DNA of 53,938 nucleotides from a virus. Positions 1-53,938 of the stretch are shown here, piece after piece (within the stretch, counting starts at the first letter, position 1; every line of letters begins with the position of its first letter). The translations under genes were made by a program, and so were the position numbers. The stretch spans positions 1-53,938 of the IMG/VR virus record IMGVR_UViG_3300044491_001751. One strand, 5' to 3'. The notes beneath the pieces are model-generated. The model was given only the letters and a program-made list of their open reading frames with translations. It searched no databases and was not told the DNA's origin.

Positions 1-1
1 A

Positions 2-733
2 ATATCTACAACAACTGTAGGAAATGAAAGTCTTATAACTAGAGCAAGGAATACCATTGCTCACAAATTTATAAAATCAGACTTTGATGCTCTTCTTTTT
101 ATAGATGCGGACCACGGGTTCAATGCAGATGACATTGTAAAAATGATTGACTCAGGTAAAGAGCTTATCGGTGCACCCTACCCGATGAAGGGGATTAACT
201 GGGAAAACGTACGAGTTGCTGCTCTAGCTGGAAGGCAAAATCTTGAAGCCTATTCTGGATATTTTGCAGTTAATCTAGTGCAAGATGAAAAGCAAAACTT
301 TGACTCAAACGAGCCATACAAAGTAAAAGACGTTGGCACTGGCATGATGTTTATTAAGCGCGAAGTTTTTGAAAAAATTAGGCCGCTCTGCAAAACTTAC
401 AATCACAACTCTGTTGGAGATCTTGGGATTAAGTTTGGTGAAGAGATTACAGAGTTTTTCTACACGGAAATTGACAATAACAAGATTCTTTTGTCAGAAG
501 ACTACGCATTCTGCAGGGCTTGGCAAAAAGTAGGCGGGGAGGTGTGGGCAGCCCCCTGGGTCAGAATAACGCACTCTGGTGACTACAACTTTGCAGGTCA
601 GTTTGCCAATATGCTAGAAATCAATGCCGTCAAACAAGGAATGATTGCAGCCCAAAACAAAGCCAAAGAAGAAGCCGCAGCCGCTGAAGCTGCCGAATCT
701 ACAGAAGCAGAAGAAAAAGAACCTTCTGAGTAG
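2..733 (+). CDS. Glycosyltransferase-like protein, 5' end cut by the window
   Basis: The reading frame is open from base 2, so the start lies outside the window; the first internal ATG is at 143. The visible protein has LLFIDADHGF, a GT-A type strand ending in a D-x-D metal/nucleotide-sugar motif, followed by GAPYPMKG and a later acidic patch (LLSEDYAFCRAW) that resembles the acceptor-side region of GT-A enzymes in phages. The likely role is sugar transfer in the host cytoplasm onto phage DNA, virion protein or glycan; the acceptor cannot be told. The C-terminus is a low-complexity Ala/Glu tail (EEAAAAEAAE). It lies upstream of other sugar and methyl transfer genes (2640-4288), supporting a modification role. 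The fold call is moderately safe, the substrate is unknown. Confidence 0.6.
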   Translation: MSTTTVGNESLITRARNTIAHKFIKSDFDALLFIDADHGFNADDIVKMIDSGKELIGAPYPMKGINWENVRVAALAGRQNLEAYSGYFAVNLVQDEKQNFDSNEPYKVKDVGTGMMFIKREVFEKIRPLCKTYNHNSVGDLGIKFGEEITEFFYTEIDNNKILLSEDYAFCRAWQKVGGEVWAAPWVRITHSGDYNFAGQFANMLEINAVKQGMIAAQNKAKEEAAAAEAAESTEAEEKEPSE

Positions 734-745
734 TGGGAAAATAGT

Positions 746-768
746 ATCTAAGGAAAATCTCCTTAGAT
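746..768 (+). promoter_or_regulatory. Perfect stem-loop in the gap after the truncated gene
   Basis: A 9-bp perfect stem (ATCTAAGGA / TCCTTAGAT) encloses a 5-nt loop. It is followed by GAGGTAAC, the ribosome binding site of the next small gene, and not by a U-tract. It is therefore more likely an mRNA stability or processing element, or a structure next to the ribosome binding site, than a factor-independent terminator. Confidence 0.5.
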
Positions 769-783
769 TGAGGTAACTGAATA

Positions 784-900
784 TTGGCTAATGTAAAAGA
801 CTATGTATGTGCAGTCTGCTCAAAACAATACGTTGTCCCAAGTTTGGCAAGGGATTGTGAAGAGAAACACCAAGTAGTAATTTTACGAAGAGCTGGATAG
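784..900 (+). CDS. Small zinc-finger-like protein (38 aa)
   Basis: An open frame with a TTG start at 784, preceded by GAGGT at 770-774 with 9-nt spacing, and ending with TAG at 898-900. The protein contains C-A-V-C then, 15 residues on, C-x3-H, which would form a single C-C-C-H zinc-binding finger; the C-terminus is basic (ILRRAG). No enzymatic feature fits in this length. Zinc-ribbon micro-proteins of this size are common in actinophages, usually of unknown role. The coding call rests on the ribosome binding site, the clean spacing between neighbours and the zinc motif. Confidence 0.5.
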   Translation: MANVKDYVCAVCSKQYVVPSLARDCEEKHQVVILRRAG

Positions 901-954
901 AATTACACCGTTGTAGTACTATACTTTCAAGTAATAGTTTAAGGAGAGAAAACT

Positions 955-1227
955 ATGGCTTTAGCAGAGCGACTTCGCAATGCCAATGAGAACTACCAAA
1001 AAACCTTTGTCTGCAAACTTATGCAGGTCACCCTTGACCCCAAGCTGTCGGAGAGTGATGTTGAAGCTGTCCTGACTATTATTAATAGCCGTCCTGGTGA
1101 CGAGGCTCATGTGCCGAACATACGACTAGCATTTGCACTCCGTGAAGAGGGCTATGACGTAAGCCCAAGCGCAGTTGACAGGCACCGCCGCCAGATGTGC
1201 TCTTGCTACAGGTTAGTAAAGGGGTAG
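955..1227 (+). CDS. Helix-turn-helix DNA-binding protein (90 aa)
   Basis: Starts at ATG 955 behind a clear AAGGAGAG site. The second half (VPNIRLAFALREEGYDVSPS followed by AVDRHRRQM) has the helix-turn-recognition-helix layout of small phage DNA-binding proteins. The N-terminal part is helical with no recognised motif. It ends in TAG at 1225-1227, two bases before the ATG of the metallophosphoesterase, so the two are translationally linked. It may be a regulator or a DNA-targeting partner of the next gene product; the sequence does not say which. Confidence 0.55.
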   Translation: MALAERLRNANENYQKTFVCKLMQVTLDPKLSESDVEAVLTIINSRPGDEAHVPNIRLAFALREEGYDVSPSAVDRHRRQMCSCYRLVKG

Positions 1228-1229
1228 TA

Positions 1230-2435
1230 ATGAGCCTCTCTGACAAGCTAGAAAAATTGCGTCTGCCTGGTCCAAGCGGCTCAGACAAACGACCGATGAA
1301 GCAGCCAGAAGAGTGGCGTGCTCGGATGGACATCGACACGGCTAAAGGTGGCTATGTTGTTGGTATCCCTAGGAGCGAAGGCGAAGAAGTAGACGCCGAT
1401 ACGGTTCTCTCAGAATTTGGCCTGAACCCGAACGAGTGGACAGTGACGTCCATGCGTAGGGGTAAATGGCAGAGGTATGACGGCGACTGGCTTGAGTCAG
1501 TAAGAGTCAATGTTGTCCCAGCTCTGGCTTCCGTGTCTGACTTAGTAGACATAGAGCAGCTAGTAGACCACATTAAGAAATGGCGTCCTGGCAAGGGGAC
1601 TAAGAAGTCCACTGGCGAGGGCGCTTTTTTAGTTGCTCCTAGCGACCAGCAAATTGGTAAGAAGGCAAACGGTCAGGGCACAGGTCAATCAATAGACCGA
1701 ATCCTGGGACTTACAGAGAAAGCTGTACACCGTTTTCAGCAAAACCTGAAAGCTGGAATCAATCCAGGAACTATTTGCATGGCACTTTTGGGAGACCACG
1801 TAGAGGGTACAACTAGCCAGAATGGACGACTACAGGGTCAGGCAGCATCAGACCTAGGTATCACGGAGCAGACGCGTGTGGCACGTAGGTTACTACTAGC
1901 TCAGGTAAAAGCTTTTGCTCCTCTGGTAGACAAGTTGATTGTGCCAGTCATCAACGGAAACCATGACGAAGCAACTCGTCAGGTTGTCACAGATCCAGCA
2001 GACGGATGGAACGTCGAGATTGCATCTGCTGTACAAGACATCTGTGCAGAGAATCCAGAGCTATCTCACGTGGAGTTCCGCTACCCAAGCTCTGGACACC
2101 AGACACTTACTGTAGACGTTGAGGGCACCATGCTCGGAATGTTCCACGGGCATCAGGCAAACCAAAACAACACACTAAGGTTCCTATCTCAGCACGCCGC
2201 TGGACAGACCGCCCTGGGTCAAGCAGACATGTGGATTTCTGGGCATTTCCACAACTTTAAGAGCATGGACATCGGAGAGCGTCTCTGGGTCCAAGCTCCG
2301 ACCACAGACCCAGGGAGCGAATGGTTCAGAGACCGTGCGGGCGTTGAATCAAAGCCAGGCCTCCTAACGATGATGATTGGCGGCAGTTACGAACCTCGTG
2401 AGCACATTAGCGTATTGGCGGTAGACAGTGAGTAA
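1230..2435 (+). CDS. Calcineurin-like metallophosphoesterase (SbcD/Mre11-like)
   Basis: The protein carries the metallophosphoesterase signature in order: D139-x-Q141 (motif I variant, with Q where H is usual), GDHVE at 188-192, GNHDE around 243-247, FHGH around 305-308 and SGHFH at 337-341. These residues bind two metals and hydrolyse phosphodiester or phosphomonoester bonds. In phages such proteins are usually annotated as SbcD-like nucleases, but no SbcC partner is in the window. The first 120 residues are an unassigned N-terminal domain. ATG 1230 is preferred over the in-frame ATG at 1197 because AAAGGGG lies just upstream and it directly follows the previous stop. Confidence 0.75.
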   Translation: MSLSDKLEKLRLPGPSGSDKRPMKQPEEWRARMDIDTAKGGYVVGIPRSEGEEVDADTVLSEFGLNPNEWTVTSMRRGKWQRYDGDWLESVRVNVVPALASVSDLVDIEQLVDHIKKWRPGKGTKKSTGEGAFLVAPSDQQIGKKANGQGTGQSIDRILGLTEKAVHRFQQNLKAGINPGTICMALLGDHVEGTTSQNGRLQGQAASDLGITEQTRVARRLLLAQVKAFAPLVDKLIVPVINGNHDEATRQVVTDPADGWNVEIASAVQDICAENPELSHVEFRYPSSGHQTLTVDVEGTMLGMFHGHQANQNNTLRFLSQHAAGQTALGQADMWISGHFHNFKSMDIGERLWVQAPTTDPGSEWFRDRAGVESKPGLLTMMIGGSYEPREHISVLAVDSE

Positions 2436-2640
2436 AGAGACAACCAAAAAGAGCCTGGCAAAGACTCTCAGCTGGGAAGCAGTACATCTAATTGGTATTG
2501 CGGGAGTAATTTACTTGTTTACAGGAGAGTGGGAGTACGCCACGTGGGGAGCTATTGTTTACATTTTCTGGGAAGCGCTTGCCTATTTCATCCATGAAAG
2601 AGTCTGGGCTAAATTTGGATGGTTTAGCGGAGGAAAGTAA
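2428..2640 (+). CDS. DUF2061 small membrane protein
   Basis: A 70-aa protein with a GTG start at 2428 overlapping the end of the metallophosphoesterase gene. The N-terminal KKSLAKTLSWEAVH and the C-terminal IHERVWAKFGW match the DUF2061 pattern, with two hydrophobic helices between (about residues 18-32 and 38-54). It should sit in the cytoplasmic membrane. The biochemical role of the family is unknown; phages often carry a copy near sugar or methyl transfer genes. It overlaps the methyltransferase start by one base (TAATG). Confidence 0.75.
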   Translation: MSKETTKKSLAKTLSWEAVHLIGIAGVIYLFTGEWEYATWGAIVYIFWEALAYFIHERVWAKFGWFSGGK

Positions 2641-3230
2641 TGACAGAAAATTTCCCTAATTTTTTTAAAGCAGTAGGTGCAGACGCTTTTTTTGCTAGAA
2701 ACTTAGCGTCCTATGCAGGCCAACCAATCCAATGTTTGCAGATAGGGGCGTATACGGGCGATGCAACGGATTGGCTCTTTAATAATATCCTTACGCATCC
2801 TGACGCTACTCTGACAGACGTAGATCCTTGGACTGGTTCAGACGAGCCAGTTCACCACCAGCTTGACTGGGGATCAGTAGAAGAAAAATATCTAGAAAGA
2901 CATCAAGATAAAATTGACTCAGGGAAACTAAAAATATTTAAAGGAACGAGCGACGAGTTCTTTGACTCAAAAGAAGGAAAAACAGGATTTCACTTTATTT
3001 ATATTGACGGAAACCACGAAGCAGCTCAAGTTTTAAAAGATGGCCTAAATGCAATCTACAGGACTGGAGTTGGAAGTATTGTGGCTTTTGATGATTATAG
3101 GTGGACTTCAGGAAAAGGCCTGTGGGCAGACCCAAAGCCAGCTATCGAAGCTATATGGTTTTGTCACAGCAACAAGTTTGAGCTTATAGATAAGGGAGAG
3201 CAAATTTGGCTAAAAAGGACCAGTCTTTAA
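2640..3230 (+). CDS. Class I SAM-dependent methyltransferase
   Basis: The Rossmann-type methyltransferase pattern is visible: CLQIGAYTGDAT (SAM-binding loop, motif I), TDVDPWTG (acidic end of strand 2), and FIYIDGNHEAAQV with a later GSIVAFDDY, as in the Methyltransf_24 group, which often acts on sugars or small molecules. The acceptor is unknown. It is translationally coupled to DUF2061 upstream and overlaps the TTG start of the glycosyltransferase downstream by 25 bases, so methylation and glycosylation probably belong to one modification pathway. Confidence 0.7.
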   Translation: MTENFPNFFKAVGADAFFARNLASYAGQPIQCLQIGAYTGDATDWLFNNILTHPDATLTDVDPWTGSDEPVHHQLDWGSVEEKYLERHQDKIDSGKLKIFKGTSDEFFDSKEGKTGFHFIYIDGNHEAAQVLKDGLNAIYRTGVGSIVAFDDYRWTSGKGLWADPKPAIEAIWFCHSNKFELIDKGEQIWLKRTSL

Positions 3231-4288
3231 AAGTTGCCGTCTACTGCATTGCTCTTAACGAGGAGCAGTTTGTCGAAAAATGGTACGAAAGTGCAAAAGA
3301 GGCAGACTACCTCTTAATTGCAGATACAGGTAGTACGGATGGTACCCGTGAAACTGCAATAAAGCTTGGAATCAACGTAATAGACGTAAAAGTGCGTCCT
3401 TGGCGTTTTGACGATGCCCGCAATGCATCACTCGTAGCCATCCCAGAAGACATTGACTACTGTATTGCCCTAGACATGGATGAAATCCTACTCCCTGGGT
3501 GGAAGCAAGAATTAGTAAACGCCCATAAGAATGGCTGGACACGTCCTAGGTATCAATACACATGGAATTGGCTAGACGAGGCGGAAACTGTACCAAGTCT
3601 TCAATATGGTGGAGATAAAATTCACACGCGTAAGGGGTACAGGTGGACACACCCTGTCCACGAGGTCCTAAGAGCCTATGGAGAGACAAAAGAGACTCAG
3701 GGATGGGTTGGGCTGGAGATCCACCACCACCCAGACAATACAAAGTCTCGTGGACAGTATTTTCCGCTGCTAAAGATGGCTGTAGACGAGCAGCCAGACG
3801 ACGACAGAAACGCTTATTATTACGCTAGAGAGCTTTTCTTTCACGGTCTATATGATCAGGCCATTGTCGAGTTTAAACGCCACCTGAGCCTCCCTAGAGC
3901 CACCTGGGCCCCAGAGAGAGCTGCCTCTATGAGGTATCTAGCAAAGATGATACCCGCTGAGCGAGAAAAATGGCTACTAGACGCAATTGCCCAAGCTCCA
4001 GGGCGTAGAGAGGCTTTAGTCGAATTGGCTCAGCACTACTATGAAGAGCAGAACTGGGCTAGATGCTTAGAATATGCCAAAAAGGCTCTAGACATCAAAG
4101 AAAAGCCACTTGACTTCCTTTGCGAAGCTTTTGCTTGGGGTTGCCTCCCGTGGGATTACGCAGCAATTTCGTCATATTATGTCGGAGACAGGAAAAACGC
4201 CCTTATTTACGGAACTAAGGCTTTGGAGCTAGAACCGCAAAATGAGCGGTTGCGAGAAAATATGGCGTATTACGCCAAAAATGATTAG
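3206..4288 (+). CDS. Family 2 glycosyltransferase with C-terminal TPR-like region
   Basis: The N-terminal GT-A domain shows VAVYCIALNEEQFV, LIADTGSTDGT (nucleotide-binding) and ALDMDEILLPGW (D-x-D metal site), then HPVHEVLR, typical of GT2 enzymes. The C-terminal half is made of helical repeats (YYYARELFFHGLYDQAIVEF; ALVELAQHYYEEQNWARCL; ALIYGTKALELEPQNERLRE) that read as tetratricopeptide repeats and may bind the acceptor. The TTG start at 3206 is supported by GGGAGAG at 3194-3200. The stop at 4286-4288 overlaps the convergent stop of the whiB-like gene, so this is where the two transcription directions meet; no terminator is visible there. Confidence 0.8.
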   Translation: MAKKDQSLKVAVYCIALNEEQFVEKWYESAKEADYLLIADTGSTDGTRETAIKLGINVIDVKVRPWRFDDARNASLVAIPEDIDYCIALDMDEILLPGWKQELVNAHKNGWTRPRYQYTWNWLDEAETVPSLQYGGDKIHTRKGYRWTHPVHEVLRAYGETKETQGWVGLEIHHHPDNTKSRGQYFPLLKMAVDEQPDDDRNAYYYARELFFHGLYDQAIVEFKRHLSLPRATWAPERAASMRYLAKMIPAEREKWLLDAIAQAPGRREALVELAQHYYEEQNWARCLEYAKKALDIKEKPLDFLCEAFAWGCLPWDYAAISSYYVGDRKNALIYGTKALELEPQNERLRENMAYYAKND

Positions 4289-4737
4289 TTTTTGCTTTTT
4301 TGCGCGTGGTAAGCGTCTACAGCATTTGCACTAGTTCTACTCTGCCAAGTAAAGTGACAATCGTCACACCTAACTATGCGCATAGTAGCCCATCGGCCCC
4401 CGTCTGGACGATCGACAGTCGCTGTCTTTAGTTTGTCAGTTTTTGCTCGGCAATAGGGGCATAAAGGAAAACGCTTGTATCGCATTTCTTGCCCTTCCCA
4501 GTTGACAGATAGGGTATTTCTAATTTCTTGATAGTCCAATCCACCCCAAATGCCCCACAGCTGCTTGTTGTCTAGTGCCCATTGCGCACAATCTTTACGT
4601 ACAGGGCAGACACTGCAAAGTTTTTTTGCTTCGTATTGTTGAGCAGGCTTGTTTGCAAAAAAGTTGTCCATCTTGTCGGCGTGCTCTGGCTTGCCGCACT
4701 CTGCATCTTCGTGCCAGTCGGGACTATTAAGAAACAA
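4285..4737 (-). CDS. whiB: WhiB-family iron-sulfur regulator with C-terminal zinc ribbon
   Basis: The four WhiB cysteines are present: one near the N-terminus (EDAECGKP) and C-SVC-PVRKD-C downstream, followed by the WGIWGG turn that binds the housekeeping sigma factor in this family. These cysteines hold a [4Fe-4S] cluster sensitive to oxygen or nitric oxide. Unusually, a C-terminal extension has CPYC and, about 35 residues later, CDDC, a likely zinc ribbon. TTG at 4737 is chosen because GGAGG lies six bases upstream; the longer ATG at 4761 lacks a good site and overlaps the upstream gene more. WhiB proteins are confined to Actinobacteria and their phages, which sets the host group. In phages they are thought to reprogram host transcription. 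Confidence 0.85.
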   Translation of the reverse strand: MFLNSPDWHEDAECGKPEHADKMDNFFANKPAQQYEAKKLCSVCPVRKDCAQWALDNKQLWGIWGGLDYQEIRNTLSVNWEGQEMRYKRFPLCPYCRAKTDKLKTATVDRPDGGRWATMRIVRCDDCHFTWQSRTSANAVDAYHAQKSKN

Positions 4738-5065
4738 ATGGAACCTCCACAAAAGTGGCATCCCAGTCGTAGAGCTCGTTGTCTAAGTCGCAGTAAACAG
4801 GAAATCTTTCATCGTCGTCTTCAAAGTAATATCCACCTTTGCTGGTCCAACCTAAGTCAATAAGCCGAAAGGCCTCGCCAAGCGAGTCTGCCACGCCTTC
4901 GAGGCGGAGCTGCTTAGCGAGGGCCTTCTTGGCAATCTGATCTTGATCAAGATAGACATGCTCTGTGAGGTAGAAAACTACGGAATCGGAGTGTATTTTT
5001 CTGGGAAAATCGTCGCCTTCCCATACAAGCCAGATTGGCTCTGCGATTGTCTTCTTACGTCTCAC
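4727..5065 (-). CDS. Conserved-looking phage protein of unknown function (112 aa)
   Basis: No family recognised. The protein is acidic in its C-terminal half (FEDDDERFPVYCDLDNELYD) and has a basic N-terminus (MRRKKT). The start is GTG at 5065, directly at the edge of the palindrome at 5065-5081. The last codons contain the GGAGG ribosome binding site of the whiB-like gene, so the pair is probably co-expressed. Confidence 0.6.
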   Translation of the reverse strand: MRRKKTIAEPIWLVWEGDDFPRKIHSDSVVFYLTEHVYLDQDQIAKKALAKQLRLEGVADSLGEAFRLIDLGWTSKGGYYFEDDDERFPVYCDLDNELYDWDATFVEVPFVS

Positions 5066-5081
5066 ATATAAAACTTATATG
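5065..5081 (-). promoter_or_regulatory. AT-rich palindrome touching the GTG start
   Basis: CATATAA / TTATATG is a perfect 7-bp inverted repeat with a 3-nt centre that ends exactly on the first base of the GTG start of the gene upstream of whiB. It could be an operator half-site pair or a hairpin hiding the start. No clear ribosome binding site precedes the GTG, so a leaderless transcript is possible, but no strong -35 box is visible. Confidence 0.4.
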
Positions 5082-5114
5082 CGACTTAAGATAACCTTAC
5101 CGTAAATTACAAAA

Positions 5115-5606
5115 TCAGTTTACTGGCCATACATAATCGTATGTGTCTGGCCTAGCACCAGTGTCTTCTGGCCAATTAAATTGCGAATACCACTCGTAGT
5201 CTTTGTTAAGAAGTGCCATACGGTGGCTAGACGCTATCTGACCAAAAAGCTCTTTATCTTTCATCCATGCAGGTAGGCGGTGGCTGTCTTTAGTGATCCG
5301 ACCAAGCTTAAGTGCTTGCAAGTATGTAAGGATGGTTTTTTGGCCAATAGTGGACTTATAGCCTCGCTTCTCCCACTCAAGTACCATCTTTAGTATGTAG
5401 AGAGTAAGAGCGCCTTCGTGGCCACGCCACATCTTAACGGCGGGGTGATTACGCCAGCCTTTAGCTGTGCGGTGGTTGCCCTGTGGGTCCAGTTCCACAA
5501 GGTTCATTAGGATTTGCCAGCCCTCTAGGGCTTGCTTGTTTAGTCGTGCTCGGTCTAGGACCTGCGCAGTATCCGCCGAGCCAAGTAGCGGTACAAATGT
5601 TTGCAT
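5115..5606 (-). CDS. Pyrimidine-dimer DNA glycosylase family protein (Pyr_excise-like)
   Basis: The N-terminus MQTFVPL, then VLDRARLNKQALEGWQIL, followed by GWRNHPAVKMWRGHEGALTLY and a WEKRGYKS segment, matches the actinobacterial branch of the T4 endonuclease V-like family (PF03013). Members of the classical family excise UV pyrimidine dimers; for the actinobacterial branch activity is mostly untested. Length (163 aa) is normal. A sunlit-water phage would benefit from UV repair, which is inference. It lies close to the SGNH gene, with two bases between them. Confidence 0.65.
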   Translation of the reverse strand: MQTFVPLLGSADTAQVLDRARLNKQALEGWQILMNLVELDPQGNHRTAKGWRNHPAVKMWRGHEGALTLYILKMVLEWEKRGYKSTIGQKTILTYLQALKLGRITKDSHRLPAWMKDKELFGQIASSHRMALLNKDYEWYSQFNWPEDTGARPDTYDYVWPVN

Positions 5607-5608
5607 GG

Positions 5609-6574
5609 CTATAAGGTAGCAGTATATCCGCGCTGTGTCAACTCTTCCATAAAATTTTCAGCAACATGAGCATGGGCGTGTACTCCCATATGAGAGTTGT
5701 CTCTCCCTATGTAAAAATTAGGGTGATTACTTAGATCTTTGTGGCAATCTTGGGGGATAGAGTTGGCTCCCTGGTAGTCACTCTGATCTATCATTTCATA
5801 GTCAATTTTTATATAATTTTTAAATGGTAACTCTAAATTTAAAGTTTTTGCAGCTTCATTTGAAGCTTCAATAATAGAAGTAGTTTCAATACTCCAAGAA
5901 CTGTATATAAAATTAGTGCCAGTAAGTTTGCACAAAGCTTCAGTATTAATTATTGCTTGTAAATTTAAATAGGTAACATACGGTCTAGCTAAAACTTTTT
6001 GTATAACATGAGGACGTTTTGATATTTTCTGTTCGTTTTCATAAATCCCCACATTTACAGCATTAAAAACCTCGAATTCTGAAGGCCGAGAGCCGTGATC
6101 TTCTTTAGAGTCCACTAAATAGCCTGGGTCTTCTATAAAGGGAAGTCTGCAATCTATACGAGGATAAAGGACAAAAAAGTTTTTAGGAGCACCATAGTTT
6201 TTAATTTGATAGAAATAGTCATCTAAAATACTTATTGCACTAGCCCCTCCCATCCCTAAGTTTACGCATTTAGTTCCCAAGCTTTTAGAGACAATTGTTC
6301 CCCACAGAAAATCATTAGCTAATGACAAGTCTTCGTCTATAAACTGTCCGTAAGTTTCAGAACACCCAGAAAAAATAGTTTCATAATACATATCTGGGTC
6401 CTGAGGCTGAACCAGTCGAGACCCCGTGTGTCGTCTTTTTTGGCCTAATACATCTAGAAAAAAATTATTGTCAGCTTCAACGTAGACTCTGTGCAAACCA
6501 AACCGAGAATAGTTAGAAAGTTTTTCTCGTAAAAGCGCAGAAAAAATGCCTTTAAAATCCGAATGGTTTAGCAA
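5609..6574 (-). CDS. SGNH/GDSL-hydrolase-like protein
   Basis: The pattern of SGNH esterases is visible in order: FSGCSETYGQ (block I, with the nucleophile Ser in a G-x-S-like turn), NLGMGGASA (block II Gly), and DNSHMGVHAHAHVAENF near the C-terminus (catalytic Asp/His block V). Such enzymes remove or transfer acyl groups on glycans and are found in phages beside glycosyltransferases. The start used is TTG at 6574, overlapping the upstream gene by 23 bases; a slightly shorter start is possible. Base composition is more AT-rich than in the structural genes. Confidence 0.6.
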   Translation of the reverse strand: MLNHSDFKGIFSALLREKLSNYSRFGLHRVYVEADNNFFLDVLGQKRRHTGSRLVQPQDPDMYYETIFSGCSETYGQFIDEDLSLANDFLWGTIVSKSLGTKCVNLGMGGASAISILDDYFYQIKNYGAPKNFFVLYPRIDCRLPFIEDPGYLVDSKEDHGSRPSEFEVFNAVNVGIYENEQKISKRPHVIQKVLARPYVTYLNLQAIINTEALCKLTGTNFIYSSWSIETTSIIEASNEAAKTLNLELPFKNYIKIDYEMIDQSDYQGANSIPQDCHKDLSNHPNFYIGRDNSHMGVHAHAHVAENFMEELTQRGYTATL

Positions 6575-6815
6575 TGCTCTGCTTTACTGACGCAAACGCC
6601 GTAACTACAAAACTGTTATTGTCCATGTTCTGAGCAATATCTCCATAAGTCTTTGCCTCTGGATATGAGATTTTTAGCTCGAGCTGTACGCTATCTTCTA
6701 CAGAGTCTTCAGGAATATTTAAAAATTTTCCGATGCGCTTTATAGCTTCTTCTTTAGCTTCCGTAATGTCGTCGGCCGCGAGTTTTAGCTCAAAAGATGT
6801 TCTAACCACGCTCAC
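6552..6815 (-). CDS. Hypothetical protein (87 aa)
   Basis: No family recognised. A mixed alpha/beta small protein beginning MSVVRTSFELKLAADDITEAKEEAIKR-like, with no cysteine cluster, signal peptide or membrane segment. The ATG at 6815 overlaps the previous stop (TAATG-type junction), so it is translated in one operon with its neighbours. Confidence 0.55.
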   Translation of the reverse strand: MSVVRTSFELKLAADDITEAKEEAIKRIGKFLNIPEDSVEDSVQLELKISYPEAKTYGDIAQNMDNNSFVVTAFASVKQSIAKPFGF

Positions 6816-7249
6816 TATGCTTTCCTAATACGCTTTTCTAGCTTGTAGGGGGAGTAGTGGACGCCCTTAAGTTCTGGGGACTTTCCGTCGGTGTCGTTGA
6901 AAATGACGTCACCATAGCGGACTGCAACCACTGTGCCGCGGCGACTGTTGTGCATGGGTCCAAGCTCGTCACGGAAAGCATCTGCTTTAACACGGACGAT
7001 GTCTCCAACGACAATTTGTCCTGGCTGGAGTGGTGTCCAAATGTAGTCATCTTCATTTTCTTCCTCCTTAATGGCGTGCCCCATGGCTAGCTGGGGGAAC
7101 ACAGTAAGGACTTCTTCTGTCATATTTTCACTTAGGCTGGGAACACTCTCCCATGCTTCTAGCAATTTAATTATTGCTTTACCAGAGCCAACCTTGACCT
7201 TGGCGGCCTGTAGCTGCTCTTTAACCCACTCGTAGTTTACTTCTGGCAT
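6815..7249 (-). CDS. Hypothetical protein with SH3/KOW-like C-terminal domain
   Basis: The N-terminal half is helical (NYEWVKEQLQAAKVKVGSGK). The C-terminal half reads as a small beta barrel: PGQIVVGDIVRVKAD, then RRGTVVAVRYGDVIFNDTDG and HYSPYKLEK, as in SH3- or KOW-like domains that bind nucleic acid or protein. Function is unknown. It is tightly coupled to both neighbours. Confidence 0.55.
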   Translation of the reverse strand: MPEVNYEWVKEQLQAAKVKVGSGKAIIKLLEAWESVPSLSENMTEEVLTVFPQLAMGHAIKEEENEDDYIWTPLQPGQIVVGDIVRVKADAFRDELGPMHNSRRGTVVAVRYGDVIFNDTDGKSPELKGVHYSPYKLEKRIRKA

Positions 7250-8259
7250 TATATTCCTCTCGGTTGAAATTCTATCACTAAGTTTTGCAATGTGTTGATT
7301 GCAGATTCTTTGTTAGGAATCTGCGACTCATAGCTTTTAACTTGCTGAAAAGCAACGTGTTGTCTCTCATATGGTTGCATGTCTTCTATCTGGTATGCCA
7401 AATATGACCATTCTCTACCTAAGATAGAACTTTCTTGCCACTTTGTTACTATAGGAGTGACTGTGTTTAGTCCTTGTATATACCTGTAAGACCACCAAGT
7501 TCCCGTGTTTCTAGCTTGAGGTGCTACTAAAATTCCTAGAGAGTTTTTAATTCTTCCTTCAGCTTCCAAGTCTTTTGGTTTTTTGCTATTTTTAACTGAA
7601 ATTAGAGGAAATCTAGTTGTATTAGAGACTAATGATGTCCATGGATTACTTATATCGTCTGCTGCCCATTGGAGAGTTCTGCCTATCTCAGGAGTTTCTT
7701 TTCTAAGAAGAAAAGAATCAAGATTTAGTCCGACAATGCTGGCTTCATTTATAAATGGCAACTTAACGAGAAGATCTTGCCTAGAACTCCACGGAAGCTG
7801 CGGAACCAGTGTAGTTGGCCATGGAGCAGAAGACAGCTTGTCTGCTAGCCCCTCCGCGTGGGACCTGATTTTGCCATTTTTGGCTTCCGAATAGTTTTTC
7901 CTACTTGAGTAGAAAGAGCCAAATACTTGATCTGGATCTCTTTTAAATGAATTAATACTGTTCTTATACTGCCAAATTTGAGGACTGTCGACTACTAGTT
8001 TAAGTTTTGGGGACTCGTACATTGTATTAAGCACTTTAAGTGCTGCATATAGATGATTTGCCCCCATTGACGTGGGTGGGGTGAACCCAAAAATAATCTC
8101 ATCAAAAACTTCTAAATCGGCTCTTGACCAAGACAATTTAGGTTCAGACCAAATAACTTCGGAAAACTCGTTATATGCCTCGGCAAGCGTCTTAAAAAAA
8201 GTTTGATTTTTAGACTCTTTACAGTGAGAAGAGCTCATCCCTGTAAACAAAACTTTCAT
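7249..8259 (-). CDS. Probable GT-B type glycosyltransferase-like protein
   Basis: The 336-aa protein starts with MKVLFTGMSSSHCK, a Rossmann-like first strand and loop as in GT-B enzymes, and has DEIIFGFTPPTSMG and a late segment LGILVAPQARNTGTWWSYRYIQGL resembling the sugar-donor side. No diagnostic catalytic motif is certain. Its place in a run with the SGNH protein supports a role in modifying a glycan or DNA base, but an unrelated function cannot be excluded. Confidence 0.4.
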   Translation of the reverse strand: MKVLFTGMSSSHCKESKNQTFFKTLAEAYNEFSEVIWSEPKLSWSRADLEVFDEIIFGFTPPTSMGANHLYAALKVLNTMYESPKLKLVVDSPQIWQYKNSINSFKRDPDQVFGSFYSSRKNYSEAKNGKIRSHAEGLADKLSSAPWPTTLVPQLPWSSRQDLLVKLPFINEASIVGLNLDSFLLRKETPEIGRTLQWAADDISNPWTSLVSNTTRFPLISVKNSKKPKDLEAEGRIKNSLGILVAPQARNTGTWWSYRYIQGLNTVTPIVTKWQESSILGREWSYLAYQIEDMQPYERQHVAFQQVKSYESQIPNKESAINTLQNLVIEFQPRGI

Positions 8260-8274
8260 GGCTACATCCTATGA

Positions 8275-8306
8275 GTTAGGCGGGGCACCAATGTACCCCG
8301 CCTAAC
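8275..8306 (-). promoter_or_regulatory. Strong stem-loop between the SSB-like gene and the GT-B-like gene
   Basis: An 11-bp perfect GC-rich stem (GTTAGGCGGGG / CCCCGCCTAAC) with a 10-nt loop lies in the 55-base gap. No U-tract follows on the minus strand. It probably separates expression of the abundant SSB-like protein from the downstream genes, through partial termination or RNA processing. Confidence 0.6.
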
Positions 8307-8314
8307 ATCTTTAA

Positions 8315-8866
8315 TTAGAAGGGCTGATCGCCACTTACTGGCGGTGCAGGAGCAGCAGCAGGTGCAGGTGCAGGAGCTGGTGCTGGTGCAGCAGCAGCAG
8401 GTGCTGGTGCTACCTCAGGAGCAGAAGCAGAAGCAGGAGCAGCACTAGCAGTTGTAGCTGAGTAGTAGCGCTTAATCTCGTTGCTCTGAGTTCCGTTGTA
8501 AGTACGGGTCCCTAGAGTTGCACGATAAGAACGACCCATTAGAGCCTGCTCAACCTGAGCTGGCGACGGGTTCTGCTCCCAGTACGGCGTCCCTAGGCCC
8601 ATGGCAGTAGCCTTCATAAAGAACATGTTCATGGCCTTAGGGTTGTCTGGGGAGACAACTAGCTGGTCCCATACGCGACGCTTGTCGTAAGCACCGCCCT
8701 GAACCTCGTTAGTTACCTTGAACATCAACTTTCCAGTTGATGTGGTTGTTGCTGAAGCCTCGATAACCTTCAGGTCATAGTCACCATCTGGTAGCGGCTC
8801 GTAGTTGGTGCTGGTCGCTGCGGTTCCAGCCTGCTTTAGCAGCTCAGAGAAATTAACGGTACTCAT
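8315..8866 (-). CDS. Phage single-stranded DNA-binding protein, DUF669-like
   Basis: The N-terminal 130 residues follow the DUF669 phage pattern (YEPLPDGDYDLKVIEA, GKLMFKVTNEV, RRVWDQLVV), an OB-fold-like family associated with replication and recombination. The C-terminus is a long Ala-Pro repeat linker ending in SGDQPF, an acidic/aromatic tip like the DDIPF end by which bacterial SSBs recruit partner enzymes. It lies directly downstream of the Sak4-like ATPase, with five bases between them, so the two likely act together on ssDNA. Confidence 0.65.
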   Translation of the reverse strand: MSTVNFSELLKQAGTAATSTNYEPLPDGDYDLKVIEASATTTSTGKLMFKVTNEVQGGAYDKRRVWDQLVVSPDNPKAMNMFFMKATAMGLGTPYWEQNPSPAQVEQALMGRSYRATLGTRTYNGTQSNEIKRYYSATTASAAPASASAPEVAPAPAAAAPAPAPAPAPAAAPAPPVSGDQPF

Positions 8867-8871
8867 ACCTA

Positions 8872-9639
8872 TTAACTCGCTTTCTTAGTTGATGTTTCAG
8901 CCTTGGACTCTCCAAAGACCATATCTAGCATGCGTTCGACCCCAAGGTCTCCCTGCTCTACTACTTTTCCTAGACGCCCTTGAACGCGCTCTCCAGCTTC
9001 GTACTCAGGGGTACGCTCGACATACATCTTGCGAACCTTGTACGGTGGCTGCATTGGATCTGGATTTGGTACCGTCTCCACTGTAATTGCGCCAAGAATG
9101 TCGTAGAAATACGGGGCCTGAATTGCTAGCTGGCCCTGGAGGTAAGGACGGTATACGCCATCCTGACCCTTACGTGCCATAGCAGTCAGTACCACAGCCT
9201 CAAGCGGCTGGGTAGGGTGCATCGTGAGGTCACGGAGATCACGAAGGAGTGCTCCCATGTGGCGAAGTAGTTCGCCCCACTGTTGCATCTTCATTTGCTC
9301 TGTGCCTGCGATGTTATCCATGCACTTGACCTGGAGCTCCGAGATGGAGTCAATGATCAAGGACTTGAAGTGGTGTTTCCCTGACTGAAGCCACTGGAAG
9401 GCCTTCATGACAACGTCATAGTCGTTTACTTTGACTACAACGGTGTCCCAAGTACCGTCTGCTAGTGGCGGTTCTTCAGTTAGGGGGTCCCAATACTTAA
9501 TGTTGATTGGTAGGAAGCGGTGGCCTCCCTCAACATCGAGCATTAGGCGTGGGTAAGGTGCCGTGACTGCGAAGCTGGACTTACCAACTTTGGACTCGCC
9601 ATAAACCATAATTGTTAAACTGCGTTCCACGTCTGACAT
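8872..9639 (-). CDS. RecA-like ATPase, Sak4-type recombinase (AAA_24)
   Basis: The Walker A motif GESKVGKSS lies at about 14-22, followed by YPRLMLDVEGG and a Walker B-like hydrophobic strand SLIIDSISEL around 95-104, then VVLTAMARKG. This is the layout of the phage AAA_24/Sak4 family, RecA-like proteins that anneal single strands with help from SSB. Length (255 aa) fits. It sits between the SSB-like protein and the Cas4-like nuclease, a recombination set. Confidence 0.75.
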   Translation of the reverse strand: MSDVERSLTIMVYGESKVGKSSFAVTAPYPRLMLDVEGGHRFLPINIKYWDPLTEEPPLADGTWDTVVVKVNDYDVVMKAFQWLQSGKHHFKSLIIDSISELQVKCMDNIAGTEQMKMQQWGELLRHMGALLRDLRDLTMHPTQPLEAVVLTAMARKGQDGVYRPYLQGQLAIQAPYFYDILGAITVETVPNPDPMQPPYKVRKMYVERTPEYEAGERVQGRLGKVVEQGDLGVERMLDMVFGESKAETSTKKAS

Positions 9640-9641
9640 AT

Positions 9642-10571
9642 TTACTCACTTCCCTTCTCTTCGATTCCGTAGTAACCGTATGGGTCGGATGACTCAAACG
9701 CATCGCTAAGTGCTGCTTCGGCGGCGCTTCCGTCGTCGAATAGCGGGCAAATAGCGAAGAATTGACACTTCCACTTGCAGTCGCGGCTTGGCTTCGGGTA
9801 AGCATGCTTAAAGTGGCTCTCGCCCTCGTCCAAAGCATCTCGGACATTTAGCATATCTGCAAGAGTGCCTTCTAGCTGCTCTAGAAATGCACGGAGTGTA
9901 AACCTATTATGGCGAACTTCAATCTGGTCATAGAACGGTGGCTTGGCGTAGGCACCGCGCTTAACCTTACGAAGCATCGTGAAGATAGCACCGTCAGTGC
10001 GTTCGCCTGTTTCGCCTTCCTGGGCTTCGTCTAAGAGCATGTAAGTTTTTACCTGCTCGTTCATGTGAGCCATAGCCCCAAAGTCTGCAAAAGAGCCGCC
10101 TACAGTTTTAAAGTCACGGATCATGCGAGCACCATCAATCTTACGACGAACACGCATGTCAATTTTTCCCTGTAGGACTACTCGACCATCCATCATCGGG
10201 CGTTCGAGAATCTCTTCAGTCGAAATCATCTCAAGCTCGGCATCAATGCCCTCTTGCTCTACCCACTCTAAGTAGCCCTCGAGCATTATACGACCAAGCT
10301 CTGCATCAGCCTCTAAGTTAGAGGTGTCGCGAAACTCTGCTTGCATCTTTTCTATGTCTTCCTTAACAAGGTCGGCATGAGCCTCTAGCAAGTCTTGTCC
10401 AGTTGAATAGTGCCTGTCAAGTGCTTCATGGATGCGAGAGCCTAAAGCTAGTGCTCCAGTAAACTCTGTTATCTTTGGCCTTAATCGGCGATAATAGGTT
10501 AGCCACCAACGTCTACGGCAATCTTTAAATGTTTGTATCTCAGAATTAGAAATTCTTACGGGAGCTGTCAT
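9642..10571 (-). CDS. Cas4/RecB-like PD-(D/E)XK nuclease with Fe-S cysteines
   Basis: The N-terminal FKDCRRRWWLTY provides the first cysteine, GSRIHEALDRHY the helix with the first acidic/His residues, GKIDMRV and MIRDFKTV the D and (D/E)-x-K active site, and the C-terminal RDCKWKCQFFAIC three more cysteines. Four cysteines at both ends of a RecB nuclease fold mark a [4Fe-4S] clamp as in Cas4 and AddB. It is expected to process DNA ends in replication or recombination. No CRISPR genes are near. Start ATG at 10571 overlaps the helicase stop. Confidence 0.8.
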   Translation of the reverse strand: MTAPVRISNSEIQTFKDCRRRWWLTYYRRLRPKITEFTGALALGSRIHEALDRHYSTGQDLLEAHADLVKEDIEKMQAEFRDTSNLEADAELGRIMLEGYLEWVEQEGIDAELEMISTEEILERPMMDGRVVLQGKIDMRVRRKIDGARMIRDFKTVGGSFADFGAMAHMNEQVKTYMLLDEAQEGETGERTDGAIFTMLRKVKRGAYAKPPFYDQIEVRHNRFTLRAFLEQLEGTLADMLNVRDALDEGESHFKHAYPKPSRDCKWKCQFFAICPLFDDGSAAEAALSDAFESSDPYGYYGIEEKGSE

Positions 10572-12403
10572 TATTTCTTTCCCTCTCTGAGAAGCTCTAG
10601 AAGCTTGGCCTTATCTTTTACAATCTGATCAAAGTTGTCAGCTTTTACGTCTAGTGCTTCGATTACGCGTTCTTCAATTGTTCCCTCAGTCACGTAGTCG
10701 GTAATGAGAATCGAATCGTGAATCTCAGAGCCAATGCGGTGAACGCGGTCCAGAGCCTGCTTGTAGTCAACAAGAGACCATGGCCTCTGAAGCATAACAA
10801 GTCGGCGTGCTGCTGTCAAGGTGACACCAACACCGCCAGCCTGGGCAGTGAACAAAATCCACTTTGTACGTCCAGACTGGAAATCATCAATAGCTTTCTG
10901 ACGCTCGTCAGAGTTTTGAGCACCAGTTATTAGCCCGTGAGGGATCTTTTCCTTGGTCATACGAGCACTTAGTAGCTCGATGAGCTGGCGAGACACTGCA
11001 CACACTGCAACGGAGTCTTCACCAAAGTCACCGCTCTTTATGTCATCCATTAGAGCGTCAACCTTACAAGAGGGGTCTGACAATAACATCTTCTCTTGAC
11101 CATCAACCAGTTCGATTTGACCGTAAGCACTAGCAAACTGAACTAAACGACCCGTCTGTGTTAGTGGATTTGGGGCCACTACCACTCCGCCATCAAGAAC
11201 ACCAGCGTCTAGTTCTCCGTTTTCAAACCGTTCTTCAGGAGTTGTCTCGAGCATTGCCATCATGTTTTCTAGCATCTGCTTGTAAGCCTTCTCTTGCTTA
11301 GCACCCATCTCGACGTCACGACGGTCATTGACAACTTCAGGAAGCCAAGGAAGTACTCTAGCTTTGAGCATGCGACGCATGCGTGGATGTATGCCAGCAT
11401 AGAACTCTGATTCCATTGCTGGCTTGAGTCCAAGGATCATAAGACCGCCAAATGCATTTAGCATGGTGTTCACAAAGCGGTCAATCCACTTAGTTTTACT
11501 TGGCCACTCTCTTTCGTCTAGCCAGTGCAAAATTGGCCACAAATCTACAACCGTATTTGCAATAGGAGTACCAGTCAGAGCAAATCTAAGATCAGCATCA
11601 CCAGAAGCAGCCCACAAGGCTCTGCTTTGCTTAGATTTAGGGTCTTTTGATCTGTGAATTTCGTCTGCAACTACCGACTTAAAATTAATGCTGTTTAGCT
11701 CGCGTTGATGAACCTCGCAGCGAGCTTTAGTGACTTTCGGGTCATGGCCTCCGCACTCGGTACAACGAGCAAGAGCTACTGACCCATAAGACTTAAGCCT
11801 AGAATGAGTTCGCAAGGACTCCCAGTTAATTATGTAGACCTGAGCTTCATGGTCGAAGGCCTTACGCCTTTGAGTAGCAGAGCCTTTGATTATCTGAACA
11901 TCAACACCAGGCCACCATTTATCAAACTCTCGCTCCCAGTTGCTCTTTAGAGTGTTAGGGCAGACAATCAAAGCAGGGAAAACCTGCTCTCCGCGGTCTT
12001 GTAGGCGTTTTAGAGCCCTTATAGCCTGTGCAGTCTTACCGAGACCTGGTTCGTCGGCTAGAAGCGCTCTACGGGCCGTAACGAGGAACTCTACGCCTGC
12101 TCTTTGGTGGGGGAATAGGTCAGCATCACCTTCTTCGGATGCCTCTACGTCTCTTAGAGCATTAGCGGGGTCAATTCTAGTAGCTTTCTCGTTAATTGCC
12201 CACTCGGCGAGCTTCGTACCGATCTCTAGATGTTCGCCAAAGGTCGAGCGAAGAGATAGGCAGCCAGTCCAAGAGACTGGAATACGCCAAACGTTTTTAT
12301 CTGAGTCCCATTTAGAGCCAGGAAGTGCCCTACATATCTCTTTTAGGCGCCACTCAGCGTTAATGATGATGTGATCACCGTCTAATTCTACAAAAACGCC
12401 CAA
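10571..12403 (-). CDS. SNF2-family superfamily II helicase with HARP-like N-terminus
   Basis: Helicase motifs: GLGKT (motif I, 120-124), VVADEIH (motif II), ALTGTPIAN (III), a C4 cysteine cluster between (CTECGG ... RCEVH), and FTAQAGGVGVTLTAA with LDRVHRIGS (V-VI). The N-terminal 60 residues (GSKWDSDKNVWRIPV) resemble the HARP-type module of annealing helicases of the SMARCAL1 type. The likely role is DNA translocation or strand annealing at replication forks. The TTG start at 12403 is fixed by GGAGG five bases upstream. It is preceded by a 75-base AT-rich gap, one of few in this operon. Confidence 0.8.
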   Translation of the reverse strand: MGVFVELDGDHIIINAEWRLKEICRALPGSKWDSDKNVWRIPVSWTGCLSLRSTFGEHLEIGTKLAEWAINEKATRIDPANALRDVEASEEGDADLFPHQRAGVEFLVTARRALLADEPGLGKTAQAIRALKRLQDRGEQVFPALIVCPNTLKSNWEREFDKWWPGVDVQIIKGSATQRRKAFDHEAQVYIINWESLRTHSRLKSYGSVALARCTECGGHDPKVTKARCEVHQRELNSINFKSVVADEIHRSKDPKSKQSRALWAASGDADLRFALTGTPIANTVVDLWPILHWLDEREWPSKTKWIDRFVNTMLNAFGGLMILGLKPAMESEFYAGIHPRMRRMLKARVLPWLPEVVNDRRDVEMGAKQEKAYKQMLENMMAMLETTPEERFENGELDAGVLDGGVVVAPNPLTQTGRLVQFASAYGQIELVDGQEKMLLSDPSCKVDALMDDIKSGDFGEDSVAVCAVSRQLIELLSARMTKEKIPHGLITGAQNSDERQKAIDDFQSGRTKWILFTAQAGGVGVTLTAARRLVMLQRPWSLVDYKQALDRVHRIGSEIHDSILITDYVTEGTIEERVIEALDVKADNFDQIVKDKAKLLELLREGKK

Positions 12404-12436
12404 CTGGGCCTCCGTTTCGTCACTATGTCTATATTA

Positions 12437-12453
12437 TCAGAAAAAACTTCTGA
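12437..12453 (-). promoter_or_regulatory. Short hairpin in the AT-rich gap before the SNF2 helicase gene
   Basis: TCAGAA / TTCTGA form a 6-bp stem around a T-rich loop in the 75-base gap at 12404-12478. Just downstream is TAATAT, a possible -10 box, but no convincing -35 is seen. This gap may hold a promoter for the replication genes downstream; support is weak. Confidence 0.3.
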
Positions 12454-12478
12454 CTACACTATTTTTTCGATAATATTT

Positions 12479-12946
12479 TTAATCTTGTAGTAATCTTACA
12501 GGTTTCCAGCCTGTTTTGACTAATCTTAGTAGGGCGTGTCTAATTGCATCTAATGCATGACCCTTCCCACCGCGATGCCAGTAGTCAAGTTTCTTGAGTT
12601 TCTCGTTGGTAAACATGCCCATGGCTTCGGAAGGTGCCTGGAAGTAGATATCATCCATTGCTTTTCCATTGTCATGTAGGCACTGCTTTACGATACCAAT
12701 AACTTCTAACGAATAGGGCGCTTGAGAGTTGCGGACAGTCTGAGCATTTATGACAAATCGTTCGCAGACTACATCTACATTGTGGCGTATTGTAGCTGTC
12801 CACAGGGTGGCTCGTATGACCTCTGCGACTTCATGCTGCTCTAGTTCTTTAGACCACTCTAAAACAGGCTCAGAGCCGCTCTCGTGGCTAAATAGAGCTA
12901 CTCCAGTGACCTTGCCAGGATCAACAGCCAACACATACCTAGGCAT
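12479..12946 (-). CDS. RuvC-like Holliday junction resolvase
   Basis: RNase H-fold resolvase motifs are in place: VDPGKVTG with D9, VVCERF with E62, and GHALDAIRHALL with D133 and H137. These acidic residues bind the metals that cut branched DNA. The 155-aa length is typical of phage RuvC-like enzymes. It overlaps the end of the DNA polymerase gene by eight bases. Confidence 0.8.
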   Translation of the reverse strand: MPRYVLAVDPGKVTGVALFSHESGSEPVLEWSKELEQHEVAEVIRATLWTATIRHNVDVVCERFVINAQTVRNSQAPYSLEVIGIVKQCLHDNGKAMDDIYFQAPSEAMGMFTNEKLKKLDYWHRGGKGHALDAIRHALLRLVKTGWKPVRLLQD

Positions 12947-14759
12947 ACTTTGCGCCCCAATTCTCCAGTGGACCGTCAGCGTCCGCGGTGAGCGGCACTG
13001 CCCATCCTTCAGTTGTAGTCATGCACTTTTTGACTAGCTCTTTGACTTCTTCAGCGTCCTCGCGAGGTGCATTAAGAACAATCTCATCATGAACTGGAAC
13101 AATTAGCAAATCGGTAAGATCTGCTTGATCTAGCTTGACAAGGTTGGATTTAAAAATTTCTGCAGCTCCACCCTGAATCAGATAGTTAACCAGCGTGTAT
13201 ACACGGTCTTCATCGCATGGCAGTCTACGGCCTGTCCAAGTGTTTACGTAGCCAGTTCCTTCAACCTCTAAGCGTTCTAGTCCACGCTGTTCTACAGCTT
13301 TTTGGAAAAGCTGCATGCCAGGATAGTTTTGATCAAAAGCATTAGACACTGCACGCATCTGCTCTTCTGGTACGCCAGCTGTAAGTGCCTGCTTAGCAAC
13401 ACCTGCACCATATAGACGCCCATATACAACGCCCTTAATCAGGTTACGTCGTTTGTCCGACTTGACCATGGAAGGATCTTGATATACGTCTCTACCAATC
13501 TCGGTGAACGGGTCTGAGCCAGTAGCATCTGCACGCAGGAACAGTTGAACGAGGTTAGGGTCCTGAGATAGAGACGCAAACATACGGAACTCAACCTGGT
13601 CAAGGTCGGAAGTAATAATTACGTGGTCATCATCCTTAGGGAGAAATGCTTTACGAACTACATCGTCGCCCTTGGGTAGAGTTTGTAGAGCAGGATTCTG
13701 AATAGACATACGTCCAGTACGAGCACCCATTGTGTTCACTGACGGATGTACAAGACCATCATTGTTGTCATTGAGAAAGTTCAGGAAGTATGTGTTGGCT
13801 AGCTTGAGGGACTTTCGATAACTAAGCGTAGTCTCGGCTAGTTGTTTTGCCTCGGGGTTGCCATCACGTGCAATCATTTTAAGCTGGTCAGCATTAGCAG
13901 ATTTTTGACCTTTTTCTGTCAACTCCGTTACTACAGATCCTAGTTTTTGAAAAGTATCTACAAGCTTTTGGTTGCTGCCAATCGGAAGGTTGTACGTATC
14001 TAGAGACCACTTCTTTACCTGCTCGGTATAGTCAATAAGCTCGTCATACTTTTTCTGCGAGTAGTTCAAGTCAACACGAGCTCCGTTGAGCTCCATCTGA
14101 GTGACAATGCGGCGAGTATTCATCTCTAGCTCATAAGCCATGCTGAACGGTTTACCTGGGGCGCACTGCTCCCAAAAGATTTCAAATAGACGCATCGTCA
14201 GTACAGGGTCAAGAGCTCCATACTGCCAGTAGGGGTCAAAGTTTACGGGAACTGTTCCCCATGTCCAGCCGTTATCTACTAGTCCGTAGTCAAGAACAGT
14301 CTGAGCTGCTGCAGCTTGCTCGTCTACATACTGCGATGTAAGTTTCTTTAGAGCTCCAGAGCCTAGCGGATCAATGAGCTTAGCCATAAGCATCGTGTCG
14401 TGAGCACGGTGCCAAGGCATCCTCCACGTTGACTGCTGGTCAAACCATTTAGCCTCGAAGGCAATGTTGTGGCAGACAATAGGACCATCAAACTTGTCCA
14501 TTGCTTCGTAGAAGACGCCCTTCCAGTCTTCCCACGGTATAGACCAGCCAGTCATACCATCGCCAACTTGAACTAGGCGAAGACGGCCATGCCAGGGGGA
14601 AAGTGCATCTTTGCGTGGTCTACCTGGAAGTTCACCAGTCTCGGTGTCAATTGCGATTGCATTTAGTGGACGCCGTTCCCCTAGCCAGGAAATAAACTCT
14701 TGGGCTTTCTCTACCGAGTCAACCAGATGAAGTTGAACTCCGTCTAGCCCTTGTGTCAT
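12939..14759 (-). CDS. polA: DNA polymerase I with 3'-5' exonuclease domain
   Basis: The exonuclease domain has AIDTETGE (D38, E40) and IVCHNIAFEAKWFD; the family A polymerase domain has motif A TSDLDQVEFR, motif B RRNLIKGVVYGRLYGAG and motif C VPVHDEIVL. At 606 aa it lacks the 5'-3' exonuclease domain, as usual in phage family A replicases. It is the probable phage replicative polymerase. No primase is in this window. Confidence 0.92.
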   Translation of the reverse strand: MTQGLDGVQLHLVDSVEKAQEFISWLGERRPLNAIAIDTETGELPGRPRKDALSPWHGRLRLVQVGDGMTGWSIPWEDWKGVFYEAMDKFDGPIVCHNIAFEAKWFDQQSTWRMPWHRAHDTMLMAKLIDPLGSGALKKLTSQYVDEQAAAAQTVLDYGLVDNGWTWGTVPVNFDPYWQYGALDPVLTMRLFEIFWEQCAPGKPFSMAYELEMNTRRIVTQMELNGARVDLNYSQKKYDELIDYTEQVKKWSLDTYNLPIGSNQKLVDTFQKLGSVVTELTEKGQKSANADQLKMIARDGNPEAKQLAETTLSYRKSLKLANTYFLNFLNDNNDGLVHPSVNTMGARTGRMSIQNPALQTLPKGDDVVRKAFLPKDDDHVIITSDLDQVEFRMFASLSQDPNLVQLFLRADATGSDPFTEIGRDVYQDPSMVKSDKRRNLIKGVVYGRLYGAGVAKQALTAGVPEEQMRAVSNAFDQNYPGMQLFQKAVEQRGLERLEVEGTGYVNTWTGRRLPCDEDRVYTLVNYLIQGGAAEIFKSNLVKLDQADLTDLLIVPVHDEIVLNAPREDAEEVKELVKKCMTTTEGWAVPLTADADGPLENWGAKYA

Positions 14760-14772
14760 TTATTGTCTTTCT

Positions 14773-15243
14773 CTAGGGTATTACTTCGACATTGTACACG
14801 TCTGCAATGTCTTTGTCCACCTTAGCAGCTTGTTGCAGCAAACGCTGCGCGACACTCGTTAAATAGTAAGCGCCGTTGTCATCATATTTATATAGAGCAT
14901 CTAGCACAGCCTCAGGCTGATCACTAACTTGGGCCCAATGGCGATATTTTTCTGGGAAAACTAGATCTAAACTGTCATCTGGTTGGCACTCTTCACAGGC
15001 AACTGCTCGGCGGGGAAGATCGTGTGCAGGTGCTTCGCTAAGTTTGTACTTAGACACCAAAGAGCACGCGGCTCCGTGGAACATAAGCGAAACGCCAATG
15101 CGAGACAGGATGTAGGAGCCACTCTCTGTTTTATATAGCTCAAACTCAATCCAGCGGTGAGCTCCTCTGCGTTCCGATGTGGACTTGGCGAGCAGAGTGC
15201 CGTTGAACTGGAGTGTCCTATCTCCGTCTTTTACTGAATACAT
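14773..15243 (-). CDS. Hypothetical protein, actinobacterial/actinophage type (156 aa)
   Basis: The N-terminal region (DGDRTLQFNGTLLAKSTS, RWIEFELYKTESGSY, LSRIGVSLMFHGAACSLV) resembles a conserved actinobacterial protein of unknown function that I recognise by pattern only. A Cys pair (CEEC) is central. No catalytic motif is certain. It is coupled by TAATG to the small coiled-coil protein upstream and lies just before the polymerase gene. Confidence 0.6.
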   Translation of the reverse strand: MYSVKDGDRTLQFNGTLLAKSTSERRGAHRWIEFELYKTESGSYILSRIGVSLMFHGAACSLVSKYKLSEAPAHDLPRRAVACEECQPDDSLDLVFPEKYRHWAQVSDQPEAVLDALYKYDDNGAYYLTSVAQRLLQQAAKVDKDIADVYNVEVIP

Positions 15244-15398
15244 TAGTCGGTTTTAGGTTCAGATTCTTCTATAGAGTTTTCTGCTACGCGTAGTCTGGCC
15301 CTCAGGTCAATAATCTCTAGCTGTTGATTAGCAACAGCAGTGCGTAGTTCTGTTAATACTGCATCAATTAGGGCTGTAGCGTTATCTTTATCTGTCAT
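15243..15398 (-). CDS. Small coiled-coil protein (51 aa)
   Basis: ATG at 15398 overlaps the stop of the tail-fibre gene and the stop overlaps the ATG of the next gene (TAATG at both ends), with GGAGAG upstream. The protein (ALIDAVLTELRTAVANQQLE and IIDLRARLRVAEN) is a continuous heptad-like helix. Placed straight after the S74 fibre, it could be a fibre accessory, but that is inference. Confidence 0.6.
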   Translation of the reverse strand: MTDKDNATALIDAVLTELRTAVANQQLEIIDLRARLRVAENSIEESEPKTD

Positions 15399-18300
15399 TA
15401 GTTACTCTCCAATGTGGCTATTCTACTCTCTAGTGTAGTTATAGTGTTTGATAGTTCTTGTATAGCTTTAATTAAGCTTGGAACAAGGGCCTGATACTGA
15501 AGACCGTAGGCTGGCTCTTCTTCAGTGACATAGTCAGAAAATATCTTCGATGGGCCCTGCCTATAGAGAATATTAGTTTCTTCAGTGACACCGCTATCCG
15601 CTAGAGCCGCGGCAACCTCTTGGGCAATTAGGCCGTACTGAGGGGCAGTGCCTAGCTCTTCTTCGGGACGCCACTTAAAAGTTACAGGTCTTAGGGCATT
15701 TATAAAATTCACTCCTAGAGAAGAATCAGCAATATCTTTTTTAAGGCGCTCATCCGAGCTTGTCCTATATAGAGTACCTAAAGTAGTAGTTCCAACGTCC
15801 GAGGTAGTGGCACCGCTAAGGTCTTCTATTCGAACAATATTTGTTGTCCCCCTGAAGTAATACTCTGGAGATACAGCTCCACTTGAATCAAATTCAATAT
15901 TGCTGTCTACGTCAATTTCAGACCAGCCAGAACCGTCGTCACCTCTCAAAACTAGTCCAGCATTACTGCATCTAATGTAGTCATTCTGATCGGGAGAATA
16001 TGCGGTTACAGTAGTTCCACTAATAAAAAGCTCGGGCGTAGTTGCTCCATACCTACCAGCTATTCTAAGTCCAGCCGAGCTCCCCTCAATAATTCCGTCG
16101 TAGTTAGTGTCGTCTCCAGAATCATAAAACTTAACCGTGTTCGTACTACCACTAACAAGTACACGTTTTCCCGTACCTGAAGAAGTTCTTATTGTAAAAC
16201 CAGTAAGTGTTCCAGCATTAATAGCATTAGCTTCTATTGTTCCAGTTGTAATCTTGCCGCCATCAATAGTGGTGGAATTGCTGTTTATGTCACTGGCCGC
16301 GCTTCCCTTAGCGATATATAGAGTTCCAGCAGTGACGGCAGTTACATAAGTACTAGCCGCATCGCTAGCGGTCAGGTATAAACCTAGAGAGCTTAAAGTT
16401 GCATATGTACTAGCTGCAGCTGATGATGTCAGATAAGGAGCCAAGTCAGACGATGTCAAGAAGGAGCTTAGGTCACTCTGAGTGGCAGGAGCTGAACCGC
16501 CAATTGTCAGAGAGCCGCTCGCGATTTGGATAGAGCCATCGGTAGAATTAATAAAAATGGTTCTAGTGCTGCCGTTGTAGGCTTCTAGTCCAGATGTTGT
16601 AATTCTGACCCTAGATCCAGAATCCGTGGAACTTGTAGAAATTACATCGCTAGAAAGAAACCGAGCAGCAAGCGCCCCGACATCTATCTTGTTGGCCTCG
16701 ATGCTGTTAGCTTTAATGATGTTTCCATTAATCTCATCGCCTCTAATTAGCTGACCAGTGATGTTTATACCAATAATGTCTTCGCCAGTGACAATTGTTC
16801 CAGGAGTGATGTTTGCAGCTTGGATAATCCCCTGAATGGCTTCAACATCAACAAGAGACGTGGCCTGACCTGTTACCTGCTCGGAGGGCAAGCTAGAGGT
16901 GTTAGAAGCATCCCTAAGAATTGCTCTGTAGTAGTAGCTGTTTCCATAGGTAACGCTTGCATCAACATACTTAGCACCTGCAACGGCAGTTATGGAAGTA
17001 ACTAGCGTAGAAGTTGACGGAGTAAACCCGTCGGTGGTGCTCCTGTGAATATCTAGGTATACAAGACCATCGGGTTTTGTTTGAGGTGAGCCAAGCGCAC
17101 TTTCTACATTGCCGTCCCAGACCAAGGTTATGGTTCCTAAGTAGACGCTAGGGGTAAGGGGCGTTGGTCTGACAGTGGCAATGTTTGTATCAGGGGCGTC
17201 GGCAGTAGTGTGGTTTCCTGTAAGAGCCGAGGAATACTCGCCTCCGCTGTCAAATGCATAGACTTCAAAGGAATAAGCAGTGTTGTCTGCAAACAGACCC
17301 GCTTCGCCAAAAGTAACACTAGTTGCAGTAGCGTCTTCTAGTCTGTAGGTTTTCCAGTCTCCTGAACCAGCTCTCCACTTAATCAGATAACCGAAAAGAT
17401 CCGTGAGAGTAGACCCGTCTTCGTTAGTTGTAGGGGCACTCCAACCAACTTCAACAATAACTCTTGCAGTATTTCCAACAATAAAGTCAATGTTGCTAGT
17501 AATGTCAAGATTCGTAGGAGCAGCAGGAGGATTGCCGTCACCTGCCACGGCACCTGGAGTGTACTCAACCCAACGGATACCGTCCCAGTAGTAAGTTTCG
17601 TTACTCGAACTGTCTACCCAAATTGATCCGTCCTGGGCCCACTGGCGAGCAACAGGAAAGACGTAAACGTTTGAAGATGACACATCCGTGCTAGAAACAG
17701 CAGTAGCTACGCCAGCTGCTAGAACATATTCAATAGTGGTGCTTGTTACAGCACTGATCTCGAAAAGCCCGTCAGTCCCGTAGGCCCTAGAGTCCTGGGA
17801 AAAGATGTCAACAAAAATAATGTCGCCTACCTCGAAGTGGTGGGTCGCATTCATTGTCAAAGTTACGGTGCTGTTAGGAGCAGCCGAAATCTCAAAGGAG
17901 TCAACTTTTCTACGAGTTTGTAGACGCCTCTTAGAGCTCCAACTAGAAGGTACAGACGAGTCTGGCTTAAAGTAATAAGAGTGGCTAATAGTTACGCCAG
18001 AAAGTTGATCTTGAGTGGGGTCATGCCTGTAGCTTGGACGGTCAGCCCATGGTGGAGTTTCTACAGATTCGACAGTAAAGTTGTCGCCGTCCACGTCGAT
18101 GGCGGTGCTGCTGCCCCAGTGGATTCCAGAAACTTGGATTCTGTCTCCCTCGTCAGCTCCAAGTTCTGACTCAAAGTAGAGCTCTACCCTGTCACCTTTA
18201 CCAGTTACAGAGTTAGAGTAGACATACCCATCATGAACTTTTTTGTACTGATACGGAGCAGAAGAACTTACTACAGTCTCTGGACCAGTAGCGGGTGGTG

Positions 18301-18430
18301 CAATAGTTATTGCATTCTCCACCTCCGAGCTAGTAAGAAGATTTATAGGTCTTAGCTCTACGGAGCGAACGCGCTGATCTAGACGACTCATTAGAGTCGT
18401 CAGTTTTCTACGTCGTCTTCTAATCCCCAT
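15398..18430 (-). CDS. Tail fibre with FN3 domains and S74 intramolecular chaperone
   Basis: The 1010-aa protein has a beta-rich N-terminal part, two fibronectin type III-like domains (PPAAPTNLDITS... and the PTPLTPSVYLGTITLVWDG region), a collagen-free repetitive stalk with repeated LTSSDLAPYL-type and TYATLSSLGLYL-type segments, and at the C-terminus SSDERLKKDIADSS ... LRPVTFKWR ... YGLIAQEV, the peptidase S74 chaperone that trimerises the fibre and then cleaves itself off at the Ser of the SDERLKK motif. A terminal coiled coil follows. It is the likely host-recognition protein. Confidence 0.85.
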   Translation of the reverse strand: MGIRRRRRKLTTLMSRLDQRVRSVELRPINLLTSSEVENAITIAPPATGPETVVSSSAPYQYKKVHDGYVYSNSVTGKGDRVELYFESELGADEGDRIQVSGIHWGSSTAIDVDGDNFTVESVETPPWADRPSYRHDPTQDQLSGVTISHSYYFKPDSSVPSSWSSKRRLQTRRKVDSFEISAAPNSTVTLTMNATHHFEVGDIIFVDIFSQDSRAYGTDGLFEISAVTSTTIEYVLAAGVATAVSSTDVSSSNVYVFPVARQWAQDGSIWVDSSSNETYYWDGIRWVEYTPGAVAGDGNPPAAPTNLDITSNIDFIVGNTARVIVEVGWSAPTTNEDGSTLTDLFGYLIKWRAGSGDWKTYRLEDATATSVTFGEAGLFADNTAYSFEVYAFDSGGEYSSALTGNHTTADAPDTNIATVRPTPLTPSVYLGTITLVWDGNVESALGSPQTKPDGLVYLDIHRSTTDGFTPSTSTLVTSITAVAGAKYVDASVTYGNSYYYRAILRDASNTSSLPSEQVTGQATSLVDVEAIQGIIQAANITPGTIVTGEDIIGINITGQLIRGDEINGNIIKANSIEANKIDVGALAARFLSSDVISTSSTDSGSRVRITTSGLEAYNGSTRTIFINSTDGSIQIASGSLTIGGSAPATQSDLSSFLTSSDLAPYLTSSAAASTYATLSSLGLYLTASDAASTYVTAVTAGTLYIAKGSAASDINSNSTTIDGGKITTGTIEANAINAGTLTGFTIRTSSGTGKRVLVSGSTNTVKFYDSGDDTNYDGIIEGSSAGLRIAGRYGATTPELFISGTTVTAYSPDQNDYIRCSNAGLVLRGDDGSGWSEIDVDSNIEFDSSGAVSPEYYFRGTTNIVRIEDLSGATTSDVGTTTLGTLYRTSSDERLKKDIADSSLGVNFINALRPVTFKWRPEEELGTAPQYGLIAQEVAAALADSGVTEETNILYRQGPSKIFSDYVTEEEPAYGLQYQALVPSLIKAIQELSNTITTLESRIATLESN

Positions 18431-20759
18431 TGAATGGCTTCCCGTCTAAGATAGTTACACCTGAAATTGGAATTGATGGTTCTGTAATTAGCTCTAAAGA
18501 CACTTCTTCGGGATAACTAGGAGCATCAGGCACACTGACACTATAAGAGACAATTTTTCTCACTAGCACTCCATCATCAGTTCCGTAGTCTTGTTCTAGG
18601 TAGCTGTCTGCTCTAAGAGACACGAAGTTGTCGTTAAGTTTAATTGAACACCAGTCGCCTGGCTTATAGGTCCCCAGCTTAGGGTTGGCAGAACCATTAA
18701 CAGAAATGGTAAAAGTGCTGATAGGAGGAACAGACTCTTCAAGCAATCTTGAAGCTTGCTTCCACAGGACTGTCTCCTCAGCAGAGTCTAGATCCTCAAC
18801 TTGGTCCAAGATTGGCCAACCTTGACGTAGCAGCTTGTGGTTAGATGCGGCAGAGTATGGCTGGCTGGCATCAGAGTTTAATCTAGAGTCTTTACCTTGA
18901 ACAAAAAATCGAGTGGCAGCATCTTCAGAAGTTTCGGAGAACTGGGCCTCTCTGACATTACCTGGGTACTCAAAAATGTAATCATCTGCTCCGTAAGCCG
19001 AAGCTGGAATACTAGAGGTTCCCGCGGGGAGAGATGCAATGTAAGTAGACAGACTCGCTGGGATCAGAGGCAAGAACATAAAATACTTTTTAAAGGTTCC
19101 AGTAGTAGTGTCATACTCGCAGTCAACTCGATACTCAAAGCCTCCTGGTTTTGTAGAGTACTCTTCAAGAATCTCGGATACGGATTTTAGCTCGTAACCT
19201 CTAATTACTGGATTAGGGAAAACGTTATTACTAAAAGAGTCATTTCTAGTGAAATCAAATCCAACGTCTCCCAGAGTTGAGTGCTCCCCAAAAGTGCCGT
19301 ACTGGGCTGATGCAACTCTAGTAACTGTAGGAGCGATGTCAACTGTTGCATCTCCTCCAGAAGTGAAGCTTCCAGTTTCTGTACTTGTAACTGTAAATTC
19401 AGTGTCGGAGGCAGACTGCACGGTAAACAGTCCGTTGTATCCAGTAGGGAACACGTTACTGATAGAGACCCTATCTCCAGGCGCAAAATCGTTGTTCGCT
19501 GTTATGGTCACTGTAGAGCCATCACCTGAAGCTCCAGTTATTGAAGCAGAGCCCCTCAGGTCGGTGTAGCTTTTTGCAATGTTAGATCCGATTTGAACAA
19601 CCTGAAACACCGTGCTCGAAACATTTGCGTACACGTTGTAGTAGCCGTCAAAAGTTTGGCTTACGTCTTCTAGGTAAACAATGTTGTTTGCATCAAATCC
19701 GTGGGCGCTGCTTGTTTCTATAGTTGCTACGTTGCCGCTTCTGGAAAAGCTGTATACGGGAACAACAGTCGCACTTTCTGTTGTTGTGCTGACGTCATTT
19801 CCAGTGTTGCTGTAGGTAAAGCTGTAGTCATCTATAACAGACGCAACTACTGCTTCTGAGTTGTCAAAAGTAGAAACAAATACGTTGTCTACTGTAGAGC
19901 CGTCAGTTCTGACATCAGTGATAGTTACTTTTTGTCCTGGAGTAAGTTCGTGCTTTTTTAGAGTAGTTATTGTGGCAATGTCTGAAGATCTAGAAACAGT
20001 GTTGATTTGATTGAATAGATCAATTCCTGGGCGTATCTCGTCATTGGCAAAGTCAAAGTCAAAGAGGTCAGTATTTAGCTCTCTTAGCAGGTCTTTAGCA
20101 AACTCGTAGCTGTCCTGTCTTGTTTCTACTGTGATTGGGTTGTCTTCTCCAAATGTCATATTTGGGAGGGTTTTACTATTTCCAGTAGCAACATCAACAT
20201 AAGTAGCAGGTACAGTGATCACTGATTTGTCTTCGCTGTCTAGGGTAGAGCTAAGTACTTCAAAGTAACCGTTGTAAAGAGTGTAGCCTTCGCCCCAATA
20301 GATGTATACAGCTTCTCCTACTGTAAAGCCATACTGTCCGAGGCTAAGGTTGACGGTCATAATTCCGTCACTCACTTCAGCTGTTGCTTCGTAGGAGCTG
20401 TTCCAAGTCTTCCAGATAACTCTACGGGACAGGTAGCTAGTAAATTCCGAAGCAGATACGGATAAAACTTTGTCAATAAGACTGTACTCGCGAGACCAAA
20501 TAATTCCGCCCCAGACGCAAATGCCGTCACGAACAACATAGAGAGCAGTTCTAGCAGGGAGCGTATTTTCGTAGAGGCTCAGGTTATAGGTGTCTTCAGT
20601 GACAGCAATATCACCAGTAAAAGTTCCAGCTTCTGTTAGCGAGCGAGAGTAGGAAACACTTCTAAACGGTATCTCAGCGAGAAGCTCGTTAGACATGAGG
20701 TCGCAAACAAAGTAACGGTAATCAACCGATGCTTCGGTACCCTGAGTTCTTACTGCCAT
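18420..20759 (-). CDS. Minor tail protein (tail tip, Tal-like)
   Basis: The start (VDYRYFVCDLMSNELLAEIPF, then SLTEAGTFTGDI) is the pattern of actinophage minor tail proteins of the baseplate hub type. The middle holds several repeats of about 45-50 residues with cores such as HELTPGQKVTI, HGFDANNIVYL and DFAPGDRVSISN, small beta modules that occur in tandem in this gene and its upstream neighbour. The start is ATG at 20759. It overlaps the fibre gene by 11 bases. Confidence 0.7.
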   Translation of the reverse strand: MAVRTQGTEASVDYRYFVCDLMSNELLAEIPFRSVSYSRSLTEAGTFTGDIAVTEDTYNLSLYENTLPARTALYVVRDGICVWGGIIWSREYSLIDKVLSVSASEFTSYLSRRVIWKTWNSSYEATAEVSDGIMTVNLSLGQYGFTVGEAVYIYWGEGYTLYNGYFEVLSSTLDSEDKSVITVPATYVDVATGNSKTLPNMTFGEDNPITVETRQDSYEFAKDLLRELNTDLFDFDFANDEIRPGIDLFNQINTVSRSSDIATITTLKKHELTPGQKVTITDVRTDGSTVDNVFVSTFDNSEAVVASVIDDYSFTYSNTGNDVSTTTESATVVPVYSFSRSGNVATIETSSAHGFDANNIVYLEDVSQTFDGYYNVYANVSSTVFQVVQIGSNIAKSYTDLRGSASITGASGDGSTVTITANNDFAPGDRVSISNVFPTGYNGLFTVQSASDTEFTVTSTETGSFTSGGDATVDIAPTVTRVASAQYGTFGEHSTLGDVGFDFTRNDSFSNNVFPNPVIRGYELKSVSEILEEYSTKPGGFEYRVDCEYDTTTGTFKKYFMFLPLIPASLSTYIASLPAGTSSIPASAYGADDYIFEYPGNVREAQFSETSEDAATRFFVQGKDSRLNSDASQPYSAASNHKLLRQGWPILDQVEDLDSAEETVLWKQASRLLEESVPPISTFTISVNGSANPKLGTYKPGDWCSIKLNDNFVSLRADSYLEQDYGTDDGVLVRKIVSYSVSVPDAPSYPEEVSLELITEPSIPISGVTILDGKPFNGD

Positions 20760-20795
20760 CTTTTGTCCTTGAATGTCTTTGTATTAGTTTACCAG

Positions 20796-22604
20796 CTAGC
20801 CAATCCACCCAGATCGGTAGTAGATGACCCATTCGGAGCTAGTGATGCTGTTTTCCGTGTAATTAGAGACGTACAGTCGATTACTTCCAGGCTCCAGGTA
20901 TATCCAGTCAACTAAGACTTGAAGTTTTGCCCTACCATTTGCAGTGTTAGTTACGGCTCCTGCAGAGTAGGTCACATCTAGTGCTTCTCTGTTGTAGGTG
21001 TCTACCTCAAGCTTGTGTCCACTTGCTACCCCTCCAACTAGTTCTATGCTTTGGCCATTTTCTTGGTTAGTGATTGTCGGCGGGTTGTCTGAATCTGTAA
21101 CAGCAGATACTCCAGAAATTTCTATAATGACGGGGACAGCGGTATTGCCGTCATTCACTATTGTTGTTTCCCATGAGGAAGAAGAATTGATTGTTGCGGT
21201 CTGGTATCCGTCTGGATCACCATCAACAAACTCATACTTGATTGGGTCAACGGCTTTAAGTCCGATAGAAAAGTCATGACGACCACGAGCATTTACGCTA
21301 GTAATTTGCGGAGCACCACTGAGGCGAACTTTTGCAGCTTTTCTGATTTTGTGAACCAGCTTGTTGCTTTTTATGGCTTCTACACCAACTACACCGTCAA
21401 TTGTCACGGTGTTACTAGTCACTGCAACTACTTCGATATCTGCCCCGTTAGGGATAGCTAGGTAATCACCTACAGCAATATTGTGATTTGTAGAGGTGGT
21501 GTACTTTGCATACGGGTGGGTTGCAGTCCCCCCTGAAACGTAAGTGTCAGTTACAGAGCTCGCAACAGTAAATGTGTTGCTTGTAATAGCAATAATTTCT
21601 TGGCCCGCAACGTCAAACGCGCTGGGGCTAGTGTTTGCTACTGTAATTGAATCTCCCACTGAAAAAGAGTGAATAGATTCTTGGGTAGTGTACACAACGT
21701 TTGTGCCATCCCCGACGGCGTTCGATATTTCTGCATCAGAAGCAATTACTCTACTTGATATGTCATAGGATTCGTTTTCGTCCACAATTAGGTAGCCAGC
21801 TGTAGTGGTCTTAACCATAGGAGACAAATAGCTCATTAAAGTGTTTCTAGCCGCTGCGGCATCAGATGGCTCTTGAGGGAGGAAAGAGCCATTCAGTGTA
21901 AGAATCCTGTTGGCATACCTACCAATAGCGTCATATGAACCGTCGCCCCAGCCCCTAGGGAGATCTGGGAGCTCTGGGTCAGGCAGGGTCCACCATCCTG
22001 CAATGTCAGTTACAACCCACACAACATTATTAGAGTCAATAGTGTTTAAGGTAAGACCAGTTTCAGTTGCAGGGTTCCAAAGCTGAATGCCGCCCTCTAG
22101 CTTCATTCCAGAGAGGAACGGCTCGGGATAGTTAGTTAGAGCCGTATTTACGACTTTATTTTCTTCAGCCTGATTTTTTGTTGGCTCTACAGAATCATAG
22201 AAGTCTGCTTTAGCAACACCGCTATCAAAACTCCCGCCAGGGTCAACTTGCTGAGCAGAAGACGGGGTTGAGTAGTATTGAAACACTGGGTAGACATTCG
22301 TCACGCTGGAAGACGAAAGGTCTGAAAAACTTAGTGAAGAAAGAACTACGGAAGAGACGTTTGCCGTAGAGCTGGCGGGGGAGCTCGAGTAGGTGTTAGA
22401 AAGAGACCAACCAACAAATTGGATGTTCTCTGTAGCTGAAGTGTCTAGAGGAGTGTCTCCACTCAAGTCTCCAAGATACGTAATAAGCTCTGCATCAGAT
22501 GCTATTACAGAGTCGTCTAGCCGAAGAGTGGGGCTAGTGCCAAGCAGCTCTACAGCTGTATTTGCAAGAACATAAACGTACTTATCTATGCCGTAAGTTG
22601 CCAT
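20796..22604 (-). CDS. Distal-tail-like minor tail protein
   Basis: It follows the tape measure gene with a one-base overlap, the usual place of the distal tail protein (Dit). The C-terminal part (RHDFSIGLKAVDPIKYEFVDG, ...GSNRLYVSN) matches the phage tail Dit/siphovirus type. The middle contains the same small beta repeats (IHSFSVGDSITVAN; NHNIAVGDYLAIPNG) as the next gene, probably spread by domain duplication. Confidence 0.65.
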   Translation of the reverse strand: MATYGIDKYVYVLANTAVELLGTSPTLRLDDSVIASDAELITYLGDLSGDTPLDTSATENIQFVGWSLSNTYSSSPASSTANVSSVVLSSLSFSDLSSSSVTNVYPVFQYYSTPSSAQQVDPGGSFDSGVAKADFYDSVEPTKNQAEENKVVNTALTNYPEPFLSGMKLEGGIQLWNPATETGLTLNTIDSNNVVWVVTDIAGWWTLPDPELPDLPRGWGDGSYDAIGRYANRILTLNGSFLPQEPSDAAAARNTLMSYLSPMVKTTTAGYLIVDENESYDISSRVIASDAEISNAVGDGTNVVYTTQESIHSFSVGDSITVANTSPSAFDVAGQEIIAITSNTFTVASSVTDTYVSGGTATHPYAKYTTSTNHNIAVGDYLAIPNGADIEVVAVTSNTVTIDGVVGVEAIKSNKLVHKIRKAAKVRLSGAPQITSVNARGRHDFSIGLKAVDPIKYEFVDGDPDGYQTATINSSSSWETTIVNDGNTAVPVIIEISGVSAVTDSDNPPTITNQENGQSIELVGGVASGHKLEVDTYNREALDVTYSAGAVTNTANGRAKLQVLVDWIYLEPGSNRLYVSNYTENSITSSEWVIYYRSGWIG

Positions 22605-25273
22605 TAGATAGCACCCTTCTTAATCTCAAATGCAAGCCTTCTGGAAACGGCTGCTGCAAGTTCTCTCTCATCCATTCCAGGGGATGGATTAACGGTGATG
22701 TTGATGCCACCAGCCCCGCCAGCTAGAGCATTAATCATTGCGTAGTCACGCCTTGATAGGCCCTTCTCGTCTAGAGGCTCTACACGTTCTGGACGCCCTG
22801 CTTCTGCTAGCTGCGCAATTGTACCTCCACTTGAAGGCATTACGACGCCACCCTCTGCAAGCCGAGGTATGGTAATTCTTGGTATTAGGCTAATTTCTAG
22901 CTCTTGGCCAATAAGATCACCAAGGAAGCCTAGACCACCATTGGCCAGCTTGATCATGTTGTTTAGGCCATCGATAAAGAAGTTAATAAAGTTCTCTGCC
23001 ATGCCTATGAGGCCATTAATGATTCCCTTAAAGAATCCAGTTACATTATTCCAAACGTCCTCGAAGAAGCCTCCGATAGCGTCAAAGGCATCCTTAAACC
23101 AAGTTTTGACATTTGTCCATACTTCCTTAACACCTTCAACTGTCGTGTTCCACGAGTCTCTAAGGTTTGTTCCAAGAGTCCTAAAGAAGCTAAAAATATT
23201 ATCGATAACAACTTTGAAAAGTTCTGAGAATCCTTCCCATGCTTCTTTTATAAAAGCCACAAACTTGCCCCAAAGTTCTTGTCCAAATCTAGTTTGAGTG
23301 AAGAACCATGTTAGAGCTGCAACAAGCGCAATTACTGCAGTAATAATGATTCCAACAGGATTGGATAGGCCAAACACTGCAGCAAGTCTTATACCAATAA
23401 ATTTAATAATTCCGTAAACAGAGCCAAGGAATCCGAGCAGCGCAATTACCGATCCAATTACTACTAAGAAGAAGTTTTTAATCTGCTCGAAAACAAATGT
23501 AAGAGCAGTGGTGAAAGCAAAGACTCTACCAATTGCGTCAATAATTTCTTTGTTCGCAGGATCACCAATAAACTCAGCTATTGGTTTGATTAGGTCGGTT
23601 ATTGTCTCAAAGAATGTGGTAGGAGCATCTGCGTCAGCAAATCCTGCAAACAAGTCTCCAAGAGTGACAATCAGTTCTCCGAGAGCGGGAGCTGCATCAG
23701 CAAAAGCCTTAAAGACGGCATCCCAGTTGTCAATATTGTCCTGCTCATTTAGAGCTTCAAAAAACTTTCCAACGTTTTCATTGGCACCAAGCTCCAAGAA
23801 GGATCCAATAACATTTCCTAAGAATTCCATTACAGGACCAAAGTTATCGGCAAGTCCTTGGAAAGTATTTTTTAGTGCTTCTCCCTCTGCACTTATCTCC
23901 CCGTCTTTAACTAAGCTAGCGAACCCACTGGTACTGTCTTCAAAATACTTTAAGACCGTGTCTATAGGTCCACCTTCTCCAGAGAGAATAGTTATGAAGT
24001 CACCAAAGCCGTTGAATAGGTTTCCAATAATTCCAAATAGTCTGGAGCCAGTAGAATATGCGTCCCCGAAGAAGTCTTCTAGTCCACCCTCGCTCAGCTG
24101 GGTGTTCCAGTCAATTAAAGTGTCTCTAACAAAAGTCAGGAACTGAGTGCCTATCCCATTTGCATCGTTGAAAATTCTAAGGAGGACTTCGCCGAACTCG
24201 CCAAATATCTCGCCAATAAGAGGGATATTTGTATTTAGGTTGTCTAAGAATGTCTCTACTTCGGCCTTCGTGTCTTCCGTTAGGAAGTTATCGAAGAAAT
24301 TACTTACACCAGTCCCTAGTGATGTTCCTAGTTCCTCAAACTTTGTTTCTAGAGTGGGGAAGTAGAAATCCACCATTTGCTGGATTTGCTCTTCTAGAAC
24401 TGGAAGGAACCCAGAGGCAACAGCTTCCTTAAGGACATCGAGCTTTGGACGTAGTCCAACAAGGAACTGAGCAAACCGCTTCTGAGACTCGGTCAGGCCA
24501 GCATACGGGTCCGCGCCTCCGTTTTTGTTTAGAGCTTCGGGCCCTTTAGCAACTTCCGCATTTAGATCTTGAGTGCGGTCTTTAGCTCTACGATACGCAA
24601 GCTCGGCTTCTTCATATGCTAGCTTTGCCTCCCTACGAGCTGCAGAGTTTGGCGGGAGGTCAGCAGTACGACGAAGGTTTTCTAGAGCTTTCTCTAGATT
24701 GAGGGCTGCACGGCCTTCGGATAGGGCAGCCTCTTCGGCTTGGAACTGTAGCTGCTGAAACTCTTCACGAATCTCGGCAATAGATTTGCCTAGCCCTTGG
24801 TTTTGTTTGGTGGCGGCAGAGACTGCAGCTCCTATGCCCCCTAAGGCAAACTGAGCTAGACCAATTGCAAGTCGCATCTGCACAAATGCAGCTGCTAGAC
24901 CAGCTACAGCAGGAATGGCTTTACCAACTGCAGCTACTAGTATGACTAGCCCGCCGACTAGTGCAGCAAGTCCTCCAACTAGGGCAGCCGCGCCAGTACC
25001 TACCGTATAAGTAATCCTAACAAGACTTCTAAAAGCCAGTCTTGCTTGCTCAGCTTCGGGGGCTATAATCCTAAGGCCATCAGCAACTTTATTGAAGACG
25101 TTTCCAGTGCCTTGATCAAATCCTCTTTTAAAGGCTTTACCAAAGCTTTCGCCCTGGCCCCTCGCCTGAGGACCAACAATGCCACCAAGTTTGCGAATTT
25201 GATTCGAGATATCAGAAGCCATGCCAGTCGTCACGGCTTTGACGAGTATGTGGGCTTCGCCGACTAGTGCCAT
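22604..25273 (-). CDS. Tape measure protein
   Basis: An 889-aa helical protein with several hydrophobic segments (ALVGGLAALVGGLVILVAA; VVIGSVIALLGFLGSVYG), Ala/Gly/Phe-rich repeats (FFKGIINGLIGMAENF) and a C-terminal LAEGGVVMPSSGG stretch seen in many tape measure proteins. It determines tail length and helps DNA entry. It is the longest gene of the tail module and directly follows the assembly chaperones, the canonical position. Confidence 0.9.
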   Translation of the reverse strand: MALVGEAHILVKAVTTGMASDISNQIRKLGGIVGPQARGQGESFGKAFKRGFDQGTGNVFNKVADGLRIIAPEAEQARLAFRSLVRITYTVGTGAAALVGGLAALVGGLVILVAAVGKAIPAVAGLAAAFVQMRLAIGLAQFALGGIGAAVSAATKQNQGLGKSIAEIREEFQQLQFQAEEAALSEGRAALNLEKALENLRRTADLPPNSAARREAKLAYEEAELAYRRAKDRTQDLNAEVAKGPEALNKNGGADPYAGLTESQKRFAQFLVGLRPKLDVLKEAVASGFLPVLEEQIQQMVDFYFPTLETKFEELGTSLGTGVSNFFDNFLTEDTKAEVETFLDNLNTNIPLIGEIFGEFGEVLLRIFNDANGIGTQFLTFVRDTLIDWNTQLSEGGLEDFFGDAYSTGSRLFGIIGNLFNGFGDFITILSGEGGPIDTVLKYFEDSTSGFASLVKDGEISAEGEALKNTFQGLADNFGPVMEFLGNVIGSFLELGANENVGKFFEALNEQDNIDNWDAVFKAFADAAPALGELIVTLGDLFAGFADADAPTTFFETITDLIKPIAEFIGDPANKEIIDAIGRVFAFTTALTFVFEQIKNFFLVVIGSVIALLGFLGSVYGIIKFIGIRLAAVFGLSNPVGIIITAVIALVAALTWFFTQTRFGQELWGKFVAFIKEAWEGFSELFKVVIDNIFSFFRTLGTNLRDSWNTTVEGVKEVWTNVKTWFKDAFDAIGGFFEDVWNNVTGFFKGIINGLIGMAENFINFFIDGLNNMIKLANGGLGFLGDLIGQELEISLIPRITIPRLAEGGVVMPSSGGTIAQLAEAGRPERVEPLDEKGLSRRDYAMINALAGGAGGINITVNPSPGMDERELAAAVSRRLAFEIKKGAI

Positions 25274-25291
25274 CTAATACCTCACCCCCTC

Positions 25292-25699
25292 TTAGCCAAG
25301 CGGGGCATCTAGGTCCGAACCAAACGGCAACACTGAATCAGGGTTGAAGTCGGTCGGAGGAACGTATGGTTTAGTCTCTCCCGTATTAAAAGCAGGGTCA
25401 TCAAATCCAAAGTCGCTTGTTGCATTCTTTGGAACGTAAGACCTGCCATTTTGCTTTCTAGTTGAAATTGCATATCTGTAGGTTTTTCCGTACAACAGAT
25501 AAAGCTGAGAACGGTATGCACTTACAGCTTCTGCCTCTTCCGCAGAGCCGTATCGCATATCTTCCTCCATAAGATAGTGAACAACATCTGTCATTTCTGT
25601 TGCTTCCATCTCAAGTAATCTCAATCCATTTGCCAAGGCTTTACCGTTTACGTAAGGCCAGAGATCATCCGCCCAGGTTAGGATTCCTCTGGCTGCTGA
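25292..25699 (-). CDS. Tail assembly chaperone, downstream (T) part made by -1 frameshift
   Basis: This open frame has no good start of its own: its first candidate is a TTG at 25636 without a ribosome site. Read in the -1 frame it is open back to the slippery site at 25699-25705 inside the upstream gene. A fusion of 106 codons from that gene plus 135 codons here gives about 241 aa. The C-terminal part has an acidic helix (TDVVHYLMEEDMRYGSAEEA) and a disordered tail. This is the G/GT arrangement used by lambda-like tails to chaperone the tape measure protein. Confidence 0.75.
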   Translation of the reverse strand, partial: SAARGILTWADDLWPYVNGKALANGLRLLEMEATEMTDVVHYLMEEDMRYGSAEEAEAVSAYRSQLYLLYGKTYRYAISTRKQNGRSYVPKNATSDFGFDDPAFNTGETKPYVPPTDFNPDSVLPFGSDLDAPLG

Positions 25700-26016
25700 T
25701 TTGGGCGTCCAGAGTACTCCTCAACCAGCCACGAAATAATCTCTCCAAGTGTTTCCATAGTTACAATGCGCTCTTTGTCCTCTAGAAGGGCATTGAATCT
25801 TTCCAAGCTCTCGTCAACTAGAATTTTTTCGAAAAAAGTCGAGATAACTGACATAGCTTCTAGCGGGTCTTCCGACTGAGACCTAGAGACCAAGTCCATA
25901 AGAACTTTTCCCTGAATAGTTGGGATTGCCGTGAACTCTTCGTCATGTAGCTTGAAGGCTAGCGGTTCAGCATTTACCTCTCCACCAGTGCCAAAATCTT
26001 TGTATCTACTGCTCAT
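25678..26016 (-). CDS. Tail assembly chaperone, upstream (G) protein
   Basis: A 112-aa acidic helical protein (MSSRYKDFGTGG..., LHDEEFTAIPTIQGKVLMDLV, ISTFFEKILVDESLERFNALLEDK) of the type found just before tape measure genes in actinophages. It is made alone when the ribosome stays in frame, and as the N-terminal part of the G-T fusion when it slips at 25699-25705. Confidence 0.8.
   Translation of the reverse strand: MSSRYKDFGTGGEVNAEPLAFKLHDEEFTAIPTIQGKVLMDLVSRSQSEDPLEAMSVISTFFEKILVDESLERFNALLEDKERIVTMETLGEIISWLVEEYSGRPNQQPEES
25699..25705 (-). other. Programmed -1 ribosomal frameshift site CCCAAAT
   Basis: On the minus strand the heptamer CCCAAAT fits X-XXY-YYZ exactly in the frame of the first chaperone gene (…C CCA AAT…). 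Slipping back one base lets both tRNAs re-pair on CCC and AAA. It lies 22 bases before the zero-frame stop (25678-25680), and the -1 frame then stays open to 25292. Position and geometry match the tail-chaperone frameshift known from lambda and many siphoviruses. Confidence 0.8.
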
Positions 26017-26029
26017 TTTTGTCCTCTAT

Positions 26030-26068
26030 CAATAGTGTCTTTACTGGTTTTTTCCAGCACTACTATTG
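26030..26068 (-). promoter_or_regulatory. Stem-loop leader before the tail chaperone gene
   Basis: CAATAGT / ACTATTG (7 bp) enclose a second helix CTGG / CCAG with an A6 loop. The element lies in the 61-base gap and ends 13 bases before the chaperone ATG. It may be a partial terminator or a translation-control structure. There is no U-tract at its 3' side. Confidence 0.5.
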
Positions 26069-26077
26069 TACCTGAGG

Positions 26078-26605
26078 TTATCGCACCTTTATTGGCCTGA
26101 TCAGACTTTTTCTCATGGGAGTGGTAAGATATGGGTTAGCTCTGGTTCCAGGGTGAAACACTTCTGTAGTTCTTATAAGTCTTGTTCCAGTTCTAAACAC
26201 AAGTACAGGCTTTTTGCTTGGAGTTATCAAGTGAGGCCTAGTGCCTTCGTGATGGGCATATGCATAGTTTTTGTTTGAACCAATCCAAAGATATTGACCA
26301 GTAAAATTACCCGTGTGCTTCATGTGGATAGATGTTCTGAGTGCGCCTGTTCTTACTCCAACTTGCCTCTTAGCGCCTCTAACTATTGATTCTCCCCTCC
26401 TGTGAAGAGCCCCCCAAAGATTGCCCCTAGGCGTGTTTAGTATCAAGTTTAGCTGAGGCTTGTAAATCTTTACATTTATTACTTTCCAAACAACTACAGA
26501 ACGCCTACGACCAGGGCCACCAGGGGGGCCTCCACCGCCCCTTAGAGAGCGTCTTATAAGTTTTCTGGCTGTGTTGCCTAAAAAGGAATCAGGAAGACCA
26601 TACAT
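26078..26605 (-). CDS. HK97 gp10-like tail completion protein
   Basis: The central and C-terminal pattern (VGVRTGALRTSIHM, YAYAHHEGTRPHLITP, HPGTRANPYLTTPMR) is that of the HK97 gp10 / tail-completion family that plugs the top of the tail. The N-terminus is rich in Gly, Pro and Arg (RRSLRGGGGPPGGPGRRR). Its position between the probable terminator protein and the chaperones agrees. Confidence 0.75.
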   Translation of the reverse strand: MYGLPDSFLGNTARKLIRRSLRGGGGPPGGPGRRRSVVVWKVINVKIYKPQLNLILNTPRGNLWGALHRRGESIVRGAKRQVGVRTGALRTSIHMKHTGNFTGQYLWIGSNKNYAYAHHEGTRPHLITPSKKPVLVFRTGTRLIRTTEVFHPGTRANPYLTTPMRKSLIRPIKVR

Positions 26606-26606
26606 T

Positions 26607-27116
26607 TTATGGGACCGCCATCGTGACAGTCATGTCAGTAGTTTGAAATCCGCCTTCTGGAGGATTAACGGCTAGGGTAGCAATAACCCCAACTCCATAT
26701 CCTGTTTCGTCCCACTGGTCTAGCTGGTTGATTGATTCCATCAAAACCCAGGAGTCAATGGCCATGACCTCGGAAGCTTGCTCAATTCTTTCTGGGGAAG
26801 GCGGCCTACCATTCTGCTGAACAATAGGTGTTTCGCGAGCAATTGAAATTGTAATAGTGGCACTCCTAGGGACATGGCAGCGTTGCGGTTCGCCAACCTC
26901 TGCCCCTGGAGAGCCTAAGTACATCTGTTGGAAAAAGACAACTAGCTGTTCGCAGTCAACCGCGGGCTGAGCCATCGTCCAATAACGACGACGTGGCAGC
27001 TCCACGTTGTATGACTGAAAAACAGACTGCACCCTCTCCAGTACGCCTGCCATCATGTCCCTGAGATTTACCGCATCCTCAGAGACACCAGATAGATCTA
27101 GTTCCTGACTTACCAT
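26607..27116 (-). CDS. Probable tail terminator / minor tail protein
   Basis: No strong motif, but size (169 aa), an alpha/beta pattern and position just before gp10-like and chaperone genes fit the tail terminator (gpU-like) slot. It contains CHVPRSATITISIARETP and VIATLAVNPPEGG. An alternative is another head-tail connector. Confidence 0.45.
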   Translation of the reverse strand: MVSQELDLSGVSEDAVNLRDMMAGVLERVQSVFQSYNVELPRRRYWTMAQPAVDCEQLVVFFQQMYLGSPGAEVGEPQRCHVPRSATITISIARETPIVQQNGRPPSPERIEQASEVMAIDSWVLMESINQLDQWDETGYGVGVIATLAVNPPEGGFQTTDMTVTMAVP

Positions 27117-27119
27117 TGG

Positions 27120-27311
27120 TTACTCCTCGGTGGAGCTCTCCTCAACAGCTGGAGCCTCTACGGTCTCCTCAACAACAGAGACAGCTGGTGCTGACACGAT
27201 TGGCTCTGGCGTTGGAGCTGGAGCAGATACGCGTGGAGCAGGGGCTGCCTTCTTTGCGGGCTTCGCGGCACCCAGCATGTCCTGGGCACGGAAGTTAGTC
27301 TGAATTGACAT
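27120..27311 (-). CDS. Small Pro/Ala-rich protein (63 aa)
   Basis: A low-complexity protein with a short basic N-terminal half (AAKPAKKAAPAPR) and an acidic end (VEESSTEE). ATG at 27311 follows AAGAAGGAAAA. No family is known. It is retained as a gene because it fills the only gap between two coupled structural genes and has a ribosome site. Confidence 0.5.
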   Translation of the reverse strand: MSIQTNFRAQDMLGAAKPAKKAAPAPRVSAPAPTPEPIVSAPAVSVVEETVEAPAVEESSTEE

Positions 27312-27325
27312 ATTTTCCTTCTTTC

Positions 27326-28438
27326 TTAGTACATCGTAACTTTTAAGTTACCTGTAGCTAGTTCGACCAGACTCTCGACACCATCACCATCAGTGCTTGA
27401 GGCGTAAAGTGTCCATGTTCCTGGGTCCACCAACCCCAGTGCAGTTTTTGCACTTGTGTAAGGAATGGTGAAATCTAGTGTGTCATCGCTGTCATCGAGA
27501 GTAATCGATGCTGCGGGCAGTGTCACAGAAGTGGTGTCTCCGTAATTTCTCAAAATAACTTTTGGAGTATAAGTAGAGTTTAGCGGGAAGAAGTTACTTA
27601 GATCAGTTCCGCTGTCTGTTGACGTCCAGCTAATCGAGCCTGTTGGCTGGGAAAGCGTAAGATCAAAGTCTGCATTTGCGGTCAGCTTAAGAGGCTTTGC
27701 TGTGTACTTACGAGCGCGAGGAGCATCTACAGAGAAGACCTTAGAGCGACGACGAGCGTTGTCTGGGTTTACCGTCTTGAGGAAAAGGTCAATCTCGTAG
27801 AGACCTGTGCGGAGCTCGTCGATAAATTCTTGGTTGTCAAGGATGGTGTAAGAGACGCCCTGACGTGAAACGGAAGTTACACGCTGAGGCAGCTCACACA
27901 TCTCGTCGCCTGACCATAGGCGTGCAAACTCAATAGCTAGCTTACGAGCCGCCATTTTTCCAGCAGTAGGAACTGCAATCCCATATTGATAGGTAATTTC
28001 TACGTTGCAAGGAGTCCAAGGCGTGCCAGCCTTAATGTGGATGGTTGAGTGGTCTACAAGGTAGTAACTGGATGGATCAAGAACAACACCGTTCTTGTTT
28101 CGCATCGAGATAATCTTAGTTACTGGACGCCCTCTGAGTCGGATTCTTGCGTCTGGCGAGAGCCCGTCAGCAGTGAGCTCAGAATATTCGTCGTAGTCTC
28201 CTGACGGAATATTATAAACGTCACCGCCAAATAGTACAGGACTGTTAGTACGATCGGAAGGCCCCATGCGATTGTTTCGAAGGGTGCAGGTGTAACGCTC
28301 GGTGACAATGGTCTCTCCTGTGTATTTACGTCCAGACATGGCCCAGAGTAGATTAGACGCTACCTGGATGGCCTCTTCCGTATATTCGGTGTAAGAGTAG
28401 TCTCCAAGCTCGTCTGCTGTAATCCACGAATTCGACAT
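27326..28438 (-). CDS. Head-tail connector protein with C-terminal beta domain
   Basis: The N-terminal about 230 residues (ITADELGDYSYTEYTEEAIQ then VASNLLWAMSGRKYTG; MAARKLAIEFARLWSGDEMC; DELRTGLYEIDLFLKTVNP) follow the actinophage gp6-like connector pattern. The C-terminal about 120 residues are a separate beta sandwich (LTANADFDLTLSQPTGSISW ... PGTWTLYASSTDGDG), maybe an exposed Ig-like decoration. The ATG at 28438 follows AAAGAGGAAATT. Confidence 0.6.
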   Translation of the reverse strand: MSNSWITADELGDYSYTEYTEEAIQVASNLLWAMSGRKYTGETIVTERYTCTLRNNRMGPSDRTNSPVLFGGDVYNIPSGDYDEYSELTADGLSPDARIRLRGRPVTKIISMRNKNGVVLDPSSYYLVDHSTIHIKAGTPWTPCNVEITYQYGIAVPTAGKMAARKLAIEFARLWSGDEMCELPQRVTSVSRQGVSYTILDNQEFIDELRTGLYEIDLFLKTVNPDNARRRSKVFSVDAPRARKYTAKPLKLTANADFDLTLSQPTGSISWTSTDSGTDLSNFFPLNSTYTPKVILRNYGDTTSVTLPAASITLDDSDDTLDFTIPYTSAKTALGLVDPGTWTLYASSTDGDGVESLVELATGNLKVTMY

Positions 28439-28458
28439 AATTTCCTCTTTATAAGTTT

Positions 28459-28502
28459 AACGGGTGGTAGCCCAAGCTAATTGCTCAAGCCACCACCCGT
28501 TT
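28459..28502 (-). terminator. Strong stem-loop after the major tail protein gene
   Basis: AACGGGTGGTGGC / GCTACCACCCGTT form a stem of at least 12 pairs with one mismatch, enclosing TTGAGC / GCTTGG which can pair in part. It begins ten bases after the major tail stop. The bases after it are AAACTTAT, so it is probably a partial terminator or a 3'-end stabiliser that raises major-tail mRNA over the downstream genes. Confidence 0.6.
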
Positions 28503-28511
28503 CTTTAGCTA

Positions 28512-29618
28512 TTAGCTAGGGTTTTCGTTTGAAGCGATGATGTTATCGATAGCAGTGTCTTCGTTGTAGTCCTTGTTGCCAGGAACGTTGAAGGTAGAGC
28601 CACCAGCATCAAGGCTTGTGGTTGCCGTGTAGCTTGCGGCCTCAGTTACGCTGTTAACAACAGTTACCTTAGCGTTACGTGATACGTTGAAGGAGCTAAT
28701 GTCAGCAGTGATTCCGCTAGAGACGTAGGTGACGGTGTTTCCAGAGATAGAGTCAACATCGAAGGTTCCATTGAATGGAGTTCCAACGTTCTCAATCTTG
28801 ATGGAGTCACCAGCAACGATGTTCGGGTTCGCGCTGAAGGTAAGAGTTGCAGCGGTTCCAGAAAGAAGTGCTGCGGCACTGTCAACGGTGATCGAGCTTG
28901 CGTCAGTTGCGGTAGCCGAGGTGAAGTAGACAGGTCCAGTCTCGTCGGTCCAGGTGTAGAATCCGTTGAGGCCAGTAGGTGCCCATGATGCACGCGAGTA
29001 AGCGTATGGACGCTCAGCTGCAACTGGGAACTCCCAGCGGCCATCTGGGCCAGACTGGAATGTTGCGTTACCAAGACCGTATCCTTCGAAGGTGTTAGCC
29101 ATCAGACCGTTTTCAATTACACGGTCGCCAGACTGACGCATCTTGACGAATGGGAATACCCAGTGGAAGTAAGGAAGAACGGAAGCCTTCTTACCATCCT
29201 TGACTGCGTGCGACCATACTTCTAGGGCAACACCGTTACCAGCTGGGTCGTCGCCGACGCCAGGGGCTGCCCAACCAATTGACTTGTGGTCAGCGTTTGC
29301 TGCAGTTCCTAGGTTCTTGCGAAGAAGCAAACCACCAGAGATCAGAGCAGTAAGCTCTGGGTCTGGCTCACAAATAGCGAGCTCCATGGTGATTCTCTTT
29401 AGGGTGTCGGGAGCCTTGTATGTAACACATACAACACCATTGGCACCCTTCTCTGTGATTTCGTCGCCCTCTTCATATTCAGGGGTAAACGAAACCCTCA
29501 TGAACGCTGAAGTGGTGTATGAGTCCGCACTTCCCGTCATTAGGTTACCAGCAGCATCTAGGCGGGTGACACGGATTGACACACCCTGAATGCTGGCTGC
29601 ATATTCTTGAGTAGCCAT
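28512..29618 (-). CDS. Major tail protein
   Basis: A 368-aa protein opening with MATQEYAASIQGVSIRVTRL; the N-terminal domain (FMRVSFTPEYEEGDEITEKG, VCVTYKAPDTLKRITMELAI) and KMRQSGDRVIENGLMANTFE followed by GYGLGNATFQ resemble actinophage tail tube subunits. The C-terminal about 120 residues form a repeat module also seen in the tail-tip proteins (LTFSANPNIVAGDSIKIENV). Strong stem-loops lie on both sides of this part of the operon, as expected for a highly expressed gene. It lies upstream of the connectors, an unusual order. Confidence 0.7.
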   Translation of the reverse strand: MATQEYAASIQGVSIRVTRLDAAGNLMTGSADSYTTSAFMRVSFTPEYEEGDEITEKGANGVVCVTYKAPDTLKRITMELAICEPDPELTALISGGLLLRKNLGTAANADHKSIGWAAPGVGDDPAGNGVALEVWSHAVKDGKKASVLPYFHWVFPFVKMRQSGDRVIENGLMANTFEGYGLGNATFQSGPDGRWEFPVAAERPYAYSRASWAPTGLNGFYTWTDETGPVYFTSATATDASSITVDSAAALLSGTAATLTFSANPNIVAGDSIKIENVGTPFNGTFDVDSISGNTVTYVSSGITADISSFNVSRNAKVTVVNSVTEAASYTATTSLDAGGSTFNVPGNKDYNEDTAIDNIIASNENPS

Positions 29619-29643
29619 CTAGCTATTCTCCTTAGTTTCTTGT

Positions 29644-30522
29644 TTAAGCCGAGAGGTCAACTCTTGCGGCTAGGTGGATGGATGTGTCAAAGAGAGCCGA
29701 AGCAGTTCGGAACGCTTTGATACGCATGTCATTTGCATTTCCCGACACGTCATAGCCCTGGGCTAGCGAGCCGTTTACAACCTCTGGGTTGCCAAGGTGA
29801 ACTGCCATGGCTCCAGTGGCGTAAATCCATTTGTTGGTGATGGTAGCAGCAGCTCCAGCATCACCTACAGGTCCATTACCAGAGTATCCAGCTCCGATAA
29901 CAACTTTGGTTCCCAGTCTGGTGACAATTACATCGTTGTCCTTGTCAAACTGCAGCTTGGTACCCAGAACTGAAGCAACATCGGCTGTCATGTGGATAAT
30001 TGGCTGCTCTCCAGTAGGGGAGATATTGCGAGCATCGTGCTCGATGGCTGCAAGCGCCAAAGCTGCAGACATTGCAGTTCCAGAGTTAATTTTTGTTACA
30101 GATGCAGCCTTGGTTAAGTATGGGTTAGACAGTGACTCAGCCACTGCAATTTCGCCGTCCCACAGCTCTTTCTCTACAGCTTTTTGACTAGCTGCATCGA
30201 GCTGCTTGAGAACACGGGCATATCGGTCTTGCCCAAGAATACCAAAAGTAGAGTCTAGATCTTCTACTTCAATGAAGAAGGGGTCAAGCTCGATAAAGCG
30301 ATCTGGCTTGTCTGCCGTAGCGTAGACCTCGATGGCAGTGTTGTCAGTGACATCTAAGTTGCGGATGGCCTTTGGCTCGGCATCAAATTCTTGTGAGTAG
30401 CCACGTACCCAACGCTCGTCGTTGGCAGTAGCGCTGTGGTTTTCTGGCTTGACAATGCTAAATAGACCCGAGTGGTTAGGGTCTAGGTCTGGTGCTGTGT
30501 AAACACCGTTTTCAAAAGCCAT
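29644..30522 (-). CDS. Second capsid-like structural protein
   Basis: A 292-aa protein with a pattern like the core of HK97-fold coat proteins: an E-loop-like charged region (VLKQLDAASQKAVEKELWDG), a spine-helix-like stretch, PIIHMTADVASVLGTKLQFD, VVIGAGYSGNGPVG and WIYATGAMAVHLGNPEV. It directly follows the main capsid gene and a strong stem-loop. It could be a minor coat or vertex protein, or a capsid-derived decoration. The homology call is by eye. Confidence 0.5.
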   Translation of the reverse strand: MAFENGVYTAPDLDPNHSGLFSIVKPENHSATANDERWVRGYSQEFDAEPKAIRNLDVTDNTAIEVYATADKPDRFIELDPFFIEVEDLDSTFGILGQDRYARVLKQLDAASQKAVEKELWDGEIAVAESLSNPYLTKAASVTKINSGTAMSAALALAAIEHDARNISPTGEQPIIHMTADVASVLGTKLQFDKDNDVIVTRLGTKVVIGAGYSGNGPVGDAGAAATITNKWIYATGAMAVHLGNPEVVNGSLAQGYDVSGNANDMRIKAFRTASALFDTSIHLAARVDLSA

Positions 30523-30563
30523 TTGAAATCCTTAAAGATAAAAGTTTTTAGGGGGTGGGTGCC

Positions 30564-30583
30564 CCCTGGCCCGAAGGCCAGGG
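30564..30583 (-). terminator. UUCG-capped stem-loop after the major capsid gene
   Basis: CCCTGGCC-TTCG-GGCCAGGG is a perfect 8-bp GC stem with the very stable C(UUCG)G tetraloop on the minus strand, flanked by AGGG / CCCT runs that can extend it. It lies 31 bases after the capsid stop. CCCCCTAAAAACTTTT follows, so termination would be partial at best. It likely gives a high ratio of capsid mRNA. Confidence 0.65.
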
Positions 30584-30613
30584 AGCGAACCCTATTTTGT
30601 TGCTATTTAGTTT

Positions 30614-32893
30614 TTAGAGCTCAATAGCAGCTGCGGTTGCGCCACCAGTGGTGTCGCGGAGAGCAGCGGCCACACCGTTAACGTTAACGGCCTGAGTGAT
30701 TGCTAGAGACTCGATACCTACCTTGGCAACGCCCTCGAAGGTCTCAACGAACATCTTGTAGTCGTTGGTTCCAACAAGCGAGCTGTCGCGGATGATACCT
30801 AGGTCTAGAGTTCCGCCGTCTAGGAACAAGAAGGTGCCCTCTGAGAAGAGGTACCACTTGAAGCTGTCTGGGAACTCGAGTAGACCAGTTGCGCCCTGTG
30901 CACCGAATGGGGTGGCGTCAGGAGATGCAACTAGAGTTACGTTCATGCTCGAGAGGTAGCCCTCGATCTCTGAACGAGCAACCGAAAGGGTGCCGTCACC
31001 TGGCATTGCGACCGCGAGGTCAGCTGCCATAGCGTCGTATACCCATTCAGGGATGATTGCCTTGAGCTGTGAGCCCTGAGCAATACGGTGGCGTGAACGG
31101 TAAGCAACAGCAGCCTTGCGCATGGTTACTAGGAAGTCACGACCGAAGCCCAGAAGGGTTCCAGAGGTAACAGCCGTCGAACCAGACTCGATCTTGCTGA
31201 TGATGTTCTGCTCTGCCTCACGTGCGTGCTGTACAAGGGCTAGCTCGTTGTGACGGGCAATTAGCTCTGGGTATGCACGAGTCATGAGGTTACCAAACTG
31301 CAGCTGCAGGGTGACAGCGTCAGTCACAGCGGTCTGCTCAGCAGCAGCTGAAACAGTTAGGCTGGACTTCGATGCTGGGCTTGGGGTTACTGCAGAGTCG
31401 TTAGCTGCAGTCCAAACGCCAACAGCGTCTGCGTAGTCACCAGAAGCAAAGCTTGGTGCGGTTACGAAGCGAACGCCGCCACGGTCAGCCTGGAAAGTAG
31501 GTAGGCTGTCGCGAACTGGACGTACGGTGGTTGAGCCAAGGCTGTAGATGTCGTACTTGACCTCTACTGGAGCTGCGTGACCACCAGAAGCAACAAGTGC
31601 TTCACGGCCTACAACGCCTTCAATCTTGGTCTGGTTCTCCAGTGGGTCGGTTCCTAGGAAACGGTCCTCTGGGTATTGGGTGGAGAAAGATGCAACAATG
31701 TGCTGCTCTCCGTCGCCACCGTTAACACGGCGTAGGCTGTGGAGACGCTTTTCAAATGCGCTTGCAACCTCTTTCATGTCATTCATAGTGCTTCCCGCGG
31801 TGTAGCCAGGAATGTCAGCGCCAGCAGTGATAGCCACTGGAGCCTCGGTTACCTGAACTACAGGCTGGCGGTCAGCAGGGGCCTCAAAGGCCTGTTCTTC
31901 TGCGGCGCTCACTAGTGCCTGCTCCTTCTGCTCTTCTACGAGAGCGGTTGTTGATTCGATTGTTTCTTCAGAAGAGAGCTCAGCCTCGGTCTCAACTTCG
32001 GCAACTGCTTCTGCAGTCTCTTCAGTTGATAGCTCGGTTGCTTCTTCTGTTGTGGTTGATAGTTCAGAACCGTCTTCCTGATCGGTTGATGCTTCTGCGG
32101 CAACCTCAGTCTCAGCTACTGCCTCTTCGGCAACAACTTCCTCTGCGATTTCCTCTGTAGATGCTTCGGCGGGTGCCTCTGCTTCTACGACAGCTTCGGT
32201 CTCGCTAGCCTCGGCCTCGACAGCAGTCTCTTCGACTGATGCCTCTGCCTCGACTGGAGCCTCAGCTACAGCCTCTTCAGCTGGAGCTTCTACAACCTCT
32301 TCGGTTGAGAGCTCTGCTTCTGGAGCAGCCTCTTCAATGACCTCTTCGGTAGCAGCTTCTGCTACTACTTCTTCGGTAGCAGCTTCTGCTACTACCTCGG
32401 TCTCGACAGCGGCTTCGGTTACTGCCTCAGCAGACTCCTGCTCAGAAGCGGATGCTGCGATTGTTTCGTCGGCAGACATTTCTTCCTCCTTCTTGTCTTC
32501 CTCTTCGGCGTCTTCCTCAGCTTCTGCCTCAGGCTCTTCTTCGGTTTCCTCCATAGGCATTTCTGCCTCTTCGGTTTCCTCGGATTCTTCCATGGGCTCG
32601 TCTTCGGTCATAGCCATTTCTTCTCCCTCGTCTTCAACCTGTCCCTTGACACGGGCGGTTGCGTCAGCAGCCCTCTGAGCGAGCTCAGCGGCCTGTGCTT
32701 CACGGTTAGATAGTTCTCCGCGAACGATGTCAAGAGAGTCAGCTAGTGACGTCATAGCATCAACTGTCTCAGGAGTAGGGTCTTCTCCCTCAACCGCTTC
32801 AAACTGGCTGATGATATCTGCTTGTAGTTCAGCGAGCTGTTCGTCGCTGAGCTCAGAGATACCATCTAGCTGAGTCTTGATTTGGTCGTACAC
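30614..32893 (-). CDS. Major capsid protein with very long acidic N-terminal region
   Basis: The last about 400 residues are an HK97-fold coat protein of actinophage type: PGYTAGSTMNDMKEVASAFE, ALVASGGHAAPVEVKYD, YSLGSTTVRPVRDSLP, RGGVRFVTAPSF, and FLDGGTLDLGIIRDSSL near the end. The first about 350 residues are almost entirely Glu/Ala/Val/Thr repeats (EATEEVVAEAATEEV and similar), starting with a helical part (TQLDGISELSDEQLAELQAD). This may be a fused scaffolding (delta) domain removed by the maturation protease. GTG at 32893 is preceded by AGGAGGT. Confidence 0.85.
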   Translation of the reverse strand: MYDQIKTQLDGISELSDEQLAELQADIISQFEAVEGEDPTPETVDAMTSLADSLDIVRGELSNREAQAAELAQRAADATARVKGQVEDEGEEMAMTEDEPMEESEETEEAEMPMEETEEEPEAEAEEDAEEEDKKEEEMSADETIAASASEQESAEAVTEAAVETEVVAEAATEEVVAEAATEEVIEEAAPEAELSTEEVVEAPAEEAVAEAPVEAEASVEETAVEAEASETEAVVEAEAPAEASTEEIAEEVVAEEAVAETEVAAEASTDQEDGSELSTTTEEATELSTEETAEAVAEVETEAELSSEETIESTTALVEEQKEQALVSAAEEQAFEAPADRQPVVQVTEAPVAITAGADIPGYTAGSTMNDMKEVASAFEKRLHSLRRVNGGDGEQHIVASFSTQYPEDRFLGTDPLENQTKIEGVVGREALVASGGHAAPVEVKYDIYSLGSTTVRPVRDSLPTFQADRGGVRFVTAPSFASGDYADAVGVWTAANDSAVTPSPASKSSLTVSAAAEQTAVTDAVTLQLQFGNLMTRAYPELIARHNELALVQHAREAEQNIISKIESGSTAVTSGTLLGFGRDFLVTMRKAAVAYRSRHRIAQGSQLKAIIPEWVYDAMAADLAVAMPGDGTLSVARSEIEGYLSSMNVTLVASPDATPFGAQGATGLLEFPDSFKWYLFSEGTFLFLDGGTLDLGIIRDSSLVGTNDYKMFVETFEGVAKVGIESLAITQAVNVNGVAAALRDTTGGATAAAIEL

Positions 32894-33013
32894 TGTACCT
32901 CCTAGGCCAGTTATGGTTGTGGGCGTGACTTACACCCTATTTTCAGTCAAGGCTAAGGGACTCAACGCACGGAGCGCGAGGCGCTTAAACCTACGATAAT
33001 TTTACCTTATTTT
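32894..33013 (-). promoter_or_regulatory. 120-base leader of the major capsid gene
   Basis: This is the longest gap in the head module. It holds a TTACCT / AGGTAA hairpin over the upstream stop (33002-33021), a GC hairpin AGCGC-CTC-GCGCT (32973-32985), and the strong AGGAGGT site before the GTG. No complete -35/-10 pair is convincing: TTGAGT and TTGACT occur but without a well-spaced -10. It may be a processed leader and not a promoter. Confidence 0.45.
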
Positions 33014-36000
33014 TTAGGTAAGTAGTCGGAGTAGCTTGCTCATCTCAGATTGAACCTCTCCCTGAGAGTACAAATCTGCTCCTGACATGTAGGATCTGAG
33101 ACTTTGCGTAGCAATGTCAGCATCCTCTTTACCGATCTTTGCTTCGACTCGGCTAATCATTCCATCGATTAGATCCTTTAGTCCCGCGGGTAGATCGCTA
33201 AACTTAATTTTCTCTGCATCCTCGCCAAACGGTAGAGGTAGGTTCGAGATTGTCTTACCAAGCTCTGCTGCGGTTAGACGTACGTTCTCAAGAGCCTCTG
33301 GATTTAGTGCCTTGGCATCGAGACGGTCAATCATCTCCAAAAGCTGGGAGCTGGCAGCTGCAGATGCAGCATAATCACCAGCAAAGTCTAGATTTTCAGC
33401 GTCTTCAGCCTTTTTAAGGGCTTTTGCTAGACCAGCAACTCCAAGGTCCTGCTTTAGACGAGCTAGAACTGTGCGGTACTTTCCTTTAGCATCACGAGGC
33501 TGGTTTACGCCAGAGACATACTTAGGACGACCATCTTCGTCACGCTCTACGGGTTTGCCCTTGTTCTTTTTTACTTCTTCGGCAGCTTTGATTTCTTCTT
33601 CAGTTTGCTTGTCAGCTTCCTTCTTAGCTTCTTTAAGCTCGTCTAAGTCAGCATCAGAGATATCTTCATCTTTATCACCCGCTGCAGTCAAGTTACATCC
33701 GCAATCCTTGTTTGCAGCAGCTGTAATAGCAGCACGCATAGAGGCAACCTGTTCGGCAGCTTCTACAGACGATGCATTTTTCCAATGCTCTGGAACTAGC
33801 GCCCACTTGCCGAGCTGACGAGCACGCTTCATAATGTGCTTGCGAACCATGCGGCGCTCTGAAGCTTTTGCACGTCCATAAGCTTGAATTGCATTCTTCA
33901 AGTCTTCAACATTACGAATAGGATACGCGCCGTCATCTAGTGCGTGACCCTTCTTGGCTAGCTTCATTCTCTCTTCCTGAGAAATCTTTGCCAGCTCGGC
34001 TACGGCAGCAGCAACTAGTGCCTTTTCGCGCATACCTGTAGCGCTAGCTGTTAAAGCTTCAAGATTGGCTTCACGTAGAGCTTTCTTAGCTTCCCTGACA
34101 CGACCTCTTAGATTTGGTGCACTTGCAGCAAGCTCACCAAGCAACTCTGCTTTTGTATTTAGGGCACACGCAGGGCCCGAGCATTTCATGGCTGCCATGT
34201 AGCTTGCACCAGCAGCAACTAGGGCCATAACCTTTCCAGACGCAATCATTGCGCGAGCGGTCGGGAATCCTGGTACGTTGACCTGACAGATAGCAACTAG
34301 CTCTAGACCGCCTTGGATTGGACGCCAGTCTCCAGAGGGAGCAGAAGCACGAAGTGCACGAATCTGCATCTCGTCTAGGGCTGGACGGATAGAACCTGCA
34401 CACCAGATTCCGTACTCGTCTTCGCCAACGTGGATATCCGCAACAGCAGAGGCGGTGTCATCGTAGTGCTTAGCTGCAGACTTAGCGTCAGCGTTAAGAG
34501 GAGCGTGTCCGCCAGCAAGAGTTAGCTGACCGACTGGGACATCGTTACCGTCATCAGTGCGGAGTACGCCAGTGTGGAAGTACGCGTACTTGCTACGAGA
34601 GCGAGGCGGCTTGGTTGCACGTGGAAGCCCGATGTGGCTTACGTTCCATGCAGCAATGTGACCATAGATGCGACCATCATCATCAATAGTTAGTGGTGTT
34701 GGCTTAGTAAATCCAGGGTGCTTAAACCAGTCAGCAGGAGGAATCATTGGAACTTCCTGCTTTAGGAATCCAGACGCGGCAAGCGGTTCGAGGTCCGCGA
34801 AGTCTTCCATTGACTCTTCGTAGACGCCATCTTCTGGGGTCACGGCTTCCTCCTGATCCCCCTCGTTTTGTAATTCAATAGAGCATTCTTGGAATGCTGG
34901 CTTAGCTACAATTGTAGCAGCCATTATGCGTGCCTTAGTTATGGTCAGCTTGTCCTTGCCCATAACTTCGCCATCATCAGCATTTTCTTCTGCTTTTTCA
35001 GGCTTGTCTTCTTTTGCTTCAAACTGGTCAAGGTCAACAGAAACACCACGAAGGAAGCCGTGACGCACTAGACGTTCAGCCTCTTTTCCGTAAGGTCCAG
35101 TGTCAAAGACGCCATAGGCATTACCCAAGCCGCCCTCGACACGCTCGATATAGTCGATGCGACCAACCACAACGGAGCCATCGTGTCCAGAACCAGTCTT
35201 AATCTGCCAGAGCAGGGGGACTGGGAGGTCACGCGTTGAGATAGCGCCTTCTTTAAACTTTCTGCCGTCACCTGACTCTTGCTCTTCTGGCACAAGCATC
35301 GGAATAAAAAAGCTAGCGCCTTTTTCTTCTGTTGCAGCTGCAACTAGACCAACTTTTTGCCGAGCATCTGCAGCTAAAGCAGCAAGTCTTGACTTTTCTA
35401 CAATTATGGAATCAAAGGACTCTTCGGATGTAAACATCATCGAACTCCCGACGCGACCTCGGCCCTTCTTGCGGCCAGGGTTTCTCGGGTCGCCCGTGTA
35501 TACGCCAGTAACTTCTTTGTGGCGGAGCTGGCAGTATCCCTTTGCACGTGGACCCATGTACTTGGATAAGTAGCGTACGCAGCGGGTCCAGTCGCCAGGG
35601 GTTCCCCAGCGGATCTTGAGAGCACCCTTACCGCGAGTCCAGTAGCGACGAAGCTTCTCGGCACCGCCACGGTTTCGATCTAGGCCACCCTTTGCGAGCA
35701 GTGGCTCTACTACACCTTCCCAGAATTGAGCGAAGTCGTAGCCTGAGGCTTGCACAGCTGTTTCGTCAGCCTGCTTTAAGACATCATTTAGAACCTCTTT
35801 GTCGTCCAGCTGAACAACAGGTGGAGGAGTCGCTGACTTGAGGTCTAGAAGAATCTGATCATTCTTCTGCCACTTGCCTTCTACACGCTCGTAGACTACT
35901 GGTTCGGTAGAGGTCTTTGAGGCAGGAACAAGGGCCACGAGATCCATAACCGCGGTCATATCTTCAGGAGAAACGATAGCTAGGTACTTAGCTGGAACGT

Positions 36001-37588
36001 CAGACTCTTTTGGAGAGTTAATTGCTTCTTCTGCCTTCTCTCCAGCAGCGTTGATTCCGTGACGCTCTTTTACAAACTTTTTGTCATAGTCTTTTAGACC
36101 CTTAGGGTTGTCATCATAGGTCTTGTAAGAATTTCGCATCTTGGAAACATATGACGGAAAGTCTTTTAGGAGACTATTAATATCTTTACTAGTTAGCGGT
36201 GGAAGTGTCCCAGGGAGATGTGCTAGTGGCATATTTCTAGGAGTTCTTGGCTCTCCAAGAATTCCACTAAAATCAATTGGTGCTTGACGTTGGAGCATGG
36301 GGGTAGGAGCATCAACATCTGCTTCTGCCTGCGTGTATTTAGCATCAACAGAGATAGTCTTTCCACTATCTAAACGAACTTCAACTTTCCCAGACGCTAC
36401 ATCAATTTTAGTTATCTCTCCCGAGCCGCGCTCGGTGTCTCCTGCAACTACAGTTCTTGCACCTACAGTGACAAACTTACCGCCAGCATCTCTAGGCTGC
36501 TTGCTTGCAATCTTTGATCGCTCTTCAGGAGTGTAGTTTCCATCTCTGTTGGTCGGAGAGTCTCCCGCAGCCGTCAACACTCGGTCAATCATTCCGTAGT
36601 CTTCTTCTGATAGACCGTATGCAACCAGCTCGGCTTCTTCAGGATCAATCTCTTCTAGTTTGACAGGCTGGTATGGACGCTCTTGCATAAAAGCAGAAAG
36701 AATAACTGCAGACTCAGGGTCAATCATGACGTGAGTCTTTTCGACCATGTCGCCAAATTCGTCTAGCTCTTTGTCGTAGAAGTAGATGTCGCCATCGACG
36801 TGACCCATGTTATCCCAGCCGTCGCCGTCCCAGAGGAAGACGCTACCATCAATGTCAATTTTGTAGAGGCGGTCAATGCCAGAGTTGTCCATACGAACAC
36901 GAGCCATAAATTCTGGGCCAACATTCGGGTCCAGCTCGTGAGCCATGCGGAAAGACTCTAGATCACTAGAATACGTGCTGTACTCGGAAGTGGTCAGCTC
37001 GTCAATATTTTCGTCATAAGCACTAGCTGTTTTAGCTTTTCTGTCTTCACGCTCAACTATTGTACGCGCCCAGCTCCACGCAGGATCGCCGCCCCAGAGA
37101 GCCCAAGCAATTTTTCCGTTTGACGGATAGCCATCTTCTCCGCGGTCCCAGCCTTTACCCTTCTTGTCAACTTCGTGACGAGGGAAATACTTTGCAATGT
37201 GGCGAACCTTCTGGATACCAATCTGTCCACCCTTAGCTAGGGTGCGAGCAGTGTTCATGCCAACAGGGGTGCCACCACGTCCGTGCTCTTTACGCCATTC
37301 AAGAGCTTTCTTTGCCTCTCGCTGTACGCTACCTGGGATTGTGTAAAGTCTTGACTTGCGTTCTCCGCCTGCAGTTAGAGGCCCTTTAAAATACCCGACG
37401 GCTGCGTTAGCCAAAGCAATAGCGTCGTCTGATGCGTCTAGCTGAGAAACCTCCCACTTCTCTGCAGACGAAAGATTTTCGTGAGCGTCAACAGCCTGAA
37501 CAATATTCAGGTCAGTGTCGATTACAACACCACGTTCTCCGTCCGAGAATAGGGAAAGATTACCTTTAGTTCCCGCTAGGGTTAGCAC
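33014..37588 (-). CDS. Composite head maturation protease (1524 aa)
   Basis: Several modules are fused. Residues 1-320: helical N-terminus (LSLFSDGERGVVIDTDLNIV ... SRLYTIPGSVQREAKKALEW). About 364: QPRDAGGKF followed by a small beta barrel. About 640-690: the actinophage motif WTRGKGALKIRWGTPGDW...LRHKEVTGVYTGDPR. About 795-860: prohead protease block GSGHDGSVVVG with H801, and GVSVDLD with Ser near 848. About 948-1110: a second domain (DGRIYGHIAAWNVSHIGLP ... SGDWRPIQGGLELVAICQVN, VPGFP). About 1363: QPRDAKGKY and a helical tail. The start is GTG at 37588. It lies just upstream of the capsid gene and should cleave the head proteins. Confidence 0.75.
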   Translation of the reverse strand: MLTLAGTKGNLSLFSDGERGVVIDTDLNIVQAVDAHENLSSAEKWEVSQLDASDDAIALANAAVGYFKGPLTAGGERKSRLYTIPGSVQREAKKALEWRKEHGRGGTPVGMNTARTLAKGGQIGIQKVRHIAKYFPRHEVDKKGKGWDRGEDGYPSNGKIAWALWGGDPAWSWARTIVEREDRKAKTASAYDENIDELTTSEYSTYSSDLESFRMAHELDPNVGPEFMARVRMDNSGIDRLYKIDIDGSVFLWDGDGWDNMGHVDGDIYFYDKELDEFGDMVEKTHVMIDPESAVILSAFMQERPYQPVKLEEIDPEEAELVAYGLSEEDYGMIDRVLTAAGDSPTNRDGNYTPEERSKIASKQPRDAGGKFVTVGARTVVAGDTERGSGEITKIDVASGKVEVRLDSGKTISVDAKYTQAEADVDAPTPMLQRQAPIDFSGILGEPRTPRNMPLAHLPGTLPPLTSKDINSLLKDFPSYVSKMRNSYKTYDDNPKGLKDYDKKFVKERHGINAAGEKAEEAINSPKESDVPAKYLAIVSPEDMTAVMDLVALVPASKTSTEPVVYERVEGKWQKNDQILLDLKSATPPPVVQLDDKEVLNDVLKQADETAVQASGYDFAQFWEGVVEPLLAKGGLDRNRGGAEKLRRYWTRGKGALKIRWGTPGDWTRCVRYLSKYMGPRAKGYCQLRHKEVTGVYTGDPRNPGRKKGRGRVGSSMMFTSEESFDSIIVEKSRLAALAADARQKVGLVAAATEEKGASFFIPMLVPEEQESGDGRKFKEGAISTRDLPVPLLWQIKTGSGHDGSVVVGRIDYIERVEGGLGNAYGVFDTGPYGKEAERLVRHGFLRGVSVDLDQFEAKEDKPEKAEENADDGEVMGKDKLTITKARIMAATIVAKPAFQECSIELQNEGDQEEAVTPEDGVYEESMEDFADLEPLAASGFLKQEVPMIPPADWFKHPGFTKPTPLTIDDDGRIYGHIAAWNVSHIGLPRATKPPRSRSKYAYFHTGVLRTDDGNDVPVGQLTLAGGHAPLNADAKSAAKHYDDTASAVADIHVGEDEYGIWCAGSIRPALDEMQIRALRASAPSGDWRPIQGGLELVAICQVNVPGFPTARAMIASGKVMALVAAGASYMAAMKCSGPACALNTKAELLGELAASAPNLRGRVREAKKALREANLEALTASATGMREKALVAAAVAELAKISQEERMKLAKKGHALDDGAYPIRNVEDLKNAIQAYGRAKASERRMVRKHIMKRARQLGKWALVPEHWKNASSVEAAEQVASMRAAITAAANKDCGCNLTAAGDKDEDISDADLDELKEAKKEADKQTEEEIKAAEEVKKNKGKPVERDEDGRPKYVSGVNQPRDAKGKYRTVLARLKQDLGVAGLAKALKKAEDAENLDFAGDYAASAAASSQLLEMIDRLDAKALNPEALENVRLTAAELGKTISNLPLPFGEDAEKIKFSDLPAGLKDLIDGMISRVEAKIGKEDADIATQSLRSYMSGADLYSQGEVQSEMSKLLRLLT

Positions 37589-37963
37589 TTAGTTCTCCTG
37601 CTTAGAGTCTTCTAGAACAACTTCTAGTTGGCTGGCATATTTTTCAAGCATAGGGGTGTCAATTTTCTCCCCTTTGTCCCAAGCCTGAACTAGTTGATGC
37701 TCCCATGCATTTTTATCTGCAGGATCTGCATCAATAATCGGTTCCTTTTCCCAATCGACTTTCCAAACATCGTACTTTTCCGAGTTTAGATACTTATCAA
37801 CTACTGGATCTTGGCGAGTAACCATGTCCCATTCGGCGTTCCGTCTAATGCCTGTTCCGATTAGGTTAAAAGTGAAAATGGCATCGACTTCGTCTGTACC
37901 CTTATTCACGTAAACGTAAATAGATACAGGCTCACTGTCTACATACTTTGAATCTTCAGCCAT
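37589..37963 (-). CDS. Hypothetical acidic protein (124 aa)
   Basis: No family recognised. An N-terminal beta strand pattern (EPVSIYVYVNKGTDEVDAIF) is followed by an acidic helical end (EKYASQLEVVLEDSKQEN). The gene sits in the head operon between the 60-aa protein and the maturation protease, with its TAA directly followed by the GTG of the protease. It may be a head accessory or chaperone. Confidence 0.5.
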   Translation of the reverse strand: MAEDSKYVDSEPVSIYVYVNKGTDEVDAIFTFNLIGTGIRRNAEWDMVTRQDPVVDKYLNSEKYDVWKVDWEKEPIIDADPADKNAWEHQLVQAWDKGEKIDTPMLEKYASQLEVVLEDSKQEN

Positions 37964-37982
37964 ATTTTTCCTAATCAGTGTC

Positions 37983-38031
37983 TAGATAGGTGGAGCCAGG
38001 TACTATTTTACCATAATGCTCCATTTATCTA
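37983..38031 (-). promoter_or_regulatory. Three-helix stem-loop in the gap before the 124-aa gene
   Basis: TAGATA / TATCTA, TGGAGC / GCTCCA and GGTA / TACC stack in order on the minus strand into one long interrupted hairpin of 49 bases that includes the stop codon of the upstream gene. No U-tract follows. The stacking of three nested helices is unlikely by chance. Confidence 0.55.
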
Positions 38032-38211
38032 GTCTTTTAGCTCCTTTATGAGCCTTTGTCCGTAGTAATTCCTTAAAGTTGGCACTACTACAACCAGCTC
38101 AGCAACTTCCTCGAGGGATAGCGAGTCTAGATCTAGGCGCTCTTCAATGGGACCATCTTCAGTGTCAATGGTGATATTGACAACGTTTGAGTTGTTCTCT
38201 TGATCTTCCAT
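38029..38211 (-). CDS. Small acidic protein (60 aa)
   Basis: A short acidic protein (TIDTEDGPIEERLDLDSLSL ... LRNYYGQRLIKELKD). No family. Its position between the metallopeptidase-tailed protein and the maturation protease suggests a small head accessory. Confidence 0.5.
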   Translation of the reverse strand: MEDQENNSNVVNITIDTEDGPIEERLDLDSLSLEEVAELVVVVPTLRNYYGQRLIKELKD

Positions 38212-38224
38212 AAGTATTCCTATC

Positions 38225-41200
38225 TTATCCGAGATCTACACTATCAATGATGTCAAATGACTTCAAAAAGTCTAAGAACGCTGGGGCAGCTTCACCTGTC
38301 ATTACCCACTTGGCAAATGAGTCAGCAAAGTGTTCATCTTTAGACTTTTTGCCGTAGCTAGTAATAAAATCTTTCGCGGCTTCGCTGTAGTTGTCACCTA
38401 GTCGAGATCCTCCCCCGCTGAGCCTAGCTAGCTTATTTCCAATAGTGTGACCAAATTCATGTACAAAGGTGTGAACCTCTGCGTCACCAAAGTCACCAGC
38501 TGGCTTAGAGCCAGAAGCCAAGCTTCCATGGTTGATCAAGATTGCAGTGTCCCATTTGCCAGGTTCTCCAGCTCGGGGGGAAGAAATGTTTACGCCAAGA
38601 ACACCCGCTGTATTGCTCCAAGTTCGTCCAATGGAGTTGTATAGGGCCTGGAAGGTAGTGGGACTATCTACAATTCTGATGTAGTGGCCTTCATCACTGC
38701 CATCTACGAGGGACTTCAACTGAGGGTTACTGTTTATAAACTTGTCTACGCCTTCAACTGCTGACATATACTTCTCGAGGTCAGAGTCACTTACTCCTAG
38801 CTCTAGAGTATTATTGCTTTTATTGCGTTTGATGTCGACTCTAAGGTCTTGAACTCCGCCCTCTCCCTTTCGGAAAATAGCAGCTTCTTGAAGAATATTG
38901 TCAATCATCTTTTCTTTGGTCATGCCAAAGAATCCACGCTGCTTGGAGTGCTTAAGCTCTAGGAGTGTCCTAATCTCGGAATCAGTCAAGTCTGGGTATT
39001 CGGAACGAGCTTGCTCTACAAGCTTTGCTAGTTCACCAGAAGTAAAGAATGACTTTGCATTAAAGGAAGAAGCATCATAAGTCCATGTATCGCCTAGTTT
39101 TTTAGACAACCCAGACGCCATCTCATCGATTTCTCTCTGCACTAGATCATTGAGTGCGAGCTGCTGTTCGGCGTTACGCTTCGAATTAGCAGGAACATTG
39201 AAGTCAAGGCCAACAGTCTTTGGACGCTCCACGCTGTCTGGGTCAGTTTCAAAAACTATAGAGTCCAGGTCAAAATCAGGATCTGATTCGGCCACGTCTG
39301 CTTCAACTGTTCTGGTCTTCTGAGGAACAGTGTCAGCGTTGCTTGTCACAACTTTAGGACCGCGCTCTTCACCAGCTGCAATTGCAACCTTGCGAAGCTC
39401 GCCTTCTTTATTCATGTAAAGAACTCCATAGCCCTTCTTGTCGTCCTTACCGACAATTGGTACGGACTCGATAATTACACCAAGGTTAGATCCGTCTTTA
39501 CCGTAAAGGTTGTCGCCAGGGACTACATCATCAATAGGTCCAACTTTGTCAGGAACAGTGTTCTGTCCAGGGAATCTGAGCGTAGTTGGGTTGTACAGCA
39601 TTCCTCGCTCTTCGCGGAGCTGCCTTCCTGAAACACGGCCCTTAAATTCTGTCAGCTCAGTGTTTTGATCCTTTAGAATTCTAAGGTTTGTTGTTGGAAT
39701 AGAAGACCTGTTTCCATTCGCATCTGTGATAGTTACGTAGTCTCCGTATCCAAAGTTGTCATCGCTCTGTACAGGATTTGCGAAGTTACTTCTCTGACGA
39801 GCTGAAACTCTAACAATTGACTTCTCGCCAATGTTGTTCTCGTATTCGACAACATTTCCAACTTCTACAGGGGTAACCTTGTCAGTTGAAGAGTAAGGAA
39901 TTACCCTAGCGTTTTCATCTGCAAACATTGTCTTACGGTAGAAGTTAGACGCGGAGGTTACTAGAGCGCCAAAGCTTCTCTTGTCCTCTCCTGGGAACTT
40001 TTCTGCAAACTGCTCCCTCAGGGTGGCCATTACAATATCGTGACTTGCTTGGTCGGCAGGAACTCGACCAAACACCGCCCTAAGTCTTTCTGCTACAGCG
40101 TCAAAGTCTTTTTCCTTATAGCCATCAAAGACGCCCTTAACCTCTTTGTTAAGCAGAGTTCCGTCGCTGTAGTTGATTCTTTCGGCGTAGCCGTTTGCGT
40201 AGTACTTAGTGGTGTCCTCGATGCTCTTGGTTCTGCCCTGAAGCGTGAAGTAGTGAGCACGCTCTTTCGGATCATTAGCGTGAACATCAGTAATAAAGTT
40301 TTTGTTGTAGGTACGAGACTCCTTGCCAGTGAGAATGTCAGCAAGCATCTGAGGACTGTTTGTCTTACCAAACAGAGAAGTCATAGAGTCGCGGCCGTCG
40401 TAGTGAAGAACAGTCTCCTCTTCGCCAGTATTTAGGTCCTTGAACTTAAACATGTAACCGATCTTCTTGTCTCCAAGAATTGCGGCCTTTATTTCCCATT
40501 GCAGTCTCTTGCCATTTTCTCTAGAGACCTCTCGCATAAGAACAAGGTGGCCGTTCTCGTCGAACTTAGAATTCTTGTAGGCATTAGCAAGGAAGTTCAT
40601 CATCGCGTTAGGGTCTTTGGGGTTATAAGCCTTGCCCTTTGAGTTGTACTCAACTTGCGCTTCGCCGTCAGGGCCAATCAAGTTTTCAAGGTTAGAGTTG
40701 CGAAGCTCTTTCAATTCTTCTTCGCTGAATCGCTGCTGCTTAATGAGCTGACCATTGTCCATCTTGCGTCGAGCTGCTCCTGGAGCTGCAGGAGCTTTAG
40801 GCTCTGGTTCTGGAGTTGGCTCGGGTTCTGGACGCTCGTCTACTGGCTTGCGGGGTGCCTTTGGCTTCTCTGGCTTTTCAGATGCTGGGCGCTTTGGAGC
40901 ATCTTCTGCCTTTCGCACTCTGCTAACTCCAGCATTTCCAGGGAATCTTCCAGCCTTAGCAATTCGACCGTTGTCGTCGACGTAAAGCTCTACTTCACCC
41001 TGGTCGCCAACTGGCTTAACTTCTGCAACTCGCTTGTTGCCCTGCTTACCAAGAGAAATTACGTCACCTGGCTTCAAGTCAGTTAGCGGGACCTCTTCAG
41101 GCTTGCTTTGAGCTTCGCTAATTATTGAATCTAGATCTGGCTCTCCACCATAAAAACCTTCTGCCATTGCGTCATGGATTAGGGCTTCTTCAAAAGGTCC

Positions 41201-41869
41201 GTCAAGTTCAGCTGGATCTTCACCGTCCCTAGCCGTGTCCTCGGGAGCTTCATCCAAAAGGTCAGCAACATCTTCACCCTCGACAGCCTCCATTCCTGGA
41301 GGTAGTTTTGCTAGAGGCTCTTGGTCACGCTCTGCGCGGAAGTCTTTGTCTTCTTCGTCGGTAAGACCGCCGTTTGCTAGTTCGATGTCTAGGTCGTCAG
41401 CTGGCTTTGGGTTTAAGTCTTCTAGCTTGTTGTATTTTTCACCTAGTCCCTTTGGCAAGGTGTGCTGAAGGTCTGGGTCAATGCCCTTGCGCTTTAGGAA
41501 GTCACGGTCGAGCTTAATCTTAGTGTCGAGCTCTGCAGTAGCGGGGTCTAGCTCAATTACAGTGTTTTTTCTTAGGTCCAGTTCGGGAGCATCTTCTGTT
41601 AGTAGAGCCCTAATCTTATTTTTCTCGCCTTTAGAAGTAGCAGTTCCACCAATAGCCTTTAGACTGTACTTTTTTATTGAACCAGGACGGCCACCAATCG
41701 AACGGCCCTTGCTGTCCTCGGGAACGAAGTCCTTTCCTTGAATCATGCCGAAGAGGGCAGCACCAGTAGGAATCCAGCGGCCCTTTTTGTCACGGGGCTG
41801 CAGCTTGACACGTGCACGGCGAGCAATAGGGGAGTTACCGTCAGCAATCAAGGTTTTGAGGTCAGACAT
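38225..41869 (-). CDS. Large head-associated protein with C-terminal zinc metallopeptidase motif
   Basis: A 1214-aa protein. Residue 24 begins QPRDKKGRW, a motif shared with the maturation protease. The next 350 residues are charged and Pro-rich (PEPEPTPEPEPKAPAAPG). The middle (550-850) has beta-rich repeats with turns like VPGDNLYGKDGSNLGVI. The C-terminus has HEFGH at 1137-1141 and EHFAD about 40 residues later, the HExxH-plus-downstream-acid layout of zincin peptidases. The position in the head operon suggests it is packaged or injected and cleaves a host or phage protein; a toxin-like role is inference. Confidence 0.6.
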   Translation of the reverse strand: MSDLKTLIADGNSPIARRARVKLQPRDKKGRWIPTGAALFGMIQGKDFVPEDSKGRSIGGRPGSIKKYSLKAIGGTATSKGEKNKIRALLTEDAPELDLRKNTVIELDPATAELDTKIKLDRDFLKRKGIDPDLQHTLPKGLGEKYNKLEDLNPKPADDLDIELANGGLTDEEDKDFRAERDQEPLAKLPPGMEAVEGEDVADLLDEAPEDTARDGEDPAELDGPFEEALIHDAMAEGFYGGEPDLDSIISEAQSKPEEVPLTDLKPGDVISLGKQGNKRVAEVKPVGDQGEVELYVDDNGRIAKAGRFPGNAGVSRVRKAEDAPKRPASEKPEKPKAPRKPVDERPEPEPTPEPEPKAPAAPGAARRKMDNGQLIKQQRFSEEELKELRNSNLENLIGPDGEAQVEYNSKGKAYNPKDPNAMMNFLANAYKNSKFDENGHLVLMREVSRENGKRLQWEIKAAILGDKKIGYMFKFKDLNTGEEETVLHYDGRDSMTSLFGKTNSPQMLADILTGKESRTYNKNFITDVHANDPKERAHYFTLQGRTKSIEDTTKYYANGYAERINYSDGTLLNKEVKGVFDGYKEKDFDAVAERLRAVFGRVPADQASHDIVMATLREQFAEKFPGEDKRSFGALVTSASNFYRKTMFADENARVIPYSSTDKVTPVEVGNVVEYENNIGEKSIVRVSARQRSNFANPVQSDDNFGYGDYVTITDANGNRSSIPTTNLRILKDQNTELTEFKGRVSGRQLREERGMLYNPTTLRFPGQNTVPDKVGPIDDVVPGDNLYGKDGSNLGVIIESVPIVGKDDKKGYGVLYMNKEGELRKVAIAAGEERGPKVVTSNADTVPQKTRTVEADVAESDPDFDLDSIVFETDPDSVERPKTVGLDFNVPANSKRNAEQQLALNDLVQREIDEMASGLSKKLGDTWTYDASSFNAKSFFTSGELAKLVEQARSEYPDLTDSEIRTLLELKHSKQRGFFGMTKEKMIDNILQEAAIFRKGEGGVQDLRVDIKRNKSNNTLELGVSDSDLEKYMSAVEGVDKFINSNPQLKSLVDGSDEGHYIRIVDSPTTFQALYNSIGRTWSNTAGVLGVNISSPRAGEPGKWDTAILINHGSLASGSKPAGDFGDAEVHTFVHEFGHTIGNKLARLSGGGSRLGDNYSEAAKDFITSYGKKSKDEHFADSFAKWVMTGEAAPAFLDFLKSFDIIDSVDLG

Positions 41870-41892
41870 TAATTTCCTCTTTAGTATATTAA

Positions 41893-41924
41893 AACTACTA
41901 AAATTTTACCCTATTAAGGTAGTT
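41893..41924 (-). promoter_or_regulatory. Stem-loop in the gap before the metallopeptidase gene
   Basis: AACTAC / GTAGTT on the minus strand with an A/T-rich interior (contains TAAAATTTTA) lies directly after the 255-aa gene stop. TATACT follows 11 bases later and could be a -10 box, without a good -35. Confidence 0.35.
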
Positions 41925-41925
41925 G

Positions 41926-42693
41926 TTAGTTAGAGAGCAGCGAGTTGATTAGACTCATGGTGTCTTTAGAAACAGCCCCGCTAGAAACTAAAGCCTTTAC
42001 TCGACTACTAGCGTGTATGGATTCGATTGAATCACTAGACGCTGTAAGTGACGCAATGACTGCATCCCGAGAAGATTCGTCCAGTTCTGGTGCACCTGCA
42101 ATCCACTCAATCTGAGAGGCTGTGGACGCAATAATTGCCGTAGCTGGATGACCTGTGTTGAGTAGATCGTTGTGCTCGGAAACTTCTTCTAGAGCGTCTG
42201 TCTGGTTTAGAGTTGAGTACTCTAGGAAAGAGTGAAGCTCCCACAATATGGCATCGGAAAGTTCGGCACTCGAGCAGCTGTCAGCATATGCATCGTAAGA
42301 TCTAGAGGCAACCTCGGCTGCGGCAGACAGCCCAACCTGACGTGACCCTCCAACCTTAGAGTTATAGAGAGAAAGAACTTCTTCGATTTCATCTGAAGTC
42401 AAAACTGACTGAAGCTTTTCAAGTGATTGGGCGGCCTTTAGTGGAACACAGTTTGGCACCATGTCTCCGCCTTTGCCCTTTTTCATGCCAACTTGGACAT
42501 ACCCTTCCCAGCAAGGGTCACCAGGGTTCTTCTCCAAGGCAGCCTCGTCTTCGTGCTCGGAGTCCTTCATGAGAGTTCCGTCTGGCATGTAGTGATAGCC
42601 TTCAGGAGCTTCTTTTTTGCCAGCTTCTAGATTTTCTGCAGGCGCAGCGTGACCACCAGAAGCATTAATTACTTTGTCTAAGTACTCAGACAC
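41926..42693 (-). CDS. Head-module protein with CWEGY...VPNCVP motif (255 aa)
   Basis: The N-terminal third holds DPCWEGYVQVGMKKGKGG... and MVPNCVP, a short Cys-containing motif common in phage head or packaging-associated proteins of unknown function. Close to the N-terminus is NASGGHAAP, which is also found in the capsid protein. The rest is helical and Ser/Ala/Glu-rich. ATG at 42693 overlaps the dps stop. It may be scaffold-like or a capsid-associated protein. Confidence 0.55.
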   Translation of the reverse strand: MSEYLDKVINASGGHAAPAENLEAGKKEAPEGYHYMPDGTLMKDSEHEDEAALEKNPGDPCWEGYVQVGMKKGKGGDMVPNCVPLKAAQSLEKLQSVLTSDEIEEVLSLYNSKVGGSRQVGLSAAAEVASRSYDAYADSCSSAELSDAILWELHSFLEYSTLNQTDALEEVSEHNDLLNTGHPATAIIASTASQIEWIAGAPELDESSRDAVIASLTASSDSIESIHASSRVKALVSSGAVSKDTMSLINSLLSN

Positions 42694-43148
42694 TATCGAA
42701 CTCCTAGGAATGCCTTAATCTGCCATCTCCACTTTTTGTGCATGTCTTCGCGCTGAGCGAGGAAGTCCATGAGACCAAACTCGCGGCACTTTTCTGCAAT
42801 CTCCCCTGCTTCATGTAGACAGTGAATCATCATGTCATTGACACGAAGTGCTGACTGAAGCATGAACTGTACGGAGCTGCCATCATGACGCTCTTCTTTG
42901 ATACAGGAAAGCTCTAGGTAGTCCTGTAGTAGGTAAGGCGCTGGGTATCCAACCTTAAGAATATTTTCAGCAAGGTCGTCAACTGAGCCTTCGACGTCTT
43001 CGTACAGCATTCCGAAGAACTCGTGGTACTCACCGAAGTCTGGGCCAAGTACGTTCCAATGATACCCCTGAAGGATAAATCTGGTTGTAACGGTGTCAGC
43101 TAATAGGTGAGCTAGCTTTTCGCCTAGTTCTGGGTTTGGGTGGTGCAT
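42693..43148 (-). CDS. dps: Dps-family ferritin (DNA-binding protein from starved cells)
   Basis: The sequence has the Dps hallmark YHWNVLGPDFGEYHEFFG and YEDVEGSVDDLAE. Ferroxidase residues are H30, H42, D57 and E61; the spacings (12, 15, 4) are identical to those known for Dps-type ferritins such as the Listeria protein. Dps forms dodecamers that oxidise iron(II) with hydrogen peroxide, store ferric iron and often coat DNA. Length (151 aa) is normal. The gene lies directly after portal, one base apart. No positively charged N-terminal tail is obvious, so DNA binding is not assured. Confidence 0.85.
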   Translation of the reverse strand: MHHPNPELGEKLAHLLADTVTTRFILQGYHWNVLGPDFGEYHEFFGMLYEDVEGSVDDLAENILKVGYPAPYLLQDYLELSCIKEERHDGSSVQFMLQSALRVNDMMIHCLHEAGEIAEKCREFGLMDFLAQREDMHKKWRWQIKAFLGVR

Positions 43149-43149
43149 A

Positions 43150-44892
43150 CTATGCCTCTGGTTCCGCTAGTGGTGGGGTGGCTTCAGCAGGTGTAATTGG
43201 AGCTTCTTCAGAGTCCTCTACCTGCTCTGGTTCTCCCTGTAACAGTTGATCAATTTCTGGAGGAATCGGGGCTCCGCCCTCTTGCATTGTCTGCTGACGC
43301 ATTTCTCCCATAACTTCTGGTGCAACGGAGCGGAGCAGTGCTTCGGTGAGCTCTGGAGTAACCATACCCTTTTGCATGACCATACGAAGTACGTACTCCT
43401 TTGGATCTGGAGCATCTGCTTCTGAGAATCCGTGAGCACGACGCCATGCGTCGTAGGAAACAGCAATCTTGTCGAATCCTGCATCTGCATCTGCAGCACG
43501 GTCGTTGCGAGTGGCAACCTGGGATGGGTCAAACCAAATGCAGACATCCTTTACTTCTTGCTCGGAGTATCCGTTAGCAATCAGGTATGGACGCAGATAG
43601 ACAACAGTAAGCGCGTCAACTATAAGCAGCATCAGTGGTTCGATGTGTGCCTTGTAAAGAGCTTCGTCAATTTGCAGCGCGTTAGAGTACTTAACGTTTG
43701 CAAGACCAGTGACTACATCCTTAGGGACATCTAGTCCCTGCATGATGCGCTCTAGTACGCGGTCTGCACGCTGTGCCAAGGCGGGGTCGAAAGAACGCTC
43801 AAACTTGAACTGCTTGATGCGGTCGCCAAGCTCCGCAGGTCCGCGAATGATAAGTGGTACAACGGCAGATGCAGAATCCTCGTCCTTAATAGGCGTGGTC
43901 ATTGCATCAATTAGCTGGTCTTCAAACTCGTCCGCTGCTTCCTCAGCTGTGTAAGTTTCGTTGTAATTTCCATCTTCATCGTAAGGATAATCAGGGTCAG
44001 GACCAGCGGCAACAGAAAGACCGTCAGGAAGATATAGAGCGCCAGCATTGAGGCGAGAGCGAGCAGTCGCACGGAATGTCCTATTCAAAAGTAGAAGCTC
44101 GGCGCAGAGGTCTAGTAGACCGCGCAAGCTTGAGTCAGCCTCTTGGGTGTAGCGAGGGTGTGAACGCCAGATGCGTCCAACGAATGAAGACTGAGGGAGG
44201 CGAATAGCATCCTTGTTGCCCTGAGACATTACAGACGCAGTTCCTCCTCCAATATCGCGACGAGGATTAATTATGTAGTTGCCTTTAGAGTCAACCTGTA
44301 GCTCATCAATCGAGCGAACGTCCCAGGTCTCGGGAAGTCCAGAGCCAATACGTTCTGGAAGCTGAACTAGATAGCACTCTCCTGTAACTTGCAAGTTAAG
44401 AGCTGCATCTTTAAGGAGGCCTGCTTGTCCGCCATATGCAGAGCTAAGACGATCAAGTGCACGCTGAGCGGCAGCCGCTAGCTTGACGTCAACCCTCTCT
44501 ACACCCTCGATGGGGGATGGTGCGTCTGCTGGATTACTAATAGCAGCTGCATAGAGACGAATACGAGATACAACAGACGCAACTAGGTTAAAAGCGTACT
44601 TGATTTCACCAATTGAGTCGTAGTACTCCCAGGCTTCTGTCTGCCAAGCGGTGGATGCTGACTGTCGACGAGCTTTGAATAGCTCTGCCTCGGTTTTGTC
44701 GTCTAGTTTGACCTGGGCAGCGGCCGCGGTTAGACCTCTAGGTTGATTAAAAGCTGCTGGTTCGGCATAAACAACGCCAAAAGAGTCAACAGACACTCCA
44801 GGAGCTACGCGAGTGGCAGTTCTAGGTGCTGAAGCACGCACACCCCTACGAGATTCGCTTGGTTTCTCGTTTTCTTTCTTGAAAATAGCCAA
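43150..44892 (-). CDS. Portal protein
   Basis: Follows the terminase region and has the actinophage portal pattern: WQTEAWEYYDSIGEIKYAFN, YGGQAGLLKDAALNLQVTGE, RPYLIANGYSEQEVKDVCIW, and NRAADADAGFDKIAVSYDAW. The protein forms the dodecameric DNA gate of the head. The C-terminal 60 residues are Pro/Glu-rich and disordered. It overlaps nothing and starts at ATG 44892. Confidence 0.85.
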   Translation of the reverse strand: MAIFKKENEKPSESRRGVRASAPRTATRVAPGVSVDSFGVVYAEPAAFNQPRGLTAAAAQVKLDDKTEAELFKARRQSASTAWQTEAWEYYDSIGEIKYAFNLVASVVSRIRLYAAAISNPADAPSPIEGVERVDVKLAAAAQRALDRLSSAYGGQAGLLKDAALNLQVTGECYLVQLPERIGSGLPETWDVRSIDELQVDSKGNYIINPRRDIGGGTASVMSQGNKDAIRLPQSSFVGRIWRSHPRYTQEADSSLRGLLDLCAELLLLNRTFRATARSRLNAGALYLPDGLSVAAGPDPDYPYDEDGNYNETYTAEEAADEFEDQLIDAMTTPIKDEDSASAVVPLIIRGPAELGDRIKQFKFERSFDPALAQRADRVLERIMQGLDVPKDVVTGLANVKYSNALQIDEALYKAHIEPLMLLIVDALTVVYLRPYLIANGYSEQEVKDVCIWFDPSQVATRNDRAADADAGFDKIAVSYDAWRRAHGFSEADAPDPKEYVLRMVMQKGMVTPELTEALLRSVAPEVMGEMRQQTMQEGGAPIPPEIDQLLQGEPEQVEDSEEAPITPAEATPPLAEPEA

Positions 44893-44910
44893 AAGTGGCT
44901 CCTACCTGTC

Positions 44911-45201
44911 TTATCGCTCAATCCAGGCTGAAAGTAGCCCGATTACAGCAGAAATAGCCAATACTAATGATACCACAAAGGTCAATTGGGGTAAAATCGA
45001 GGCTCCAATTACGAAAAGTAGTGCAACCCAGAACCCAGTGCACCAATTGCAGGTGATCAGGTAGCCAATTTTGGTCGTTGGACCAAATTTTGACCAGATC
45101 CATCCGCGAAAACTGTCAGCAATCGCGTCTGTAGTGATTAAATGAGTCATTCTGTATGCTCCAAGAGCCAAAATGATGAAACTAACAGTAGTAATTTCCA
45201 T
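44911..45201 (-). CDS. DUF1360 small membrane protein
   Basis: The 96-aa protein has LGAYRMTHLITTDAI, then CNWCTGFWVALLFVI, the DUF1360 signature, with two or three membrane helices (about 3-22, 49-65, 71-90). The role is unknown; it is often found in Gram-positive phages between terminase and portal or near lysis genes. A holin-like or superinfection role has no direct support. Confidence 0.7.
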   Translation of the reverse strand: MEITTVSFIILALGAYRMTHLITTDAIADSFRGWIWSKFGPTTKIGYLITCNWCTGFWVALLFVIGASILPQLTFVVSLVLAISAVIGLLSAWIER

Positions 45202-45566
45202 TATTCATCCTTAATCGAGGCCAAAGTTCTGTAAGGATTCCAACCTCGTAGTCGAGAACCACATCCGCAGCCTCGGTCTTTCCTAAATGCTAGCATTTTT
45301 CCCGACGAAGTGACAACATAAGAGTCTTCACCAGCGTCTTTCGACGGTTCAAAGGTCGTATATGTCTCGCGAAATACGACTTGCGGCCCTTCTGGCCCGT
45401 CTTTTGCCACCATAATGGTCTCATCTGTAACAATAACCCTTGTAACGTCTAAATATTTTGTGTCTTTAGTTGGTGGCTGACTGCTTAGAGAGGTTACATC
45501 GTCTGTAAACCCTGCAGGTACAGCCACTAAATTGCATGGAAACCTGTCCATGATTATCTTTGACAC
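45201..45566 (-). CDS. Conserved head-region protein (121 aa)
   Basis: The C-terminus RGCGCGSRLRGWNPYRTL is a pattern seen in actinophage proteins near terminase. The N-terminal part is beta-rich (YLDVTRVIVTDETIMVAKDG; VVFRETYTTF). It overlaps the terminase stop and DUF1360 start by one base. Function unknown. Confidence 0.55.
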   Translation of the reverse strand: MSKIIMDRFPCNLVAVPAGFTDDVTSLSSQPPTKDTKYLDVTRVIVTDETIMVAKDGPEGPQVVFRETYTTFEPSKDAGEDSYVVTSSGKMLAFRKDRGCGCGSRLRGWNPYRTLASIKDE

Positions 45567-46987
45567 TATCTTACCCTAAAAACTCTTCCCAGACGGGAAG
45601 TGTTAGGAGATGTAACTCCCATTTTTCTGTCGGCGTAGCTTTTTGCTCTAATTTTTCCACCGCTAAAGCCTGGAGGTGGTTTGATTAGCAGTGCAGTGAG
45701 AGCGTGAACTAGTGCATCGACGCGGTCTGGGGATTTTCCTTCGCCTGGAATCCAAGAATACATCTGAGATTCGAGGTCTTGGTGATATCCAACGTGGTGG
45801 ACGCGCCCCTGTTCGTATGCAAGAACTGTAGGCTCTGCTCGAAGCTGCTTTCCGTACTTGGAGTGAACTTCTAGAACCTTGATCGTCGGGTCTATCGAGA
45901 GAATAGCGTTTTTAACAAGTGCGCCTCCTTGATTAACTTCGGCAACAACGGGACAACCCCACTTACGAGCCATCTCCACAACCTTACGGGCCCAGGTGTC
46001 TGGGGAACCGTGAATTGAAGCGTCTTCAAGAACCCACGCGTTTCTCTTATAGAGGTCATGTTCGGCGCTTGACGCACATACCACAATTCCACACTCATCA
46101 CGGGGATTCTCAGCAACCGAAGGGTCCACGCCGATAACACGTAGCGGAGTAGAAAGCGGATAAACCGCTTCTCTAGAGGACTCAACCATTTCTTCAGTCC
46201 AGAGCGCACCTTCGACATCATCGAGCATCTCTCCATAAAGCTCTTGGCGGGCAAGTGTTGTTCCTTCGTATACACCCATAATAGTGTCTAGATAAGCCTG
46301 CGATAGGTTGCCCGCGTTGTCCATCGTAGAGCCTTTTGTGACAACAACTTTAGAGACCCCTGGCCTATCTGTTCTGGACTCTTCAATAAGTTTGTAAAGC
46401 AGCGGAACTCGCTTAGGAGTGGTCGTAACTAAAATCTGAGGGTTTTTACCAAGACGAGTACCAACGCGGAGGTTGTCGAACGCGGTCATACCAGCAGCGT
46501 CTGGAGTCTGACGCCATGCAGCCACCTCATCGCCCCATGCGTGAGTGAACTGCGGACCACGAAGCGAGTCAGGTTCGTCAGCAGTAAAGAGCGTTGCGGT
46601 GTTTCCGTTGGGCCAAGTTAGACGTCGCTTGGATGGCTCGTAGTGCGGCTTCTCTGAGGGAGGCGAGACCGAGATAATTCCAGATTCACCTTCAACGATA
46701 ACGTCACGAACGTCGGCAGCGGTACGGGCGGCGAGAGCAAATCGGCGTTGACCATCTTTTGTGTACTTTGCTTGTTCGCGTACCCACTCGGACGCAAGAC
46801 GGGTTTTACCAAAACCACGACCAGCGAGAACTAGCCAGACGTTCCAGTCGCCTTCAGGAGCTTTCTGCTCGGGACGAGCCCAGACGGACCAGTCCCAGAC
46901 TAGAGACTCGGGGTTCATACCCGCTAGGGCTTCGAGGCGTTCTTCTTCAGGCAGTAACGCGAGCTGCTCCATGATGCTTTTACCCAT
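45566..46987 (-). CDS. terL: Terminase large subunit
   Basis: ATPase Walker A AGRGFGKTR at 55-63, a Walker B-like segment FTHAWGDEVAAW, LVTTTPKR (motif III), and the nuclease domain with VIGVDPSVAENPRDECGIVV and DRVDALVHALTAL. It cuts and packages the DNA through the portal. Length 473 aa is normal. Its upstream neighbour is not a typical small terminase. Confidence 0.92.
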   Translation of the reverse strand: MGKSIMEQLALLPEEERLEALAGMNPESLVWDWSVWARPEQKAPEGDWNVWLVLAGRGFGKTRLASEWVREQAKYTKDGQRRFALAARTAADVRDVIVEGESGIISVSPPSEKPHYEPSKRRLTWPNGNTATLFTADEPDSLRGPQFTHAWGDEVAAWRQTPDAAGMTAFDNLRVGTRLGKNPQILVTTTPKRVPLLYKLIEESRTDRPGVSKVVVTKGSTMDNAGNLSQAYLDTIMGVYEGTTLARQELYGEMLDDVEGALWTEEMVESSREAVYPLSTPLRVIGVDPSVAENPRDECGIVVCASSAEHDLYKRNAWVLEDASIHGSPDTWARKVVEMARKWGCPVVAEVNQGGALVKNAILSIDPTIKVLEVHSKYGKQLRAEPTVLAYEQGRVHHVGYHQDLESQMYSWIPGEGKSPDRVDALVHALTALLIKPPPGFSGGKIRAKSYADRKMGVTSPNTSRLGRVFRVR

Positions 46988-46993
46988 AGGGTA

Positions 46994-47545
46994 CTATTCT
47001 AGCTCAGACATGCGGCGTAGAGCTGAGACTGGTATTGAATACGTTGCTTTTCCGCCTTCTTCTCCTGTTATGTAGTCTGAGATCATAACCTCGTATGGGT
47101 AGCACCATCCGAGTGCTTCATAGGGTGGGGTCTGATATCCGTTGTCTTTGCTTCTTCTAATTTTAGTTTCTGGGCCACCAACTAAAAGAACATAAGGAGC
47201 TCTATCGTTATCGATGCTACTACTGAGTCTTAGGGTCGGAGTGACTGAATTGCCTCTTGTAAATTTATAGCGGACTTCCCAGTCTCCGACATCTGGCTCT
47301 TGTTTAAAGGTGTTCACGCTAGGGATAAAGTTTTCGTGGGTCCCCAGATACATTTTTGACCAGGCAATTTCGGCTCCAGCAGTGACTGCATGTTGGTGAG
47401 TTTCCCAGATGGCACCTTCGTCGTATCGTCGATTTGCTTCTGGATTACCAAAGTACGGGAACTGTCTAGCAAATCCAATACTCATTGCTAACGCCTCTTC
47501 TCTAGGGGTGAGGCTTACCTTCCATTTGTTATTTTCTTCGCTCAT
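46994..47545 (-). CDS. Nuclease-like protein upstream of terminase (183 aa)
   Basis: The core GAEIAWSKMYLG ... VNTFKQEPDVGDWEVRYKFT ... APYVLLVGG has the E / D / E-x-K pattern of small PD-(D/E)XK-like proteins common in phages near terminase. It may assist end processing. ATG at 47545 is chosen: a -10 box lies seven bases upstream (leaderless), and the upstream ATG candidates would run into the promoter and the tmRNA 3' end. The promoter is at 47553-47581. Confidence 0.5.
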   Translation of the reverse strand: MSEENNKWKVSLTPREEALAMSIGFARQFPYFGNPEANRRYDEGAIWETHQHAVTAGAEIAWSKMYLGTHENFIPSVNTFKQEPDVGDWEVRYKFTRGNSVTPTLRLSSSIDNDRAPYVLLVGGPETKIRRSKDNGYQTPPYEALGWCYPYEVMISDYITGEEGGKATYSIPVSALRRMSELE

Positions 47546-47552
47546 GGGGAGC

Positions 47553-47581
47553 ATGGTATTAGCTACTAGCCAATTTGTCAA
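47553..47581 (-). promoter_or_regulatory. Promoter of the terminase operon
   Basis: TTGACA (47576-47581) is spaced 17 bases from TACCAT (47553-47558), a TAnnnT -10. The expected start of transcription falls on the ATG at 47545, giving a leaderless mRNA, which agrees with the absence of a ribosome binding site. It starts two bases after the tmRNA 3' end. Confidence 0.7.
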
Positions 47582-47582
47582 G

Positions 47583-47882
47583 TGGAGCTGGGGGGATTCG
47601 AACCCCCGTCCGATAAGCCATCGTCTGTTCTTCTACGTGCGTAGGCTCTACCAGCCACGGTACTGCGGTTTGCGTTTGCGGTCGCCACCGTAATGCTGTG
47701 TTCTATTTATTTAAACCCTGTGGCGATTAGTTAGAACTACTTCTACCAGAGGGGCTCAGCTAAGCAGCTAGAGCGAATGCAGACTGTGAGTTTGCGTTTA
47801 TTTTTGTTGCCCGATTCAAGAGGTACAGGCTTCTCTGCACGCTTCACCAGATTCAAACATACCGTCGAAACCAGTCAGCCCC
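47583..47882 (-). ncRNA. ssrA: tmRNA with 16-residue proteolysis tag
   Basis: The 5' end GGGGCTGACTGGTTTCGAC and the 3' end with a GGGGG-TTCGAAT-CCCCC T-arm and CAGCTCCA pair into the tRNA-like domain (GGGGCTG / CAGCTCC). GTTTG / CAGAC continue helix 2. The tag frame at 47810-47760 reads ATKINANSQSAFALAA then TAG; the -ALAA end is the signal for ClpXP/ClpAP-type proteases. The RNA is 300 nt, somewhat shorter than most bacterial tmRNAs; CCA is not encoded. It rescues ribosomes stalled on broken mRNA. SmpB is not encoded here and must come from the host. Confidence 0.93.
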
Positions 47883-47886
47883 ATAT

Positions 47887-48054
47887 TTAGTTGTCGTTTG
47901 TTACTACAGTTCCTACTTGCTCTAGGTCGGTAACTAGAGCGGCTTCTTCTGCAGTTGCAGTTCCGTTGATAACTTTAGTAGCTAGAGCCAAAGCAGTGTC
48001 AGCGTCGTCTGCAGTTACTTGATACCGCGCACCTGAGGTGATTATGTATTCCAT
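47887..48054 (-). CDS. Small protein between tRNA-Asn and tmRNA (55 aa)
   Basis: ATG at 48054 follows an extended -10 box with six bases between, so the mRNA is probably leaderless. The protein (YIITSGARYQVTADDADTAL ... TDLEQVGTVVTNDN) is acidic and has no known family. A longer frame back to 48105 would only translate the tRNA. Its stop lies four bases before the tmRNA 5' end, so the tmRNA is likely cut from a common transcript. Confidence 0.55.
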   Translation of the reverse strand: MEYIITSGARYQVTADDADTALALATKVINGTATAEEAALVTDLEQVGTVVTNDN

Positions 48055-48060
48055 ACAAAA

Positions 48061-48069
48061 ATTATAGCA
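48061..48069 (-). promoter_or_regulatory. Extended -10 promoter of the 55-aa gene and tmRNA
   Basis: TGC-TATAAT is an extended -10 motif (TGn followed by a consensus TATAAT), six bases before the ATG at 48054. No -35 is seen, as is usual for extended -10 promoters. It lies immediately after the tRNA 3' end. Confidence 0.6.
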
Positions 48070-48074
48070 CCTTG

Positions 48075-48146
48075 CTCTCCCCCGTGGATTCGAACCACGA
48101 ACCATTCGATTAACAGTCGAACGCTCTGCCGTTGAGCTAGAGGAGA
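48075..48146 (-). tRNA. tRNA-Asn (GTT anticodon)
   Basis: The 72-nt cloverleaf has acceptor TCTCCTC / GGGGAGA, anticodon stem TTCGA / TCGAA with loop CTGTTAA (anticodon GTT), and T-arm CGTGG-TTCGAAT-CCACG. CCA is not encoded. It reads AAC/AAT codons and lies eight bases downstream of the small basic protein. Confidence 0.93.
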
Positions 48147-48153
48147 TTGATGG

Positions 48154-48288
48154 CTACTTGTTAGTAACCAATCGACGCTTCGCAGCATCGAAAATCTTTG
48201 GACGCTTCTTTCTAGCTTTACCGTTCTTGCGGTCTGCTCCTGAAGTGTCTTTTACAGGAGCTGGAGCTCCACCCTTACCTTTTGCCAT
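48154..48288 (-). CDS. Small basic protein (44 aa)
   Basis: ATG at 48286-48288 behind AGGAGAGG; stop TAG at 48154-48156. The protein is Lys/Arg-rich with a long basic stretch (ADRKNGKARKKRPKIFDAAK) and a short Gly/Pro N-terminus. Such micro-proteins may bind nucleic acid. It starts 17 bases downstream of the terminator of the RNA gene and directly before tRNA-Asn. Confidence 0.6.
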   Translation of the reverse strand: MAKGKGGAPAPVKDTSGADRKNGKARKKRPKIFDAAKRRLVTNK

Positions 48289-48304
48289 ACCTCTCCTTAG
48301 ATCA

Positions 48305-48523
48305 GTAAAAGTATAACACCCCCGTATTTCTACGAGGGTGTTAAGAGTGAGTAGGTGGAATGCGTTTTACCACCAAGGCCTGGTTGCTTCGGTCTCTAAA
48401 GCCCGCTACTAAGCCTACCTACAGTTGGGTTACACCCAGACGTTACTCCCTGCAGTGCCTTACCACCCCGTGCAACTTTGAGGTTGTTCAGCCATACTCC
48501 AGCTTTTCCGTCGAATCGCTGTT
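48305..48523 (-). ncRNA. Unrecognised structured small RNA, about 215 nt
   Basis: A consensus promoter (48530-48557) and a strong terminator (48307-48342) bracket a stretch with no plausible protein: the longest frame has no usable start after the promoter. Internal helices on the minus strand include TGGGT-GTA-ACCCA, ACCA-GGCCT-TGGT and a long-range GTAGGT / ACCTAC. It does not match my memory of tmRNA, RNase P, SRP, 6S or the large phage RNAs (GOLLD, ROOL). It lies just downstream of katG, in the RNA gene cluster. Boundaries are predicted from promoter and terminator. Confidence 0.65.
48307..48342 (-). terminator. Factor-independent terminator of the small RNA
   Basis: On the minus strand AACACCCTCGTA-GAAA-TACGGGGGTGTT is a 12-bp stem (one G-U pair) with a GAAA loop, followed by ATACTTTT. 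It is the clearest factor-independent terminator in the window. Confidence 0.85.
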
Positions 48524-48529
48524 GGTAAT

Positions 48530-48557
48530 AGATTAGCACCTATTCAGTGCCTGTCAA
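48530..48557 (-). promoter_or_regulatory. Promoter of the small RNA
   Basis: TTGACA (48552-48557), 16-base spacer, TAATCT (48530-48535) preceded by TGC, an extended -10. Transcription should start near 48523. It is among the best housekeeping-sigma promoters in the window. Confidence 0.8.
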
Positions 48558-48563
48558 GTTATG

Positions 48564-48578
48564 TTCGCTCAGAGCGAA
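48564..48578. promoter_or_regulatory. Palindrome between katG stop and the RNA promoter
   Basis: TTCGCTC-A-GAGCGAA is a perfect 15-base palindrome, lying five bases past the katG stop and six bases upstream of the -35 box. It could be an operator for the RNA promoter, or a hairpin after katG; the lack of a U-tract favours an operator or processing site. Confidence 0.5.
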
Positions 48579-48582
48579 TTTA

Positions 48583-50769
48583 TTATACGTCGAACCTGTC
48601 GTTGTTCATGACCTTCTCCCATGCGGCGATAAAGTCAATGACAAATTGCTGCTGGCCGTCGTCTGAAGCGTAAACTTCAGCGTAGGCGCGGAGAATCGAG
48701 TTAGACGCAAACACCATGTCTGCGCGAGATGCAATCCACTTGACTTCCTGAGTCTTGCGGTCACGTCCCTGATACAGGTTGTCTAGAACTGGACTCCACT
48801 CGGTGTCCATGTCCAAGATGTTCCTAAAGAAGCATGGCTTGAGGACACCTGGCTGAGTTACCAAGTCGGATACAGCGGAGTTTGCGTGACGCACTCCAAG
48901 AGCACGTAGACCGCCGTACAGAGCAACCATCTCTGGAGGGGTTAGGCCTAGGAGAGCTGCCTTGTCGATTAGTAGACGGTCTAGCGAGTCCGCGTACTTC
49001 TTGTGGCTCCAGTTGATAAACGCATCTGCAACTGGGTAGAGGTGGTTGAATGAATCAACGTCTGTCTGCTCCTGAGTTGCATCACCACGTCCGCCTATGA
49101 AGCCAACAACAACTGGAACTCCGCCGTCGTTTGCAGCCTCTTCAACAGCATAAGAACCAGCGAAGACAATCAGGTCAGCCAAGGACATTCCAGACTCTGG
49201 CTGGATCTCCTTTAGCTTCTCGATAGTTGCAGCAACATCAGAGTTGACTGGCCAGCTCTTCTGTGGCTCTAGGGCGATGCGTGCACCATTCGCTCCACCG
49301 CGCTTGTCAGTGTTGCGGTAGGTTGATGCAGACGCCCATGCAGTGCGGATCAAATCAGTGGCTGTTAGTCCAGAGTTGTCCAAAGCAATGCGAGTCATGT
49401 GCTTCTGAAGGATGGTCGGGTGTGAGCTCGAAGGAACTGGGTCCTGCCACAGTAGAACCTCTGACGGAACTTCTGGGCCATGGTAGCGAGCACGTGGCCC
49501 CATGTCGCGGTGGGTCAGCTTGAACCACGCACGAGCGAAGACGTCAGTGAAGTAGTCGAAGTCCTCTAGGAACTTGCGGCAGATGCGGTCATACTCCTCG
49601 TCTCCGAAACGGAGTGCTAGGTCAGTAGTGAGCATCTTTGGAATTACGTCATCTCCGCCGTGGGCGTGAGGTGCCATGTCTCCTGGCTCAATGTTGATTG
49701 GACGCCACTGCTTTGCACCAGCAGGTGACTCTTCCATCTCCCACTCGTACTTATAGATGAGGCGTAGGTAGTCGTTGTCCCAGCGGGTTGGGTGAGGAGT
49801 CCAAGTAACTTCTAGGCCAGAGGAGATAGTGTCGCCTCCGTGTCCAGCTCCCTGAGAGTTGTTCCAACCAAGACCAACGTCAGCTAGGTTGTCATTAGCC
49901 TCTGGCTCTGGACCAACCTGTGCAGCATCGCCAGCACCGTGAGTCTTACCAAACGCGTGTCCACCAGCGATAAGAGCAACAGTCTCCTCGTCGTTCATGG
50001 CCATGCGACCAAAGGTGGTGCGGATGTCAGCGGCAGCAGCCTTAAAGTCTGGGTTGCCATCTGGACCCTCTGGGTTTACGTAGATGAGACCCATCTGCAC
50101 AGCAGCTAGTGGGTCCTCTAGAGTCTCGGCGTCGCGTGACTCGTCGTAACGCTTGTTAGCTAGCCACTCAGTCTCGTTACCCCAGTAGGTGTTGTCTGGC
50201 TCCCAGACGTCTGCACGTCCGCCAGCAAAACCGAAGGTCGGGAATCCCATGTCTTCGAGAGCAACGTTACCTGCAAGAATCATCAGGTCTGCCCAAGAGA
50301 GCTTGCGACCATACTTCTTCTTGACTGGCCACAGTAGACGACGAGCTTTATCTAGGTTTACGTTGTCTGGCCAAGAGTTAAGCGGAGCGAAACGCTGTAG
50401 GCCTTCGCCTCCACCGCCACGTCCATCTGAAACGCGGTAGGTTCCAGCAGCGTGCCATGCCATACGGATAAAGAATGGACCGTAGTGTCCGTAGTCTGCT
50501 GGCCACCAGCTAACAGAAGTCTTCATGACTTCTACAATTTCGTCTTTTACCTCGGAAAGATCTAGTTTGCCAAACTCTTCAACATAGTCGAAGCCCTCTT
50601 CGTAGGGGTCGCTCTTAGGGTTGCCCTTCAGAAGCGGGTCAACGCTAATTTGGTTTGGCCACCAGTCATTGTTGGTTGTGCCCATCTCGGCACTAGCACC
50701 GCCAGCAGTTCCCATTGGCATAGGGCACTTTGCTTCAGCGGAGCTGTCGTTTACGTCGTAGTTACTCAC
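48583..50769 (-). CDS. katG: Catalase-peroxidase KatG, complete
   Basis: A full 728-aa two-domain haem enzyme. Distal-site residues R102, W105 and H106 ([11 protein letters not shown]), the covalent adduct partners Y230 (LIYVNPEGP) and M256 (FGRMAMND), the proximal H271 ([11 protein letters not shown]), the Trp of EVTWTPHP and the Asp of LTTDLAL are all present, as is the Ser equivalent to Mtb S315. It removes hydrogen peroxide by catalase and peroxidase cycles and needs haem from the host. Start GTG at 50769 with AAGGAGAAGGA upstream, overlapping the 77-aa gene. It is placed in an operon with HTH and lysis genes. Such a gene is highly unusual in a phage. Confidence 0.95.
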
Positions 50770-50995
50770 TAATTCCTTCTCCTTGGTTCAGTGTTGCACA
50801 GACAATCCTTGCGATACGGTCTGCGAATATCATGTCTTCTTGTTCTCTAGAAAGAAACGCGGCTCCTGGGGGAGGCTCTGGAGTGTACTCCTTTGCGTTG
50901 CCCGAAAGGATATCGTTTACTCTCGCAGCTACAAGCGTACCAAACTTTTCTTGCATGAGCTGCTTGTTATACATGTTGATTAGATCTTGAGTCAT
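50762..50995 (-). CDS. Hypothetical protein coupled to katG (77 aa)
   Basis: No family recognised. Helical with a Pro-rich middle ([11 protein letters not shown]). It ends overlapping the katG GTG by eight bases, so the two are translationally linked. It could be a small regulator or partner of katG, but nothing in the sequence shows it. Confidence 0.5.
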
Positions 50996-50997
50996 TT

Positions 50998-51579
50998 CTA
51001 TCCTTTAGTAGCTCTATTCTCCTTGCGCACTGGGTTGTAGACCTTGGATGTTGCAGTTATTGGCTGCTTGTAGCCGTAGCGCACAAGTCGAAAGCGTAGA
51101 GCACCGTGAGTAACGCCGAGCCTCTTGGCTAGACGGTACAGGGTAACTCCCTCAACCGTGTGTGCGTGATTAAGAAGCGCGGTGTACTCTTCTGCCTCTT
51201 CGCGGTACTTAGTTCCGTTAGAACGGACCTGCTGGGCGTAGGGCTGCAACTCCAGTAGACGCTTGAGCGTGTCTGGGTGCGGCTCGATGTACTGCGGCTT
51301 CGGTCGCTCTGGCTTTACTGGAGGCTCTGGGATCTCGATATCGAGACTGTAAGAGAACTCTTCAGCCAGCTCGTCAATTGCTTTTGCAATCTGTCGGACG
51401 CGCTCTCTGGTCAGACCAGAGGCGTTAGCAACGGCTTCGTAGGTCCAATTGTTGTTTACCAGTTCTTTAATAAGAGAGTCCCGCTGAGCACCCGTCACGG
51501 AGGTGAAAGCTATCACGATTTCTTTTGGCAGTCTTTGATTTTTCTTGATGTAGTTTTTTTCGTCACTCATGGTTGTCAT
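50998..51579 (-). CDS. Double helix-turn-helix protein (193 aa)
   Basis: Two HTH segments: TYEAVANASGLTRERVRQIA near the N-terminus (sigma-region-4-like) and TLYRLAKRLGVTHGALRFRL near the C-terminus, joined by a Pro-rich linker (PEPPVKPERPKP). The layout, with a helix around LLELQPYAQQVRSNGTKYRE before the second HTH, is like that of the protein at 53153-53671, suggesting duplication. A transcriptional regulator of the lysis/katG region is likely. Confidence 0.6.
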   Translation of the reverse strand: MTTMSDEKNYIKKNQRLPKEIVIAFTSVTGAQRDSLIKELVNNNWTYEAVANASGLTRERVRQIAKAIDELAEEFSYSLDIEIPEPPVKPERPKPQYIEPHPDTLKRLLELQPYAQQVRSNGTKYREEAEEYTALLNHAHTVEGVTLYRLAKRLGVTHGALRFRLVRYGYKQPITATSKVYNPVRKENRATKG

Positions 51580-51581
51580 TT

Positions 51582-51875
51582 CTATCTCTCTCTTGTAAAT
51601 CTATTCTTTGGTATTCGATTGTTAACTTCAGTGATAGTTACTCGGTAGTGGTCCAGTGATGCCATATCTTGTATGTGTGAAGATATTGCTACATCGGTAA
51701 CATGAACCATTGACTCCAAGAGGGTTACCATCTTCTGAACTTCTTGAACGTCACTGTCTAGTGGGCATTGAATCTCTACCTCGCAGTCAAGCATGTCAAA
51801 GACGCCGCTACCCGCAACTGCATCTCTAAATTCGTTGTAATCAGATACCTTCATTGTTCTTGAATAGCTTGACAC
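51582..51875 (-). CDS. Hypothetical protein (97 aa)
   Basis: GTG at 51875 follows AAGGAAAATA and overlaps the stop of the upstream membrane protein by one base. The protein has alternating strands (DCEVEIQCPLDSDVQEVQKM, HYRVTITEV) like a small ferredoxin-fold domain. No family known. Confidence 0.5.
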   Translation of the reverse strand: MSSYSRTMKVSDYNEFRDAVAGSGVFDMLDCEVEIQCPLDSDVQEVQKMVTLLESMVHVTDVAISSHIQDMASLDHYRVTITEVNNRIPKNRFTRER

Positions 51876-52030
51876 TATTTTCCTTTCTGGTCATTCATCA
51901 AATCGTCATGGGCATCCTTGGGCAGGAGTGCCAACCCGAAAAAAGTTATTAGTAGCAGTATTAGCCAAGCAAGAAATGATCCTCCTAGTAGAAGGAGCAC
52001 CAGTAGTAGCCACATAGGCATCTCAATCAT
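51875..52030 (-). CDS. Tiny membrane protein 3, holin candidate (51 aa)
   Basis: ATG at 52028-52030, stop TAG at 51875-51877. Residues 6-39 are one long or two close hydrophobic helices (WLLLVLLLLGGSFLAWLILL and on), followed by a charged tail (KDAHDDLMNDQKGK). Overlaps the previous stop by one base. Position after the endopeptidase fits a holin or antiholin. Confidence 0.55.
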   Translation of the reverse strand: MIEMPMWLLLVLLLLGGSFLAWLILLLITFFGLALLPKDAHDDLMNDQKGK

Positions 52031-52194
52031 TAGGCTTCCCTTCTTGGGGATAGAACTGCAAACGCTAGTGCAACTAGTCCAAGCGGGGGAGCAAGGTCAG
52101 GTGCCATAAACGCTGCTACCAAGGTAGCGATGATAAAGACAACCGAAAGGATTGCGGTCCATACGAGTGAACGTAGGAAAAGGTATAGCTTCAT
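52030..52194 (-). CDS. Tiny membrane protein 2, holin candidate (54 aa)
   Basis: ATG at 52192-52194, stop TAA at 52030-52032. Two hydrophobic helices (about residues 11-29 and 36-48) with a short Pro-rich turn (APDLAPPLG) between, and a basic end. This two-helix shape is that of class II holins. Confidence 0.6.
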   Translation of the reverse strand: MKLYLFLRSLVWTAILSVVFIIATLVAAFMAPDLAPPLGLVALAFAVLSPRREA

Positions 52195-52196
52195 GT

Positions 52197-52376
52197 TTAG
52201 TCTTTCTTGTCTTTGGGGAAGACAACTCCGAGGAGTGGTCCAGGCATGTTCTTTCGAATCTTGCGGAGTCTACGTCCTTCTTTTAGGTTGGCGTAGATTC
52301 CTCGTATAGCGGGGCCCGCGAGGATTAGCACAATGATTGTAAATCCAAGGGCTGGAATTAGCTTTTCTATCTCCAT
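52197..52376 (-). CDS. Tiny membrane protein 1 (59 aa)
   Basis: ATG at 52374-52376, stop TAA at 52197-52199. One N-terminal membrane helix (about residues 6-23) followed by a basic cytoplasmic part (NLKEGRRLRKIRKNMPG). It is the first of three membrane micro-proteins after the endopeptidase and may modulate lysis timing. Confidence 0.55.
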   Translation of the reverse strand: MEIEKLIPALGFTIIVLILAGPAIRGIYANLKEGRRLRKIRKNMPGPLLGVVFPKDKKD

Positions 52377-52391
52377 AGGGTTAGCTTACCA

Positions 52392-53069
52392 CTACCAGCG
52401 CAAATATACAACTCTAGAGTTTTCGCTCTCGGCGAACGAGTCGACAGTCTGTAGGTTAGTGTCCTTCTCTGGGTTGGACGCGTGAATCATTAGACCTCCA
52501 CCAATGTAGACGCCGATATGGAAGTAAGACGAAGCACCTGACTTCTGGAAGGCTACGAGGTCTCCAGCAATAGGCGCGTCTACGATTTGCGAACGGATGT
52601 CGCGAACCTGTGCGGTTGCGGAGTGGATTACGTCTTGGAACCCGCGGTGATTGAGATACCACTGGGTAAGCCCAGAGCAGTCCCAGATAAGCGGAGTGTT
52701 ACCGAATCCATATGGAGTCCCAATATGGGACCACAATGCTGTAATAGCGACGTCTACCGCAATCTGCTGGTTGTAGTAAACGTCTGCTTCAGCTTCCTCG
52801 GCTTCCTTTATAAGAAACGCCTTTGCCTCGATGGTCTCAGCGCGAAGCTTTTCCATCTCCATCTGGAACTCTTGCTGCATAGCTAGTGAAGCGAGTGGAC
52901 CTTCGTTGGCATATCTGCTGTAGAAGGACTCGTCCTGCACGTACACAATTTGCGTAGGCGTGTACTCAAACGGCTCTGGGTCAGCCACTGCAACTTGTGC
53001 AGAGCCAACCGCCGAAAGAGTAACTAGCAGTACTACTGCCTCTCCCAATTTCTTCATCGTGTAACTCAC
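52392..53069 (-). CDS. Secreted NlpC/P60 endopeptidase (endolysin)
   Basis: A 225-aa protein with a Sec signal peptide (hydrophobic core about 9-24, cleavage likely after AVA at 29), a coiled-coil linker (about 65-97), then a NlpC/P60 domain: C131 in WDCSGLTQWYL, H184 in YFHIGVYIGG, and H196 in MIHAS. It cuts peptide stems in actinobacterial peptidoglycan. The signal peptide means it can reach the wall without a holin. GTG at 53069 has AGGAAAGG upstream; ATG at 53057 is an alternative. Promoter at 53120-53149. Confidence 0.85.
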   Translation of the reverse strand: MSYTMKKLGEAVVLLVTLSAVGSAQVAVADPEPFEYTPTQIVYVQDESFYSRYANEGPLASLAMQQEFQMEMEKLRAETIEAKAFLIKEAEEAEADVYYNQQIAVDVAITALWSHIGTPYGFGNTPLIWDCSGLTQWYLNHRGFQDVIHSATAQVRDIRSQIVDAPIAGDLVAFQKSGASSYFHIGVYIGGGLMIHASNPEKDTNLQTVDSFAESENSRVVYLRW

Positions 53070-53119
53070 GACCTACCTTTCCTTGCGTTAATGCGTAGTC
53101 GTTGTTTGCAATGTGTTCG

Positions 53120-53149
53120 ATTGTATAGGGGCGTTTATTGTTTTGTCAA
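53120..53149 (-). promoter_or_regulatory. Promoter of the lysis-katG operon
   Basis: TTGACA (53144-53149), 18-base spacer, TACAAT (53120-53125; the overlapping TATACA gives a 16-base spacer). It drives 53069 leftward and, as genes are tightly packed, probably through katG to 48583. The leader of about 50 bases contains the ribosome site. Confidence 0.75.
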
Positions 53150-53152
53150 GCG

Positions 53153-53671
53153 CTAAAGCATGATTCGCTTATACATTGCCCTGTAGGTAACTCCCGCTGC
53201 CTCTGCCAGCTCTTTGATAGGCACGTTGTTGGCGTGCAGTTTCTTGCATAGTTGTGTTAGACGCTCGTTAGCAACCGCGGCTGCAGAAGTAGATGACATG
53301 CGGGAGCGATAAGTACGAGCGAGTGGTGCTAGATAGTGGATCTGTTGCAGGTCATCTGGGTTGATGCCTGGAGACTCTGGACGGACCTTTTGGTATCCGT
53401 TCTCGTCTGTCTTTAGTTTTGGTTTTGGAATAGGGGCGTCTGCGAAAAGCAAGCAAGCGTCACTGTCCCAGTTATCTTCGGCGCGTAGTACCCAGCTGCG
53501 TACGGTGGAGCGAGGGCGTTTGCGAGGGAATGATTGCCCGATGGCATCGAGCGGCCAACCTTGGTCAAAGAGCATCTTTACTCGATATATGAGGACCTCC
53601 TTGGGGAGAGTATTGAGATACTCAACTTCTCCTGGCGGGAGCTGCTGTCCTCTGGCGGCTCGTCTAGACAT
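53153..53671 (-). CDS. Double helix-turn-helix protein (172 aa)
   Basis: N-terminal HTH around GWPLDAIGQSFPRKRPRSTV (resolvase/terminase-like) and C-terminal HTH around VPIKELAEAAGVTYRAMYKR, linked by a helix HYLAPLARTYRSRM that matches the linker of the protein at 50998-51579. A regulator is likely. The ATG at 53671 has TAGAAT six bases upstream (53678-53683) and no ribosome site, so the mRNA is probably leaderless. Confidence 0.6.
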   Translation of the reverse strand: MSRRAARGQQLPPGEVEYLNTLPKEVLIYRVKMLFDQGWPLDAIGQSFPRKRPRSTVRSWVLRAEDNWDSDACLLFADAPIPKPKLKTDENGYQKVRPESPGINPDDLQQIHYLAPLARTYRSRMSSTSAAAVANERLTQLCKKLHANNVPIKELAEAAGVTYRAMYKRIML

Positions 53672-53938
53672 AGATATATTCTACCCTATGGGGAGTTAGA
53701 CGAAATTTTTTAAAAAATTTTTTTCGGATTTTTTGCCTGATTTTTAAAGGGGGGTAGGGGCGTTTTTTACTTTTAGGGGGGTGTCCGTAGCGGAAGAAAT
53801 AGTACCTTAGCATTAACTGCTTTTGATCGGTGAGAAGGAAGCGGCATAGAAACGGCGCGACTCGATTTGTTTCCTAAAAACATAGGGGTCACGCTGTAAA
53901 TCTCTTACAAACTTTCTAGGAACTTCTAGAGGGGGGGA
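53672..53938. other. Gene-poor right end with G-runs and an A/T block
   Basis: No convincing gene. There is an A/T block (53705-53733) and runs of four to seven G on the plus strand (near 53749-53760, 53776-53782 and 53929-53937). Two near-identical nonamers ACTTTCTAG and ACTTCTAG lie near the end. It could be the physical end region or a promoter/origin area; nothing decides between them. Confidence 0.4.

Follow-up and report, generated by a model that had tools for sequence, protein, structure and literature searches.

A divergent manA-family RNA as a probable free-standing RNA gene in a predicted actinobacterial phage

The stretch analyzed here (the window) comprises the 53,938 bases of an IMG/VR virus record that carries terminase and portal genes, and its minus strand holds a unit of promoter, structured RNA and terminator that we read, with a probability of about 0.7, as the gene for a discrete RNA of roughly 180 nt belonging to the manA family (Rfam RF01745), which in an actinobacterial phage would be excised from tRNA arrays or made as a unit of its own and would act in trans. 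The host is probably an actinobacterium, since the window encodes a WhiB-family protein (4285-4761, minus strand; Pfam Whib, E = 1.3e-17). What is new is the context, namely a manA RNA as a free-standing gene that lies flush with tRNAs in actinophage-type relatives. The manA family has been listed as a riboswitch candidate from 2010 onwards; the search for a ligand would be the wrong experiment if the RNA is independent.

Family assignment and transcription signals

At Rfam default thresholds the window gave only a tmRNA and a tRNA, and the RNA at 48305-48578 was left without a match. In permissive E-value mode, 48518-48344 matched RF01745 over positions 1-192 of 192 (E = 4.4e-12), scoring 51.8 bits where the gathering score is 55.2, so that the default threshold misses it by 3.4 bits; a further search reproduced this score and returned no RF01745 match in 14 control genomes. 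Two relatives from the same locus, 80% identical, exceeded the gathering score (L046, 64.2 bits; L080, 60.8 bits), which suggests that the sub-threshold score of the window reflects the divergence of a true member. L028 also lay above it (55.5 bits), and 28 of 40 virus records contained RF01745 above threshold. R1, a covariance model derived from an alignment of 20 exclusively freshwater members (A1), scored the window RNA at 181 bits. Over all 188 positions it recovered the cyanophage manA RNAs of P-SSM7 (45 bits) and P-SSM2 (39.6 bits), and it matched S-TIM4, S-SSM5, P-TIM68, P-HM2, MED4-213 and P-SSM4 over the same length. Judged by these covariance matches, the RNA is a divergent member of RF01745, alike in its full-length match, helix order and reciprocal match by an independent model, and unlike in its slightly lower score and smaller inner P4 region. 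The earlier note had been unable to place it and had let its description as unrecognised depend on no Rfam family matching it; the permissive search supplied such a family, at full length and E = 4e-12. The manA alignment was updated in Rfam 14 (PMC7779021), and cyanophage S-CREM1 carries a manA RNA (PMC9964418).

All elements of the promoter proposed from the letters alone, TTGACA, a 16-nt spacer and an extended TAATCT box, were present on the minus strand, and the proposed terminator was recovered with its GAAA cap, although its stem has 13 bp where 12 had been counted. The sequence after the terminator hairpin is TACTTTTACT. Promoter, RNA and terminator are all conserved among relatives at 57 to 99% identity, and the 5' end of the window RNA, 48523, is a prediction from promoter spacing only. 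The 15-base palindrome described upstream of the promoter was likewise found. In 7 of 45 relatives it keeps a fixed spacing, 38-39 nt upstream of the RNA start, and it is retained in L007, whose katG ends about 700 nt off; L057, L055 and L054 have other sequence in its place. The dyad is possibly a regulator site. A role as katG terminator was rejected, as the minus strand shows no T-run after the dyad, which accompanies the RNA even where katG lies far off.

Table 1. Features of the RNA locus and its neighbours in the window
Feature	Position	Strand	Basis or remark
RNA unit	48305-48578 region	-	promoter, manA-family RNA, terminator
Dyad TTCGCTCTGAGCGAA, 15 bases	48564..48578	.	upstream of -35 box; possible regulator site
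-35 box TTGACA	48552..48557	-	kept in close relatives
Extended -10 box TGC-TAATCT	48530..48538	-	TAATCT at 48530-48535, TGC before hexamer
manA-family RNA	48347..48523	-	RF01745 and R1 matches, covariation; 3' end from conserved CUCAC; 5' end predicted
P1 hairpin, GACG loop	48500..48521	-	alignment fold
P2 closing helix, 5' strand GAGTA	48495..48499	-	alignment fold
P3 hairpin	48457..48492	-	alignment fold
P4 helix and inner hairpin(s), incl. TGGGT/ACCCA	48419..48455	-	alignment fold
P5 hairpin	48376..48416	-	alignment fold
P6 hairpin GGTGG-TAAAACGCATT-CCACC	48354..48374	-	alignment fold
P2 closing helix, 3' strand TACTC	48349..48353	-	alignment fold
Intrinsic terminator	48304..48343	-	13-bp stem and GAAA loop (48314-48343), then U-rich tail
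44-aa ORF	48154..48288	-	3' of terminator; not a constant neighbour of manA RNA
tRNA-Asn(gtt)	48074..48146	-	window copy of RNA about 200 nt away
tmRNA	47582..47882	-	Rfam default-threshold match

Fold, covariation and coding potential

For the minus-strand transcript, all 200 shuffles gave a weaker fold (z = -2.97), and the plus-strand fold of the same interval was no better than chance (z = -0.24). RNAalifold applied to a MAFFT alignment gave 39 pairs, 19 of them with double-sided changes; none of 500 shuffles reached any of the five measures applied, and in a partner-sliding control the paired cells fell from 97.6% to at most 45.4%. With 70 sequences, double-sided changes were found in 36 of the 39 pairs, a count that leans towards the model because these sequences were aligned to it. 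In the resulting architecture P1, with its GACG loop, comes first, and P2 encloses P3, P4 with its pair of inner hairpins, P5 and P6. Within P4 the inner hairpins vary in sequence and keep their pairing across relatives (e.g., GACCUUAGCGGGUC and GAUCUUAGCGGAUC), and only the second of them, TGGGT/ACCCA, is clear in the window copy. Of the two helices singled out in the earlier note, this one is real, relatives swapping the hairpin for other paired sequences, and GTAGGT/ACCTAC had to be given up: several relatives keep only three of its six pairs, and ACCTAC forms part of P6 and P2. Many unpaired positions are invariant in the alignment, and the invariant parts include the GACG loop of P1, the GGCUGAAUAA strand and the GGUAAAA loop of P6. 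A coding alternative was rejected, since each frame is interrupted by stops in most of 20 homologues. The description as a dedicated non-coding RNA is supported by its structure, covariation, own promoter and terminator, lack of a conserved frame and free-standing position in relatives.

Genomic setting of the relatives

Motif scans and nhmmer yielded 65 distinct full-length RNAs of freshwater/actinophage type and 102 of marine type, a collection whose proportions derive from motif scans and not from a random sample, with related contigs not independent of each other. A same-strand tRNA or tmRNA lies within 500 nt in 49 of the 65 freshwater/actinophage-type RNAs. Twenty of the 65 have the 3' terminus of a tRNA or tmRNA at their start or no more than a few bases from it, with AAACA directly after the tRNA call at most of these junctions; 11 stop 1-5 nt short of the next tRNA, and nine have a flush junction at each end. 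In L306 the three genes are contiguous (tRNA 4845-4916, RNA 4653-4844, tRNA 4581-4652), and independent Rfam tRNA calls agree. The same arrangement occurs in two cultured phages: in Corynebacterium phage C3PO the R1 match at 2418-2607 fills the gap between the annotated tRNA-Trp (ending at 2418) and tRNA-Ser (starting at 2608), and in Rhodococcus phage Francesca an unannotated RNA at 4979-5166 lies between tRNA-Met (ending at 4980) and tRNA-Lys (starting at 5168). C3PO, Francesca and L306 were outside the alignment used for R1. Neither the window RNA in a BLAST search of phages nor two relatives in BLAST searches of plasmids found a match, and the route to the cultured copies therefore led through divergent relatives. 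In these two cultured phages, whose copy between tRNA genes is unannotated, the question can be put to a direct test. In L143, upstream of 2794, about 230 nt separate a tRNA-Gly from the manA RNA and end in a structured-looking stretch (GCAGGAGTAACGAAGACGAAAGTCGCAAAGAGGGTGCAACTCCCTCTCAGTCCA), which may be another RNA.

Where no tRNA is flush upstream, 35 of 44 members have a TANNNT whose last base lies 3-5 nt ahead of the RNA, compared to a mean of 1.2 per offset, and a terminator directly follows the RNA in 36 of the 65. As far as sequence can define them, the RNA ends are constant, whether the RNA runs from its own sigma-70-type promoter to a terminator or sits flush in a tRNA array, which suggests two production routes that arrive at the same ends. 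What follows the terminator at the window's locus changes among close relatives. In the window it is the 44-aa ORF (to which a family search assigned no family); L004, L057 and L080 have tRNA-Asn there, and L032 and L046 carry different ORFs. Flush tRNA contacts, an own promoter and terminator and changing downstream genes together fit poorly with a leader that controls one gene, and the flush boundaries in particular suggest that manA is an independent RNA. In genome contigs of bacterial chromosomes, 111 pattern matches were obtained and none was confirmed by nhmmer.

Marine members usually begin at a sigma-70-type promoter. Among the 102, a start codon within 60 nt without a poly-T was found in 36, often that of gp32 or talC, and this is the point against a discrete trans-acting RNA; 27 have a poly-T without a close start codon, both features occur in 28 and both are absent in 11. 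Downstream, gp32 (22 members) and transaldolase talC (11) are the commonest genes, and others encode ThyX (at 159-387 nt), a phosphomannomutase-like protein or HSP20; some members stand directly before tRNA-Gly or tRNA-Asn, and the annotated gene that comes next in P-TIM68 is on the opposite strand. Many marine members thus look like 5' leaders of gp32 or talC, a leader role is possible in some marine phages, and cis control may exist in part of the manA family. In the 22 marine contigs with gp32, the RNA lies 26-85 nt upstream of that gene (e.g., L388:3178-4095); the T4 gp32 mRNA has a leader pseudoknot that serves autoregulation, which makes a link conceivable. Downstream of many marine manA RNAs (e.g., L443 after 1690, L378, L434) there is a conserved stretch, TTTTTTAGACCTAAGATGCAACTC...GGGCAGATGG, perhaps a second RNA element or a repeat. 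Annotated hypothetical proteins (T4-GC 428) overlie the manA RNA in P-SSM4 (PSSM4_169.1, L475:2562-2735) and S-SSM5 (SSSM5_127, L479:2505-2711), and both are probably misannotations.

Two known systems and one earlier report resemble this setting. The Bifidobacterium megaplasmid pMP7017 carries a manA copy found by transcriptome analysis near a transcribed tRNA array and tmRNA (PMC10832533). By that paper's description the copy, like the window RNA, lies on an actinobacterial mobile element with a tRNA array and tmRNA nearby, but the element is a plasmid and not a phage, and the paper, which briefly mentioned the adjacency of manA to tRNAs, keeps the cis-regulatory reading. T4 RNA C and RNA D are small stable RNAs packed beside tRNA genes in a phage tRNA cluster, as the window's relatives are; at 139 and 119 nt they are positional analogues only, and homology was rejected when R1, run with filters off on the T4 tRNA region, gave a best score of 3.8 bits (E = 0.53). 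GOLLD RNA is a phage-derived structured RNA that sits in tRNA clusters, flanked by tRNAs at either end (PMC6582537), but it exceeds 400 nt, and no GOLLD match was present in the region.

Proposed action and competing readings

Where the RNA lies in a tRNA array, host tRNA-processing enzymes would cut it out, RNase Z or exonucleases presumably acting on its 5' side and RNase P on its 3' side. The released molecule might then act in trans as a stable RNA, with the invariant P1 GACG loop, GGCUGAAUAA strand and P6 GGUAAAA loop conceivably docking to a partner common to actinobacteria and cyanobacteria. Such a partner would most likely belong to translation or RNA processing, because the RNA occurs alongside tRNA and tmRNA genes of phages. 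The partial literature searched contained no proposal of an excised or trans-acting manA RNA. We extend this reading to the whole family only tentatively, at somewhat under even odds: manA would then be a phage-borne trans-acting component of the tRNA/tmRNA set, excised by tRNA enzymes and directed at host translation or RNA machinery, not a riboswitch class, and the marine leader positions would be one transcription route.

An unlikely alternative, though the best placed of the others, is a cis-regulatory riboswitch or attenuator that would respond to a metabolite and govern whether transcription passes the terminator at 48314-48343 to reach the 44-aa ORF and tRNA-Asn. It can draw on the first report of manA, from marine sequences, two gamma-proteobacteria and cyanophages, which rated it as cis-regulatory and probably a switch (Weinberg 2010, PMC2864571), on the many marine members located 15-45 nt before start codons, and on the terminator 3' of the window RNA, whose ACACCC could pair with GGGUGU of P4. 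However, GGGUGU is missing in L007, L008, L055 and L028, all of which keep the terminator, and antitermination through this pairing was rejected as not conserved. The terminator shares no helix with the RNA and the energies add up in most homologues, the two structures hardly competing with each other in 13 of 14 (the exception being L054); no expression platform mutually exclusive with the aptamer was thus found in these folds. Relatives with tRNA-Asn or unrelated ORFs downstream, or placed between tRNAs without a terminator, do not fit this account either, and the marine downstream genes gp32, talC, thyX and hsp20 have no metabolic theme. The papers searched report no manA ligand. The manA family is filed as a cis-regulatory 5' UTR element, a label that was drawn from its location in 5' UTRs of protein genes and on which the RF01745 homology does not depend; the window RNA, in contrast, is free-standing, with a terminator, varying neighbours and relatives inside tRNA arrays.

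Somewhat less probable still is a 5'-end module whose compact fold protects phage mRNA or tRNA transcripts from decay without a sequence-specific partner. The RNA is nearly always the first element after a promoter and precedes very different genes, as such a module would; in tRNA arrays, however, it is internal and not 5'-terminal, in the window a terminator separates it from the next gene, and a passive role needs no invariant loops, yet many unpaired positions are invariant. A counter-defence decoy occupying a host nuclease or defence complex, for instance a tRNA-cleaving one, would suit, though only indirectly, a phage-borne RNA beside tRNA and tmRNA genes for which nhmmer confirmed none of the chromosomal contigs from the pattern scan, but it is very improbable, given that strong conservation from cyanophages to actinophages suggests a conserved partner and not fast-evolving defence, and that a copy also resides on the Bifidobacterium megaplasmid (PMC10832533).

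Upstream of the RNA unit the phage encodes a full-length catalase-peroxidase, KatG (Pfam peroxidase; 48583-50769, minus strand), and a ferritin-like protein of Dps type adjoins the portal gene (42693-43148, minus strand), so that one phage carries two oxidative-stress proteins. Related katG loci in IMG/VR number 38, and katG has been reported as a viral gene in an estuary (PMC13390420).
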